A stretch of DNA of 52,640 nucleotides. Source: Loigolactobacillus jiayinensis. GTDB taxonomy: Bacteria; Bacillota; Bacilli; Lactobacillales; Lactobacillaceae. Where the stretch lies: NCBI RefSeq assembly GCF_003946445.1, contig NZ_RHOF01000026.1:1-52640 (forward strand). Reading direction: 5' to 3'. A program made the translations under genes and the position numbers. The notes beneath the pieces were generated by a model. That model was not told the origin of the DNA. It ran no database searches and worked only from the letters and a program-made list of their open reading frames with translations. Positions 1 through 52,640 of the stretch are shown here, piece by piece. The first letter of the stretch is position 1. Every line of letters starts with the position of its first letter.

Positions 1-30
1 GTCGCTAAAACTTGAGTAACTGATTAAGAA

Positions 31-70
31 GGGCTGTCTTCTCAAATATAAATGAAAAGACAGCCTTTTC
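31..70 (+). terminator. Rho-independent terminator
   Basis: A 9-bp perfect stem (GGCTGTCTT with AAGACAGCC) encloses a 16-nt loop and is followed by TTTTC. It presumably ends a gene lying left of the window. The open frame starting at 52 lies inside its loop and I do not regard it as a gene. Confidence 0.8.
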
Positions 71-259
71 GAATACGGTCGATTATTTACTGCTTACGTT
101 TGATAGTTTACGCTGCTTATTTAGTGATAAATGACATCACTGGAAGAGTCGAAAAGGTTGATCAAGCTAAAAATAAATGGAATATTGGTTTAGATCTTTA
201 CTGTAGCGTTAATAGTAAACGACTAAAGCTTTAATGAGATATTTTTAATTCTAAATGAC

Positions 260-287
260 TTTACAAATGCATAGAATACTGTATAAT
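260..287 (+). promoter_or_regulatory. Promoter of the tRNA-Glu/tRNA-Thr pair
   Basis: TTTACA (260-265) and TATAAT (282-287) are separated by 16 bp, about 20 bp before the first tRNA. No other gene lies close downstream, so this is the likely start of the tRNA transcript. Confidence 0.6.
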
Positions 288-307
288 TATTAGTGTTGTT
301 ACAGTAT

Positions 308-379
308 GGCCCGTTGGTCAAGTGGTTAAGACACCGCCCTTTCACGGCGGTAACATGAGTTCAAATCTCGTACGGGTCA
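308..379 (+). tRNA. tRNA-Glu (anticodon TTC)
   Basis: A full cloverleaf can be folded: acceptor GGCCCGT pairs with ACGGGTC, the anticodon loop is CTTTCAC with anticodon TTC, and the T-arm has the loop TTCAAAT. The discriminator base is A. CCA is not encoded. It is 9 nt upstream of tRNA-Thr and probably cotranscribed with it. Confidence 0.95.
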
Positions 380-388
380 TGTATTAAT

Positions 389-461
389 GCCGTCTTAGCT
401 CAGTTGGTAGAGCATCGGTATCGTAAACCGAGGGTCACAGGTTCGACTCCTGCAGACGGCA
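389..461 (+). tRNA. tRNA-Thr (anticodon CGT)
   Basis: Acceptor GCCGTCT pairs with AGACGGC. The anticodon stem TCGGT/ACCGA encloses the 7-nt loop ATCGTAA, giving anticodon CGT, which reads ACG. The T-loop TTCGACT is canonical. CCA is not encoded. Confidence 0.95.
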
Positions 462-486
462 TAAACAAAATAGTTCTTATTTGCAA

Positions 487-520
487 AAGCCTACAATAGC
501 GCGTTTATTGTGGGTTTTTG
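487..520 (+). terminator. Terminator after the tRNA pair
   Basis: The 9-bp stem CCTACAATA/TATTGTGGG (one G-T pair) is followed by TTTTT. It closes the tRNA-Glu/tRNA-Thr transcript. Confidence 0.8.
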
Positions 521-762
521 TTTGTCTAAAAATAGCTACATCACCCCAGTATGCAGTTAGAATATGTACCATCATCAAACAGCTAATTTTTATTGGAATT
601 ATCTGTTTTTGTATAGCTTTTACATTCTGCAAGACACCAGGGTCAACAGCGTTGCGTTGTTTGGCTGATTTCCGGAAAATCGAAACCGCTTTAGTAGCTA
701 TTCTAGAAAAACGCGTTATACTTTGAATCAAATTAGTTAGCAGCGTGTTTAGTTATTGATTA
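521..762. other. Intergenic stretch, no gene recognised
   Basis: Two overlapping open frames, one on each strand, cover this stretch. The plus-strand one begins inside the tRNA terminator and neither has a good ribosome binding site or recognisable protein character. I see nothing functional until the AAAGGAGG-type site at about 763-770 in front of the next gene. Confidence 0.5.
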
Positions 763-777
763 AAGGAGGCGTTTGAA

Positions 778-1365
778 ATGTTTGATTGGGAAACAATGGA
801 GCAAACAGAATATAGTCGTCGGGCACAAGTGAGTTTTGTGAAGCTGACAAAACGAAGTTATCTAACTACAAGTGGTACTGCACCGAAACGCGCTGAGGAT
901 CCAGCCTTTTTGGAAGGGGCTGAAGCAGTAGTCGAGCTGGCAAAATTAATCAGCGAGGGATCTGCGGCTGGTATTGTGATTTCAGGGTTTAAGGCTTATC
1001 GACCTTACCCAGTGCAAGCTGTTTGGCAAGGTGATGAATTTAAGATTTGGCTCAAACAGCCATTATTCATTAATAAAGCTATTTACGAACAAGCTTTGAA
1101 ACAGATTGATTTGGCTCAGTCAGTTGATTTTGAGCAGTTAGCAGAAGACACAGAAATTCAAATCATTACTAATGGCACTGTGACTCAAGCTGTAATTGAT
1201 GATTTACAACGGAGTGTCACTGGAGCGGGCTATCAATTGGCTACTCCGGATAGCCATCGTGAGCTTTATTTGGATGGCTTGCCACTGACGTCTGACAAAC
1301 AAGTCTTAGTGAGATTAGCGCTAAATACTGCTGGAAAACAACCGCCACTTGCGACTATGAATTAA
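778..1365 (+). CDS. GyrI-like small-molecule-binding domain protein
   Basis: This 195-aa soluble protein resembles the stand-alone GyrI-like family, the SOUL/BmrR effector-binding fold found in many lactobacilli. Seen in the sequence: an N-terminal strand segment, a central W..GDEFKIWLKQP segment, and a C-terminal HRELYLDG...VRLAL segment. This order of blocks is typical of these proteins, whose natural ligand is usually unknown. A strong site (TAAAGGAGGCG) sits 7-8 nt before the ATG. There is no DNA-binding domain, so it is not a complete MerR/AraC-type regulator. The next gene is a broken glycosyltransferase with no obvious link to it. Family assignment is by recalled motif pattern, so moderate confidence. 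Confidence 0.65.
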   Translation: MFDWETMEQTEYSRRAQVSFVKLTKRSYLTTSGTAPKRAEDPAFLEGAEAVVELAKLISEGSAAGIVISGFKAYRPYPVQAVWQGDEFKIWLKQPLFINKAIYEQALKQIDLAQSVDFEQLAEDTEIQIITNGTVTQAVIDDLQRSVTGAGYQLATPDSHRELYLDGLPLTSDKQVLVRLALNTAGKQPPLATMN

Positions 1366-1396
1366 CGTATTTGAAAAGAAAGGCGTGCTGACGACT

Positions 1397-2310
1397 ATGA
1401 AAATATCAGTCGTGATCCCAACCTATAATCTAGGTTCATATGTAAAAGCGTTGCTGCAAAATTTGACCAAGCAAACGGTTGATTTTGAATTATGGTTGAT
1501 CGATGATGGTTCAACGGATAAAACGGCAACGCAGCTTAGCCAATTTGTTAAAGGTATTTCTGATTTTCATGCAATTCAATTAGAACATCGTGGCGTTTCG
1601 GTGGCGCGAAATTATGGATTGAGCCATGCAACTGGCGCAGGCATTGTCTTTATTGATGGTGATGACTTGATTGCACCTACTTTTATTGAAAGTTTAAGTC
1701 AAGGTATGGATCAAGGGGCTGTCATGGCCGCTGTTGGTTACGAGTGGTATCGGCGGCCAGCGACGCAAGCCACTTCTTTCATTGAATTGGATCAAGTGTC
1801 AATGTTTGATCAGGTTTCACAGCATGGTTCTGAAGTCGGTGGGTATGTTTGGAATAAAGCATTTCGTGCTACTGCGATAAAGACTGCAAATTTAACTTTT
1901 GACGAGTCCTTACATTTAGCGGAGGATTACCTGTTTACTGCATCCTTTGTGGCGCACACTCCCGGCAAGTACGTTTATTTACCACGTGTTTTGTATACCA
2001 AGCGCAATCGGCCGAATAGCACCTTGCACATGACTGATCGTAGTGATAGACGGAAAGAGGATCAGGTTTTTGACCACATCTACGACTTACGCCGCTTTAT
2101 CGAATGATGACTATAAATTGCATGCTGAATCATTGGCAACAGCTGATATTTGGTAAGATAAAGTGGCTACCTTGAGAAAATGACGATGCCTACTTTTGTA
2201 ATCACTGGCTACGCCAACACATTCGCAATGAGGACTTTCCGTTCATGGTGGACATTAGACTCTAAATGCTAAAGTTACTGTTCACTATGTCTGAAGACTT
2301 GTCCAAGGTT
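1397..2310 (+). pseudogene. Glycosyltransferase family 2, frameshifted at the 3' end
   Basis: The first 236 codons encode a GT-A glycosyltransferase: N-terminal SVVIPTYN, then LIDDGSTD and the metal-binding FIDGDDL, then an acceptor region ending RRFIE. A TGA at 2105-2107 stops the frame early. The following DNA still reads as protein if frames are changed: DDYKLHAESLATADIW in the next frame, a stop, then NDDAYFCNHWLRQHIRNEDF, then TLNAKVTVHYV. The C-terminal third is therefore present but broken by at least two frameshifts and stops. I chose the ATG at 1397 (AAAGG about 13 nt upstream) over a GTG at 1385 that abuts the AGG. The truncated N-terminal part may be inactive. Confidence 0.6.
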
Positions 2311-2493
2311 TCGTTTGGCGAGGGCTTAGCCTGCTTATATTCAGAGCTGACCGCTGGTACCTTGGCTGAAAAGTATCATATCAAAATCACAGACTTGGCA
2401 GATAGCAGCTATGATCAAAATAGGGTTAGTGTAATTAATAAAAATAATGATGAGCAGTCACTGCATGACAATGGTGTACCGGCGGCAGTGAAC

Positions 2494-2537
2494 AAACGGT
2501 TCAAGTAAGCAATAATTACTTGAGCCGTTTGTTATTT
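2494..2537 (+). terminator. Rho-independent terminator
   Basis: A long stem, AAACGGTTCAAGTAA paired with TTACTTGAGCCGTTT (one G-T pair), is followed by a T-rich run. It ends the decayed glycosyltransferase region. Confidence 0.8.
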
Positions 2538-2539
2538 TT

Positions 2540-3076
2540 ATGTTAATTCGGTATAGTTGATCAATTCAGCTTTTAGGTGGTACTTTGTTAGTGACAATCA
2601 ATTTTTTAGGTTGAAAAATTATTGTGCTAAATTGATCCAATGAAATTGCTAGTGTGGAGATGATCTTAACAAATGATATCACGCGGCCTGTATCTGAATA
2701 AATATAATTAGTTGGATTGAAATCATGGTGACAATTGCCAATAGAAGTGAAACAATTCCGGTCATTGTCCAAAAAGAAAACAGACGATCTGTAATCCGTT
2801 GTAATTCAGTTATACATGTATACTCTGCATTTTACCCCTTTTCTTTTGTATGGCTCTATACTACCATCTAGAAGTTATCACCGGCTTCATCAGTCGGGGA
2901 ACACTCTTTTCTTGGCCTAAACAAAGGTCACGACAAAACGATGCTGTCAAAAGAAATTAGTTTGAAGGGTTTAGTCTCGCTGTTTTTGTATTTAGATAGA
3001 TTTGGATTAAAATAGTCGATTTCCAAATTATCAGAACTCTTATTTTCGTTTAACACCAGCACTTTGTATAGTTAAT
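2540..3076. other. Intergenic stretch with no convincing gene
   Basis: About 540 bp of AT-rich DNA. On the minus strand one frame could encode a short hydrophobic peptide (LFSFWTMTGIVSLLLAIVTM). It lacks an in-frame ATG at a ribosome binding site and the neighbouring frame is interrupted, so at most it is a decayed small membrane gene. No RNA gene or complete repeat was recognised. Confidence 0.4.
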
Positions 3077-3098
3077 TTATTCAAAAATATTTGAATAA
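3077..3098. promoter_or_regulatory. Palindromic candidate operator upstream of the SRPBCC gene
   Basis: Perfect 9-bp arms TTATTCAAA and TTTGAATAA are separated by 4 bp, ending 23 bp before the start codon of the SRPBCC gene. There is no terminator-like T-run on the plus side. Its position suits a repressor operator of the TetR or MarR kind. The binding protein is unknown. Confidence 0.5.
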
Positions 3099-3121
3099 AA
3101 AAACGAAAATGAGGATAAGTC

Positions 3122-3574
3122 ATGATAACAAAGTTTGATAATGTAATTACAATTTGCGCGTCACCAGAAAGAATTAAATTCATTCTCAGCAATATCGATA
3201 ATCTAAAACAATGGGATCTTGAAATAGCCGCAATCATAAAAAGATCAGAAAACACTGCGACCATAATCAGACGGGGCCCGGCACTTAATGATTCAGAGTC
3301 GGTAACTGTTGGAGAGACAGATCGTGGTGTGATTTATCATAGTGCTGACGGCACAATTGAATATAATATTGATTTTAGAATTCAAGGTGAGGCAGATACA
3401 AGCACTTTAAATCAAACTGTGACCATTACGAAGCTTCCAAACATTCTGCAGATCGATAAGCTGGTTGATCTTGCTCAAGTGGCATTTAAAGAAAATTTGC
3501 AACGCTTGAAGCGCCTTTGTGAAAGTAGCAAGTATAGTCAAGCTGATACGATGAACGGCAGGGTGTCTAAATGA
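3122..3574 (+). CDS. SRPBCC (START-like) family protein
   Basis: This 150-aa soluble protein has the start and end pattern of polyketide cyclase/START-like domains. An N-terminal strand (FDNVITICASPERIKFILSNIDNLKQWD) carries the usual helix that packs over the cavity, strands follow in the middle, and a long C-terminal helix (LVDLAQVAFKENLQRLKRLCE) ends it. Such domains bind small hydrophobic ligands, and no catalytic residues can be named here. GAGGA lies about 8 nt before the ATG. The stop overlaps the start of the downstream quinone-reductase-like gene (ATGA), so the two are translationally coupled and probably act on related substrates. A palindrome just upstream suggests control by a repressor. 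Confidence 0.65.
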   Translation: MITKFDNVITICASPERIKFILSNIDNLKQWDLEIAAIIKRSENTATIIRRGPALNDSESVTVGETDRGVIYHSADGTIEYNIDFRIQGEADTSTLNQTVTITKLPNILQIDKLVDLAQVAFKENLQRLKRLCESSKYSQADTMNGRVSK

Positions 3575-4488
3575 AAAGAATCGTTCAGCAAAATTTCAAC
3601 GGTGTTGACGGTCTCCAAATAGTGGAAGTGACTGCGAGTAAATTAACGCCGCTATCAGTGCTTGTGAAAAATAAATACATTCCCGTGCTGCCTTACGATT
3701 GGCTGACCGAGTATGGACTTTTGAAAGCCATCCGACCAGTTAAGTTACCAATGGTGATCGGTTATGGCTTCGGCGGAATAGTTGAACAGGTCGGCATGTT
3801 GCGCGATAAAAATTTAATTGGTAAAAAAGTAATCGGAATGCAGCCAACTGGATCAGCACAAGAAGTGATTAATTCGCAGCTACCGCCGTTACTTTTTACG
3901 GTACCAGATAATGTCGCGCTAAGTGATGCGGTAACCTTGATTGGGGGTGCGGATGCTGCACTACATGCAATCAATTCAGTTAATGTTGGCCCTACCGATA
4001 CGGTCTTAGTGACTGGCGCATCAGGTGGTGTCGGTGTTTATCTGATTCAGTTGTTGAAGCTAGCTGGTGCTAAAGTGATTGCCCTAGCCAGTTCTGGCAA
4101 CAGCGATTTTATAAAAGCGGTTGGGGCTGATGTGGTGCTCGACTATACGGATGCGCTGGATATGCAATTAAGGCACATTAATGCACCAAATAAGATCATC
4201 GATACGGTTGGTCGTATCGATTTGTTACAAATAATTGCAACTAACTATGATGAATTAGCCATTTTTTCGTTGTCGTTAACTAATTTTGATCCACCTAAAA
4301 AACAGCAAACTTTCCAATTTAGCAATGGTTCTATCGGTATTAGTGGCTACAAGCGACTATTGAAATTAATGGCTGATCAGCAAATCGTTGCCTATATTCA
4401 GCATAAATATAAATTTACTGACGTAAAAAAAGCCCATTTAGCCTCTAAAAATGGGCATGCACAAGGTAGAATTTTGCTGACGTTTTAA
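3571..4488 (+). CDS. Zinc-independent MDR oxidoreductase (quinone reductase-like)
   Basis: This 305-aa protein is of the medium-chain dehydrogenase/reductase superfamily, quinone oxidoreductase branch. An N-terminal GroES-like part (VIGYGFGGIVEQVG) is followed by the NADPH-binding Rossmann segment VLVTGASGGVGVYLIQLLKLAGAKVIAL near residues 145-172, then VGADVVLDYTD. The cysteine and histidine zinc ligands of alcohol dehydrogenases are absent. The C-terminal block HAQGRILLTF is typical of the family. It is slightly short, since members usually have 310-330 residues. Its start overlaps the stop of the SRPBCC gene by 4 nt, so one transcript is expected. The likely role is NADPH-dependent reduction of an enone or quinone, substrate unknown. 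Confidence 0.8.
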   Translation: MKRIVQQNFNGVDGLQIVEVTASKLTPLSVLVKNKYIPVLPYDWLTEYGLLKAIRPVKLPMVIGYGFGGIVEQVGMLRDKNLIGKKVIGMQPTGSAQEVINSQLPPLLFTVPDNVALSDAVTLIGGADAALHAINSVNVGPTDTVLVTGASGGVGVYLIQLLKLAGAKVIALASSGNSDFIKAVGADVVLDYTDALDMQLRHINAPNKIIDTVGRIDLLQIIATNYDELAIFSLSLTNFDPPKKQQTFQFSNGSIGISGYKRLLKLMADQQIVAYIQHKYKFTDVKKAHLASKNGHAQGRILLTF

Positions 4489-4508
4489 GTCACCAGTGTT
4501 GCTGTGCT

Positions 4509-5381
4509 TTATAATTTGTAGGTTTCTATTTTAAAAATATCGGCGATTGTTTGACTCTTATTTAGGGCTGATTCGGCTGCTACTGGCTCATTGAGTGCTG
4601 CGTGTGTCTTTGCCAAAAGTAAAAATAAATCAGCCAGCATGTAGTACGATGCGTGCGCAGTCGTCCAATCGATGCCCTTGGTGATGATTGTGACTGCTGC
4701 AGCATATTGTTTCGCTTCTAATAGCCGCAAGCCGAATTGGTAATACAAAATATTAGAATTTTCATCGTATTTAGTCATTTGGTCGTTTTCAACATGGGCA
4801 AGGGCAAAATTGAAGTCAGAAAATCCGTTAGTCAGGTCAGTTTTATGTTGAGAAAATTTGGTTTCTAAGTAAGCGATGCCCGCTAAGATCAGGATTTCAT
4901 TTGGGGTCATGATCTTTTTTTGTGGGGTGAAAGTATAATTATAGGCTAAGCGCAGATAACGTAAACTGTTTTGGGTGTCGTTTAGCTGCTGCTCCGTGGC
5001 GACACCATAATAATAGTAAGTTTGTAGATCTTCATTTTTAAAAAGCTGATCAACTAGGTTATCTGTGTTTAGGTAGCTTAGCATGCCAGCATAATCGTGC
5101 TGATTACAAAGCTTTTTTATTGTGACGTTAAATTGATCTAATCCCGCTATTTCTGGATAGTTACTCAGCATTGTATGATCCATAGAGAGATTAAGTTTGG
5201 TGCAAATTCTTGATAGGAGGACGGCGTTAGGAATATAAATGCCTTTTTCAATACTACTGATCATCGATTGTGAACAAATATCTTCAGCTAATTGCTGTTG
5301 GGAAAGATGCTTTAATTTCCGTTCGCGCGCAAGCTTTTTACCTAGCGTTACGGCAATCACATTATCTGGTTCATCTACCAA
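4509..5381 (-). CDS. XRE-family regulator with TPR-like C-terminal domain
   Basis: An N-terminal helix-turn-helix (LGKKLARERKLKHLSQQQLAEDICSQSMISSIEKG) is followed by about 220 helical residues with TPR-like repeats. This is the layout of the Rgg/PlcR/ComR-type regulators that often bind short peptides. The start is ambiguous: AGGAG is followed by GTG, GTG and, 10 nt on, TTG (5381). I use the TTG because the two GTGs sit 1 and 4 nt from the site. It is transcribed opposite to a small membrane ORF with a palindrome between them, which suggests autoregulation. I found no obvious pheromone gene beside it. The targets are unknown. Confidence 0.75.
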   Translation of the reverse strand: MVDEPDNVIAVTLGKKLARERKLKHLSQQQLAEDICSQSMISSIEKGIYIPNAVLLSRICTKLNLSMDHTMLSNYPEIAGLDQFNVTIKKLCNQHDYAGMLSYLNTDNLVDQLFKNEDLQTYYYYGVATEQQLNDTQNSLRYLRLAYNYTFTPQKKIMTPNEILILAGIAYLETKFSQHKTDLTNGFSDFNFALAHVENDQMTKYDENSNILYYQFGLRLLEAKQYAAAVTIITKGIDWTTAHASYYMLADLFLLLAKTHAALNEPVAAESALNKSQTIADIFKIETYKL

Positions 5382-5420
5382 GCTCACCACACTCCTATAT
5401 TGAGAATCTTTCCAAGAATT

Positions 5421-5449
5421 ATTATAAATTTACCATTTGTGGTAAAAAA
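5421..5449 (-). promoter_or_regulatory. Promoter and candidate operator of the XRE regulator
   Basis: On the minus strand TATAAT lies at 5426-5421, with a T-rich weak -35 about 17 bp upstream. The palindrome TTTACC-N6-GGTAAA (5429-5446) fills the spacer. This position fits an operator used by the regulator itself. Confidence 0.5.
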
Positions 5450-5468
5450 ATGAAAGTAGGTTGGACTG

Positions 5469-5606
5469 ATGCCGCTATTAATAATCGCAATCGGGTTAGC
5501 GCTAGTTTTTAACACTTCTATTTACGGGATGACCACAGCTATTTTCGGCGTATTTCTTAGTTTGTGGGTAATCAGAAAGGTAAAATTGAGCGTTGGTTTG
5601 GGGTAA
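5469..5606 (+). CDS. Small putative membrane peptide (45 aa), possibly 3'-disrupted
   Basis: An ATG lies 8 nt after an AGG and opens a 45-codon frame with two hydrophobic stretches (LLIIAIGLALVF and MTTAIFGVFLSLWVI) followed by a basic end. The last dozen codons coincide with transposase DNA read in another frame. The native 3' end may therefore have been replaced when the insertion element arrived. Because it sits divergent from the XRE regulator it could be that regulator's target or a small membrane effector, but this is speculation. I do not recognise a family. Confidence 0.35.
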   Translation: MPLLIIAIGLALVFNTSIYGMTTAIFGVFLSLWVIRKVKLSVGLG

Positions 5607-5979
5607 TGAAGCAGCATGGCTGGTGGACATTGATTATGATCAATTCAAGTCACTGGGCGAGTTGCGTGAGTTCTTCGCAAACTACGTGCGTGATAAGAAT
5701 AATCAGCCCCACAGCAGCTTACCAAACAAAATCAGTCTGATCGACCGCTTGAATAGTGAGCCGGATATGATCCAGCAAGTCTATCAGAAACGATTAGATA
5801 TTGCCTTTCTTCATCGTGAAGAACGTTGTGTTGCCAATGATGGGACAATCAAACTACATGGTCGGCAGTTTGAAACTGGCCAGACGACAATTGGTGAACG
5901 GGTTACATTCAGGTATCAACTAGATTTATCGGCAATCTATACCGAATGGAACGAACAACTGATGCCAATCCAAAGATAA
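5568..5979 (+). pseudogene. DDE transposase, C-terminal fragment with a frameshift
   Basis: The DNA reads KGKIERWFGVMKQ in one frame and then WLVDIDYDQFKSLGELREFF in the next, showing a single-base loss near 5618. The rest continues without interruption to a stop at 5979, including PHSSLPNKISLIDRLNSEPDMI and the terminal beta-barrel-like part GRQFETGQTTIGERVTFRY. These blocks match the C-terminal half of integrase-type (rve, DDE) transposases common in lactobacilli. The N-terminal domain and the first catalytic acidic residues are missing, so it is a dead remnant. It marks an old insertion in the accessory region. Confidence 0.75.
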
Positions 5980-5990
5980 ATTATAAAAAA

Positions 5991-6054
5991 ATAGTTGATC
6001 AAGTTGCAGAATCAAAACAGCTTGTGCTTTTGACTTACACAATTGACCAGCTAT
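5991..6054. repeat. Imperfect inverted repeat after the transposase remnant
   Basis: A left arm starting ATAGTTGATCAAGTTG (5991) and a right arm ending CAATTGACCAGCTAT (6054) are imperfect reverse complements over about 27 bp, with a 9-bp centre. It could be a terminator-like hairpin, or two opposed end sequences left by insertion elements. Confidence 0.45.
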
Positions 6055-6105
6055 AGGAAGGAATACTCTCATTCATGATATAATCCAACTAGGTAGGTGA
6101 AACAA

Positions 6106-6873
6106 ATGAATAACACAGCTTTAGCAAGGTTCATTACGTCTTTAGGTAGTTTGAATGATTATGGTAGTACCTTAGCACAAACCAAGGAAGCTTTAGACAA
6201 AAATTCCACTAAACCCTTGAATCAATCAAAAGATGATATTGCAATCTTTAAAGACGCTTTAAAGGGGATTAAAGCAATCAAAAAGATTGGCTTTAATACA
6301 GACGGGATTATTGCCATCAATAAGGAATTTGATTCGCCCTCAGGTGAACAACCAAATTGGCCGGGCCACTTACGCAATGCAAATTACAATGAAGATGATA
6401 ATATTGCAGTAACTGTTGATAAAAATGCTAGAATTCATCATATTCCACCGCAAGTTATAACGCGAAGTGATATTGATCAGATTATTAACACCTATAATAA
6501 ATCAGATAAGCACGAAAAAGATGCTTGGCGAGTCTTTGCTGATCTCTCTAAATTGCAGCCATTTCAGGACGGCAACAAAAGGACCGCATTAATTGCCGCA
6601 AATGCGGCATATGGTACCTTTCAAAAAGAAAACTACTTGGTTTTACCATTCAATGATTTGGACCACGCTGAATTTATGATCAACTTGATGCGCTATTATG
6701 TCGCTAAGACGCCAGAAGAGCAGCATAAAACGTTTTCGCGTATGATGGAATTGTTACCATCTAAACGTGAAGTCTTGCTGCATAAGCCAATTGAAATGCA
6801 AGAAAACCAGGCACAAACTAAAAAGTTCAATGTTAAACCGCAGTTTAGAGATTTTAATTCACGAGAACGATGA
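6106..6873 (+). CDS. Fic/Doc-family protein with altered active-site motif
   Basis: This 255-aa protein carries a Fic core. The motif near residues 150-160 reads LQPFQDGNKRTA, where canonical Fic proteins have HPFxxGNGR and Doc has HxFxxANKRT. Phe, Gly/Asn and Arg positions are kept, but the catalytic base His is Gln (Q151). If the alignment is right, AMP transfer by the usual mechanism is doubtful. Upstream residues WPGHLRN resemble the flap/N-terminal region of Fic proteins. AGG lies 8 nt before the ATG at 6106, and a GTG at 6097 is too close to it. No inhibitory (S/T)xxxE(G/N) helix or adjacent antitoxin is visible. It sits between a transposase remnant and an HNH toxin fragment. Confidence 0.8.
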   Translation: MNNTALARFITSLGSLNDYGSTLAQTKEALDKNSTKPLNQSKDDIAIFKDALKGIKAIKKIGFNTDGIIAINKEFDSPSGEQPNWPGHLRNANYNEDDNIAVTVDKNARIHHIPPQVITRSDIDQIINTYNKSDKHEKDAWRVFADLSKLQPFQDGNKRTALIAANAAYGTFQKENYLVLPFNDLDHAEFMINLMRYYVAKTPEEQHKTFSRMMELLPSKREVLLHKPIEMQENQAQTKKFNVKPQFRDFNSRER

Positions 6874-6997
6874 AAAAGTACTGCTACGTAGCCGAGAAGA
6901 CATAGCTGAATGGTAGTATAGAACTTGAGACAACTTGGACAAAACTAGCAGCATCACTACCTTGGAGTGGTCGAGACAAATTTAAAATTTGGTATAA

Positions 6998-7153
6998 TAC
7001 AGCTTACGTGACACAAACAGATGGCTGGTGGACGGCAAAGAGGTTCACCATATCAGGCCAAGAGTTTACGGTGGAACCGACGATAATAATAATTTAATGC
7101 CAATTCCCGTTGCTAATCATCGGTTAATAACGACTTGGTTTATCAATTATTAG
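6998..7153 (+). pseudogene. HNH-type polymorphic toxin, C-terminal remnant
   Basis: A frame open from 6998 to the TAG at 7151-7153 encodes NRWLVDGKEVHHIRPRVYGG, then TDDNNNLMPIPVANHRLITTWFINY. The E-V-H-H-I core, the GG(T)xxxxNL(M/I)P spacing and the terminal W..Y are typical of HNH nuclease tips at the end of LXG/WXG-type secreted toxins. The DNA before 6998 is frameshifted and carries stops, so only the toxin tip survives. It lies 21 bp before a SUKH-family immunity gene, the usual gene order. It is an orphan toxin module or a silent tip cassette. The HNH call is by motif. Confidence 0.65.
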
Positions 7154-7174
7154 TAAACTGGAGGCGTGTCACTC

Positions 7175-7684
7175 ATGACACAAGATAAGAGAATAGATAA
7201 ACTGGTTCAAGAATTAACAAACTTTGAAAATAAAAAGTTTGTTTATTATCGTTGGTCAGGAACACAGTTCACACCAACGCATTTTAGACTTTCTATTGGT
7301 ATAACAGAGTTACAACAGTCACAATTGCGTGCTATGGCACTACCAAGTGACTATATTGATTTGTTGATGTTAACTAATGGTATAAAATTGTTTGAGGACA
7401 TAAATAGTAAATCTATATTTGCTGGTAGTCTGTTATCTTTCGATGAAGTGCTAACTAATAATGGGTTTTTTGAAAAGCACCGTGACTTTGTTAAAGAAGG
7501 TAATATACCGGTATTTCAGATTCAAGATATTGGTTTAGTACTCATTAATACCAATAAATCTAAAGACGACACGATTGTATTTGTGCTACCAGATGATTCG
7601 GAAAAAGAAATGTCTATGTATAGTTTTTTAAACGAGTTTCTTTTATATGCGGGGAATATACCATCTGTTTCGTGGATGGATTAA
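7175..7684 (+). CDS. SMI1/KNR4 (SUKH) family immunity protein
   Basis: This 169-aa soluble protein has the SUKH hallmark block LPSDYIDLLMLTNGIKLFED, followed by a hydrophobic strand region (SIFAGSLLSFDEVL) and a C-terminal helix FLNEFLLYAG. SUKH proteins bind and neutralise polymorphic nuclease toxins. GGAGG lies 10 nt before the ATG at 7175, and the upstream in-frame GTG at 7166 is only 1 nt from it. The gene follows an HNH toxin tail, which supports the immunity role. It appears intact while the toxin is broken, as expected if immunity to sister cells is still useful. A strong terminator follows. Codon use is AT-richer than in the housekeeping genes, consistent with transfer. Confidence 0.75.
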   Translation: MTQDKRIDKLVQELTNFENKKFVYYRWSGTQFTPTHFRLSIGITELQQSQLRAMALPSDYIDLLMLTNGIKLFEDINSKSIFAGSLLSFDEVLTNNGFFEKHRDFVKEGNIPVFQIQDIGLVLINTNKSKDDTIVFVLPDDSEKEMSMYSFLNEFLLYAGNIPSVSWMD

Positions 7685-7709
7685 ATAATTTAGAAGCGTA
7701 AAGCTAATC

Positions 7710-7747
7710 AAAAAAGCCTTTAGCTGTGTGAGCAGCTAAAGGCTTTT
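7710..7747 (+). terminator. Rho-independent terminator after the immunity gene
   Basis: AAAAAGCCTTTAGCTG pairs with CAGCTAAAGGCTTTTT around a 6-nt loop. The stem is flanked by A and T runs, so it can work in both directions. Confidence 0.9.
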
Positions 7748-7760
7748 TGGCTTTTTGAGA

Positions 7761-7793
7761 AGAAACTCCTAGTCGGGTGGCAAGGAGTTTCTT
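7761..7793 (+). terminator. Second hairpin, possible terminator
   Basis: AGAAACTCCT pairs perfectly with AGGAGTTTCT around a 12-nt loop, directly after the previous terminator. No T-run follows on the plus strand. A T-run precedes it at 7742-7756, which reads as A on the other strand, so its function is uncertain. Confidence 0.35.
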
Positions 7794-7861
7794 GTATGGA
7801 ATTCATCACTGGAAATTAAAGCAACCTAACAATTAAATGATAGCGATTTCCGATAAGCTTT

Positions 7862-8134
7862 ATGGCTGGATTAAAATATATTGGCAAGCATAAAATGATT
7901 TTGAATATTGGCTTGCTATCTATTCTTCCATTGATCGTCACACAATTGTTTAATGTTTCAAGCCCTGATTATGTTTCGAGTGTACTTAAGGCTAATAGTG
8001 TTGTGTACGGTTTAGCAGATATGGGGTATGGGATTGGCGGCCTTATAGCTGGATTGATCACTGGCACCTTGATTATTAAATTTCACGACCGCTCAATTAT
8101 TATTTCGCAATTTATCATTAAAAAGGCTGATTAG
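7862..8134 (+). pseudogene. MFS transporter, internal fragment
   Basis: Ninety codons encode one segment of a drug-efflux type MFS transporter: GLKYIGKHKMILNIGLLSILPLIVTQLFNVS, then SVVYGLADMGYGIGGLIAGLITG. This matches the loop and helices 7-8 region of 12-helix macrolide-type efflux proteins. The first six helices and the last third are missing, and the terminal residues (QFIIKKAD) look like random read-through. There is no convincing ribosome binding site. It is a deletion remnant and another sign that this stretch has been eroded. Confidence 0.7.
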
Positions 8135-8373
8135 TTGCAGACTGACAAAGGTGGTTGGGCCAAGCTTGGCGCCACTACTTACATCCTTGTCCATAATCTG
8201 AAAATCTTTACTTAGAAATGTTAAATGGAGTAGAGTTATAATAGTAATCTAAAATCGATTATTTATTGATCAAGTTCTAAACTAAATGGTTTCAAAACAC
8301 GCGCTAAATAAATCATCAAAAAAGAAAGAATGTGGATTAGATTTTTAGAACAATTAGTTTCTTCCTTTTTCTC

Positions 8374-8847
8374 ATGGCGTTTATCATTTTTTTGATTGCC
8401 GCAACGCGTTTTGCTAAGGCGAATAAGGTGCGGAATAACAGTACCGCGACGCCGCGTGATCGATTCGTTATTCAATCTAGTCGCCAGTCCTATTTAGCTG
8501 ATCAATCAGCTGAATATTATTCTTTAACGCGACGGTCAACGACGCTGACATTAATTTTAACTTGGGCGTTAACATTTTTGATATATTTTTTCTGGGTAAA
8601 TAATAAAGTAGCCGCAATCGCTACCGGTTTAATTTTTTCAGTGGTGGGGTTACTAGTGACTGCAACTTTTTACCAACGGGCTAGGTTAACGGAAGGCTTG
8701 TGGCAACAAGCAACTGAAGAGGAGCGGACTTTATTCAAGATCAAGCTGCTTTCTATTCAACAAAGAAAACAGCAGCGCTATGTCTTTTATGCTGCAACCA
8801 TCATGCTCGTTTTAGCAATTATTTATTTTGCGACGTTTTTTGGCTGA
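8374..8847 (+). CDS. Membrane protein of unknown function, possible 5' frameshift
   Basis: Three hydrophobic segments are visible: MAFIIFLIAATRF, LTLILTWALTFLIYFFWV with AAIATGLIFSVVGLLVTATFY, and YVFYAATIMLVLAIIYFATFF. A charged linker lies between them. I do not recognise the family. The ATG at 8374 has no ribosome binding site. A better start is the ATG at 8330, after AAAGAAAG, which reads MWIRFLEQLVSSFF and then falls out of frame in a T-run at about 8366. One extra T would join the two frames into a clean N-terminal transmembrane helix. Either the gene carries a homopolymer deletion or there is a sequence error. A terminator follows. Confidence 0.55.
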   Translation: MAFIIFLIAATRFAKANKVRNNSTATPRDRFVIQSSRQSYLADQSAEYYSLTRRSTTLTLILTWALTFLIYFFWVNNKVAAIATGLIFSVVGLLVTATFYQRARLTEGLWQQATEEERTLFKIKLLSIQQRKQQRYVFYAATIMLVLAIIYFATFFG

Positions 8848-8874
8848 GTGAAAATTGTAAATCAATAGTCGCAG

Positions 8875-8917
8875 TGCCCTCGGTTCTCGTCAATATAGCG
8901 AGAACGGGGGCTTTTTT
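8875..8917 (+). terminator. Rho-independent terminator
   Basis: GCCCTCGGTTCTCGT pairs with GCGAGAACGGGGGC (G-T pairs allowed) and is followed by six T. It ends the membrane-protein gene. Confidence 0.85.
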
Positions 8918-9029
8918 AGTACTATCATTTTGAAGCATACTAAATGGGTAGCGCTTACTGGTGGTGTTCGGTATAATCGAGGATAAGGTGACACTGTTAG
9001 TGGGGTCAAATCAGTAGTGGGAGGATGTT

Positions 9030-9926
9030 ATGTTAGCAATTCAACACTTATCAAAGCATTTTGGGACACTGCAAGCGTTAGATGATGTCAATTTTACCAT
9101 TCAGCCAGGTGAAATTATGGGGTTGATCGGCCAAAATGGTGCTGGAAAATCGACGACGTTTCATAGTATTTTAGGTTTCTTAAAGTATAGCGGTCAAATT
9201 AGTTGGCACGATCAACCAATTACCGAGTCGGTTTTTGACGAAATTGGCTATTTGCCAGAAGAGCGTAGTTTAATGCCTAAGTTGACCGTTGAGCAGCAGA
9301 TCGTTTATTTGGCGCGCTTGAAAAATAAGTCAGCTAAGGAAATTAAACCGCAGATTTATGATTGGCTGGCCAAGTTTGCGGTCAAAGGCAAACGTACTGA
9401 TAAAATAAAGGATTTATCTAAGGGTAATCAGCAAAAAATTCAATTGATCTGTACACTGATCCACCGACCTAAATTACTAATTTTAGATGAGCCCTTTAGT
9501 GGGTTAGATCCAGTCAATGTGGATTTACTGGAGCAAGCAATTTTTGCTGCTAAAAAAGCAGGGGCGGCGATTATTTTTTCTAGTCATGATATGGGCAACG
9601 TTGAAGCGTTGTGTGATCATTTGATTATGCTTAAAGCTGGCCACGTGGTGTTGCGGGGCCGTTTAGACGATGTGCGTAATCAATTTGGTAAAACGCACTT
9701 ATTTGTGACCACAGCTTGGCCGCAAGCTCAACTAGAACAATTACCACAGGTGGTTAAAGTGACCCAGTTGGCGACGCAACGCTATTTGTTACAGTTAGCC
9801 GATCAAGCAGCGGGACCAGAAATATTCCGGCAATTGACGCAGGGCCAATATATTGAAGAATTTAGCCAGCAAGCGCCTACGCTAGACGATATTTTCCGGA
9901 TGAAAGTTGGTGAAGCCAATGCGTAA
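9030..9926 (+). CDS. ABC-2 type exporter, ATP-binding subunit (NatA-like)
   Basis: This 298-aa ATPase of an ABC exporter has Walker A GQNGAGKST, signature LSKGNQQKIQL (the NatA/DrrA-like variant of LSGGQ), Walker B LLILDEPFSGLDP and the switch SSHDMG. The C-terminal 80 residues, after the H-loop, form the extra domain typical of this subfamily. The ATG follows GGGAGG at about 9 nt. TATAAT at 8972-8977 is a likely promoter element. It overlaps the permease gene by 8 nt, so the two make one exporter. NatAB relatives export sodium or peptides, but the substrate cannot be read from this sequence. Confidence 0.88.
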   Translation: MLAIQHLSKHFGTLQALDDVNFTIQPGEIMGLIGQNGAGKSTTFHSILGFLKYSGQISWHDQPITESVFDEIGYLPEERSLMPKLTVEQQIVYLARLKNKSAKEIKPQIYDWLAKFAVKGKRTDKIKDLSKGNQQKIQLICTLIHRPKLLILDEPFSGLDPVNVDLLEQAIFAAKKAGAAIIFSSHDMGNVEALCDHLIMLKAGHVVLRGRLDDVRNQFGKTHLFVTTAWPQAQLEQLPQVVKVTQLATQRYLLQLADQAAGPEIFRQLTQGQYIEEFSQQAPTLDDIFRMKVGEANA

Positions 9927-11139
9927 ATTATGGATTATTACTATGGAAACTTATCTTCGCCAAATCAAGTCATGGAGTTTTTTGATTTTGGTACTGGCGC
10001 CATTTGCCATGTTGGGGCTAACGGTTGGTGCTGGCTACATAAGCGGGACCTCTGGGCAAAATAGTCAGCGTATTGCAGTGATTGCGGACCAGCCTAGTTT
10101 GCGCAAGCAATTCGTTCAACAAAATAAAAGCGATGTGAAAGCTGACGTTCATTCTGTTAGTGCTGCTAAAAAGGCGGTTAAGGCGAACCAAATCGCTGGT
10201 TATTTAGTCCTGAAAAGTGACGCGCAGCAAGTGACAGCAACCTATCGTGGTGGCCAATCAATGGCTAGTGGGCTTAAAGCACAGGTTGAGACACTTTTAG
10301 CGCAACAACAGCAACAATTGAACTTGGCTAACGCTAAATTGAGTACGACCCAAGCGGCAGCGTTGCAGCGACAACCGCAGTTTAAGCAAATTGTTCATCA
10401 AAAAACGGGTAGTGCCAAATTAGCGCGTTTGATTTCATTTTGGTTGCTGGTTTTACTGATTTACATGATTTTAGTAACTTATTCTTCGATTACGGCAACC
10501 GAAATTGCCTCGGAAAAAGGGACCAAAATCATGGAAATCATTTTTTCCAGCACGACTGCCAGTAAATATTTCTTAGGCAAAATTCTTGGCGTTTTGCTAG
10601 TGATTTTAACTCAATTAGTGGTTTACGTGGTTGGCGGTTGGGCCAGTTACTTAGTTGCACAACAAACGGCCGTTAGTAAAGCTTTTATCGCTAATAATCA
10701 GGACCTGATCAGTCAAGTGTTGGGTAATTTATTTAGTGTAAACTTGCTCTACTTGTTACTGGGTGTGGTTTTATACACGATTTTGGCGGCCTTTAGTGGT
10801 GCCTTAGTAGCTAAGGCCGAGGATGCTTCTAAAGCAGCCCAACCTGCGACTTACTTAAGCATGATTGCCTTTTTTGCTACTTTTCCATTTCAAAATAACG
10901 CGGATGCCTTGATGGTGAAAATTCTATCCTACGTCCCATTTTTCTCATCTTATTTTATGCCGCTGCGGATCATTGATCAAAGCGTCAGTACGGGGGCAAT
11001 TATAGCTTCACTGGTGATTTTATTAGGGAGTATTTTATTATTGATTCGTTATATTGGTGGTATTTATGAGGGCCTGATGCTCCAAACTGATGACACCAGC
11101 TTCTGGAAACGATTCAAGCGTGGTATCAGTTATCGCTAG
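9919..11139 (+). CDS. ABC-2 type exporter, permease subunit (NatB-like)
   Basis: A 406-aa membrane protein with an N-terminal anchor helix (SWSFLILVLAPFAMLGLTVG), a large extracytoplasmic region of about 130 residues rich in Gln/Ala (LAQQQQQLNLANAKL), and then five to six helices including FWLLVLLIYMILVTYSS and LYLLLGVVLYTILAAFSGALVAKAEDA. The EIASEKGTKIMEIIFSSTT segment is the cytoplasmic coupling motif typical of NatB/ABC-2 permeases. I take the ATG at 9919, which overlaps the ATPase stop. An in-frame GTG at 9907 is the alternative. A strong terminator follows. Confidence 0.88.
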   Translation: MRKLWIITMETYLRQIKSWSFLILVLAPFAMLGLTVGAGYISGTSGQNSQRIAVIADQPSLRKQFVQQNKSDVKADVHSVSAAKKAVKANQIAGYLVLKSDAQQVTATYRGGQSMASGLKAQVETLLAQQQQQLNLANAKLSTTQAAALQRQPQFKQIVHQKTGSAKLARLISFWLLVLLIYMILVTYSSITATEIASEKGTKIMEIIFSSTTASKYFLGKILGVLLVILTQLVVYVVGGWASYLVAQQTAVSKAFIANNQDLISQVLGNLFSVNLLYLLLGVVLYTILAAFSGALVAKAEDASKAAQPATYLSMIAFFATFPFQNNADALMVKILSYVPFFSSYFMPLRIIDQSVSTGAIIASLVILLGSILLLIRYIGGIYEGLMLQTDDTSFWKRFKRGISYR

Positions 11140-11146
11140 GCCACTT

Positions 11147-11174
11147 TAGCGGTGCATACGGCACCGCTATTTTT
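11147..11174 (+). terminator. Rho-independent terminator
   Basis: A perfect 9-bp stem TAGCGGTGC/GCACCGCTA with a 5-nt loop is followed by TTTTT. It ends the ABC exporter operon. Confidence 0.92.
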
Positions 11175-11239
11175 GTAAGCAAATTTAGTGCAATTAATGC
11201 GACGTTCACTGATAATCGGGGTAAGTGAAGGTGGTGGGG

Positions 11240-12076
11240 ATGATGGAAAAGCAGCAGGTGTTGCTAAATGATATCTACAACTTGATCCTTAATCCAGCAA
11301 CACGTGATTGGGAGCGCCAGCAGTTAGTGGCACTGAAAAAAGCGGTTGAGGCTGGTACGGCTTTTAAGGCGGAATTGGCGCGACTTGAAGCGAGTTTACG
11401 ACCGTTGGCGGTGCGCGATAATTTAACGCCAGACGTGACTGATTTTTACCATAAAATCACTGGTGAACCTGAATTGGCGGAGCCGTTTGATCTTACGCGG
11501 CACTATGCGGCTGATCAGCCGTATGAAGAACGCGCAATTTTTGCGGGTGGCTGTTTTTGGTGTATGGTTGAGCCGTTTGACGCGCGGCCGGGCATCAGCG
11601 CCGTTATTTCTGGTTATACCGGCGGCCACACCGACAAGCCGACTTATGAGCAGGTGATTGGCCAGCATACCGGCCACGTTGAGGCGGTGGAGATCATTTT
11701 TGATACTAGAGTGGTTCACTATGCTGATCTGATTGAGTTATTTTGGCAGATCACTGATCCTACCGATGATCAGGGGCAAATGAACGACCGTGGTACGCAT
11801 TATCGACCAGTGATTTTTGTTCGTAATGCGCAGCAGCGTGCTATTGCCACCGCATCGAAGCAAGAATTAGCCGCGTCGGGTAAATACAGTCGGCCAATCG
11901 TCACGGTAATTGAGTCCGCACAGAAATTCTGGCCGGCAGAAAATTTTCATCAGGAATTCTATAAAAAAAATCGCCAACGCTATAAACGTCTAGAACAAAC
12001 TCGCCGCCAGTTTTTGGCGGTTCAACATTTGCGGAGCAAGCTTCGGCGTTACTTACAGCGGTTCAAACAGAAGTGA
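11240..12076 (+). CDS. msrA: Peptide-methionine (S)-S-oxide reductase with N-terminal helical extension
   Basis: Reduces methionine-S-sulfoxide in proteins, a repair enzyme of the cytosol. The catalytic motif [12 protein letters not shown] (C105 and C108) and the downstream [15 protein letters not shown] and [10 protein letters not shown] blocks are clear, as is the YHPAEN-like segment [12 protein letters not shown]. Typical MsrA has 160-210 residues and this one has 278. About 90 extra N-terminal residues ([20 protein letters not shown], then [10 protein letters not shown]) look like a helical bundle resembling the enterocin-A type bacteriocin immunity family. The C-terminus carries another basic tail. 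AAGG lies 8 nt before the ATG at 11240, with 11243 possible. Confidence 0.92.
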
Positions 12077-12159
12077 ATAAATTTTTCAGTCGCTTTGGTT
12101 GCTAAATGTAATTATTAGTATTACAGTTAAAACTGTAGCATAACGAAAGGAAGGATATC

Positions 12160-12801
12160 ATGAGTAATGTATTGATTCTAGGGGCAGCTGGTAAAATCGC
12201 ACGTTTGGCGGAAGCACAATTATTAACGGAAACTGATGCGCAGTTAACCTTATTTTTGCGGCGTCCTGAACGTTTAGGTAATGTTGATGGCAGTCGTGAA
12301 AAAGTGATTGATGGCGATACGACGAAGCAGGAACAATTAGTCGCTGCTATGCACGGTCAGGATATTGTGTATGCTAATTTAGCTGGTGCTAACATTGAAG
12401 AGCAAGCAACCAAGGTAGTTGCGGCAATGCAACAAACTGGCGTTAAGCGGCTAATCTGGATTTCTACATTAGGTATTTATGATGAAGTTCCTGGTGAGTT
12501 TGGTAAATGGAATCACCGCATGCTTGATGGTGGCTATTTGCAGACTTATGCAGCGGCGGCCAAAGTGATCGAAGCGGCTGATATTGATTATACGATTATT
12601 CGGCCAGCTTGGTTGTCTAATAAGGATGAGATTGAATATGAGACCACACAAAAGGGTGAACCATTTAAGGGGACTGAAGTTTCACGCAAAACGATTGCGG
12701 CTTTTGTAACGAAGTTAGTTCAAGATCCTAGCCAAGAAGTTCGCCATTCAGTTGGTGTTAATAAACCTAATACTGATGGTGACAAACCTGAATGGTATTA
12801 A
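12160..12801 (+). CDS. NAD(P)-binding SDR-like protein
   Basis: A 213-aa atypical short-chain dehydrogenase/NmrA-type protein. The N-terminal VLILGAAGKIARLAEAQLL is a Rossmann GxxGxxG-like nucleotide site, followed by LFLRRPERL (a likely NADPH-binding arginine) and the strand-helix blocks VYANLAG and RLIWISTLGIYDE. YLQTYAAAAKVIEAADIDYTIIRPAWL carries the usual position of the Y-x(3)-K motif. Proteins of this kind act as NADPH sensors or reductases of unknown substrate. AAAGGAAGG lies upstream of the ATG. It is flanked by its own terminator and stands alone. Confidence 0.82.
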   Translation: MSNVLILGAAGKIARLAEAQLLTETDAQLTLFLRRPERLGNVDGSREKVIDGDTTKQEQLVAAMHGQDIVYANLAGANIEEQATKVVAAMQQTGVKRLIWISTLGIYDEVPGEFGKWNHRMLDGGYLQTYAAAAKVIEAADIDYTIIRPAWLSNKDEIEYETTQKGEPFKGTEVSRKTIAAFVTKLVQDPSQEVRHSVGVNKPNTDGDKPEWY

Positions 12802-12819
12802 AATTGAGTGAATTAGGTT

Positions 12820-12854
12820 AAGAATCTGCAGTTTAGGCTGCGGATTCTTTTTTT
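12820..12854 (+). terminator. Rho-independent terminator
   Basis: AAGAATCTGCAG pairs with CTGCGGATTCTT around a short loop, followed by a T-run. Confidence 0.9.
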
Positions 12855-12907
12855 ATGCAAAAATATTCGTTTAAAACTGTACTTATGAGAAGAAAAGCGG
12901 TTACTGA

Positions 12908-12937
12908 TTGACGTTATTCACTGTTTTGCATTATAAT
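12908..12937 (+). promoter_or_regulatory. Promoter of dtpT with a long leader
   Basis: TTGACG and TATAAT are separated by 18 bp. The start codon is at 13108, so the transcript has a leader of about 165 nt. I see no recognisable riboswitch or strong terminator in that leader, and its role is unknown. Confidence 0.75.
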
Positions 12938-13107
12938 AGCTACTATGTATCGATTCTATACAAAAGGATGTGAAACGGACGCTTAATTATAAGCAGTTTT
13001 AATGCAACGAGATACATATATCAAATTTTAGTTGGGTGACTTGAGTTCAAGTATGTATTGATAGTTAAAAATGTATGAGATAAGTAAATGGTGAAAGGAA
13101 GTTTGAA

Positions 13108-14568
13108 TTGAATAACAAAGAGGAAAAAACCTTCTTGGGCCAACCGCGTGGGTTAATGACGCTGTTCTTTACCGAGTTCTGGGAACGATTCAGTTACTAC
13201 GGCATGCGGGCACTATTGGTCTTCTACTTAATTGATACTGTTAAACGTGGTGGCTTAGGTTTTGATGAAGCTACTGGGGCCTCAATCATGTCGATTTATG
13301 GGTCGCTGGTTTATATGTCTAGTGTTATCGGTGGTTTCATCGCCGACCGTCTGCTAGGTAGTCGCCGCACTGTTTTCTGGGGTGGTGTGCTGATCATGAT
13401 TGGACATATTGTCCTATCGTTACCATTTGGTCAAGGTGCATTATACGGCTCAATTGCGTTGATTGTTTTAGGGACTGGCTTACTCAAGCCGAACGTTTCG
13501 GAAATGGTCGGAACGTTGTATACCGAAGACGATGTACGCCGTGATTCTGGCTTCACGATCTTCGTTATGGGGATCAACGCGGGCTCACTTTTGGCGCCGT
13601 ACGTTGTTGGTTCAATTGGCCAACAAGTTAACTACCATCTCGGTTTCTCCTTAGCTGCGATCGGGATGTTCTTCGGCCTGATTCAATACTGGCGTGGTGG
13701 TAAAAACCTCAACGAATCTAGTAATCGTCCCGGTGATCCTGTTTCGGATGACGAAAAAGCTGGCTTAATTCGTAAAATTATTGGGATCTTTGTTGTTGCT
13801 ATCGTGATTTTTGGCTTAATGGCCTTCGCGGGTGCCTTCAATGTAACCAATGTTATCTTAGTATTCAGTATCGTCGGCATCTTGCTACCAATCGGCTACT
13901 TTGTCATGATGCTTTCTAGCCGCAAAACGACTAAGGTTGAACGCTCACGGGTTTGGGCCTATGTACCATTATTCATTGCCAGCGTTTTATTCTGGTCAAT
14001 TGAAGAACAAGGCTCTGTTGTTTTAGCTTTATTTGCTAAAAATCAAACTATTTTAAATCTTGGCTTTATCAATTTATTGCCATCATGGTTCCAATCATTA
14101 AATCCATTGTTCATCATTCTTTACGGACCAATCTTTGCGTGGTTCTGGGTTAAGTTAGGTAAGCATCAACCATCAACACCAGCCAAGTTTGCTTATGGCT
14201 TGCTGTTTGCTGGGGCTTCCTTCTTAGTGATGATCATTCCTGTAACCTTATTTGGTCAGGCACGAGTTAGCGCTTTATGGCTAGTCCTTAGCTGGGCAAT
14301 CGTAGAAATTGGTGAAATGTTGATCTCACCAGTTGGGTTGTCCGCAACGACTAAGCTTGCACCAAAGGCGTTCCAGTCGCAAATGATGAGTATGTGGTTC
14401 TTAGGCGATGCAGCCGCACAAGCAATTAACGCACAGATCGTACGCTTGTATACACCAGCTAACCAGGTCACTTACTTTGCCGTTATTGGGATCGTTACGG
14501 TTGTCTTTGGTATCCTACTTGGCTTCATGGTACCGAAGATCAAGACCTTAATGGAAGGTATTAACTAG
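13108..14568 (+). CDS. dtpT: POT-family di-/tripeptide:H+ symporter
   Basis: A 486-aa membrane transporter of the PTR2/POT family that imports di- and tripeptides with protons. The N-terminal FTEFWERFSYYGMRALLVFYL contains the ExxER-type proton-coupling motif and the family signature. GGFIADRLLGSRRTVFWGG (loop 2-3) and GTGLLKPNVSEMVG with FTIFVMGINAGSLLAP (PTR2 signatures) follow, then FSIEEQGSVVLALFAKNQ. About 14 helices can be drawn. The start is TTG at 13108, 9 nt after AAAGGA, because no ATG is suitably placed. It forms a single-gene unit with its own promoter and terminator. Peptide uptake fits an amino-acid auxotrophic lactic acid bacterium. Confidence 0.95.
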   Translation: MNNKEEKTFLGQPRGLMTLFFTEFWERFSYYGMRALLVFYLIDTVKRGGLGFDEATGASIMSIYGSLVYMSSVIGGFIADRLLGSRRTVFWGGVLIMIGHIVLSLPFGQGALYGSIALIVLGTGLLKPNVSEMVGTLYTEDDVRRDSGFTIFVMGINAGSLLAPYVVGSIGQQVNYHLGFSLAAIGMFFGLIQYWRGGKNLNESSNRPGDPVSDDEKAGLIRKIIGIFVVAIVIFGLMAFAGAFNVTNVILVFSIVGILLPIGYFVMMLSSRKTTKVERSRVWAYVPLFIASVLFWSIEEQGSVVLALFAKNQTILNLGFINLLPSWFQSLNPLFIILYGPIFAWFWVKLGKHQPSTPAKFAYGLLFAGASFLVMIIPVTLFGQARVSALWLVLSWAIVEIGEMLISPVGLSATTKLAPKAFQSQMMSMWFLGDAAAQAINAQIVRLYTPANQVTYFAVIGIVTVVFGILLGFMVPKIKTLMEGIN

Positions 14569-14640
14569 CACGTGGTTTAGATTTTTAAACACATTCTGGC
14601 TAATTACATTGCAAAATAGACGTTAAATAGCTTACACTAA

Positions 14641-14674
14641 AAATGTATTAGGCTTAGCCTGATGCATTTTTATT
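14641..14674 (+). terminator. Terminator after dtpT
   Basis: AAATGTATTAGGC pairs with GCCTGATGCATTT (with wobble and one mismatch) around a 3-nt loop and is followed by a T-rich tail. Confidence 0.8.
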
Positions 14675-14699
14675 TTGGTTAAAAGGCGGTGGTGGGAAC

Positions 14700-15524
14700 A
14701 TGCGCAAAGTGGCAATGACCAGCGATAATCATTTTGATATCAATCATGTGGATCTAGTGGCGGTGTTAGAACAACAAGTCGCCTATTTATTGGCGCATCA
14801 TTACACGGATTATTTAATTGCCGGTGATTTATTTAATGATTTCAAGCAAAGTGTGGCCTTTGTCGAAAAATTAACGCAACAGTTACAGCCGCAGTGTCGG
14901 GTTTTCTTTATTGCTGGTAATCACGATATGATTCGCGGCACGGATTATGTTGAGTTACAAAGCGCGGTCATGCCGCAATACGCCCACCAAAAATTGATTG
15001 ATTTCCCCGGCACGGACTATGTGCTTGTTGGCAATAACGGCTGGTACGATTACCAATTTGCACAAATCCCTGGTAAAACGGCAGCTGAGTATAGTCGTTG
15101 GAAAAAAGCATTTTGGATCGATGGTGTGATTCAGCAACCGGTTAGCGATTTTGAGCGGATGAACCTGGTATTGACAGACACAGCGGCAAAATTACAGCAG
15201 GCAACGCAACAACACAAAAAAGTGCTGTACATGACTCATTTTGTACCGCAAGCAGCTTATATTGTGCACCGCTCGCGGGAGATGCTAGAAACGGCCAATG
15301 CTTATATGGGCGCGCCGCGGTTAGGCGATTTACTGACCCAATATCAGGTGCCGTACGCTTTATTTGGGCACACCCATTTCAAATACCCACCGCATCAAAT
15401 AGCTGGGACGACTTATTTTTGTCGGCCAGTGGGTTATGGTACAAAACGACGGCAAGAATGGCGTTTTGGTACAGACTTTATAAGTGAATGGCAGGCGTGT
15501 TTGCAGACGCTGGAGTTAGAGTAG
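14700..15524 (+). CDS. Calcineurin-like metallophosphoesterase
   Basis: This 274-aa cytosolic protein has the five metal-binding motifs of the calcineurin-like fold in order: SDNHFD (D9, H11), AGDLFND, AGNHD, MTHFV and GHTH near residue 225. The substrate is not evident. Members cleave phosphomono- or diesters, and this subgroup in lactobacilli is uncharacterised as far as I recall. It starts with ATG after GGTGG, 14 nt upstream, a weak site. It stands alone between the dtpT terminator and the tRNA pair. Confidence 0.85.
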   Translation: MRKVAMTSDNHFDINHVDLVAVLEQQVAYLLAHHYTDYLIAGDLFNDFKQSVAFVEKLTQQLQPQCRVFFIAGNHDMIRGTDYVELQSAVMPQYAHQKLIDFPGTDYVLVGNNGWYDYQFAQIPGKTAAEYSRWKKAFWIDGVIQQPVSDFERMNLVLTDTAAKLQQATQQHKKVLYMTHFVPQAAYIVHRSREMLETANAYMGAPRLGDLLTQYQVPYALFGHTHFKYPPHQIAGTTYFCRPVGYGTKRRQEWRFGTDFISEWQACLQTLELE

Positions 15525-15613
15525 CAAGCAGACGCACTAGCTTATGCAAGCGTGTCTAAAAAGTGTCAGAATATTTAGTCTGACCATATTTTGGGGATAC
15601 TCTGAAAAAAGGC

Positions 15614-15642
15614 TTGCATTTAGGCTTGATTTTAGATAAAAT
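15614..15642 (+). promoter_or_regulatory. Promoter of tRNA-Tyr/tRNA-Gln
   Basis: TTGCAT and TAAAAT are separated by 17 bp, with the -10 element ending 20 bp before tRNA-Tyr. Confidence 0.65.
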
Positions 15643-15662
15643 ATTTAATGTTGAAAACATAT

Positions 15663-15743
15663 GGAGGAGTAGCGAAGTGGCTAAACGCGGCGGACTGTAA
15701 ATCCGCTCCTTCGGGTTCGGTGGTTCGAATCCACTCTCCTCCA
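15663..15743 (+). tRNA. tRNA-Tyr (anticodon GTA)
   Basis: Acceptor GGAGGAG pairs with CTCCTCC. The anticodon loop is CTGTAAA with GTA. A long variable arm (CTCCTTCGGGTTCGG region) fits a class II tRNA. The discriminator is A and CCA is not encoded. Confidence 0.95.
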
Positions 15744-15749
15744 TTTTAT

Positions 15750-15821
15750 TGGGATATAGCCAAGCGGTAAGGCAACAGACTTTGACTCTGTCATGCGCTG
15801 GTTCGAATCCAGCTATCCCAG
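15750..15821 (+). tRNA. tRNA-Gln (anticodon TTG)
   Basis: Acceptor TGGGATA pairs with TATCCCA. The anticodon loop is CTTTGAC with TTG, and the T-arm carries TTCGAAT. The discriminator is G. It lies 6 nt after tRNA-Tyr in one transcript. Confidence 0.95.
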
Positions 15822-15843
15822 TTAGTTGGACAATGGGATACTT

Positions 15844-15880
15844 AGAAGCATCAGCAAATTAGCTGGTGCTTCTTTTTTTA
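15844..15880 (+). terminator. Terminator of the tRNA-Tyr/tRNA-Gln unit
   Basis: AGAAGCATCAGC pairs with GCTGGTGCTTCT around AAATTA, followed by seven T. Confidence 0.93.
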
Positions 15881-15999
15881 ACTATTGACAGCACTATAAA
15901 AGTTCGCTAGGCTCAAATTAACTAGGCTGCTAACTGATGAATTTGGCAGTAATTCCAATGACGACCTTATAGCAGCGTTGCAAATGGGGATGAGCTTTT

Positions 16000-17946
16000 A
16001 TGGCTAAGCGACCAGTCATGATGACGGATTTATTTAAATTAAAAGCTTTAGCTCAGCCAATCAGTGATGGGCGGCGGGTATTTTTCTTGGAAACGCAAAT
16101 GAATCAAGTACATAATGATTATCAAACGGCCATCAAAAGTATCGACTTAGATAGCCGCCATTTAACGACTTGGGTAGCGGCCATGCCAGGAACAACTGAT
16201 TTAGTGCTGTCGCCACAACGAGAGCATTTAGGTTATTTGGCGGTGGTTAACGATAAAACGCAGGTCTTCTGCATGGCGTTAGATAGTGGGGTGACTGAAC
16301 AGGTTACTCACGCTGCGGCAGGGGTCAGCGCCTTTTTTTGGTCAGCGGATGGTAGCTCGGTTTATTTTCAGACGACAGATCAAAGTGAGACAGCAACATT
16401 ACCGCAACCAACAGTAGTCACGAAAATGCAGTATAAGTTAAATGGTGTCGGCGTTCTGGCACCAACGCAACATTATTTATATCGTCAGTTAATTGGGGCC
16501 ACCGCGACCCACTTGATTTGGCGGCAGGTTGCAGATTTTGAAGTGACGGCGCATTCAGCGGACGGTCGCTACGCCACATTTACCAGCAAACGATTGCCTG
16601 ATGATGAACATGATTTTAGCGCGGGGGCTTATTTACTGGATTTAGCTAGTGGTCAGAGCACATTGATCAACACTGATTTAGCAGCAGGTTCGTTTTACGC
16701 GCAGGATTTTAGTGCCGATAGTCAGCGGTTGTTACTGTGGGGCCAGGATAATCACGTACCCAGTGTGGCGCAATTTCATCTATATGGCTATGATTTGGTA
16801 CGAGAAGAGCTACGTGATCTGACGGCTGATCATGATTTGGAAGTCGGCGATATGTTAGTCGATGATGTGCAACAGCGTCTAAGCGGACAGGTGGTGCAAT
16901 TTGTCACGGTTAACGACTTTGTGTTCTGCGCTAATCAACGTGGTGCGGTTGAATTGTATCACGGCGATTGGCAAAAAAGGGTTCAGCCACTGATCAGCGG
17001 TCAGCGGCACATCACTGATTTTGCGGTCGCAACTGCGGAACGGGGAATTGTCTTTACTGAATCGACGCTGACAACAGTCAGTCGCTTGCTTTATTATGAT
17101 TTAGTGACTGGGGCGGAAAAATTATTGTACGATCCTAATCAGACTTATCAGCAACGGCATGAATTTAGCGTGGCACAGCAGTTTATCTTTAGTGGTGATC
17201 AGGATTGGCCGATTGAAGGCTGGTATTTGCCGCCAATAACTACTGAAAAAAATTATCCGGCCATTTTATACGTTCATGGTGGACCACAAGTTGATTATGG
17301 CTATACTTTTTTCCATGAAATGCAGGTGCATGCCGCCCATGGCTACGGCGTGATTTTGCTCAATCCGCGTGGTAGTAACAGTTATGGACAAACGTTTGAG
17401 CAGGCGGTAATTCAGCATTATGGCGCTAGCGACTTTATTGACTTGATGCGCGGGGTCGATCACGTGCTACAATTAGATCAACACATAGATCCGCAACAAT
17501 TGTACGTCACCGGTGGCAGTTACGGTGGGTTCATGACTAACTGGATCGTTACCCAGACTCATCGTTTCAAGGCTGCTGTGACGCAACGCTCGATCAGTAA
17601 CTGGCTCAGTTTTTTTGGCACCAGTGATATTGGTTATTATTTCACGCCATGGGAACTGAGTGGTGAAATTTGCGGTGATTTGACCCACGCTAAGCGCTTA
17701 TGGCAATTTTCGCCATTAGCGCATGTGCAAAATGTGACCACACCGACCCTAGTTCTTCATGGGGAAGCAGATTTGCGTTGTCCAATTAGCCAAGGTGAGG
17801 AGTTCTACGTGGCACTGAAAAATCATGGTGTGGCGACTGAGCTAGTTCGCTTTCCTCAAGCTAACCATGAACTCTCACGAAGTGGGTTACCCAATTTACG
17901 TATCGCGCGCTTGCAACAAATTCAGCGCTGGTTCGATCAATATTAA
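16000..17946 (+). CDS. S9 family peptidase (acylaminoacyl-peptidase/DPP-like)
   Basis: This 648-aa serine peptidase of the prolyl oligopeptidase family has an N-terminal beta-propeller of about 380 residues (repeated strand motifs such as FFWSADGSSVYF and FSADSQRLLLW) and a C-terminal alpha/beta-hydrolase. The catalytic triad is readable: S507 in GGSYGGFM, D591 in GEADLRCP and H623 in ANHEL. No signal peptide is present, so it works in the cytosol, probably releasing N-terminal residues from imported peptides. That suits an organism with DtpT. GGGGATGAG lies before the ATG. proC follows after 18 bp and is likely cotranscribed. Confidence 0.9.
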   Translation: MAKRPVMMTDLFKLKALAQPISDGRRVFFLETQMNQVHNDYQTAIKSIDLDSRHLTTWVAAMPGTTDLVLSPQREHLGYLAVVNDKTQVFCMALDSGVTEQVTHAAAGVSAFFWSADGSSVYFQTTDQSETATLPQPTVVTKMQYKLNGVGVLAPTQHYLYRQLIGATATHLIWRQVADFEVTAHSADGRYATFTSKRLPDDEHDFSAGAYLLDLASGQSTLINTDLAAGSFYAQDFSADSQRLLLWGQDNHVPSVAQFHLYGYDLVREELRDLTADHDLEVGDMLVDDVQQRLSGQVVQFVTVNDFVFCANQRGAVELYHGDWQKRVQPLISGQRHITDFAVATAERGIVFTESTLTTVSRLLYYDLVTGAEKLLYDPNQTYQQRHEFSVAQQFIFSGDQDWPIEGWYLPPITTEKNYPAILYVHGGPQVDYGYTFFHEMQVHAAHGYGVILLNPRGSNSYGQTFEQAVIQHYGASDFIDLMRGVDHVLQLDQHIDPQQLYVTGGSYGGFMTNWIVTQTHRFKAAVTQRSISNWLSFFGTSDIGYYFTPWELSGEICGDLTHAKRLWQFSPLAHVQNVTTPTLVLHGEADLRCPISQGEEFYVALKNHGVATELVRFPQANHELSRSGLPNLRIARLQQIQRWFDQY

Positions 17947-17964
17947 TAGAAGGTAGGCAATATA

Positions 17965-18765
17965 ATGAAAATTGGTTTTATTGGCGCTGGGCATATGGCT
18001 CAAGCCATCATGCTCGGTTTATGCCAGCAAAAGTATGTTCCTGCAGCAAGTATTTTAGTACATAGTGCGCACAAAAACAGCTACCAGCCATTCGCAACTG
18101 CGCACGGGTTAACCGCAGTTGCCAGTAATGCGGCTTTAGTCAATCAAGCCGATCTTGTGATTCTGGCTGTTCCCGCGGCGCAAACCTTGGCGATAGTCGC
18201 TGAATTACAGCCAGAATTTACTGATCAGCCGCCAATTCTAGTTTCCGTTGCTGGCGGTGTTTCACTGGCAGAGCTACAGGAAAACTCAGATAGTACCAAC
18301 CTAAGTATTGTTCGAGCGATGCCAAACGTAAACGTGGCGATTGGACAAGGGATGACGGCTTTGGTCACTAGTGAAGCCACACCGGCTGCTGATTTTGAAC
18401 AAGTTGCCCATTTGTTTGAAGCGCTAGGTCAGATCACGCCACTAGCCGAAAAAGATTTCGCCACGTTTAGCGCCTTGGCCGGTAGCTCACCTGCTTATGC
18501 GTATTTATTTATCGATGCCTTGTCCCGTGCTGGGGTGAAGTATGGCTTAAATAAGGATGTGGCCACTAAAATCGCTGCGCAAACTGTTTTAGGTAGCGCG
18601 GCCAACGTGGCACAAAGCAGTACCAATCCTTGGGGCTTGATCGATCAAGTCTCGTCACCTGGTGGGACAACGGTGGCTGGTTTGTTGGCAATGGAGGAAG
18701 CTGGCTTAATGACGGCAGTGGTCAAAGGCATCGATGCAACGATTGCTAAAGAAAATACGGAATAA
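17965..18765 (+). CDS. proC: Pyrroline-5-carboxylate reductase
   Basis: Catalyses the NAD(P)H-dependent last step of proline synthesis. The N-terminal Rossmann motif is MKIGFIGAGHMAQAIMLGL, followed by VSVAGGVSLAEL and VRAMPNVNVAIGQGMTAL. The dimerisation and substrate region is FSALAGSSPAYAYLFIDAL, with the signature VSSPGGTTVAGLLAMEE near residue 230. At 266 aa it has the usual length. It follows the S9 peptidase gene by 18 bp, within which AAGGTAGG serves as ribosome binding site. Neither proA nor proB is in the window. Confidence 0.95.
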   Translation: MKIGFIGAGHMAQAIMLGLCQQKYVPAASILVHSAHKNSYQPFATAHGLTAVASNAALVNQADLVILAVPAAQTLAIVAELQPEFTDQPPILVSVAGGVSLAELQENSDSTNLSIVRAMPNVNVAIGQGMTALVTSEATPAADFEQVAHLFEALGQITPLAEKDFATFSALAGSSPAYAYLFIDALSRAGVKYGLNKDVATKIAAQTVLGSAANVAQSSTNPWGLIDQVSSPGGTTVAGLLAMEEAGLMTAVVKGIDATIAKENTE

Positions 18766-18766
18766 C

Positions 18767-18807
18767 GTATACCAATGCTTGAACTTTTGGTCTATACCGA
18801 TTATAAT
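18767..18807 (+). promoter_or_regulatory. nagA promoter with a candidate NagR (dre-like) operator
   Basis: TTGAAC (18779-18784) and TATAAT (18802-18807) have a 17-bp spacer. The spacer contains TTGGTCTATACC (18787-18798), close to the TGGT-TATACCA-like box bound by NagR/DasR-type GntR repressors. A related half, GTATACCAAT, lies at 18767-18776. Operator identity is inferred from the neighbouring GntR/UTRA gene. Confidence 0.6.
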
Positions 18808-18919
18808 AGAGCTATTCGATTAAAGCTGGCGAGTTGCATTTATTGCGCGTTCAGATTTAAGCAATGGAATTTTTACTGCGGTAAAAGTTACCTTAATTAG
18901 GAAAAGGTGGAATAAATCA

Positions 18920-20068
18920 ATGAGTACAAAAGTGTTGAAGCACGCCACAATCTATACTGGTGACGATATCATCGATGATGGTTTTGTTCGTTTTGACGAT
19001 AAAATTTTAGCAGTTGGGTCAATGGCAGATTTCAAAAATCAGCCTGGCGATGAAGTTATTATGGCAACTGGTAAGACGATCATCCCTGGTTTTATCGATG
19101 TGCACAGTCATGGTGGCTATGGTTTTGATGCCATGGACGGCAACGCTGATGAAATCGACACAATGGTCAAAAAGATGACTAAAAATGAAGGTATTACCAC
19201 TTATTTCGCCACAACAATGACGCAATCTAACGCAAACATTGAAAAAGCAATGCGTGGGGTTAAGGAAGCGGCTGACCGCAACCCAGTCATCAAAGGCGTC
19301 CATTTGGAAGGGCCTTTCATTTCCGCTAAATTTAAGGGTGCCCAACCAGAACAGTACATCAAAGATCCTGATCCTAAATTGCTCGACCATTGGAACGAAT
19401 TAGCTGGTGGTTTGGTTAAATTAATCACCTACGCACCAGAAGATGATCATGCAAAAGAATTCGAAGACTACTGTTTAGCGCATAATATTGTGCCAGCCGT
19501 TGGTCATAGTAACGCAACCCGGGAACAATTGTTGACTAGTAAGGCTAGCCACGCAACCCATTTGTACAATGCACAACGCGAATTCAAGCATCGTGAACCT
19601 GGTGTTACCGGCCACGTTATGTTGGAAGATAATATGTACGCTGAATTGATCATGGATGGCTTCCATATCGTACCTGATATGTTGGAATTAGCCTTTGATC
19701 AAAAAGGCCCAGAACGGATCGAATTGGTAACTGATTCTATGCGTTCAAAAGGGATGCCAGAAGGCGAAAGTGAACTTGGCGGCCAGAAAGTCTTCGTTAA
19801 AGACAAGCAAGCTCGCTTAGCTGACGGTACCTTAGCTGGTTCTGTTTTGGAATTCCCCGATGCATTTAAGAACGCAATGAAATTCACTCAAGCTGACTTG
19901 TATGATGCTGTTTTGATGAGCTCAGTTAACCAAGCTAACGAATTTGGTTTAGAGAGCAAAGGTGGCATCGCTGTTGGTAAAGACGCCGACATGAACCTTA
20001 TCGACAACAACGCTAACTTGTTAGAAACTTACAGTTACGGACAACACTTTGTCCGCAATGCTGACTAA
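18920..20068 (+). CDS. nagA: N-acetylglucosamine-6-phosphate deacetylase
   Basis: Converts GlcNAc-6-P to glucosamine-6-P plus acetate in amino-sugar and cell-wall recycling. Seen: the amidohydrolase start PGFIDVHSHGGYGFDAMDG (metal-binding HxH-like), HLEGPFIS, then PAVGHSNAT, ATHLYNAQREFKHREPG, MDGFHI and LVTDSM with the catalytic Asp. At 382 aa it has the usual length. AAAAGGTGG precedes the ATG. A promoter with a NagR-like box lies 110 bp upstream, and the putative repressor gene follows after a terminator. No nagB is present in the window. Confidence 0.95.
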   Translation: MSTKVLKHATIYTGDDIIDDGFVRFDDKILAVGSMADFKNQPGDEVIMATGKTIIPGFIDVHSHGGYGFDAMDGNADEIDTMVKKMTKNEGITTYFATTMTQSNANIEKAMRGVKEAADRNPVIKGVHLEGPFISAKFKGAQPEQYIKDPDPKLLDHWNELAGGLVKLITYAPEDDHAKEFEDYCLAHNIVPAVGHSNATREQLLTSKASHATHLYNAQREFKHREPGVTGHVMLEDNMYAELIMDGFHIVPDMLELAFDQKGPERIELVTDSMRSKGMPEGESELGGQKVFVKDKQARLADGTLAGSVLEFPDAFKNAMKFTQADLYDAVLMSSVNQANEFGLESKGGIAVGKDADMNLIDNNANLLETYSYGQHFVRNAD

Positions 20069-20129
20069 TAGTGTGTCTTTTCGAAAATTGATTTAGAGCA
20101 ACTATGATTTAATTTCAAAAATTCAACGC

Positions 20130-20161
20130 CAGAGTTCACAATTTTGTTGAACTCTGTTTTT
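20130..20161 (+). terminator. Terminator after nagA
   Basis: A 9-bp stem CAGAGTTCA/TGAACTCTG with a 9-nt loop is followed by TTTTT. Confidence 0.9.
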
Positions 20162-20242
20162 ATAAGTAAATGGTTGCGTTTTAGCGCAAAACTAAGCTAT
20201 ATTAGACTTAATTAGAATAACCTTTATGGAAGGAGGTATTTC

Positions 20243-20944
20243 ATGGAATCACCAGTTTATATTCAAATTCATAATTCAATCAAACGCGATATCGAGGCTG
20301 GAAAATGGAACATTGGCGACCGCATTCCCTCTGAACGCGAGCTTTCCGTTACTTTTGGCGTCAGCCGGATGACGTTACGCCAAGCCATTCAGACCCTGGT
20401 TGATGAAGGTATTTTGGAGCGGCGTGTTGGTGCCGGTACTTATGTTGCTAACCAAAAAGTTCAAGAAAAGATGTCGGGCGTAACTAGCTTCACCGATATT
20501 ATGTTAGCGCAAGGCAAGACACCTTCCAGCAAAACAGTCTCCTACCATGTTGCCAGCCCGTCATTATCGGAAAAAGAAAAGCTACAGCTGACTGACGATG
20601 CACAAATTCTGCGGATGGAACGAATTCGTTACGCCGATGACGTGCCGATTAGCTTTGAAGTAGCGACAGTGCCAGAAGAATTAGTCCGTAAGTTTAGTAA
20701 GTCAGAGATCACTAGTTCACTGTATCGCACATTGGAGTCTAAGGCAGGGTTAACACTTGGTGGCGCGCAGCAGACCGTGACCGCGCAAACTGCTTCTGAA
20801 CGAACGGCAGAATTATTGGATATCAAGCGTGGTGACCCAATTTTGCGATTACGCCAGTTGTCGTTTCTTAAAAGTGGGGCACCATTCGAATATGTCCGCA
20901 CGCAATATGTGGGCAGCCGTTTTGAATTTTATTTGGAACGTTAA
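20243..20944 (+). CDS. nagR: GntR/UTRA transcriptional regulator, likely NagR
   Basis: This 233-aa repressor starts with a GntR winged helix (PVYIQIHNSIKRDIEAGKWN, then RIPSERELSVTFGVSRMTLRQAI, then GAGTYV). A UTRA sugar-phosphate-binding domain follows (residues about 90-228: RMERIRYADDVPISFEVATVP, then LRQLSFLKSGAPFEYVRTQYVGSRFEF). Such regulators usually respond to GlcN-6-P or GlcNAc-6-P and control nagA. The neighbouring nagA and the dre-like box in its promoter support this. AAGGAGG lies 10 nt before the ATG. It is a separate unit from nagA because a terminator intervenes. Confidence 0.85.
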   Translation: MESPVYIQIHNSIKRDIEAGKWNIGDRIPSERELSVTFGVSRMTLRQAIQTLVDEGILERRVGAGTYVANQKVQEKMSGVTSFTDIMLAQGKTPSSKTVSYHVASPSLSEKEKLQLTDDAQILRMERIRYADDVPISFEVATVPEELVRKFSKSEITSSLYRTLESKAGLTLGGAQQTVTAQTASERTAELLDIKRGDPILRLRQLSFLKSGAPFEYVRTQYVGSRFEFYLER

Positions 20945-20948
20945 AGTG

Positions 20949-20986
20949 ACCGTTTGCTGGTATAGTGCCGGTGAACGGTTTTTTTG
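20949..20986 (+). terminator. Terminator after nagR
   Basis: ACCGTTTGCTGG pairs with CCGGTGAACGGT (several G-T pairs) and is followed by a T-run. Confidence 0.8.
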
Positions 20987-21048
20987 TATGGTATTGTTGT
21001 CGATAATTGGTGTATACTACGCACAAAAGTAGTTGTGGGGGAAATTAT

Positions 21049-22341
21049 ATGTTAACTAGACACTGGACACGGCGTGACTGGCTAATTAGTGGGCTTATTT
21101 TACTAGCAATTTTTCTTTACTTAACACACTTTGGGTTTGAGCCAGGGACGGATGATACCTTCTTCAAAGCACAAGCGGCACAGTTTTCTATTGGGGATTA
21201 CTTACAGTGGCGCTACCAGCACTGGACAGGGCGAATGGTTCCAGAGCTTGTTCTCTATTATATTTTTCATATACCTTTGCCGATTTTTCACTTAATAAAT
21301 TTGGGCTTTATTATTTTACTAGCCTATGCATTACTGCGAATCACTCGGCAAAAAATAACTTGGGCAACACTGTGTCTAGTGCCGCTGCTAGTGGGCTATG
21401 TCAATTATGCGGTGCTGCATGATGGGTTCTTATGGTTAACGGGTGCAGTCAATTATTTATGGCCAGCAGCGTTGGGTGCCTATGCATTAATTCCTTTTGC
21501 AGACAGTTATTTTGGCAATGATAAAATTCAGCATGGTTGGGTCTACTTACTGGCTGGTACAGCATTTTCTTTGATCAATGAGCAGTTTTTAGTTTGTGCA
21601 TTTGGTATTAGCTTAGTTTATTGGTTAGGTATATTGCATCAACGACAACGAATTCAATGGCTTCCCGTGGTTAATTCACTTCTTTTTTTGGCGGGATTAT
21701 TATTTATGTATTTAGCACCAGGCAATCGCTTACGAACTGCGGCAGAAGTTAAACACTGGTTTCCTACTTTTTATGATTTAACTATTGGGGGACATTTACG
21801 GGTTGGTGTTAGCTGGTTATTTACAGCACTTAACCAAAACTTTTTTTGGCTATTATTGCTATTGGCAGTACTTGCACTGATTCTATTAAGTCTACACCGG
21901 CTACGGTTTATCTTTTACACAGGTTATCTCTTATTTTTGGCTGGTTATTTAGTACGACCAGAAATCGTTAATAATTTTAATCTAGTCAACACGACAGCTT
22001 GGACTGCCTCACTTGGTCAATTTGTGCTTTGTATTATTCCATACTTATTTTGGGGCGGCTTTCTAATCGTGCTACTAACTAACATTATACTTGTTGCATA
22101 CCGCCCTGTTTTTCTTCTACTGTGTTGTGTGGCAGCGCTTTTGACTAGTATGATCATGTGGTTTTCACCAACAATTTATGGCTCAGGCAATCGTGTCTTT
22201 ACAGCGACAGCAGTTTTACTTGTTGTTGTAGCGTTAGCGTTATTGAAACAAGTATTGGCCAAATATCCGCGTCAACAGATCAGAGTTTATCAGTTATTGA
22301 TGCTATTACCACTGGTGAATTATTTAAGTCACTTATTCTAA
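21049..22341 (+). CDS. Polytopic membrane protein, DUF6056-like, surface polysaccharide locus
   Basis: This 430-aa protein has about 11 hydrophobic helices. Early charged residues (FEPGTDDTFFKAQA...RYQHWTGRMVPELV) occur in the first extracellular loop, a D-D plus W-x-G-R pattern known from DUF6056/GtrV-like proteins and reminiscent of GT-C glycosyltransferases. It probably handles a lipid-linked sugar at the outer face of the membrane, but no reaction can be named. The ATG at 21049 lies after GTGGGGG. An earlier in-frame start at 21007 lacks a site. It precedes the glycosyltransferase cluster and probably belongs to it. Confidence 0.6.
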   Translation: MLTRHWTRRDWLISGLILLAIFLYLTHFGFEPGTDDTFFKAQAAQFSIGDYLQWRYQHWTGRMVPELVLYYIFHIPLPIFHLINLGFIILLAYALLRITRQKITWATLCLVPLLVGYVNYAVLHDGFLWLTGAVNYLWPAALGAYALIPFADSYFGNDKIQHGWVYLLAGTAFSLINEQFLVCAFGISLVYWLGILHQRQRIQWLPVVNSLLFLAGLLFMYLAPGNRLRTAAEVKHWFPTFYDLTIGGHLRVGVSWLFTALNQNFFWLLLLLAVLALILLSLHRLRFIFYTGYLLFLAGYLVRPEIVNNFNLVNTTAWTASLGQFVLCIIPYLFWGGFLIVLLTNIILVAYRPVFLLLCCVAALLTSMIMWFSPTIYGSGNRVFTATAVLLVVVALALLKQVLAKYPRQQIRVYQLLMLLPLVNYLSHLF

Positions 22342-22438
22342 AAATGAAAAATTAGTTAAAGTTAACGGGTATAACTATTAATGTCACTTAATTCCACATA
22401 TAATTATTTTAATTAGAGTTTTGAAAGGTAGAAAGTAA

Positions 22439-23329
22439 ATGAATACACAAGTTACCGCAGTAATCGTGACCTATAATCGTCTGTCTTTATTGAAAGAAAG
22501 TATTGCTGCGGTGCTCGCGCAAACTTATTCTGTAACCGAGTTATTGGTGATCAACAATCACAGCACTGATGGAACAACTGAATATTTAGCGACGATATCT
22601 GATCCGCGGGTACAGATTATAAATGCATCAAAAAATTTAGGTGGTTCTGGCGGTTTTACACTCGGATTGCAGCATGGATTTAACGATACAACCAGTGATT
22701 TGGTTTGGTTAATGGATGATGATACTATTCCGGATACGACCTCATTAGCCGAATTAGTGGCGGCAGCTGATTCACTAAATGGGCAATTTGGTTTTCTAAG
22801 CTCCAATATCCGATTAATGGACGGCACACCTAATAATGTGCCTGAAACAGTTAAAAGTTGGTCGGCTAAATCGGCTAATGGTCTAATTCAGTTGGCCTCT
22901 GGTTCATTTGTTTCTTTGTTGGTACCGCGTGCTGCTATAGCTGCAGTCGGCTTATCGATTCCTGAGTTCTTTATCTGGTTTGATGATATTGAGTTTACTC
23001 GGCGTTTAGCCCGCTTTGCACCAGCATACATGGTGTTGTCTGCTAATGTTCTCCACAAAACTAAGGGCGGTCGTGAGCCAGATATTCTAACGGACAATGC
23101 TAGCCGTCTGCCGCTTTATTATTATTATTTTCGAAATAAGTATTATTTAGAACGCGTTACTGATGGCCGCAAAGGGACGTTTAAGGAATCTTACCGTAAT
23201 TTTGTTAAATTATTACAAGTTTTGTTCAGTAAGCAACCACAACGTTGGCGCAAAATCAGTATCATTATTCGTGGTTGGTCGGCTGGAAAACATTTTCAGC
23301 CTAAAATTCGACAAATAAAGTCAAAATGA
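22439..23329 (+). CDS. Glycosyltransferase family 2 (galactofuranosyl-type)
   Basis: This 296-aa cytoplasmic or membrane-associated GT-A enzyme has VTAVIVTYNRLSLLKESI, then LLVINNHSTDGT, ASKNLGGSGGF, and the nucleotide/metal motif WLMDDDTIP (DDD). The segment IPEFFIWFDDIEFTRRL is typical of GlfT-like galactofuranosyltransferases and relatives. The downstream glf gene, which makes UDP-galactofuranose, supports that donor. The specificity remains inferred. The gene is followed after 10 nt by another GT2, within the same operon. GAAAGGTAG precedes the ATG at 22439. Confidence 0.8.
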   Translation: MNTQVTAVIVTYNRLSLLKESIAAVLAQTYSVTELLVINNHSTDGTTEYLATISDPRVQIINASKNLGGSGGFTLGLQHGFNDTTSDLVWLMDDDTIPDTTSLAELVAAADSLNGQFGFLSSNIRLMDGTPNNVPETVKSWSAKSANGLIQLASGSFVSLLVPRAAIAAVGLSIPEFFIWFDDIEFTRRLARFAPAYMVLSANVLHKTKGGREPDILTDNASRLPLYYYYFRNKYYLERVTDGRKGTFKESYRNFVKLLQVLFSKQPQRWRKISIIIRGWSAGKHFQPKIRQIKSK

Positions 23330-23339
23330 GGTGAATTGG

Positions 23340-24185
23340 GTGCAATTAACTGCAGTTATCGTTTTTTATCAAACTGAACTACAGACGGCGGCAACGTTAC
23401 AATCGCTGGCACGCAGTAGTGGACCGGCAACCCAGAAATTATTAGCACAAACTCATTTTGTACTCTATGATAATTCCCCACAACCGCATATAACTAAAGG
23501 ATTAGACTGGTTGCCAGATTTTGAATATTATCACGATTCGCGTAATTTAGGTATCGCAACGGCTTATAATTTTGGTTTAAAAGAAGCGCGGAAAAATAAA
23601 AGTCAGTTTTTGTGGCTATTGGATCAAGATACATCCTTGACCGCAGATTTTATCAGTAAATTATGGCAACGGGTAATTCAATCATCAACAGAGCAAGCAA
23701 TTGTGCCACAGATTAAGGCTGCTGGGGTTTTGATGTCGCCACGTGATATTCGGTCACCGTTTAAGGTTGTGCCAGTTGCAGCCGGTCAGCAACGGCATGT
23801 TTTAGCCATTAATTCTGCGGCGCTGATCCAAGTTGATTTTTTAAATCAACTTGGTGGCTTTAGTCTAGACTTTCAACTCGATTTTTTAGATAATTGGTTA
23901 TTTTATCAGCTTGAACAACAGCAAGGTAGTGTTCAGGTGTTGCCCAGTGTTTTGCAACATGAATTATCGGTCATGAATACACAACAAATTAAAATGCCGC
24001 GCTATCGAAGTATTATTACCGCAGAGTGGCGGTACTATCATAATTATCAAAAAATTAGTGAATGGCATTATCGCGGCCATCTAGTTTTACGCTTTGCTAG
24101 TCAGTTATTGTTAAAACGGGATTTGACTAAAGCTAGCTATTTGTTACGCTTTATTCTAGGCTATAAACCCAAATCAAGTAGTTGA
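23340..24185 (+). CDS. Glycosyltransferase family 2 (rhamnosyltransferase-like)
   Basis: A 281-aa GT-A protein with LTAVIVFYQ, VLYDNSPQP, YHDSRNLGIATAYNFGLKEA and the metal-binding WLLDQDTSL. The block LLDQD is common in rhamnosyltransferases of the RfbF type, and dTDP-rhamnose genes lie directly downstream. The start is taken as GTG at 23340, with GAGGTG 8 nt upstream, rather than the GTG at 23331. It lies 10 nt after the previous GT2 gene. The C-terminal part is short and has a basic tail. Confidence 0.75.
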   Translation: MQLTAVIVFYQTELQTAATLQSLARSSGPATQKLLAQTHFVLYDNSPQPHITKGLDWLPDFEYYHDSRNLGIATAYNFGLKEARKNKSQFLWLLDQDTSLTADFISKLWQRVIQSSTEQAIVPQIKAAGVLMSPRDIRSPFKVVPVAAGQQRHVLAINSAALIQVDFLNQLGGFSLDFQLDFLDNWLFYQLEQQQGSVQVLPSVLQHELSVMNTQQIKMPRYRSIITAEWRYYHNYQKISEWHYRGHLVLRFASQLLLKRDLTKASYLLRFILGYKPKSSS

Positions 24186-24282
24186 TTTCTAGCAATCTAT
24201 TTTGTGGTAAACTATTGAAGGTTAGTTTGCACGAATTTTTTGCACATAAATTAATTTTGAGCTTATTGAGGAGGAACTTTCA

Positions 24283-25167
24283 ATGAAAGGTATCATCTTA
24301 GCTGGCGGCTCGGGAACCCGCTTGTACCCAGTTACGCGGGCCATTTCGAAGCAGTTGATTCCCGTATACGACAAACCGATGATCTATTATCCGCTATCCA
24401 GCTTAATGTTGGCTGGCATTCAGGATATTTGTATTATTTCGACGCCTAAAGACACGCCACGTTTTGAGGAATTATTCGCTGACGGGCACGAGTTAGGTCT
24501 GAATATTTCGTATAAGGTGCAGGAGCATCCAAATGGCTTGGCTGAGGCGTTCCTATTGGCTGAAGATTTTATTGCCGGCGATTCGGTTTGCTTGATTTTA
24601 GGCGACAATATTTTCTACGGTGGTGGGCTGTCCAAAATGCTCCAAGAAGCAGCGACCAAAGAAGTTGGTGCCACGGTGTTCGGCTATCACGTGAATGATC
24701 CTGAACGCTTTGGGGTAGTTGATTTCGATGAAAATCAACATGCCATTTCTATTGTTGAGAAGCCGGAACATCCAACCAGCAACTATGCAGTCACTGGGTT
24801 ATATTTCTACGACAACCAAGTGGTGGACATTGCTAAAAATATCAAGCCATCACCACGAGGCGAGCTTGAAATCACCGACGTGAATCAGGAATATTTGCGC
24901 CGTGGCCAGTTAGATGTCCAATTAATGGGCCGTGGCTTTGCTTGGTTGGACACTGGCACCCACGCTTCCTTACAGCAGGCATCTAGCTTTATTGAAACTA
25001 TTCAAACGCGGCAGAACCTAGAGGTTGCTTGTTTGGAAGAAATCGCCTACCGGATGGGCTATATTGGTAAGGATAAATTACTCGAGTTGGCACAGCCGTT
25101 GAAGAAAACCGAATACGGCCAGTATATGATTCGGTTAGCCACTGATCAATTGGATTATTTAGGCTAG
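24283..25167 (+). CDS. rmlA: Glucose-1-phosphate thymidylyltransferase
   Basis: First enzyme of dTDP-L-rhamnose synthesis: glucose-1-P plus dTTP gives dTDP-glucose. The N-terminal [38 protein letters not shown] is the classical nucleotide-binding segment. [34 protein letters not shown] and DTGTHASL follow. At 294 aa it has the usual length. A GGAGG-type site lies before the ATG. It heads the rmlACBD run, which together makes rhamnose for the polysaccharide. Confidence 0.96.
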
Positions 25168-25169
25168 AG

Positions 25170-25200
25170 CGTGTTTGAAAAAGCTGCTTTTTCAAGCACG
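25170..25200 (+). repeat. Intercistronic hairpin between rmlA and rmlC
   Basis: A 14-bp stem (CGTGTTTGAAAAAG with CTTTTTCAAGCACG, one G-T pair) has a 3-nt loop. No T-run follows, so it is more likely an mRNA-stability or attenuation hairpin than a full terminator. Confidence 0.6.
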
Positions 25201-25225
25201 TTTAAGCAAAGATAGGGAGATAACA

Positions 25226-25792
25226 ATGAACGTATTAAAAACAAACTTACAAGATGTCCGCATCGTCGAAACCGATGTTTTCGGCGATCATCGCGGCTTT
25301 TTCACAGAAACTTACACCAAGAATAAATTTATTGAAGCTGGCATTGACAATGACTTCAATCAAGATAATCAATCATTATCGGTTGAACCGGGTGTGTTGC
25401 GGGGGATGCATTATCAATTAGCCCCTTATGCGCAAACTAAGTTACTTCGCGCGATTACTGGCGTGATCTATGATGTATTGGTGGATGTCCGTAAAGGTTC
25501 ACCCACATACGGCCAGTGGGAAGGCTACATTCTCAGCGAATATAACCATCGCCAATTGCTCGTACCAAAAGGTTTCGCTCACGGTTTCGTCACGTTGACG
25601 CCCAACGTGAATGTGGCGTACAAAGTTGACGGCTACTATGAACCCAAAGCTGATCGCGGTATCGCTTATGATGATCCTGATATTGGCATTGTTTGGCCAA
25701 TGCCATTGGATCATTTGGTCTTGTCCGAAAAGGATCAACACCATCCACAGTTGAAAGACGCAGAACTGAACTTTACTTGGGAGGCCAAATAA
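25226..25792 (+). CDS. rmlC: dTDP-4-dehydrorhamnose 3,5-epimerase
   Basis: Epimerises dTDP-4-keto-6-deoxyglucose. Cupin enzyme of 188 aa: VFGDHRGFFTETYT, then QDNQSLSVEPGVLRGMHYQ with the catalytic His, then LVPKGFAHGFVTL and YKVDGYYEPKADRGIAYDD with its conserved Tyr and Asp. The ATG at 25226 lies after AGGGAG; an upstream in-frame start would put the hairpin inside the coding region. The stop is immediately followed by the start of rmlB. Confidence 0.96.
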   Translation: MNVLKTNLQDVRIVETDVFGDHRGFFTETYTKNKFIEAGIDNDFNQDNQSLSVEPGVLRGMHYQLAPYAQTKLLRAITGVIYDVLVDVRKGSPTYGQWEGYILSEYNHRQLLVPKGFAHGFVTLTPNVNVAYKVDGYYEPKADRGIAYDDPDIGIVWPMPLDHLVLSEKDQHHPQLKDAELNFTWEAK

Positions 25793-26776
25793 ATGAACTT
25801 GTTAGTTACTGGTGGTGCTGGTTTTATCGGCGCTAACTTTGTCCATTATATGTTGGACGCGCATCCGGAAGATACCATCGTCAACTTGGATTTACTGACC
25901 TATGCGGGGAATAGCCATAATTTAGACGATTTAAAGGACGAACCACGGCATCATTTTGTCCACGGTAATATTACTAATCGTGAATTGGTGACCCATTTAG
26001 TTCATGAATTTAACATTGATGGCATCATTAATTTCGCCGCTGAATCCCATGTGGATCGTTCAATCTTGCATCCCGAAGTCTTCATCGAAACTAATGTCCA
26101 AGGGACGCTGGCCTTATTAGACGTGGCTAAAAAAGAAAACGTCACTAAATATTTGCAAGTTTCAACCGATGAAGTTTACGGTACGTTAGGCGCTGAAGGC
26201 TATTTTGAAGAAACATCGCCATTGCAGCCCAATTCGCCATACTCCGCCAGTAAAGCTTCCGCGGACATGATTGTTCGGGCTTACTACGAAACTTACGGGT
26301 TGAACGTGAACATCACCCGTTGCTCTAACAACTATGGTCCTTACCAATTCCCAGAAAAATTGATTCCGTTAATGGTTTCAAACGGGATGGAAGGCAAAGA
26401 CTTGCCGATTTATGGTGATGGCAAAAATATCCGCGACTGGTTATACGTCACGGATCATTGCCGCGCCATCGACCTAGTTTTCCGTGAAGGTAAAAAAGGT
26501 GAAGTCTACAACGTTGGCGGTCATAATGAACGGACGAATAACCAAATCGTCCACCGTATCGTTGCCGCTTTGGACTTGCCTGATTCACGGATCAAGTATG
26601 TGGCGGATCGGTTAGGTCATGATCGCCGTTACGCTATCGATCCCAAGAAAATCGAAACGGAACTTGGGTGGGCACCTGAGTACACCTTTGATACAGGAAT
26701 CGTGAAGACGATTAAATGGTTTGAAGATAATGAAGCTTGGTGGCAACCATTGAAGGCGCGCGCTGGGTTGAAGTAA
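25793..26776 (+). CDS. rmlB: dTDP-glucose 4,6-dehydratase
   Basis: Second step of dTDP-rhamnose synthesis, an extended SDR enzyme of 327 aa. Visible: VTGGAGFIGANFVHYML (NAD site), NFAAESHVDRSI, VSTDEVYGTLG with the active-site Asp/Glu, YSASKASADMIVRAY (YxxxK) and NNYGPYQFPEKLIPLM. It starts directly after the rmlC stop, with GGAGG inside the end of rmlC. rmlD lies 94 bp downstream with its own ribosome binding site. Confidence 0.97.
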   Translation: MNLLVTGGAGFIGANFVHYMLDAHPEDTIVNLDLLTYAGNSHNLDDLKDEPRHHFVHGNITNRELVTHLVHEFNIDGIINFAAESHVDRSILHPEVFIETNVQGTLALLDVAKKENVTKYLQVSTDEVYGTLGAEGYFEETSPLQPNSPYSASKASADMIVRAYYETYGLNVNITRCSNNYGPYQFPEKLIPLMVSNGMEGKDLPIYGDGKNIRDWLYVTDHCRAIDLVFREGKKGEVYNVGGHNERTNNQIVHRIVAALDLPDSRIKYVADRLGHDRRYAIDPKKIETELGWAPEYTFDTGIVKTIKWFEDNEAWWQPLKARAGLK

Positions 26777-26870
26777 ATAAAATGTGAAGTAGTACAAGCG
26801 TATTGAAGCAATAGGCACGTTTGCCCTGCTTTTTCGTACATATAATTGAATAAAATAAGGAGAGCTTACT

Positions 26871-27716
26871 ATGCGAATTTTAATTACTGGCGCCAATGGC
26901 CAACTAGGTACGGAATTACGCCATTTATTGGACGCTCGGGATACCAGTTATCGGGCAACTGATAGTAAAGAATTAGACATTACGGATGCAGCAGCAGTTG
27001 ATGCTTATTTTACTGATTTTAAGCCCCAGGTTGTCTATCATTGTGCTGCTTACACTGCCGTTGATGCCGCTGAAGAAATGCCAGGTAAGGCAATCAACCA
27101 AACCGTTAACGTGGATGGGACGGCAAATATTGCGGCAGCAGCTAATAAAGTTGGCGCAATCGTTGTTTATATCAGCACGGATTACGTTTTTGATGGTGAC
27201 AAAGATACTGAATACGCGGTTGACGCACAACCAGCGCCACGCAATGAATATGGCCGCGCTAAATATGAAGGTGAGCAAGCGGTACAACGGTTGGCTGACA
27301 AATATTATATTATCCGCACCTCATGGGTTTATGGTGAATATGGTAAAAACTTTGTCTACACAATGTTAAATTTGGCCAAAACGCATGACCATTTGACGGT
27401 GGTTAACGACCAATTTGGCCGTCCATCATGGACACGGACATTAGCTGAATTCATGACCTTTGTTTTGGATCATCATATTGATTACGGGATTTACCACTTG
27501 TCTAACGATAATAGTTGTAACTGGTATGAATTTGCCCAGGCGATCCTTAAAGGCAAAGACGTCACTATTAGTCCAGTAACTTCCGCTGAGTATCCGCAGA
27601 AGGCTTGGCGGCCGCGGCATTCGATCTTGGATTTAAGCAAAACTAAAGCGACTGGCTTTAAGCTAGCAACTTGGCAAGAGGCGTTAGCGGCATTCATGCA
27701 AGAAATCAATGCCTAA
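26871..27716 (+). CDS. rmlD: dTDP-4-dehydrorhamnose reductase
   Basis: Last step, giving dTDP-L-rhamnose. The 281-aa SDR has ILITGANGQLGTEL, YHCAAYTAVDAAEE, VYISTDYVFDGD and YGRAKYEGEQAV (YxxxK), then RTSWVYGEYGKNFVYTML. AAGGAGAG lies before the ATG. It completes the rml set in the order A-C-B-D and is followed after 33 bp by a Wzz-like gene. Confidence 0.96.
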   Translation: MRILITGANGQLGTELRHLLDARDTSYRATDSKELDITDAAAVDAYFTDFKPQVVYHCAAYTAVDAAEEMPGKAINQTVNVDGTANIAAAANKVGAIVVYISTDYVFDGDKDTEYAVDAQPAPRNEYGRAKYEGEQAVQRLADKYYIIRTSWVYGEYGKNFVYTMLNLAKTHDHLTVVNDQFGRPSWTRTLAEFMTFVLDHHIDYGIYHLSNDNSCNWYEFAQAILKGKDVTISPVTSAEYPQKAWRPRHSILDLSKTKATGFKLATWQEALAAFMQEINA

Positions 27717-27749
27717 TAGCGGCAATAATACTGCGAAAAAGGTGAACCT

Positions 27750-28958
27750 ATGTTAGAAAACAAGAAAATTAATTGGCGTGAGATCAGTGATGTGCTAAAA
27801 CGGCGGCTATTGATTGAGATTTTAGTGGCCGTGATCATCTTAGTTGGCGGCTTTTTTGCCTTGCATCTAGGACGTAAGGCACCGAACACACCAGCTAAGT
27901 ACAATGCAACTAGTCAAGTTTTATTGACGTTACCGGAAAATAAGCAACAAGTTGTGCTGGATCAGACGGTCAATTTCCAGTATGTCAATACGTTTGCCGA
28001 TGCGATCGGCACGGATCTGGTGGCGCGGCCAGTCCAGAAAAAGTTAGCGACACAAGGTGTTAAAATCTCATTGCGTAAGTTAGAGCGTCAGGTGAATGCA
28101 CATACAAACAACAATAGTTCACTGGTGGAAATCAATGTTACTGATGCTAAAAAGAAGCGCGCTAAGCAGATTGCTACCGTCTATGCCAATATCGCCAGTA
28201 AACAGGTGAAAAGTATTATGGGCTTAGGCGCAGGAAAAGTAACGGCTAAGCCACGGGTTGCGCAAGAAACGATGGCTTTGCAACGGTTACCAGTAAAACG
28301 AATCGTCGTTTTAATTGCAGCTGCGGTCGTTTTAGGCTTAGCTAGCGGTTGTGGCGTTGAAATTTTTGATCGGCGGATTCGTAGTCGTTATTTTGTAGAA
28401 TCGACTTTGGCCGCCACGCCATTTATTTTGAGCCAGCAACCCAGTGCCGTACAATTAGCGGCTGTGCGCAACGCCGTAGATATTGCTGTACCTAATGCGC
28501 AAATTTTAGTGGCCCAACTACCGGTGAGCAGTCCTGAAATGCAGACAGCCGTGCAAGCTTTGGCAGCTCATTATGCCGCTGATGGCGAACGCGTACTATT
28601 GCTGGATCTAGCGACTGATGCGGCGCTGCTAAAGCAATTAGCAGTCGCTGATTTACCGTTAGACTACCAACAAGGCGCAGTCACAACCTTGCCTAAGGCA
28701 GCGCAAAACACTGCCGCTTTGTTGACGTTAGCCGAATTTGAACAGTGCATGGCACGCTTCAAGACTGACTTTCAGCGAATTATTATACTGGCTAATTCAG
28801 CGCAGATTGCCGGCAATCAACAGTTGGCACTACATGTGGCTGATGCACGGTTGTTATTCTTGCAACAAGGTGTGACCACAAAAAAGGCTGCTTTTGCGTT
28901 ACAGCAGGAGTCGCAAGCATTGGTGCCTTTTAATGCCGTTTTATATTTTGGCAATTGA
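27750..28958 (+). CDS. Wzz-like chain-length protein fused to a degenerate BY-kinase-like domain
   Basis: This 402-aa membrane protein has an N-terminal cytosolic part, TM1 near 24-41 (ILVAVIILVGGFFALHL), an extracellular coil (residues about 60-180) and TM2 near 188-205. A C-terminal 190-residue cytosolic domain has the layout of the tyrosine kinase half of CpsD/EpsB. Its nucleotide sites are gone: AQLPVSSPEMQTAV (255-268) replaces the P-loop, VLLLDLATD (282 onward) replaces VLLIDADLR, and IIILANS replaces the DTPP motif. There is no tyrosine cluster at the C-terminus. It is probably a structural regulator of polymer length without kinase activity. The domain reading is inference. Confidence 0.65.
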   Translation: MLENKKINWREISDVLKRRLLIEILVAVIILVGGFFALHLGRKAPNTPAKYNATSQVLLTLPENKQQVVLDQTVNFQYVNTFADAIGTDLVARPVQKKLATQGVKISLRKLERQVNAHTNNNSSLVEINVTDAKKKRAKQIATVYANIASKQVKSIMGLGAGKVTAKPRVAQETMALQRLPVKRIVVLIAAAVVLGLASGCGVEIFDRRIRSRYFVESTLAATPFILSQQPSAVQLAAVRNAVDIAVPNAQILVAQLPVSSPEMQTAVQALAAHYAADGERVLLLDLATDAALLKQLAVADLPLDYQQGAVTTLPKAAQNTAALLTLAEFEQCMARFKTDFQRIIILANSAQIAGNQQLALHVADARLLFLQQGVTTKKAAFALQQESQALVPFNAVLYFGN

Positions 28959-28967
28959 GGTGTGTAG

Positions 28968-29591
28968 ATGAAGCAGCCAAGTGTCAGTTTAAACCGTTTA
29001 TTTTATTTGCTTAAAGGTGTCTTACTAAGTGGCTTGATTTTCGGCGTTATTGGTTTTATTTTTAGTATCGTTGTCCCACCAAAGGCAACGACAATCTATC
29101 ATAGTCGAGCGTTGATCAGTTTAACGCAGGTACGGAGCCAAAAAATTGGCCAAACGCAGTATCTGCGCTATTCAAATGGTAGCGAATTAAGTCAAGTTTT
29201 TATCAATAATTTCAAGTCGCCAACAACTAACAAAGCCGTCAGCCGTGCCTTGAAAAAAGCTGACTTGGCGGCGACGTTTACACGGCCAAACGATATTGCG
29301 GCGATAACGCTAAAAAATTCAGGTTTGATTGAAATTAAAGTGACTACTGGTAAACCGCGTGCTGCCGTAAAAGCTGCTAATATTGCTGCTAAAGTAGCCG
29401 TGCAACAATTTGAAAAGCAATATCAACTACACAATAGCCGGGTATTAGCACGAGCGACTAGCGCAGACCGCCAGATAACGACGATCTCAAGGAGTGAATT
29501 GATGATAAAATTTATATTTGCGGGCATTTTGCTTGGTTTCCTCTGGATTTTTGTGCGCGAGCTATGGCAGCGCCACGTAACGTCAAGGTAA
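28968..29591 (+). CDS. Second Wzz-like chain-length determinant
   Basis: This 207-aa protein has TM1 near residues 18-36 (GVLLSGLIFGVIGFIFSIVV) with a following PPKATT (the proline-rich approach typical of Wzz proteins), a 130-residue extracytoplasmic helical region, and TM2 near 178-196 (FIFAGILLGFLWIFVREL). There is no kinase domain. It follows the larger Wzz-like gene by 9 nt, so the two may form a hetero-oligomer controlling chain length. A GAGG lies before the ATG. Confidence 0.7.
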   Translation: MKQPSVSLNRLFYLLKGVLLSGLIFGVIGFIFSIVVPPKATTIYHSRALISLTQVRSQKIGQTQYLRYSNGSELSQVFINNFKSPTTNKAVSRALKKADLAATFTRPNDIAAITLKNSGLIEIKVTTGKPRAAVKAANIAAKVAVQQFEKQYQLHNSRVLARATSADRQITTISRSELMIKFIFAGILLGFLWIFVRELWQRHVTSR

Positions 29592-29603
29592 GGTTGGGAT
29601 AGC

Positions 29604-30680
29604 GTGTATTTATTAGCAGCGACAACGCTCACTTACATTTTAAATTTAGCCGCAAGTCTGCGCCATTTTAAAAAGCGCTGGCTTGAGTGGCTATTTGTGT
29701 TATGCTTAATCATCTTGATGGGCGCCAACACAAATAATGCTGATTTTTTCACGTATCAATGGCTTTACAATGCCCATATTGCATATGGTGAGCCAGGATA
29801 TCGGGTTTTGACTTGGCTCGGGCCTCATTTTGGCTTAGATTATCAGCATTTCCGGCTTGTATTAGCCGCTGTTTTCTTGATCATCTTGTATCGCGGTGTC
29901 AAAAAGCTGACCCAGCACTCGGCGGCATTTATGGCCTTTTATTTTTGCTACCCGTTTTTCTTGGATTTAATTCAATTACGTAATTTCATGATGATGGCGC
30001 TACTAGTCTACGCTAGTCATTTTCTGTTAGAAAAAACGTACCGTAATTTAGCTTTATTCACCTTTTTTGTTTTATTAGGTGCCAGCTTTCAGGTTTTAGG
30101 CGTATTGTATTTATTGGTGATTCCGTTGTACTATTTCGATTCACGGAATTTATGGAAAATTGGACTGTTAAGTGTCGTTTTTCTGTTTTCAGTTGTCGTG
30201 ATGGTGCCGGCGTTTAGCCAATTACTGTTAAGTTTATTGGATCAGCTGCACCTCAGTCATTTATCGCTTTATTTTGTACAAAAGGTACGGCTTGGTTATT
30301 TGCCGTTTTGGTTATTTAGTATTTTTGATCTAGTGTTTACCTATTATAGCTATCAGTATTTGACCGAGCGCCAGCTTCTAACGCCACGGCAACGACAGAT
30401 CATTTGGTTGGCATTTACCTTTACGGTGGTTGGTGTCTTGACCATGCCACTGTATACCTATGAATTTTCTTTTGCACGGGCATTGCGTGATGTCATTCCA
30501 TTTATGATCGTGGCTTTTTTAACTGCTTTGGATGCATTACCGTGCAAATATTATTTACGTTGGTTATATATTGGCATCTTCATGGCGTATGTGGCCGCGG
30601 TGGTTTATTTTGAAATTGTCCCGTTGCTGCACGACACCGTGATTCCAGCCTTTAGTAACAATTGGCTGTTAGGTGGCTAA
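29604..30680 (+). CDS. EpsG-like polysaccharide polymerase
   Basis: This 358-aa integral membrane protein has about 10 helices. The pattern NNADFFTYQWLYN, then GYRVLTWLG, then QLRNFMMMALLVYASHFLL fits the EpsG family of Wzy-type polymerases that join repeat units at the membrane. The start is GTG at 29604 after AAGGTTGGG. It follows the second Wzz-like gene by 12 nt. No Wzx flippase lies beside it, so the flippase must be encoded elsewhere. Confidence 0.75.
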   Translation: MYLLAATTLTYILNLAASLRHFKKRWLEWLFVLCLIILMGANTNNADFFTYQWLYNAHIAYGEPGYRVLTWLGPHFGLDYQHFRLVLAAVFLIILYRGVKKLTQHSAAFMAFYFCYPFFLDLIQLRNFMMMALLVYASHFLLEKTYRNLALFTFFVLLGASFQVLGVLYLLVIPLYYFDSRNLWKIGLLSVVFLFSVVVMVPAFSQLLLSLLDQLHLSHLSLYFVQKVRLGYLPFWLFSIFDLVFTYYSYQYLTERQLLTPRQRQIIWLAFTFTVVGVLTMPLYTYEFSFARALRDVIPFMIVAFLTALDALPCKYYLRWLYIGIFMAYVAAVVYFEIVPLLHDTVIPAFSNNWLLGG

Positions 30681-30758
30681 AGTAGGTTCAATTATGCTAA
30701 AATACTTGTTGTTTGCGTGAAACGACGCAATTTCCAGGATGTAGCGCTAGGCGATTAC

Positions 30759-30778
30759 GGCCACTTATGCAAGTGGCC
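30759..30778 (+). promoter_or_regulatory. Hairpin in the leader region upstream of glf
   Basis: A perfect stem GGCCACTT/AAGTGGCC has a 4-nt loop, and a second small stem ATTAGC/GCTAAT lies at about 30799-30817. Neither carries a T-run. They sit in the 173 bp between the polymerase gene and glf, so glf may have its own promoter and a structured leader. Confidence 0.45.
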
Positions 30779-30853
30779 CCGCTTATACATAGTGGCTTAT
30801 TAGCTTTTTAGGCTAATGAAAATCCTTGATCACGGAGTAGAAAGGAATTTAAC

Positions 30854-31981
30854 ATGAAAGATTATGATTATTTAGTTGTTGGTGCTGGCTTATTTGGTGC
30901 CGTTTTTGCCTATGAAGCAGCCAAGCGCGGCAAGCGGGTCAAAATCATTGAAAAAGACGACCACATTTCTGGGCATATCTATACGGAAGAAAAAGCTGGT
31001 ATCCAAGTTCATAAATTTGGTGCACATATTTTCCATACAAGTATCAAGAAAACTTGGGATTTCGTTCAACAATTTGCCGAATTTAATCGTTACACTAATG
31101 AACCAGTAGCCAATTATAAGGGTGAACTGTATAATTTACCATTTAACATGAACACGTTTAACAAAATGTGGGGCGTGGTCACACCAGCTGAGGCCAAAGC
31201 TAAAATCGAAGAACAACGTAAAGTTCTTGGGGACAAGCGGCCAGAAAACTTGGAAGAACAGGCTATTTCATTAATTGGTACTGATGTTTATGAAAAGCTG
31301 ATTAAAGGGTATACTGAAAAGCAGTGGGGCCGCAAAGCAACTGAATTACCAGCATTTATTATTCGGCGCTTACCAGTCCGCTACATTTACGATAACAACT
31401 ACTTTAATGACACGTATCAAGGAATTCCAATTGGCGGTTATACGCAGATCGTTGAGAAAATGCTGGCTGATCCGTTGATCGACGTTGAATTAAATCAAGA
31501 TTTCTTTGCTAATAAAGATCAATATTTAGCTGATTACCCTCATGTTGTCTTTACTGGGATGATCGATCAATTCTTCAATTACCAATTAGGCGAGTTAGAA
31601 TATCGGGGCTTGCGTTTTGAAGAAGAAGAACTTGATGTGGATAACTATCAAGGTAACGCGGTTATCAACTATACCGATGCTGAAACACCATATACGCGAA
31701 TCATTGAGCATAAGCATTTTGAATTCGGTAAAGGTGATAAAAATAAAACCATCATTACACGCGAGTATCCAGAAAATTGGCAGCGCGGGGACGAACCTTA
31801 TTACCCAGTTAACGATAAACGCAACAATAGCTTGTTCAAGCAATATCGTGAACTAGCCGCAAGCCAACCAAACGTGATTTTTGGTGGTCGTTTAGGACAA
31901 TACAAATATTACAATATGGATCAAGTCATCGAGGCAGCACAAAAAGTTGTCACGCGAGAATTCGGCGCTGACGCAGAATAA
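30854..31981 (+). CDS. glf: UDP-galactopyranose mutase
   Basis: Flavoenzyme converting UDP-galactopyranose to UDP-galactofuranose, the donor for galactofuranose residues. The N-terminal FAD motif is YLVVGAGLFGAVFAYEAAKRGKRVKIIEKDDHISGH. HKFGAHIFHTS, GYTEKQWGRKATELPAFIIRRLPVR, VFTGMIDQFFNY and FGGRLGQYKYYNMDQVI follow, all expected. At 375 aa it has the usual length. GAAAGGAA precedes the ATG. A strong terminator follows, so glf ends a transcript and the two downstream GT2 genes are separate or depend on read-through. Confidence 0.97.
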   Translation: MKDYDYLVVGAGLFGAVFAYEAAKRGKRVKIIEKDDHISGHIYTEEKAGIQVHKFGAHIFHTSIKKTWDFVQQFAEFNRYTNEPVANYKGELYNLPFNMNTFNKMWGVVTPAEAKAKIEEQRKVLGDKRPENLEEQAISLIGTDVYEKLIKGYTEKQWGRKATELPAFIIRRLPVRYIYDNNYFNDTYQGIPIGGYTQIVEKMLADPLIDVELNQDFFANKDQYLADYPHVVFTGMIDQFFNYQLGELEYRGLRFEEEELDVDNYQGNAVINYTDAETPYTRIIEHKHFEFGKGDKNKTIITREYPENWQRGDEPYYPVNDKRNNSLFKQYRELAASQPNVIFGGRLGQYKYYNMDQVIEAAQKVVTREFGADAE

Positions 31982-31995
31982 TTAGCTGCGCTTTG

Positions 31996-32042
31996 AAAAT
32001 AAAGGGCTAAAAGGCGTGATTGCTTTTGGCCCTTTATTTTTT
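31996..32042 (+). terminator. Terminator after glf
   Basis: AAAATAAAGGGC pairs perfectly with GCCCTTTATTTT, and an inner stem AAAGGC/GCTTT extends it. TTTTTT follows. This rules out a start of the next gene at 32016, which would lie inside the hairpin. Confidence 0.88.
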
Positions 32043-32072
32043 GAAATTGACGAGATAGAAACAGGTGAAAGC

Positions 32073-32852
32073 ATGGCACGAGTAACGGTTAGTATCGTGA
32101 CTTATAATAGTGAACACATCTTTGAAGCGGTGGCGCATTTTCAAACGGAGGTTCTACCGTATTATCCGGTGACTTTACGTATTTTTGACAATCACTCGAC
32201 ACCAGCATACGTGCAAAAATTACGTAGCTTGGCCAGCAAACAAATTCATATTACCGCGGCACAGGATAATCGTGGTTTTGGATATGGGCATAATGTTAAT
32301 TTAGCGCAAAGTCATGATGACTACTTTATTTGTTGTAATCCGGATATTTTGATCACGCAAGCCAGTTTTGCAACCATGTACAATTTTATTGCCGCACATC
32401 CTAAAGTAAGCATGATTGCGCCCAAAATCACTAACCCAGATGGTCAAGTACAACATCTGATTCGTTACAAATTGGATGTGTTTGATTATATGTTGCGTTT
32501 TACTCGGGGCAAATTTATTAAGCGCCTATTTGCTAAACGAATCGCGCGTTACGAATGCCGTGATCTTAGTGAAGAGCGACAGCAGATCAAATTTGGCTCT
32601 GGTGCTTTCATGTTCTTGCGTGCTAGTATGATGCGCCAGATCGGTGGTTTTGATGAGCGGTTCTTTATGTATTTTGAAGACAACGATCTGTGCATGCGCA
32701 TCAATCAAGCTGGCGGCCAGATTTTCTACTTGCCGGATGCACCAGTGATCCATTATTACGCGCGGGCTTCGCATAAAAGTACTCGCGGGTTTAAACAATT
32801 TCTGCGCTCAATGGTGCACTATTTCAACAAATGGGGTTGGCGCTTTTTCTAA
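32073..32852 (+). CDS. Glycosyltransferase family 2 (WbbL-like rhamnosyltransferase)
   Basis: This 259-aa GT-A protein has VTVSIVTYNSEH, FDNHSTP, QDNRGFGYGHNVNLAQ, FICCNPDI (the DxD-like position) and FGSGAFMFLRASMMRQIGGFDERFFMYFEDNDLCMRI. These blocks are typical of the WbbL/rhamnosyltransferase group. The likely donor is dTDP-rhamnose made by the rml genes. The ATG at 32073 follows AGGTG; an earlier in-frame ATG at 32016 lies in the glf terminator. The next GT2 gene begins 29 bp downstream. Confidence 0.82.
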   Translation: MARVTVSIVTYNSEHIFEAVAHFQTEVLPYYPVTLRIFDNHSTPAYVQKLRSLASKQIHITAAQDNRGFGYGHNVNLAQSHDDYFICCNPDILITQASFATMYNFIAAHPKVSMIAPKITNPDGQVQHLIRYKLDVFDYMLRFTRGKFIKRLFAKRIARYECRDLSEERQQIKFGSGAFMFLRASMMRQIGGFDERFFMYFEDNDLCMRINQAGGQIFYLPDAPVIHYYARASHKSTRGFKQFLRSMVHYFNKWGWRFF

Positions 32853-32881
32853 AACTCATTCATATCAAAGGGGATCTGCTC

Positions 32882-33598
32882 ATGCTTTCAGTCTGTATGG
32901 CCACCTATAATGGCGCCAAAACAGTGGCGCGTCAACTGAATTCAATCTTGCCGCAACTAGATGCACAGGATGAAGTGATCATTGTTGATGATCACTCGAC
33001 CGACGACACCGTGGCGGTGATCAAGCAAACGGTGGCAGCTAGTCCAGTGCATGTACGGCTGTCAGTTAGTCAGCACAATCATGGCCCTATTAAAAGTTTT
33101 GCGCGAGCGTTGCAGCAAGCACGTGGCGAGTTAGTCTTTTTATCCGACCAAGACGATATTTGGTTTGCTGACAAGGTGGCGCAAGTGGTAGCCGCCTTTC
33201 AACGGCAACACGCTGATTTGATCGTTCACGATGGTGTCGTGGTTGATGGTACGGACACACAAATTGCGGCGTCATGGAATCAGTATAACCACAATCAGCT
33301 ACCACAAACACTGGTCAGCAACTTATTAAAAAATGGCTATACCGGCGCGATGATGGCCGTGAGCCAGCGCTTATTGCAGCAGGCACTCCCTTTTCCAGAA
33401 AAAATTGCCATGCACGATCAGTGGCTATTTTTAGTGGCCCATCGCCACCATCTAAAAACGGTGGTGCTCCGGCAGCCGTTGATGAGTTATGTCCGCCATG
33501 GTGATAACGCCACTGGGATGCAGCGGCGCAGTTTCGAAGCAATGGTGCAGGGGCGCTGGCAGATGTGGCGGGCCTACCAACAATTATCAGGGAAATAG
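32882..33598 (+). CDS. Glycosyltransferase family 2 (SDQDD-type)
   Basis: A 238-aa GT-A protein: LSVCMATYNGAKTVARQLNSIL, VIIVDDHSTDDT, ARGELVFLSDQDDIWFADKV with the metal-binding DQDD, and HDQWLFLVAH. This variant is common in O-antigen and exopolysaccharide rhamnosyltransferases (RfbG-like). I take the ATG at 32882, with AAAGGGG at about 8 nt. The upstream in-frame start at 32831 lies inside the preceding gene. It is the last gene of the polysaccharide locus, and pncB follows without relation. Confidence 0.82.
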   Translation: MLSVCMATYNGAKTVARQLNSILPQLDAQDEVIIVDDHSTDDTVAVIKQTVAASPVHVRLSVSQHNHGPIKSFARALQQARGELVFLSDQDDIWFADKVAQVVAAFQRQHADLIVHDGVVVDGTDTQIAASWNQYNHNQLPQTLVSNLLKNGYTGAMMAVSQRLLQQALPFPEKIAMHDQWLFLVAHRHHLKTVVLRQPLMSYVRHGDNATGMQRRSFEAMVQGRWQMWRAYQQLSGK

Positions 33599-33656
33599 TC
33601 GCAACCCAACCTTAAAAATGCTAAACTATCTGTAAAACTAAAAGTGGAGACTGATG

Positions 33657-35123
33657 ATGACTAAACTATATCCGGATGACAGTTACACACTGCATACCGA
33701 TTTATACCAAATCAATATGATGTTAACCTATTGGCAAGAAGGAATTCACAACCGACAGGCGGTTTTTGAATGTTACTTTCGGGAGATGCCATTTGGCAAT
33801 GGTTACGCGATTTTCGCCGGTTTGGAACATGTCGTTCGTTTTATCCAGCAACTTTCCTTCACGGATTCTGATATTGATTACTTGCGTGAAGCTGAGGACT
33901 ATCCAGAAGAATTCTTAACTTATTTGAAAAATTTTAAGTTCACCGGTACGATTCGTTCAGCGGTGGAAGGTGATTTAGTTTTCAATAATGAACCGATTTT
34001 ACAAGTTGAAGGTCCGTTGGCGGATTGTCAATTAGTTGAAACGGCGTTATTAAATATGGTCAACTATCAAACGCTAATTGCCACCAAGGCAGCACGGATT
34101 CGTTCCGTTGTCGGTACTGATGGTGTCATGGAATTTGGTACGCGGCGAGCACAAGAAATGGACGCAGCTTTGTGGGGTACCCGAGCTGCTTATATTGGTG
34201 GTTTTGATGCCACCAGTAATGTTCGCGCCGGTAAAATTTTTGGGATTCCCGTTAGCGGCACCCATGCGCATTCGCTCATTCAGGCTTATCGTAGTGATTA
34301 TCGCGGCTTTAAGGCCTACGCCGAAACACACAAGAATTGCGTATTTCTCGTTGATACTTACGATACGCTAAAAAGCGGTGTGCCAAATGCGATTCGTGTG
34401 GCTAATGAAATGGGCGACAAAATCAATTTTCAAGGTGTGCGCATCGATTCTGGCGATATGGCCTATATTTCTAAGCGCGTGCGGCAACAATTGGATGAGG
34501 CCGGTTATCCGGAAGCCAAGATTTACGCGTCTAACGATTTAGACGAAAAAACGATTCAAAACTTAAAAATGCAGCACGCTAAGATTGATGTTTGGGGCGT
34601 GGGCACGCATTTGATTACGGCATATGATCAGCCAGCTTTAGGTGCAGTCTACAAGTTGGTGGCCATTGAAGATGAAAATGGTAAAATGCAAGATACCGTC
34701 AAGCTATCTAGTAACGCCATTAAGGTTTCCACACCAGGAAAGAAGCAAGTTTGGCGCATTACTAAGAAGGCTGATGGCAAATCCGAAGGCGATTATATTA
34801 CGTTTTGGGATGAAGATCCGTTGGCGGAACAATCGCTGTACATGTTCCATCCTAATTACACGTATATCAATAAGACGATTGAGAATTTCAATGCGCGGCC
34901 TTTGTTGCGGACAATTTATCATGATGGTCAGCTCGTTTATGAACTACCTGAATTGTCAGAAATTCGCCGCTATTCATCGGCAATGTTGGAGTCACTATGG
35001 GATGAATACAAACGTGATTTGAATCCGCAAGACTATCCGGTTGATTTGTCGCAAAAATTGTATGACCATAAAATGAAAATCGTGCAGCAAGTGCGCGATT
35101 CAGTGAACGGTAAGAAAGCTTAG
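33657..35123 (+). CDS. pncB: Nicotinate phosphoribosyltransferase
   Basis: Makes nicotinate mononucleotide from nicotinate and PRPP in NAD salvage. A 488-aa long-form enzyme: LHTDLYQINMMLTYW, the FRxxPF-like FECYFREMPFGNGYAIF, EFGTRRAQEMDAALWGTRAAYIGG, the substrate loop SGTHAHSLIQAY, LVDTYDTLKSGVPNAI and GVRIDSGDM, then GVGTHLITAYDQPALGAVYKL. The ATG at 33657 is 7 nt from GGAG, better placed than the one at 33654. It is followed by a terminator and nadE, both serving NAD synthesis. Confidence 0.95.
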   Translation: MTKLYPDDSYTLHTDLYQINMMLTYWQEGIHNRQAVFECYFREMPFGNGYAIFAGLEHVVRFIQQLSFTDSDIDYLREAEDYPEEFLTYLKNFKFTGTIRSAVEGDLVFNNEPILQVEGPLADCQLVETALLNMVNYQTLIATKAARIRSVVGTDGVMEFGTRRAQEMDAALWGTRAAYIGGFDATSNVRAGKIFGIPVSGTHAHSLIQAYRSDYRGFKAYAETHKNCVFLVDTYDTLKSGVPNAIRVANEMGDKINFQGVRIDSGDMAYISKRVRQQLDEAGYPEAKIYASNDLDEKTIQNLKMQHAKIDVWGVGTHLITAYDQPALGAVYKLVAIEDENGKMQDTVKLSSNAIKVSTPGKKQVWRITKKADGKSEGDYITFWDEDPLAEQSLYMFHPNYTYINKTIENFNARPLLRTIYHDGQLVYELPELSEIRRYSSAMLESLWDEYKRDLNPQDYPVDLSQKLYDHKMKIVQQVRDSVNGKKA

Positions 35124-35135
35124 TAATACTCAGGG

Positions 35136-35172
35136 ATACCACGCAAACATTGTGCTTGCGTGGTATTTTTTG
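35136..35172 (+). terminator. Terminator after pncB
   Basis: ATACCACGCAA pairs perfectly with TTGCGTGGTAT and is followed by a T-run. Confidence 0.92.
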
Positions 35173-35174
35173 TA

Positions 35175-35205
35175 GCTCAACCTGACATACGATGTTAGGT
35201 TGAGC
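35175..35205. promoter_or_regulatory. 31-bp palindrome upstream of nadE, candidate operator
   Basis: GCTCAACCTGACAT pairs with ATGTTAGGTTGAGC (one mismatch, 3-nt centre). No T-run follows. It ends 22 bp before the extended -10 element of nadE. This suits a regulator-binding site, perhaps for an NAD-metabolism repressor, but the protein is unknown. Confidence 0.5.
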
Positions 35206-35227
35206 GGCGGCAACGATAAGCAGGGCG

Positions 35228-35236
35228 TGGTATAAT
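35228..35236 (+). promoter_or_regulatory. nadE promoter (extended -10)
   Basis: TGGTATAAT matches the TGnTATAAT extended -10 pattern. No good -35 is seen. It places the transcript start near 35243, downstream of an alternative upstream start codon for nadE. Confidence 0.65.
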
Positions 35237-35267
35237 GAAAATTAATCTGATTAAAGGAGCTGAGCCA

Positions 35268-36095
35268 ATGCGCCCATTGCAAAAAGAGATTATTGCGGCA
35301 ATGAAAACTAAACCCGTGATCGATCCGCAAGAAGAAATTCGTAAAAGTGTTGATTTTTTAAAAGCTTATCTAAAAAAATATCCGTTTGTTAAAACTTTGG
35401 TTCTTGGTATCTCTGGCGGTCAAGATTCTACATTAGCTGGGCGTTTAGGCCAAATGGCGGCTGCAGAAATGCGCACGGAAACCGGCGATAATGCATACCA
35501 TTTTATTGCCGTTCGCTTACCTTATGGTGAACAAGCCGATGAAAGTGATGCAATGGCGGCAATTGAGTTTATCCAAGCTGATGAAACCATGCGCGTTAAT
35601 ATTAAGCCGGCCGTTGATGCCACGTTAGCAGCGTTAGAAGCGAATCAATTATCGATCAATGATTTTAACAAAGGTAATATTAAAGCGCGGCAGCGAATGA
35701 TTGCGCAGTACGGTATTGCTGGTGCCCGCCAAGGTGTTGTTTTAGGCACTGATCATTCAGCGGAATCAATTACTGGTTTCTACACCAAGTTCGGTGATGG
35801 TGGTGCTGATTTAGTGCCACTTTATCGATTAGACAAACGCCAAGGCAAGCAAATGCTCAAAGTGCTTGGTGCGCCGGAACACCTTTATTTAAAGGTACCA
35901 ACTGCGGATCTAGAAGAAAATCGACCCGCACTGCCGGATGAAGTCGCGTTAGGCGTTCATTATGACGATATTGATGACTATCTTGAGGGGAAAAATATTG
36001 ACCCTGCCGCAGCGGCTAAAATTGAAGGCTGGTATTTAAAAACAGCGCATAAACGTCATTTACCAATTACTATTTTTGATAAATTTTGGTGCTGA
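35268..36095 (+). CDS. nadE: NH3-dependent NAD+ synthetase
   Basis: Amidates nicotinate adenine dinucleotide to NAD+ with ATP and ammonia. The 275-aa protein has the PP-loop [77 protein letters not shown] (the NAD synthetase signature) and [16 protein letters not shown] take the ATG at 35268, with AAAGGAG about 8 nt upstream. An in-frame start at 35235 lies at the promoter itself and is ruled out. Confidence 0.95.
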
Positions 36096-36137
36096 TTGGT
36101 TTTTTACTTGTAAAATAGATAACCAATCAGTTATACT
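36092..36137 (+). promoter_or_regulatory. Promoter of the cation ATPase with an inverted repeat
   Basis: TTGTAA (36108-36113) and TATACT (36132-36137) have an 18-bp spacer. A perfect 10-bp inverted repeat, CTGATTGGTT (36092-36101) and AACCAATCAG (36121-36130), flanks the -35 element and fills the spacer. It may be an operator, or the terminator of nadE. Confidence 0.6.
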
Positions 36138-36149
36138 AAGCTTAAATCA

Positions 36150-36284
36150 TAGGGGAGTAACTTGCGAAGTGGCTCAATACTTCGTGATAACGTCGTCAAC
36201 AAGGAAGTCCGTCGACTTTTCTGGTGTTATCTTAAAGAGTGAGACTTATGTGTGTTTCTGCAACATACATGGGCCTCACTTTTT
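36150..36284 (+). ncRNA. yybP-ykoY (Mn2+) riboswitch with terminator platform
   Basis: The leader carries the hallmark blocks of this class: TAGGGGAGTAACTT near 36150, CGTCGTCAACAAGGAAGTCC near 36191 and GAGTGAGACTT near 36237. The end pairs as GTGAG...CCTCAC followed by TTTTTG (36238-36284), an intrinsic terminator that would be disrupted when Mn2+ binds. The class is known for controlling Mn exporters and P-type ATPases in lactic bacteria. I could not verify it with a covariance model. Confidence 0.82.
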
Positions 36285-36320
36285 GTATGCTGCGAATCTA
36301 TCCATGAGGGGGAATTATTT

Positions 36321-38990
36321 TTGGCCCAAGAGAAGAAGTTCTACAGCACAAGCACTACTGAAGTGCAAAGCACACTCCACACCACTGAATCAGGATTGAC
36401 CAAGGCCGAAGCACAAAAACGGCTGGATGAAGGTGGCGCCAATAGTTTAGTTGCTAAACGGCGTAAGACCATCATTGAACGGTTTATCGATCAATTTAAA
36501 GATTTTATGATTGCTGTATTATTAGTGGCAGCAATCGTGGCGGCATTTAGTGGTGAGACAGCCGACGCGGTGATCATCTTATTGGTGGTTGTTTTAAACG
36601 CGGTATTCGGTGTATTCCAAGAAGTTCAGGCTGAAGCTGCCATCGACGCGCTGAAAGAAATGTCGGCACCCATGGCGCATATCCGCCGTGATGGTGAACT
36701 GATCACGATCAAAAGCGAAGATGTGGTGCCCGGCGATATTGTTTTGCTGGAAGCCGGCGACGTGGTGCCAGCGGATCTCCGGCTGATTGCCGCACAAACG
36801 TTGCGCGTGGAAGAAGCAGCTTTAACCGGTGAATCAGTGCCAGTTGAAAAGCAAACTGAGTCGTTGACGGCGGTGGCTGATAAAAAAATTAGCCTCGGCG
36901 ACCAAACGAATATGGCGTTTATGAATAGTAATATCACTAACGGCCGTGGTACCGGTGTTGTTGTGGCGACAGGGATGCAAACCGAAGTTGGTCGTATCGC
37001 TGGAATGTTGAATCAAACTGATGAAACTAAAACACCGTTACAAGAAAACTTAAATTCATTAGGTAAGACGTTAACTTGGTTGATTCTGTTCTTGTCTGTA
37101 TTGATTTTTGTGCTAGGCATGCTGAATCAACGGGAATCGTTATTAAATATGTTGTTGACCGCCATTTCCTTAGCAGTCGCAGCAATTCCAGAAGGACTAC
37201 CAGCAATCGTAACCGTTACGTTGGCGCTTGGTACTAAACGGATGGCCAAACGTAATGCTATTGTCCGTAAGTTGCCGGCAGTCGAAACGTTAGGTAGCAC
37301 TGATATCATTGCCTCTGATAAAACAGGGACACTAACGCAAAATAAAATGACCGTTGAACGGCTATTTACCAATAATCAATTGGAAGTGGCTGGCGAAACT
37401 AAAATCACACTGGACAATATGGCAGTGCAAGCGATGATTTTGGCCAATGATACTAAGATGGACAAAGAAGGTAACCTATTAGGTGATCCTACTGAAACGG
37501 CGCTGGTTCAATTTGGCTTGGCACATGATTTAGATGTCGCTAGTTTGCTCAACGAATTACCGCGGGTCAATGAAGTACCGTTTGATTCAGAACGTAAATT
37601 AATGACCACGATCCATGAGTTAGCGGATGGCCGTTACTTGATCGCTACTAAGGGTGCGCCAGATCAGCTACTGAAGCGGACAACACAGTACCGTTTGAAT
37701 GACGAAGTTAAGACAATGGACGATACTGAACGTGACTTGATTTTGTCCACTAACACTCAATTAGCTCGTCAAGCCTTGCGTGTTTTAGGGATGGCGTATA
37801 AAATTGTCTCCGAAGTCCCAGAAAAAGTGGACACGGAGACGGTCGAACAAGATTTAATTTTTGCTGGCTTAGTCGGCATGATCGATCCAGAACGGCCAGA
37901 AGTGGCTGGTGCCGTGCGCGAAGCTAAGCAAGCCGGTATCCGGCCAATGATGATCACCGGTGACCACCGCGATACTGCCGAAGCAATTGCTAAGCGCTTA
38001 GGTATTATTGGTGATAATGATGAAAAAGCAATCATCAGCGGTAATGAACTTGATGATATGAGTGACGAAGAATTTGCCAAAAAAGTCGGCAACTATTCTG
38101 TTTATGCCCGTGTAGCGCCAGAACATAAGGTGCGGATCGTCAAAGCATGGCAGAAACGAGGTAAGGTTGTTGCGATGACTGGTGATGGTGTCAATGACGC
38201 GCCGGCCCTAAAAGCTGCCGATATCGGCATTGGCATGGGAATCACCGGTACTGAAGTTTCTAAGAACGCTTCAGATATGGTCTTGGCGGACGATAATTTC
38301 TCCACGATTGTCGTTGCCGTTGAAGAAGGGCGGAAAGTTTTCGCCAATATTCAAAAAGCAATTCAGTACCTGCTATCAGCTAACTTAGGTGAAGTTTTGA
38401 CCTTGTTCATGATGACAATTCTTGGTTGGCAAATTTTGGCACCTGTACAAATTCTTTGGATCAATTTAGTCACGGATACGTTCCCTGCGATTGCGTTAGG
38501 GATTGAACCGACAGAACGCGATATTATGAAACATAAACCGCGTGGACGTAAGTCGAATTTCTTGTCCGGCGGTTTAAGTAAGTCAATTATTTATCAAGGC
38601 TTATTGGAAGGACTGATCACGCTGACGGTTTATTGGATTGGAATTACATTCCCAGTCCATGCCAGTGGTAGTTTAGCCCATGCTGATGCTTTGACAATGG
38701 CCTTTGCAACGTTAGGCTTGATTCAATTATTCCATGCCTTCAACGTTAAATCGATTTACGGTACGATTTTCCACCGTGGCGTTTTCGCCAACCACGCCTT
38801 TAACTGGGCAATCTTAGCCTCAACTATTTTAATGGCGGCGACGATTCTAATACCAGGATTTAACCAATTATTCCACGTAACACCGCTTGACTGGCATCAA
38901 TGGTTGACTGTGCTGGGTGGTTCATTCTCAATCGTGATCATTGTTGAAATTGTCAAATTTGTACAACGACGCATGGGTATGAATAAATAA
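36321..38990 (+). CDS. P2-type cation-transporting ATPase (Mn2+/Ca2+ export)
   Basis: This 889-aa membrane pump has an N-terminal cation-ATPase domain, an actuator with LTGESVPVEK, a helix with AIPEGLPAIVTVTLALGTKRMA (PEGLP ion site), the phosphorylation site SDKTGTLTQNKM (D333), GDPTETALVQF, KGAPDQLL, MITGDH, MTGDGVNDAPALKAADIGIGMG, and six C-terminal helices. The family includes the Ca2+/Mn2+ pumps. The upstream yybP-ykoY riboswitch argues for Mn2+. The start is TTG at 36321 after GAGGGGG; the ATG at 36252 lies in the riboswitch terminator. The gene is cotranscribed with the small gene downstream, 19 bp away. Confidence 0.93.
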   Translation: MAQEKKFYSTSTTEVQSTLHTTESGLTKAEAQKRLDEGGANSLVAKRRKTIIERFIDQFKDFMIAVLLVAAIVAAFSGETADAVIILLVVVLNAVFGVFQEVQAEAAIDALKEMSAPMAHIRRDGELITIKSEDVVPGDIVLLEAGDVVPADLRLIAAQTLRVEEAALTGESVPVEKQTESLTAVADKKISLGDQTNMAFMNSNITNGRGTGVVVATGMQTEVGRIAGMLNQTDETKTPLQENLNSLGKTLTWLILFLSVLIFVLGMLNQRESLLNMLLTAISLAVAAIPEGLPAIVTVTLALGTKRMAKRNAIVRKLPAVETLGSTDIIASDKTGTLTQNKMTVERLFTNNQLEVAGETKITLDNMAVQAMILANDTKMDKEGNLLGDPTETALVQFGLAHDLDVASLLNELPRVNEVPFDSERKLMTTIHELADGRYLIATKGAPDQLLKRTTQYRLNDEVKTMDDTERDLILSTNTQLARQALRVLGMAYKIVSEVPEKVDTETVEQDLIFAGLVGMIDPERPEVAGAVREAKQAGIRPMMITGDHRDTAEAIAKRLGIIGDNDEKAIISGNELDDMSDEEFAKKVGNYSVYARVAPEHKVRIVKAWQKRGKVVAMTGDGVNDAPALKAADIGIGMGITGTEVSKNASDMVLADDNFSTIVVAVEEGRKVFANIQKAIQYLLSANLGEVLTLFMMTILGWQILAPVQILWINLVTDTFPAIALGIEPTERDIMKHKPRGRKSNFLSGGLSKSIIYQGLLEGLITLTVYWIGITFPVHASGSLAHADALTMAFATLGLIQLFHAFNVKSIYGTIFHRGVFANHAFNWAILASTILMAATILIPGFNQLFHVTPLDWHQWLTVLGGSFSIVIIVEIVKFVQRRMGMNK

Positions 38991-39009
38991 TACAGATAGG
39001 TCGGATAAC

Positions 39010-39450
39010 ATGGTAAAAGTGCAACAAGTTATGGCGCATTATGCGCAAGTGGTCGATCAACTGATTCAAACAACTGAACGCTTGACTGGTGATCTAAACG
39101 GCGATTATGAGCTGCTTAAATCAGCAATCAGTACCGATACAGTTGACGATATTAGTAACGATCAGTGGACTAGTATCAAAGCCAATTTTAAGCGTGGTGT
39201 GGCTGAGTATGAAGCTAATTTAGCAACGGTCAAGGCAGTACGACCACCTGCTAAGGCGTTAGGTATTCATCATTTATTGCTAAGCGCATATACAGATTAC
39301 GTTGCTGGCTGCGCACAAATGGCAGCCAGTGTGGACGATAAGGCGCATACAATTGATGTCGCAGCGTTTAAGGCGGCGGAGAAGCAACAAGATGATAGTT
39401 CATTAGCGTTGAATAAACAAATTGCGCGAATCGCACAGATCCTGCGATAA
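39010..39450 (+). CDS. Conserved helical protein of unknown function
   Basis: This 146-aa soluble, mostly helical protein has no signal peptide, no membrane helix and no recognised motif. Helical runs are visible at VQQVMAHYAQVVDQLIQTTERL and LGIHHLLLSAYTDYVAG. It begins 19 bp after the cation ATPase, so it probably shares that riboswitch-controlled transcript. A role in manganese handling is possible but unproven. A ribosome binding site with AGG lies 9 nt before the ATG. Confidence 0.55.
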   Translation: MVKVQQVMAHYAQVVDQLIQTTERLTGDLNGDYELLKSAISTDTVDDISNDQWTSIKANFKRGVAEYEANLATVKAVRPPAKALGIHHLLLSAYTDYVAGCAQMAASVDDKAHTIDVAAFKAAEKQQDDSSLALNKQIARIAQILR

Positions 39451-39563
39451 GCGCTAAACTAGAGGCTGTGACGTAAGTAAAATTATGTTGCAGTCTTATT
39501 TTTATTTCCGGAGTAGGTTAAACAGGTACCAGTTGGTTCGATAATAATTAAGTGAGGGTAAAA

Positions 39564-40727
39564 ATGAGTAATCGTGTGTATTCAGTTAAGCTACCGGAAG
39601 CAATCGCGGATCAGCTTAAGTTGACGGATGAGCAGGAATTAAAAGTTACTGTGGCCAATTCAGGCATCTTACTACAGGCTGAACCAAAGTCGCAAAATGA
39701 ACAGAGAATCTATGTGTGGGCTGCCGTGTTTGCCGCTATAAGTAGTTTGGTATTTGTCGGTGTTTTGCTCAACTTAAAACGCTATACGATTGCGTTAGTG
39801 GGCACGGAATCAATTGCAACTGCAGTAATTATATTAGGGGTTGTTACTGGTATCAGCCTATTTACAATTTACTTTGTCAAAAATCGGCACAGTTCAGCGA
39901 CGTCTTCAGCGGCCCGTATTTATTGGCGTAACTTACCGATCATTGTGCTTTCCTTTGCCTTGATTTTGAGCTTAGTTTTGTTAGGTGCTTTCTGGCTGAT
40001 TGGTTTATTGTTTGAGGGGGCTAGTTTTGATTTGGGCACCGCTACAGCCATCCTTTTCGCGTTTAATTTTGTCGTTAATTATTTTATGGTCTGGTCAGCC
40101 TTGTCGCTAGACGCCACACGCTTAATGTGGCTATTCACTGCGGTAATCATTAGTGGTGTGGCGATCTCAATGGCCACTAACGGTCAGCAGCACTGGTGGC
40201 AGCGTAATCTTAGTTTTTTAGGCACTAGCCATGCTATCAGCAGCTGGCAATTTAATTTAACCTTGATTGGTGCCGCCTTGATCATGGTGGCGCTGACTGA
40301 TTATTTGTTTGTATCGCTGCAATCGATTTACCAACATTCACGCCGCTTGTTGGTGCTGCGGGTTATATTGACGGCCTTTGCACTAGATCTTGGTGCAATT
40401 GGGCTGTTCCCTAACAACCCACGGTTTCATGTGTTGCATACCCGATTGGCTGGTTATTTAGTCTATTTCATTATTTTGTTAATTATTGGCGTCCGTTGGT
40501 TATTGCCGCATATTACCAAGGAATTCACTTATTTTTCGTATGCGCTAGGGTTGATTCTCCTTGGTTTAGAAATTGCCTTTCAGGGGATTGGTTATCTATC
40601 GACGACGGCCTTTGAAATGATTGCTTTTGTTCTGGCATTTAGCTGGATCGTGATGCTACTGGGACGATTACAGGAATTAGCCCAAGGTGGCAAGCAAGTT
40701 TTCTTTACGCACGTTAAAATTGGGTGA
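39564..40727 (+). CDS. AbrB/MazE-like domain fused to a DUF998-type membrane protein
   Basis: In this 387-aa protein residues 1-45 read MSNRVYSVKLPEAIADQLKL, then ELKVTVANSGILLQ, the swapped-hairpin pattern of AbrB/MazE/SpoVT DNA-binding domains. About ten hydrophobic helices follow: three near 56-110, then others to 380. GAIGLFPNN and HVLHTRLAGYLVYF resemble DUF998 proteins. A DNA-binding-like domain tethered to the membrane suggests a sensor, but the domain may have lost DNA binding. The ATG at 39564 follows GTGAGGG; an earlier start at 39552 has none. A terminator follows. Confidence 0.6.
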   Translation: MSNRVYSVKLPEAIADQLKLTDEQELKVTVANSGILLQAEPKSQNEQRIYVWAAVFAAISSLVFVGVLLNLKRYTIALVGTESIATAVIILGVVTGISLFTIYFVKNRHSSATSSAARIYWRNLPIIVLSFALILSLVLLGAFWLIGLLFEGASFDLGTATAILFAFNFVVNYFMVWSALSLDATRLMWLFTAVIISGVAISMATNGQQHWWQRNLSFLGTSHAISSWQFNLTLIGAALIMVALTDYLFVSLQSIYQHSRRLLVLRVILTAFALDLGAIGLFPNNPRFHVLHTRLAGYLVYFIILLIIGVRWLLPHITKEFTYFSYALGLILLGLEIAFQGIGYLSTTAFEMIAFVLAFSWIVMLLGRLQELAQGGKQVFFTHVKIG

Positions 40728-40733
40728 GCAAAA

Positions 40734-40764
40734 AGGCACCATTTTAGCGGTAAAATGCTTTTTC
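40734..40764 (+). terminator. Terminator after the DUF998-type gene
   Basis: The core stem ATTTTA/TAAAAT extends imperfectly (AAAAGGCACC with GCTTTTT) and ends in a T-run. Confidence 0.65.
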
Positions 40765-40799
40765 TGTGGCCTAAATGTGAATTTGATTAAAATTTGTTG

Positions 40800-40840
40800 T
40801 TGACAGCTCTAACTAAGTTAAGCTATACTCGAACTAAGTT
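40800..40840 (+). promoter_or_regulatory. Promoter with two identical palindromic operators
   Basis: TTGACA (40800-40805) and TATACT (40824-40829) have an 18-bp spacer. The palindrome AACTAAGTT occurs at 40811-40819, inside the spacer, and again at 40832-40840, just after the -10. The centres are exactly 21 bp apart, two helical turns. This indicates a repressor that binds cooperatively on one face. Its identity is unknown. Confidence 0.8.
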
Positions 40841-40863
40841 AAATCGAGAAAAGAGGAATCGCA

Positions 40864-40917
40864 GTGCAACAACGTCGTTTACAATTAAACAATGCCTGGT
40901 GGCAAAGCCAACTGTAG
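40864..40917 (+). CDS. trp leader peptide with tandem Trp codons
   Basis: GTG at 40864, 7 nt after AAGAGG, opens a 17-codon frame: MQQRRLQLNNAWWQSQL, stop at 40915-40917. Two adjacent TGG codons (40897-40902) stand six codons before the stop. The frame is too short to be a normal gene, but its position, ribosome binding site and WW pair are those of a leader peptide used for ribosome-mediated attenuation. A terminator and then a tryptophan-type ABC transporter follow. Confidence 0.75.
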   Translation: MQQRRLQLNNAWWQSQL

Positions 40918-40924
40918 ACGGACC

Positions 40925-41017
40925 GTTATCTAATGTAGATACGATCTGTCAGAGGATCGTATCTATGTTGGCCTTGCTTTTCTTCGTGCCCGCATAGATC
41001 AAACTATGCGGGTTTTT
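40925..41017 (+). terminator. Trp attenuator: competing hairpins and terminator
   Basis: Segments: A GTTATCTA (40925-40932), B TAGATACGATC (40936-40946), C GATCGTATCTATG (40955-40967), D CATAGAT (40993-40999), E CTATGCGGG (41004-41012). A:B, B:C, C:D and D:E (CCCGCATAG/CTATGCGGG plus TTTTT) are mutually exclusive. A ribosome at the stop codon would cover A, letting B:C and the terminator D:E form. One stalled at WW would leave A free, giving A:B and C:D, with no terminator. A longer stem, GCAAAGCCAAC/GTTGGCCTTGC, could form without translation. Confidence 0.7.
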
Positions 41018-41027
41018 GTTTATTTTT

Positions 41028-41063
41028 AAGCAATCACCCTAAAATTGGTGGTTGCTTTTTTTC
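41028..41063 (+). terminator. Second terminator upstream of trpX
   Basis: AAGCAATCACC pairs with GGTGGTTGCTT (one G-T pair) around an 8-nt loop, followed by a T-run. It lies 11 bp after the attenuator terminator, so the transporter genes need either antitermination of both or a promoter further down (weak TTGTTT-18-TATAGA at 41115-41144). Confidence 0.88.
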
Positions 41064-41163
41064 TTGAAAAAAAGTGCGCCATAAGCCGTCCTTATGGAAC
41101 ATGTGCTAGCAAAATTGTTTTAAAAAATTATTCGCAGTTATAGATTATGGGGAGGTTCTACAT

Positions 41164-42168
41164 ATGAAACGTATGTTAACGTTTATTGGGGTGTTGCTGG
41201 TCTTTCTCGGCTTTGCCTTTTTCCAAGAAGGTGGCGTGAAATCAGATAAGCCGCAAGTAGTAAAAAAACCAACGATTGGGATTTTACAAACAATGTCGCA
41301 TCCAGCATTGGATGATATCCGGCGCGGGACTATCGATCAGTTGCGTAAGCGTGGCTTTACTGATGGTAAAACTGCGACGATCGATTTCAAAAACGCAGAA
41401 GGTGATCAAAGTAATTTGAAGTCGATCGCTGAACGGTTCCAAAATGAAGGGACAGATTTGAATATCGGTATCGCAACACCAGCCGCACAGGCTATTGCCA
41501 ATACTGATAAGACGACGCCATTGATTCTCGGTGCCATCTCTAATCCAAAATCGGCGGGCTTGGTCAACAATAATGCGCACCCCGGCCATAACATCACAGG
41601 GGTGTCTAATCGCACACCAACGGCAGATCAATTGAAATTGATCCGCAAGATCATGCCTGACGTTAAAGTATTGGGCGTCATGTATACCTCGAGTGATCCG
41701 TCTGCGCAGGCCGAAGTTAAAGTGGTCCGTAAAATTGCACCTAAGTATGGCTTCACAATCAAAGAATTCACCGTTTCTAATTCCAACGATGTTGATCAGG
41801 TAGCACAAACAATGGCGCGCCAAGTTAAAGCGGTTTACGTTCCAACGGATAACACAATTGCGACGGCCATGCAGACACTGGTCAAAAATACCAACGCTGC
41901 GAAGATTCCTGTTTTCCCACCAGCGGGGACAATGGTTAAGGATGGCGGCCTAGCAACTTACGGTATCAATCAGTATCAGTTAGGTGTTGCGACCGGTAAT
42001 ATGGCAGCGGATGTGCTAGAGGGTAAATCAACCCCAGCAACCACGCCAGTTAAAATTGTTGCTAAAGGTGATCTTATTTTAAATCAAAAAGAAGCAGACT
42101 TACTTGGCATTAAGATTCCAGCTAAGTTGCAACAAGAAGCACAACAGAAAGGGGAGGTTTACAAATGA
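41164..42168 (+). CDS. trpX: ABC transporter substrate-binding protein, tryptophan type
   Basis: This 334-aa extracellular protein of the ABC_sub_bind (BMP-like, DUF534) family has an N-terminal hydrophobic anchor (MLTFIGVLLVFLGFAFF) with no lipobox Cys, so it stays membrane-anchored by the helix rather than by lipid. The TIGILQTMSHPALDDIRRG start and GIATPAAQAIAN, NITGVSN, MYTSSDPSAQ and VYVPTDNTIATAM blocks are family features. In lactic bacteria this family next to such a permease is assigned to tryptophan. The upstream leader with WW codons agrees. GGGGAGG lies before the ATG. The stop overlaps trpY. Confidence 0.85.
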   Translation: MKRMLTFIGVLLVFLGFAFFQEGGVKSDKPQVVKKPTIGILQTMSHPALDDIRRGTIDQLRKRGFTDGKTATIDFKNAEGDQSNLKSIAERFQNEGTDLNIGIATPAAQAIANTDKTTPLILGAISNPKSAGLVNNNAHPGHNITGVSNRTPTADQLKLIRKIMPDVKVLGVMYTSSDPSAQAEVKVVRKIAPKYGFTIKEFTVSNSNDVDQVAQTMARQVKAVYVPTDNTIATAMQTLVKNTNAAKIPVFPPAGTMVKDGGLATYGINQYQLGVATGNMAADVLEGKSTPATTPVKIVAKGDLILNQKEADLLGIKIPAKLQQEAQQKGEVYK

Positions 42169-43064
42169 GTCTTATTACATCAGCGATTGGTCAAGGTTTA
42201 ATGTGGGGGATTCTCGGTGTCGGCTTGTTTTTAACTTTCCGCGTGTTGAATTTTCCTGATATGACAGTTGAAGGAACGTTTCCCTTTGGCGCTGCCGTCG
42301 CGGTTACCGCGATTACGCACGGTATGTCGCCACTGCTAGCTACGTTACTGGCATTTGTTGCTGGGATGTTGGCTGGGTTAGCGACTGGCTTGTTATACAC
42401 GAAAGGCAAAATCCCCATTTTGTTAGCCGGTATCTTAGTCATGACCGCCTTGTACTCAATTAATTTACGCGTTATGGGCAAAGCCAATGTCTCCTTGTTA
42501 AATGAAAATACATTATTTAAAGCTAAATTTTTAACTCGTTTGCCACAGTATTTTGATGGTGTCGTTGTCGGTTTCTTATTTGTCGCCGTGACCTTGATCA
42601 TCTTGACTTATTTCTTGCAAACAGAGCTAGGCCAAGCCTTTATCGCAACCGGTGATAATGTGACTATGGCGCGTTCACTAGGCATTAAAACTGACGGAAT
42701 GACGATCATGGGTTTGATGGTATCCAACGGTTTCATCGGTATCTCCGGTGCGTTAATGGCGCAAAGCAATGGCTACGCTGATGTTAGTATGGGGATCGGT
42801 GTCATCGTTATTGGATTGGCGTCGATCATTATCGGCGAAGTGGCCTTTGGCGAACTGACCTTGAATCAACGGTTGGTTGCCGTAATTCTTGGTAGTATCT
42901 TGTATCGCTTCGTCTTGCTGATTGTCTTGCAATTAGGCTTCAACACCGACGATTTAAAACTAATTTCAGCTATCGTGTTAGCGTTGGCCTTAATGTTGCC
43001 AACGTTCCAGAAACGGTTCCATACGCAAAAAATAATTCGGAATGGGGTGGCGCGGCATGAGTGA
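42165..43064 (+). CDS. trpY: ABC transporter permease, tryptophan type
   Basis: This 299-aa permease has eight or more helices. ILGVGLFLTFRVLNFPDMTVEGTFPFGAAVAVTAI is the N-terminal signature of the BPD_transp_2-type permeases working with the preceding binding-protein family. GDNVTMARSLGIKTDGMTIMGLMVSNG and IIIGEVAFGELTLNQRL form the cytoplasmic coupling region. It overlaps trpX by 4 nt and trpZ by 8 nt, a tight operon. The substrate call follows from the operon's leader and family. Confidence 0.85.
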   Translation: MSLITSAIGQGLMWGILGVGLFLTFRVLNFPDMTVEGTFPFGAAVAVTAITHGMSPLLATLLAFVAGMLAGLATGLLYTKGKIPILLAGILVMTALYSINLRVMGKANVSLLNENTLFKAKFLTRLPQYFDGVVVGFLFVAVTLIILTYFLQTELGQAFIATGDNVTMARSLGIKTDGMTIMGLMVSNGFIGISGALMAQSNGYADVSMGIGVIVIGLASIIIGEVAFGELTLNQRLVAVILGSILYRFVLLIVLQLGFNTDDLKLISAIVLALALMLPTFQKRFHTQKIIRNGVARHE

Positions 43065-43827
43065 GCCAATTTTACAATTAAAGGATATCGTCGTCACCGT
43101 TGATACTGGTAACGAGGAACGACAAATTCTCAAGCAACTGAATTTAACCATTAATAGTGGTGATTTCGTGACGGTGTTAGGAACGAATGGTGCCGGTAAA
43201 ACGACATTATTCAACACGATTGCCGGCAACTTACAACCAGCTGGTGGTCAGGTGATTTTACGTGGGCGCAACATTAGCCGGGATAACGAAGAAAAACGCG
43301 CGCAGCATCTGAGTCGTGTGTTTCAGGATCCCAAAATGGGGACAGCACCACGGATGACAGTTGCGGAGAACTTATTGCTGGCGCAACAGCGCGGGCAGCG
43401 GCGGACACTTAAATTGCGGCAATTGCGGCAAAATCGAGAACATTTTCACGATATGGCCGCTGAAATCGGTAATGGACTGGAAGAGCATCTAGATACGCCA
43501 ACCGGTAACTTATCTGGTGGTCAACGGCAGGCGCTGAGCTTACTGATGGCAACCATGACAACACCAGATATTTTATTGTTGGACGAACACACCGCTGCGC
43601 TGGATCCCAAAACCAGTGAACAGCTGATGCACTACACCCAGCGACGGATTACCCAAAGTAATCAAACTTGTCTGATGATCACCCACCATTTAGAGGATGC
43701 TTTAGCATATGGTAATCGGTTGATCGTTATCGATGACGGGCGCATCGAGGCTGACTTTAACGCAGCGGAGAAGCAGAAATTAAGCCGTGAGCAATTATAT
43801 GAGTTCTTTGATGAAACTTTAAGTTAG
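43057..43827 (+). CDS. trpZ: ABC transporter ATP-binding subunit, tryptophan type
   Basis: This 256-aa ATPase has Walker A GTNGAGKTT, a Q-loop (RVFQDPKMG), signature LSGGQRQALSLL, Walker B ILLLDEHTAALDP and the switch ITHHLED. It powers TrpXY import. The ATG at 43057 overlaps the trpY stop by 8 nt and has GGGGTGG 8 nt upstream. The in-frame start at 43042 lies deep in trpY and is unlikely. A terminator follows, closing the trpXYZ operon. Confidence 0.88.
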   Translation: MSEPILQLKDIVVTVDTGNEERQILKQLNLTINSGDFVTVLGTNGAGKTTLFNTIAGNLQPAGGQVILRGRNISRDNEEKRAQHLSRVFQDPKMGTAPRMTVAENLLLAQQRGQRRTLKLRQLRQNREHFHDMAAEIGNGLEEHLDTPTGNLSGGQRQALSLLMATMTTPDILLLDEHTAALDPKTSEQLMHYTQRRITQSNQTCLMITHHLEDALAYGNRLIVIDDGRIEADFNAAEKQKLSREQLYEFFDETLS

Positions 43828-43837
43828 ATGTAAGCGG

Positions 43838-43868
43838 GAGTTAGTCGCAATTGTGGCTAACTCTTTTT
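43838..43868 (+). terminator. Terminator of trpXYZ
   Basis: GAGTTAG pairs with CTAACTC around a 12-nt loop, followed by TTTTT. Confidence 0.85.
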
Positions 43869-43938
43869 CTCTACGCTGGTATTTCTACTTTCGCCTACGT
43901 ATAATAGAAGTTAAAGCAAATTATAGAATGAGGTCGTC

Positions 43939-46101
43939 ATGGATAACGAAATTTTACAACGTACGATTGACCGGTTACCGGAATATCAAGCACGCCAAAT
44001 TAAAAGCACACTACAATTATTAACTGATAGCAACACCGTTCCCTTTGTGGCTCGTTACCGTAAGGAAGTCACTGGTAACTTAGATGAAGTCCAGATTCGC
44101 GCCATTGAGACAACTTACAATTACCAAATGAGCTTAGTTGAGCGGCAAAACGAAGTACTGAAAAGTATTCAAGAGCAAGAAAAGTTAACACCGCAGTTAA
44201 AGCAGCAGATTCAAAAAGCCACCAAGCTACAGCAAGTTGAGGATCTATATTTACCTTATAAGCAAAAGCGGCGGACCAAAGCAACTATTGCCCGTGAAAA
44301 CGGCTTAGCTCCGCTGGCGGCATGGTTGTTGACCTTCCCGCAGACGGATGTTGTTGCCAAAGCGCAGCAGTTCATTGAGCCAGCTAAAAAATTAGCTACC
44401 ACGGAAGACGTTTTGGCTGGTGCGCATGAAATTCTGGCTGAGGAGTTCAGTGATAACGCGACTTTCCGTGAATGGGTACGCCAATTCACGACTAAGCACG
44501 CCAAGTTCACCGCGCAAGCTAAGGACAAGTCCTTAGATGAAAAGCAAGTTTATTCAATTTATTATGATTTTGCTGAACCATTAGCCAAAATGGTGTCACA
44601 TCGTGTTTTGGCAGTTAATCGTGGTGAAAAAGCGGGTATCTTAAAGGCTGGTTTGGCCATTGAAACGCGGCCAATTTTATGGCATTTGGAACAAGCCATC
44701 ATTCACGGACAAAACGGCCCAGCAGTTGCTTATGTGCAGGCGGCCATCGCTGATGCGTATAAGCGGTTTATTGGGCCAGCCATTGAACGGGAAATTCGGG
44801 CTAATTTAACCGACCAAGCTGCTGATCAAGCGATTGCGGTTTTTGGCGCTAATTTACGTAATTTGTTGCTGCAAGCACCCTTAAAAGGCCGTGTCGTTAT
44901 GGGCTTCGACCCTGCGTACCGCACAGGTTGTAAGTTGGCCGTCGTTGATGCTACCGGTAAATTCCTCGATAAGCTGGTGATCTATCCCCATAAACCAGCA
45001 CCGATGGCTAAACGTGAAGCTGCGGCGGGAACATTTAAAAAGTTTATTGAAAAAAATAAGGTTGATATGATTGCCATCGGGAACGGGACAGCTAGTCGTG
45101 AATCAGAACAATTTGTTGCTGATGTACTGAAGACTTTAGACCGTAAAGCCTATTATGTGATCGTTAATGAAGCTGGCGCTAGTGTGTATTCAGCTAGTGA
45201 CGTGGCGCGGGAAGAGTTCCCTGACTTTAACGTTGAAGAACGCAGTGCTGTCAGCATCGCGCGCCGGTTACAAGATCCGTTGGCTGAATTGATCAAGATT
45301 GATCCTAAAGCCGTCGGTGTCGGCCAGTACCAACATGACGTGCCGCAAAAGAAGTTAAGCGCTCAATTAGACATTGTGATTGAAGATGTGGTTAACAGCG
45401 TCGGGGTTAATTTGAACACGGCCAGTCCAGAATTATTGGAACATATCTCTGGTTTGAGTAAAACAACGGCACACAATATTGTGACTTACCGCAATGAACA
45501 AGGTAACTTCACCAAGCGCCAAGAATTGAAAAAAGTACCGCGCTTGGGGCCAAAAGCTTTTGAACAAGCAGTTGGTTTTCTACGCATTATTGACGGCAAA
45601 AACGTTTTGGATAACACTGACATTCATCCAGAAAGTTATGCGGTAGCCAAGCAGGTATTGGCTAAATTTGAGTTAACTTTGGCAACCGTTGGCACCAGTA
45701 AGGCCCAGAAAATCACTGCAACACCAGAATTGGCAACTGAATTAGAGGTTGGCTTAGTGACGTTGCAGGATATTGTTAGTGGCTTGCGCAAGCCAGGCCG
45801 TGATTTGCGGGATGATTTTGCTCAGCCATTATTGCGGACTGATGTCCTATCGATTGCTGACTTGAAGCCGGGGATGGCGCTGGAAGGGACTGTCCGTAAC
45901 GTGATCGATTTTGGCGCGTTTGTTGATATTGGCGTTAAGCACGATGGCTTGGTCCATATCTCTCAATTAGCTGATCGCTTTGTCAAGAATCCAAGTGAGG
46001 TGGTCGCGGTAGGTGATATTGTCCATGTTTGGGTATTGTCAGTTGAGCAACAACGTGAACGGGTACAATTGACCATGATTCCACCGCGGAAAAATGACTG
46101 A
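43939..46101 (+). CDS. tex: Tex-family RNA-binding transcription accessory protein
   Basis: This 720-aa nucleic-acid binding protein has the Tex N-terminal helical region (VPFVARYRKEVTGNLDEVQIR), the YqgF-like fold VVMGFDPAYRTGCKLAVVD, a helix-hairpin-helix segment (SVGVNLNTASPELLEHISGL, then NIVTYRNEQGNF) and a C-terminal S1 domain (LKPGMALEGTVRNVIDFGAFVDIGVKHDGLVHISQL). Length and order match the family. TATAAT at 43900-43905 is a likely -10. The stop overlaps sprT by 8 nt, so tex, sprT and hom share a transcript. Confidence 0.95.
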   Translation: MDNEILQRTIDRLPEYQARQIKSTLQLLTDSNTVPFVARYRKEVTGNLDEVQIRAIETTYNYQMSLVERQNEVLKSIQEQEKLTPQLKQQIQKATKLQQVEDLYLPYKQKRRTKATIARENGLAPLAAWLLTFPQTDVVAKAQQFIEPAKKLATTEDVLAGAHEILAEEFSDNATFREWVRQFTTKHAKFTAQAKDKSLDEKQVYSIYYDFAEPLAKMVSHRVLAVNRGEKAGILKAGLAIETRPILWHLEQAIIHGQNGPAVAYVQAAIADAYKRFIGPAIEREIRANLTDQAADQAIAVFGANLRNLLLQAPLKGRVVMGFDPAYRTGCKLAVVDATGKFLDKLVIYPHKPAPMAKREAAAGTFKKFIEKNKVDMIAIGNGTASRESEQFVADVLKTLDRKAYYVIVNEAGASVYSASDVAREEFPDFNVEERSAVSIARRLQDPLAELIKIDPKAVGVGQYQHDVPQKKLSAQLDIVIEDVVNSVGVNLNTASPELLEHISGLSKTTAHNIVTYRNEQGNFTKRQELKKVPRLGPKAFEQAVGFLRIIDGKNVLDNTDIHPESYAVAKQVLAKFELTLATVGTSKAQKITATPELATELEVGLVTLQDIVSGLRKPGRDLRDDFAQPLLRTDVLSIADLKPGMALEGTVRNVIDFGAFVDIGVKHDGLVHISQLADRFVKNPSEVVAVGDIVHVWVLSVEQQRERVQLTMIPPRKND

Positions 46102-46561
46102 TCAAGAACTAACGCACTATGTCCAACAAGTTTCGCAGAAATACTTTCAGCGGCCGTTTCGGCATCAAGCCAATTTTAATCGGCGCTTAAAAACAACTGG
46201 TGGCCGCTATCATTTAACCGATCATCATATTGACATTAACCTGCGTTTCGCGGAAGATAGTGATAAGTCAATTTTACTTGGTATTGTGAAGCATGAACTG
46301 TGTCATTATCACTTGCACTTAGCCGGCGGGGGATATCGGCATCGTGATCGTGATTTTAAACAGTGGTTGGTTGCAGTCGGTGGTAGTCGGTACGCGCCGG
46401 CACCCATCCGTGTGGCGCCAGAGATTCAATATCAATGCCAGCAATGTGGCCAAAAATATTTACGGCGGCGGCATTTAAACACGCAGCGTTATGTGTGCAG
46501 CAAGTGTGGCGGCCACTTACAATTAGTCCAACAAGGGAGGATACAAAAATGCGACAAATAG
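46094..46561 (+). CDS. SprT-like zinc protein
   Basis: A 155-aa SprT family protein. The metalloprotease-like motif VKHELCHYHLHLAGGGYRHRD holds HExxH-type zinc ligands. A C-terminal zinc ribbon with two CxxC pairs (CQQCGQKY and CSKCGGHL) follows. Lactobacilli usually carry this gene after tex, and its function is unproven. It begins inside the last codons of tex (8-nt overlap) and overlaps hom by 13 nt. Confidence 0.88.
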   Translation: MTDQELTHYVQQVSQKYFQRPFRHQANFNRRLKTTGGRYHLTDHHIDINLRFAEDSDKSILLGIVKHELCHYHLHLAGGGYRHRDRDFKQWLVAVGGSRYAPAPIRVAPEIQYQCQQCGQKYLRRRHLNTQRYVCSKCGGHLQLVQQGRIQKCDK

Positions 46562-47826
46562 GTATTGGTTTACTTGGTTTAGGCACCGTTGGTAGTGGTG
46601 TCGTGCGTTTGTTACAAGATAATAAGGATAAGATTTCCGCAATTACCGGCCGTGAATTGGTCATCAAACGAGTTGTGGTCCATAATCCAGCTAAAAAGCG
46701 GGACGTTGACTTAGGCGATATTCCAGTGACGGCAGATATTGCTGATATGGTCCAAGATCCAACTGTCCAAATCGTCGTTGAAGTCATGGGTACCATCGAT
46801 CCAGCTGAAGGTTATATCGAACAATTATTGCGTGCTGGTAAGCATGTGGTGACGGCTAACAAGGATTTGATTGCGCAAAAAGGGGCGCGCTTAGTTGATA
46901 TTGCCCAAGAAAAGCAACGTGATCTCATGTATGAAGCCAGTGTTGCCGGTGGTATTCCCATTTTACGGACCATCGTCAACAGTTTTTCTGCCGATCAAAT
47001 TCTAGAAGTCGGCGGGATCGTTAACGGCACGACTAACTATATTTTGACGCAAATGAATCAGAAAAAAGTCAGTTATGCGGCGGCATTAAAGGCAGCACAA
47101 GAGCTTGGCTTTGCGGAAAGCGATCCAACCAATGACGTCAAAGGAATCGATGCAGCCTATAAAATGATTATTCTGACGCAATTCGCTTTTGGCATGAATT
47201 TGACTTTGGATGATATTGCGGTAGAAGGTATCAACAACATTCGGCTCGAAGACATTCAGCAAGCGCAAAGTCTAGGCTATACGATTAAACTGATTGGGAC
47301 GGCAAAACAAATCGACGGTAAAATTAATGTTGTCGTTGGCCCTGCGCTCGTCCCTGCGGCCAACCCACTAGCAGCGGTGCAAAATGAAAATAATGCTGTT
47401 GTCGTCAAGGGTGCTGCTGTCGGCGAAACGATGTTCTACGGCCCAGGTGCTGGGGAATTGCCTACTGCTAATAGTGTTTTAAGTGATATCATTTCCGTGA
47501 CCAAGGATATTGGTATCGGCATCACCGGCAACACATTCAATAATTACCGCCAGGGTGCTGCCTTAGCGCCAGCGACTGCAGTTAAGTCGGCGTACTATTT
47601 TGCCTTGAAAATGCGCGATATTCCAGGTCAAATGTTAACCTTAACCAAAATTATGGCGGAGACACAGGCAAGTTTTAAGCAGTTGATCCAGACGTCCAGT
47701 GATGGTGATTTTGCGCATGTTGTGATGATCACACACGAGATCGATTTGGAACAATTGGCTAAAATTACTGCAGCAGTTGCTAAGTTGGATAACATTAGTT
47801 TATTATCAACTTATAGAGTTCTGTAG
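46549..47826 (+). CDS. hom: Homoserine dehydrogenase
   Basis: Reduces aspartate-semialdehyde to homoserine in threonine/methionine synthesis. The 425-aa protein has IGIGLLGLGTVGSGVVRLL (NAD(P) site), TANKDLIAQ, YEASVAGGIPILRTIVNSF, NGTTNYILTQM and GFAESDPTNDVKGIDAAYKM, and a C-terminal ACT domain from about 350. The ATG at 46549 lies after GGGAGG. Longer in-frame starts lie within sprT. thrB follows. No thrC or aspartokinase is present in the window. Confidence 0.95.
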   Translation: MRQIGIGLLGLGTVGSGVVRLLQDNKDKISAITGRELVIKRVVVHNPAKKRDVDLGDIPVTADIADMVQDPTVQIVVEVMGTIDPAEGYIEQLLRAGKHVVTANKDLIAQKGARLVDIAQEKQRDLMYEASVAGGIPILRTIVNSFSADQILEVGGIVNGTTNYILTQMNQKKVSYAAALKAAQELGFAESDPTNDVKGIDAAYKMIILTQFAFGMNLTLDDIAVEGINNIRLEDIQQAQSLGYTIKLIGTAKQIDGKINVVVGPALVPAANPLAAVQNENNAVVVKGAAVGETMFYGPGAGELPTANSVLSDIISVTKDIGIGITGNTFNNYRQGAALAPATAVKSAYYFALKMRDIPGQMLTLTKIMAETQASFKQLIQTSSDGDFAHVVMITHEIDLEQLAKITAAVAKLDNISLLSTYRVL

Positions 47827-47847
47827 CGCTCGCATTTAACATAATAG

Positions 47848-47916
47848 ATAACTAGCTACGGCAATTTTATTTGTATTTGGCGGAAGGTCGCAAGTTGATC
47901 TTTTTTAGCTAGTTAT
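47848..47916 (+). promoter_or_regulatory. Long-range inverted repeat between hom and thrB
   Basis: ATAACTAGCTA (47848-47858) and TAGCTAGTTAT (47906-47916) are perfect reverse complements separated by 47 nt. The second arm follows a T-run (TTTTTT). In RNA they would close a large hairpin upstream of thrB. The function is unknown. Confidence 0.45.
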
Positions 47917-47943
47917 TAATGATTACTAGGGGGAAACATAGTT

Positions 47944-48813
47944 ATGACAACAATTCGGGTACCGGCAACTAGTGCCAATCTCGGCCCCGGTTTTGATTCG
48001 ATTGGTATCGCGCTGGAGCTGTATTTAACGTTAACAATTGCGGAACCGCGCGCTACATGGTTTATTGAGCATGAAATGGGTGTTGACGTGCCTAGTGATG
48101 AGCACAATCTGATCATCAAAACGGCACTGGCGTTGATTCCTGATTTAACACCACATCATTTGATCATGAAATCAGCAATTCCGTTGGCACGTGGCTTAGG
48201 CAGCAGCTCGTCAGCAATTATTGCCGGCATTGAGCTGGCGAATCAATTAGGCAAACTTGATTTGACCCAATACGATGAATTGCAGATTGCCGTTAGATTG
48301 GAAGGTCATCCTGATAATGTTGCACCAGCCATTTACGGCGGTTTTGTGACGGCCACATATGATGAAGTTGAGGCTGATGCAATCAGTGCGCCGTTCCCTG
48401 CTGCACGGGCACTGACCTATATTCCCGACACTGAATTATTGACCAGTGCTAGTCGGGCAATTTTACCGGAAAAAATTCCATTACGGGCAGCCGTCACCAC
48501 CAGCTCTTCGGCTAATGTTTTAGTGGCCGCCGTGTTGCGTGGTGACCTAGAAACAGCTGGCCGCATGATGGAACGTGATCAATTTCATGAAGTTTATCGT
48601 GAAAAGTTAGTGCCGCATTTAGAACAGATTCGCGAAAAAGCGCGCGCAGTCGGCGCGTGCGGTACCTATTTAAGCGGTGCTGGTCCCACTGTGATCAGTA
48701 TGGTACCGGTAGACGAAGCTGATGAGATCCTCGGTGAGTTACAACAACTACCGTTAACTGGGCAGTGGTTAAACTTGGCGATTGCACCAGCTGGCTTGTT
48801 GATTGAAGCTTAG
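47944..48813 (+). CDS. thrB: Homoserine kinase
   Basis: Phosphorylates homoserine with ATP. The 289-aa GHMP kinase has the N-terminal VPATSANLGPGFDSIGIALELYL, the ATP loop PLARGLGSSSSAIIAGIELAN, VRLEGHPDNVAPAIYGGF and GTYLSGAGPTVISM. GGGGGAAAC precedes the ATG. It lies 117 bp after hom, in a region with an inverted repeat, and is followed by a tRNA-Leu gene. Confidence 0.95.
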   Translation: MTTIRVPATSANLGPGFDSIGIALELYLTLTIAEPRATWFIEHEMGVDVPSDEHNLIIKTALALIPDLTPHHLIMKSAIPLARGLGSSSSAIIAGIELANQLGKLDLTQYDELQIAVRLEGHPDNVAPAIYGGFVTATYDEVEADAISAPFPAARALTYIPDTELLTSASRAILPEKIPLRAAVTTSSSANVLVAAVLRGDLETAGRMMERDQFHEVYREKLVPHLEQIREKARAVGACGTYLSGAGPTVISMVPVDEADEILGELQQLPLTGQWLNLAIAPAGLLIEA

Positions 48814-48895
48814 AATTAGTATTTTAAGATTAGAAATCAATGAAAACCATTGCGCCTGCGCCATTTATTTGCTAAAATATAACAGTTGGTAAATT

Positions 48896-48980
48896 GCGGC
48901 TGTGGCGGAATGGCAGACGCGCTAGATTAAGGATCTAGTGGAAAATTTTTTCCATGCTGGTTCAAGTCCAGTCAGCCGCA
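48896..48980 (+). tRNA. tRNA-Leu (anticodon AAG)
   Basis: Acceptor GCGGCTG pairs with CAGCCGC. The anticodon stem CTAGA/TCTAG holds the 7-nt loop TTAAGGA, giving anticodon AAG (48929-48931). A long variable arm (TGGAAAATTTTTTCCA) is typical of tRNA-Leu. The discriminator is A and CCA is not encoded. The A34 would need deamination to inosine to read CUC. Confidence 0.93.
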
Positions 48981-48987
48981 TCAACTG

Positions 48988-49024
48988 TGAGCGCACGTCG
49001 ACATTAGTCAGGGTGCGCTTTTTT
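48988..49024 (+). terminator. Terminator after tRNA-Leu
   Basis: AGCGCAC pairs with GTGCGCT around a 16-nt loop and is followed by a T-run. Confidence 0.85.
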
Positions 49025-49091
49025 GTGCCCTCAAAGCGGCGTTGTTAGGCGTATAATGAAGTTATCTTAATTTTGAAAGTAGGTCCGCATT

Positions 49092-49844
49092 ATGATAAAA
49101 GAGTCGACTATTGCGCAGCAACTTGATCACCGAACGATTCGTGCCTTCACTAAGCAGCCAGTCGCACCGGAAATTATTGAACAGTTAGTTTCTGTGGCGC
49201 GGCATACGGCGACCTCTAACTTTCAACAAGCATTTAGTGTCATTAGCGTTACTGACCAGGCTAAAAAACAACAGATTGCGGCCATCTCTAAACAACCATA
49301 TGTGGCGGCTAATGGTCATTTATTTATTTTTGTTGCTGATCAACACCGTAACCAGCAGATTGGTGCAGAAATGGGTAAAACGGAAAATCAGCTCGGCGGG
49401 GCTGATCGCTTTTTGCAGGCATGGTCGGATACTACCCTGGCGGTACAGAACACTGAAGTCGCTGCAGAAAGCCTCGGCCTCGGGACAGTGATTCTCGGCA
49501 GTATTTTAAATGACGCGCAAAAATTGATTGATCTCTTACAATTACCACAGCTGACTTTTCCTGTTCTCGGCTTAGCAATCGGCTGGCCAGATCAAGCGCC
49601 ACAGTTGAAACCACGGCTGCCAGAAAAATTTGTCCATTTTGAAAACAGCTATCAATTACCAACGCCAGTGGAACCACAGTTAACGGACTATGACGCGGTC
49701 GTTCATCAATATTATGATCTGCGCGACGCCAATCGTCGAGTTGATACATTCACCAATCAAGTTCAGCAACGATTAGCTATGGTGCCGGAAAAGCGCGGTG
49801 AGTTATTGGCAGTGCTGCGGTGGCAAGGATTTTTGTTAGAATAA
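49092..49844 (+). CDS. NADPH-dependent flavin/nitro reductase (NfrA-like)
   Basis: This 250-aa nitroreductase-fold FMN protein has the N-terminal HRTIRAFTKQPV phosphate/FMN contact (R-x-I-R-x-F), ARHTATSNFQQAFSVISV, LAVQNTEVAAESLGLGTVILGSI and FPVLGLAIGWPDQAPQLKPRLP. The layout matches NfrA1/FRP-type NADPH oxidoreductases, which reduce free flavins or nitro compounds. TATAAT at 49052-49057 is a plausible -10. It is followed by a small membrane protein gene 20 bp away. Confidence 0.88.
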   Translation: MIKESTIAQQLDHRTIRAFTKQPVAPEIIEQLVSVARHTATSNFQQAFSVISVTDQAKKQQIAAISKQPYVAANGHLFIFVADQHRNQQIGAEMGKTENQLGGADRFLQAWSDTTLAVQNTEVAAESLGLGTVILGSILNDAQKLIDLLQLPQLTFPVLGLAIGWPDQAPQLKPRLPEKFVHFENSYQLPTPVEPQLTDYDAVVHQYYDLRDANRRVDTFTNQVQQRLAMVPEKRGELLAVLRWQGFLLE

Positions 49845-49863
49845 TACGAAGAGGTTATGACGT

Positions 49864-50199
49864 ATGAAAAAAGTAAGCATCAGTTTACGCGTAATTTCGT
49901 TAATAAGTTTGTTAACTGGGCTTATTGGTTTTATTCTGGCACCACCAATTATCGCGACCCACTTTACAAGCACAAATCGTGCCGATGCTACTGGTGCGGC
50001 GTGGCAGGTTTTCTTGTTGCCGGCGATACAAATCATTATTGATGAGGGGCTAATTTTCAAGGCAAAGAGACAGCGCCGCCGTACTGATGATCTTGCCTTT
50101 GATTTTGTGCTACCGCAAGAACGTACCTATATCGCTATAGCAATTGTATTACTGCTTGTTTTTGCGTTTTCTATTTATCAGATGATTTCTTATCGCTAA
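49864..50199 (+). CDS. Small membrane protein of unknown function
   Basis: This 111-aa protein has three hydrophobic segments: VISLISLLTGLIGFILAPPIIATHF, WQVFLLPAIQIIIDEGLI and IAIAIVLLLVFAFSIYQM. PPIIATHF resembles the first part of DUF1648/SdpI-like proteins, where P-x-H-F is conserved. The size fits only one unit. The ATG follows AAGAGG by 11 nt, and it may be transcribed with the reductase upstream. A terminator follows. Confidence 0.6.
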   Translation: MKKVSISLRVISLISLLTGLIGFILAPPIIATHFTSTNRADATGAAWQVFLLPAIQIIIDEGLIFKAKRQRRRTDDLAFDFVLPQERTYIAIAIVLLLVFAFSIYQMISYR

Positions 50200-50219
50200 A
50201 TTAAGCCAATTAAATGATT

Positions 50220-50252
50220 GATCCACTTCGCTAAAAGGAGTGGATTTTTTTT
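50220..50252 (+). terminator. Rho-independent terminator
   Basis: ATCCACT pairs with AGTGGAT around an 11-nt loop, followed by eight T. Confidence 0.9.
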
Positions 50253-50855
50253 GTGCTCAATATCTGCCGATTCTACATAAATAATAGCTAATGGTCATTA
50301 ATAATGTTAGCGCTGATTTAATTACAGGTACGCAAATGTCAGCAATTTTTCTATGGATTGTTAAATAATCCTGCTAAGGACATATTTTCAGAACGCAACT
50401 TTAATGCTAGTTTATTAAAATATTTTTAATAAACTTATCTCAATTATTTAATCAAATTAATAATGATAACAATCAGAATAGCAGATTTTAATAGCGGGGT
50501 TAGTGCCGGCTGACATTTGTTAACAGAAAAGTCACAATATCAACAAAGAAAATATATAATATGTAATTTTGAATTTATAAATGCCCAATCTGTATACCAA
50601 TAAGCCTTTAAACGCTCATTAAAACATAATGTTAAGCCTGCATGTTTTTTTGATGCCGGTATTATAAGGCTTTCTTACTTATTTCCAAAATAAAATCAAT
50701 TATTCATAATAAGAAAAGAAAAAACGATATTTTTAATATAAAGAAACATTTAGAATTAAAAACAAGATAATCAAGAAACGATAATTAAAGTTTTAAAAAT
50801 CGATATGATGGTTAAGGCGTAAGTATTTTAAAAAAGAAGACTAAGGAGATTTAAT
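50253..50855. other. AT-rich intergenic region before the surface-protein gene
   Basis: About 600 bp with unusually high A+T, no open frame of note and no tRNA. A weak inverted repeat AAGCCTT/AAGGCTT (about 50610 and 50668) is visible. Such AT-rich leaders are common before surface-protein genes and may bind global regulators. The ribosome binding site CTAAGGAG lies near 50841. Confidence 0.5.
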
Positions 50856-52640
50856 ATGAAACGTGTGGGTAAAAATAATTTAGTACAGCAAATGGAACGG
50901 AAAGATTTACATTATCGAATGCGTAAAAGCGGTAAAAAATGGATTTTCAATATGCTTTTTGGGTTGGCAATTGGTGGTGCAACAATTGGGTTCATGGATA
51001 CTACTCAAGTTACTGCAGCAACAACTGATGCTACAACGGTAACTGCGACAGCAGACTCGGGTGGTACTGATAGTACGGCCGGATCGGCGAGTAGTACGGC
51101 TGCAACCAGTGCTACTTCAGCTCAGTCAACTGAAGCTGGTGCTAGTGCGGCAGCTACAACTGATTTAGATCAAGATAATGATGGCTTGAATGCTAGTGAA
51201 GAAGCTGCGGCTGGCACCGACGTTACCAAGGCCGACACGGACGGTGATGGTTTAAATGATAAAGAAGAAGTGACTGCTGGGACTGATGGTACCAAGGCCG
51301 ATACCGATGGCGATGGTTTGAATGATAAAGAAGAACTTACTAATGGGACTGATGCCACCAAAGCCGATACGGACAGTGATGGCCTGAATGATAAACAAGA
51401 AGCAACTAACGGCACCGACGCAAAAAAGGCGGACACTGATGGCGATGGCACGAATGACGCTACCGATACTAATCCGTTAAGCGCAGACGGTGTAGCTAAC
51501 TCTGCTGCAGGTTCAGCAACGGTCAGTGCAGCAACTAGTACGGCTAGCGCAGCCGCAGCACCAGCGGCACAGAAAGTGGCTAGTAGTGCAGCAGCCAAGG
51601 CTGGTACTAAGGTACAGCAAAATATAACTGTCCATTATTATGTCATAGACCCCTCGACTGCGGCAGGTTGGCGTATGATAGGTGAAATTAGCGGTTATGT
51701 TATATCTGGTGAAGAAGGCACTAACGCTGCTGGAAAAGTCACATTAGAAGACATCAATGGCTATAAATTTACTGCATTTACTTCTGGTCCTAAGGGAGAC
51801 TCTCACAATGCAACTCCGAATGTCCAAATTTCACTTAACGATGTTGTTTTTCAATCGACTGTTAGTAGTCTTTGGGTGTTGTACGATGAAGAGGGTGCAG
51901 CACCATCAATTCCAGACGATCCCGATAGTGACGGCTTAAGCAACTCAGAAGAAAATGATATTGGCACTGATCCTATGAATCCGGATACCGATAGCGATGG
52001 TAAAAACGATAGCGATGATACGGACCCATTAACGCCTGATGTACCAGATAATCCTGATCCAGATTCTGATGGTTTGACTTCAGAAGAAGAAAGTGAAGCG
52101 GGTACTGATCCAGATAACTCGGATACTGATAGTGATGGTGTCAACGATTCTGATGATATTGATCCAACTAATCCTGCTGTATCTGATGATAAGGACGATA
52201 CAGATTCCGATGGCTTAGATAGTGAAGGCGAATCTGAAGCCGGCACTAACCCAGATAACTCGGACACTGATGGTGATGGTGTTAACGATTCCGATGATAT
52301 TGACCCAACCAATCCTGCTGTATCTGATGATAAAGACGATACAGATTCCGATGGACTAGATAGTGAAGGCGAATCTGAAGCGGGCACCGACCCCGACAAC
52401 TCTGATACAGACAGCGACGGCGTCAATGATTCCGATGATATTGACCCAACTAACCCTAGTGTATCAGATGGAAAAGACGATACAGATTCCGATGGACTAG
52501 ATAGTGAAGGCGAATCTGAAGCGGGCACTGACCCAGATAACTCGGACACTGACAGTGATGGCGTCAATGATTCTGATGATATTGATCCAACCAATCCTGC
52601 TGTATCTGATGATAAGGACGATACAGATTCCGATGGCTTA
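50856..52640 (+). CDS. Large repetitive cell-surface protein, 3' end outside the window
   Basis: The reading frame is open from ATG 50856 to the window end (595 codons). Residues 20-29 (YRMRKSGKKW) match the KxYKxGKxW-type signal, followed by a hydrophobic core (IFNMLFGLAIGGATIGFMDT) and a VTAATTD-like cleavage region. Then come a Ser/Thr/Ala-rich stretch, five 22-residue DTDGDGLNDKEE-type repeats (residues 105-214), another Ala/Ser stretch, a beta-rich domain near 255-350 (NITVHYYVIDPSTA), and 47-residue repeats (from 356). The acidic D-x-D-x-D-G repeats resemble thrombospondin type 3 calcium loops. No LPXTG end is visible because the gene runs out of the window. Minus-strand frames here are shadows. 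Confidence 0.88.
   Translation, partial: MKRVGKNNLVQQMERKDLHYRMRKSGKKWIFNMLFGLAIGGATIGFMDTTQVTAATTDATTVTATADSGGTDSTAGSASSTAATSATSAQSTEAGASAAATTDLDQDNDGLNASEEAAAGTDVTKADTDGDGLNDKEEVTAGTDGTKADTDGDGLNDKEELTNGTDATKADTDSDGLNDKQEATNGTDAKKADTDGDGTNDATDTNPLSADGVANSAAGSATVSAATSTASAAAAPAAQKVASSAAAKAGTKVQQNITVHYYVIDPSTAAGWRMIGEISGYVISGEEGTNAAGKVTLEDINGYKFTAFTSGPKGDSHNATPNVQISLNDVVFQSTVSSLWVLYDEEGAAPSIPDDPDSDGLSNSEENDIGTDPMNPDTDSDGKNDSDDTDPLTPDVPDNPDPDSDGLTSEEESEAGTDPDNSDTDSDGVNDSDDIDPTNPAVSDDKDDTDSDGLDSEGESEAGTNPDNSDTDGDGVNDSDDIDPTNPAVSDDKDDTDSDGLDSEGESEAGTDPDNSDTDSDGVNDSDDIDPTNPSVSDGKDDTDSDGLDSEGESEAGTDPDNSDTDSDGVNDSDDIDPTNPAVSDDKDDTDSDGL
51168..51497 (+). repeat. 66-bp tandem repeats encoding TSP3-like calcium loops
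   Basis: Five units start at 51168, 51234, 51300, 51366 and 51432, exactly 66 bp apart. Each encodes about DTDGDGLNDKEEVTAGTDGTKA, with the first and last diverged. Silent differences between units are frequent, so they are older than the 141-bp set. Confidence 0.9.
51921..52640 (+). repeat. 141-bp tandem repeats, running out of the window
   Basis: Unit starts at 52059, 52200, 52341, 52482 and 52623 are exactly 141 bp (47 codons) apart. An earlier, diverged unit of 138 bp starts near 51921. Each encodes two acidic TSP3-like loops (DSDGLDSEGESEAGTDPDN and DTDSDGVNDSDDIDPTNP). The units from 52200 on are nearly identical in DNA, which suggests recent copy-number change. Confidence 0.92.

Follow-up and report, generated by a model that had tools for sequence, protein, structure and literature searches.

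Transcription of the tryptophan importer genes trpXYZ in Loigolactobacillus jiayinensis is very probably governed by a ribosome-mediated attenuator, in which a translated leader with adjacent tryptophan codons chooses between mutually exclusive RNA folds, one of them ending in a terminator. This reading, made from sequence, is favoured because the exclusive helices covary, the upstream ORF (uORF) is near universal, the control codons match the downstream gene, the TrpX-like proteins split in step with leader type, and no T-box is present. With less assurance, though still as the better bet, we propose that the element belongs to a modular attenuator found throughout the order Lactobacillales, in which the switch is kept and the codons are exchanged (Trp; Phe/Tyr; perhaps Arg), many members being under two-terminator control, and which unites the Rfam families RF04312 and RF02863.

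If so, an orphan riboswitch candidate and a presumed "sRNA" would be one attenuator family, and the reach of classic leader-peptide attenuation would widen to take in the supply of Trp and of Phe/Tyr in a whole order of bacteria from food and gut. The proposal would also offer a testable answer for a riboswitch candidate that is reported to have more than 900 members (PMC11109978) and for an enterococcal sRNA, while the exchange of codons would amount to a natural experiment on the evolution of specificity. We found no earlier description of this attenuator in the open-access literature.

Leader ORF and alternative folds upstream of trpXYZ

The window, that is the whole stretch of 52,640 nucleotides analysed (contig NZ_RHOF01000026.1), contains the following features.

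40800-40829, + strand: promoter-like TTGACA-18-TATACT (consensus scan, 11 of 12 bases)
40852-40857, + strand: Shine-Dalgarno sequence AGAGGA of the leader ORF, 6 nt ahead of its start (direct reading)
40864-40917, + strand: leader ORF (M)QQRRLQLNNAWWQSQL, MQQRRLQLNNAWWQSQL*, 17 codons, GTG at 40864, TAG at 40915-40917 (direct reading)
40873-40882, + strand: segment A, inside the uORF, which may pair with 40914-40921 (pre-emptor hairpin A:B; fold)
40897-40902, + strand: control codons TGG TGG (direct reading)
40907-40912, + strand: P1 5' strand GCCAAC, inside the uORF, pairing with 40967-40972 (covariation)
40917-40925, + strand: segment B, GACGGACCG, pairing with C at 40942-40950 (covariation)
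40932-41023, + strand: sub-threshold match to RF04312, "trpB motif" (46.3 bits, cut-off 59, E 1.7e-5)
40936-40950, + strand: segment C, common to B:C and C:D
40955-40972, + strand: segment D, with alternative partners C (40955-40965), E (40961-40968, 40970-40972) and the P1 5' strand (40967-40972)
40988-41019, + strand: terminator 1, with E 40988-40999, F 41004-41013 and a U-run to about 41019
41028-41062, + strand: terminator 2 (G:H) with U-run, upstream of trpX (terminator finder, scan, fold energies)
41164-42168, + strand: trpX, Trp ABC transporter substrate-binding protein (PF04392; NCBIfam equivalog NF041285, 447 bits, cut-off 390)
42165-43064, + strand: trpY, permease (PF02653; name by position; no NCBIfam model above cut-off)
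43042-43827, + strand: trpZ, ATPase (PF00005; name by position; among the 25 NCBIfam matches listed, none above its own cut-off)

Direct reading bears out the 17-codon leader with a ribosome binding site and two adjacent TGG codons that the original prediction had put forward, and of the trpXYZ genes it had placed downstream, trpX is supported by an equivalog-level score. The leader ORF is kept in the congeners L002-L004 and L007; its start codon is GTG in the window and ATG in all seven congeners L002-L008. Promoter-like sites as good as the one listed are expected 1.1 times by chance in the scanned stretch. An exact 11-nt repeat, AACTAAGTTAA, at 40811-40821 and 40832-40842 flanks the -10 element and has an operator-like look; it is absent from the congeners L002, L003 and L005-L007. 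The bare motif TGGCAAAGCC occurs in 18 places in the bacterium's own genome.

Past the stop codon the RNA can adopt two sets of helices. B:C (40917-40925/40942-40950, one mismatch, -13.9 kcal/mol) and C:D (40936-40946/40955-40965, 11-12 bp, -15.8 kcal/mol) compete for C, and D:E (-12.9 kcal/mol, z -3.5) competes with the terminator 1 hairpin E:F (40988-41013, -16.7 kcal/mol, z -6.8). In isolation C:D and E:F are stabler than B:C and D:E, so termination would be the default. The leader fold has a z of -5.5, with 0 of 200 shuffles as low, and four terminator-like sites were seen (three on the + strand) against 0.4 expected by chance. The mutually exclusive pairings A:B, B:C, C:D and D:E predicted originally are the same as our B:C, C:D, D:E and E:F (its segments A-E being B-F here), and the intrinsic terminator it had named is E:F. 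The stem it regarded as a weak point at 7-8 bp, here D:E, does have 8 bp (40961-40968/40992-40999), and with three further pairs (40970-40972/40988-40990) it is slightly stronger than had been supposed. Helix P1, the possible pre-emptor arm A and terminator 2 had been overlooked. The locus has these marks of an attenuator: an ORF preceded by a Shine-Dalgarno sequence and containing Trp codons, mutually exclusive folds past its stop, and a terminator before trpX.

From this geometry we infer the stall positions, the order of events, read-through and the response to tryptophan. With ribosome footprints of the usual size, scarcity of charged tRNA-Trp would stall the ribosome at TGG 40897-40902, where it would cover about 40880-40912, blocking the P1 5' strand and part of A and leaving B at 40917-40925 free, as the original prediction had supposed for the same segment under another letter. 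Free B would pair with C, D would then pair with E, terminator 1 could not form and transcription would continue. With ample Trp, the ribosome at the stop would cover B to about 40927, so that C:D and E:F would form and transcription would terminate; after ribosome release, P1 would help C:D. Without translation, A:B and P1 would both favour C:D and termination.

T-box control was looked for and discarded. The genome holds 45 T-box matches (17 above cut-off), none on the window's contig, which agrees with the lack of an AGGGTGG T-box motif remarked on earlier; for RF00230 none was listed in 40780-41170 at E up to 10. RF02634 (EF3314_EF3315 sRNA) was likewise set aside: it is weak in the window, at 21 of 100 bits, and does not recur in ten loci at E up to 0.01, and the available part of the paper on it holds nothing bearing on the window's element.

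Conservation, covariation and tandem terminators in the family

A search of 301 genomes of the window's family matched TrpX in 277, and the 91 upstream regions examined are those of the best TrpX matches listed among these 277. By reading, the leader motif stands ahead of trpX in 87 of the 91 loci; by script, an ORF preceded by a Shine-Dalgarno sequence and ending with a Trp codon is found in 82. The leader was not found at four of the 91 (L072, L085, L087 and L095), which were excluded before alignment; L085 and L095 are second trpX copies, and the other copy in each of these genomes has the leader. The window's adjacent pair of Trp codons is seen in L001-L004 and L007 of its own genus, in L009-L012 and in L050, with one Trp in L005, L006 and L008. 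Most family leaders carry a single Trp codon and end in ...WQSR*, fewer control codons than in the classic examples, which counts against the attenuator reading. The TGG is unpaired in the family pairing model and is present throughout the family Lactobacillaceae, its invariance being partly by construction, since the position was located in the alignment by similarity to a TGG-containing motif.

The original prediction had named the leader frame and compensatory changes as the things to look for in relatives, and both were found. The frame and its Trp codon are kept through the family and the order, and the alignment (67 of the 87 sequences, near-copies and the divergent L050 having been removed) has two-sided changes in 8 of 8 B:C pairs and in 14 of 18 pairs of P1 and C:D. 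For B:C, 93.6% of cells are paired and double-change cells number 80 against 25 in shuffles; for P1 and C:D together the figures are 88.9% and 136 against 41, and P1 alone has 92.0% of cells paired with double changes in three of six pairs. When the partner is shifted by one to three columns, pairing falls to 23-48% for both B:C and P1 with C:D. In the count of further pair types B:C does not exceed its shuffles, 59 of 500 of which reach the same value, and P1 with C:D barely does (15 of 500); two inner C:D columns pair poorly, with 22 and 38 of the 67 rows unpaired. Because C is common to B:C and C:D and both covary, this is direct comparative evidence of a switch. At the level of sequence comparison the frame of the leader is established, and so, by covariation, are P1 and both of the helices that compete. 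D:E is better than shuffles over 68 loci (mean z -2.12), the pre-emptor A:B only modestly so (mean z -0.91; control stretch -0.16).

Between leader and trpX a strict finder located at least one terminator in 62 of 68 loci and at least two in 37. In these 37 loci F, the terminator 1 3' arm, pairs with G, which comprises the terminator 2 5' arm and loop, at -11.6 kcal/mol, against -8.6 (sd 0.4) when the segments are permuted among loci; none of 20000 permutations is as low as the native combination. The control pairings E:G and F:H are no better than permuted ones (2830 of 5000 and 1898 of 5000 as low). Across the family, F:G looks like a second antiterminator. In many relatives, F released from E could pair with the terminator-2 5' arm, so that one decision could set two terminators, and two-terminator members, if the proposal holds, would form a chain of seven alternating helices set by one ribosome position. 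F:G is not proposed for the window itself: in the window's genus it is weak (-5.5 to -6.7 kcal/mol, native rank 19-34 of 36), which leaves passage of terminator 2 there without explanation and counts against the scheme; in the window that passage is something we infer.

Rfam families, control codons and downstream genes across the order

At gathering score Rfam returns only tRNAs in the window, and RF04312 surfaced in a permissive search. The window's element is related to RF04312 and shares its architecture; falling below the cut-off, it is no formal member, while the relative L074 passes (60.2 bits against 59). The trpB motif (SRC-39-1) was published in 2024 and listed among the strong riboswitch candidates; its more than 900 representatives stand mostly ahead of an uncharacterised ABC transporter and occasionally of trpB, and its authors speculated about an amino-acid-related ligand and left a classic attenuator possible (PMC11109978, to which we tie RF04312 by name and architecture). 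The Rfam model, and the paper as far as its available text goes, are without the leader ORF, B, P1, the Phe/Tyr versions and the second terminator described here (PMC11109978).

RF04312 matches occur in 211 of 395 genomes of the order, 59 of these genomes having matches above cut-off, and in five of 398 genomes of a phylum sample, two of the five lying in the order; a core model of our own picks out 119 of the 395. The order-wide loci were the best matches, at least one per genus, plus second copies; the sample is not random and near-relatives remain in it. Among 99 distinct matches outside the family, 83 have a Trp-codon uORF (preceded by a Shine-Dalgarno sequence, with Trp within its last ten codons and its end adjoining the match) and ten a Phe/Tyr-rich one, against means of 3.7 and 0.1 and maxima of 8 and 2 in dinucleotide shuffles. 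Since the Rfam model contains no uORF, this test is independent of the motif by which the Trp position was located in the family alignment. Six of the 99 have no scored leader: L253 has a Phe/Tyr leader barely below threshold, four look like chance, and L141 (G979), outside the order, has a Phe-rich leader, MNYINNFNLKIQIFFNNHFR, before a gene that reads as a sodium-dependent amino-acid symporter. The nine distinct matches within the window's family divide into five with a Trp leader and four without. Contig edges (L144, L225) were excluded from this test, and L143, L203 (the same place as L227), L248, L249 and L258 were set aside as chance matches. A second and very strong RF04312 copy, L145 (G051; 86.6 bits), comes with a Trp leader, behind which lies an ORF for a reverse transcriptase, to all appearance that of a group II intron.

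The control codons follow the gene. Trp leaders (WQSR*, WQNWRR*) precede trpX or, in L151, L158, L162, L189 and L199, trpB (identified by TIGR00263 in L158 and by reading in the others). Phe/Tyr leaders (QLNxFYFSYFR*) stand ahead of TrpX paralogs in G368, G387, G394, G401 and G408, genomes that also carry a trpX with a Trp leader, and ahead of what reads as shikimate dehydrogenase in L250 and L252. A pattern scan of named genomes for Phe/Tyr leaders returned at least 119 stretches, nearly all from Enterococcus and other Lactobacillales. Among the matches listed, the first gene could be called in 111 of 119, and all 111 are aromatic-pathway or transporter genes: 53 TrpX-like, 41 aroE, seven DAHP synthase, six aroB-like, two aroC, one aroK and one amino-acid binding protein of unclear substrate. 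Eight of the 119 listed have no called gene, one of which (L301) is a chance match without a leader. Among the cluster representatives searched against NCBIfam, aroE and aroC scored above a cut-off; the DAHP synthase and aroB representatives, cut by the locus end, and those of shikimate kinase and the binding protein were named by their best sub-cut-off matches.

The transporter proteins divide in the same way. In a tree of 126 TrpX-like proteins, built by a quick method from rows that have a leader label, near-copies having been dropped, one branch separates the 40 rows with Phe/Tyr leaders from the 86 with Trp leaders; of the proteins outside the family scored against the TrpX equivalog cut-off, all five of the Trp type pass and all five of the Phe/Tyr type fail. 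At the level of sequence, the match between codons and gene across the order is established, and leader type would on our proposal label transporter substrate: the predicted cargo of the clade with Phe/Tyr leaders is Phe/Tyr, not Trp.

Several other leaders were noticed. In one genus an Arg-rich leader, QLNIRLRSR* or RSQ*, without Trp and with the same switch (L211, L237/L257 and L256, in G015, G109 and G157), precedes an amino-acid ABC binding protein, G109 having no TrpX match; these leaders may possibly be specific for Arg. Trp-codon leaders in L196 (G589) and L238 (G510) stand before what read as genes of OppA-like oligopeptide-binding proteins, an arrangement that suggests peptide import as a source of Trp. 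Enterococcus florum (NZ_BJCC01000034.1) has two Phe/Tyr leaders, L259 and L321, before DAHP synthase and a shikimate-kinase-like gene, which suggests that the aromatic pathway is divided among several leader-controlled units. Arg recurs before the stop in Trp- and Phe/Tyr-type leaders despite differing codons (CGG, AGA), and an effect on the speed of termination at the stop is possible.

The second family, RF02863 ("Enterococcus sRNA 2410"), scores above cut-off in five of the eight Phe/Tyr loci searched (L239, L250, L260, L274, L281) and below it in L252, L253 and L254. It is filed as an sRNA and was reported as such in E. faecium, with two bands on a Northern blot (PMC5593968), whereas in the loci examined here it forms the 5' leader, complete with its own uORF, of aro genes and of genes for TrpX-like transporters. 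The size of sRNA_2410 was considered as direct proof of termination and rejected, the match in L274 ending at 413, where by reading the terminator-2 hairpin just begins; the two reported bands are only compatible with attenuation.

Other explanations and known systems

Arrest of the nascent peptide in the manner of TnaC, with a free amino acid in the ribosome halting the peptide at or near the stop and hiding B, is the best of the alternatives and still very improbable. It could draw on the usually single Trp codon at a nearly constant distance from the stop, and on the recurrent endings WQSR*, WQNWRR* and FYFSYFR* with their pre-stop Arg written in different codons; P1 pairing, however, goes far to explain why the final codons are constrained, and the Phe/Tyr form has about four to six control codons, as starvation sensing predicts.

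A shade less credible is a metabolite riboswitch, whose RNA would bind Trp or a related ligand directly, the uORF being incidental. Its conserved hairpins are strong, and the trpB motif was published as a strong candidate of this kind (PMC11109978). Against this, the uORF is near universal, the model leaves its Trp codon unpaired, the codons switch to Phe/Tyr along with the gene, and what is conserved (alignment by reading) is the pairing strands and the end of the uORF, with no further aptamer-like block.

Least likely of all, the leader would be an independent short transcription unit, an sRNA with terminators, and trpX would have its own promoter: two terminators do lie ahead of trpX, a weak TTGTTT-17-TATAGA (7 of 12 consensus bases) is visible by eye at 41116-41144 below the scan threshold, and RF02863 was called an sRNA with two bands in E. 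faecium (PMC5593968), but the sole promoter-like site that the scan found in 40700-41180 is upstream of the uORF, L002 has about 24 nt from the terminator-2 U-run to trpX, too short for a promoter, and leader type tracks the downstream gene.

Exchange of control codons in step with the gene is explained by a leader read by the ribosome and is left unexplained by a Trp-binding aptamer. Attenuation is likely the answer to the orphan riboswitch candidate RF04312, as judged from these comparisons, and they support the attenuator interpretation given originally.

In the E. coli his leader, A:B, C:D and E:F alternate with B:C and D:E, the same alternating scheme as here, the likeness being one of scheme only. 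The E. coli trp and his leaders likewise combine a leader peptide containing control codons with alternate pairing; unlike in them, uORF codons here pair with D and a second terminator stands in tandem. A regular leader peptide was reported in 2010 as new to Firmicutes (PMC2965389), and a later listing includes His attenuators in a few Firmicutes groups (PMC9413887). These are likewise cases of classic attenuation outside Proteobacteria and Actinobacteria, likened to ours by mechanism, but for His only and in a few groups (PMC2965389, PMC9413887). The Corynebacterium ilvB-II element, as reported, was also a riboswitch candidate later shown to be a uORF attenuator, in a different phylum and for different amino acids (PMC11109978).

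The same operon, trpXYZ, is reported to be under T-box control in Streptococcus suis, ON under Trp limitation with uncharged tRNA-Trp as the signal; that T-box senses by binding tRNA, whereas a translating ribosome is proposed here (PMC9382623). In the genome of the window, the contig that carries trpB also has a T-box match (C127:105-610; 57 bits where the cut-off is 93). This match is upstream and codirectional, ahead of what read as further trp genes. With a T-box match by trpB and the leader by trpX, Trp synthesis and uptake may use different sensors of the same tRNA.
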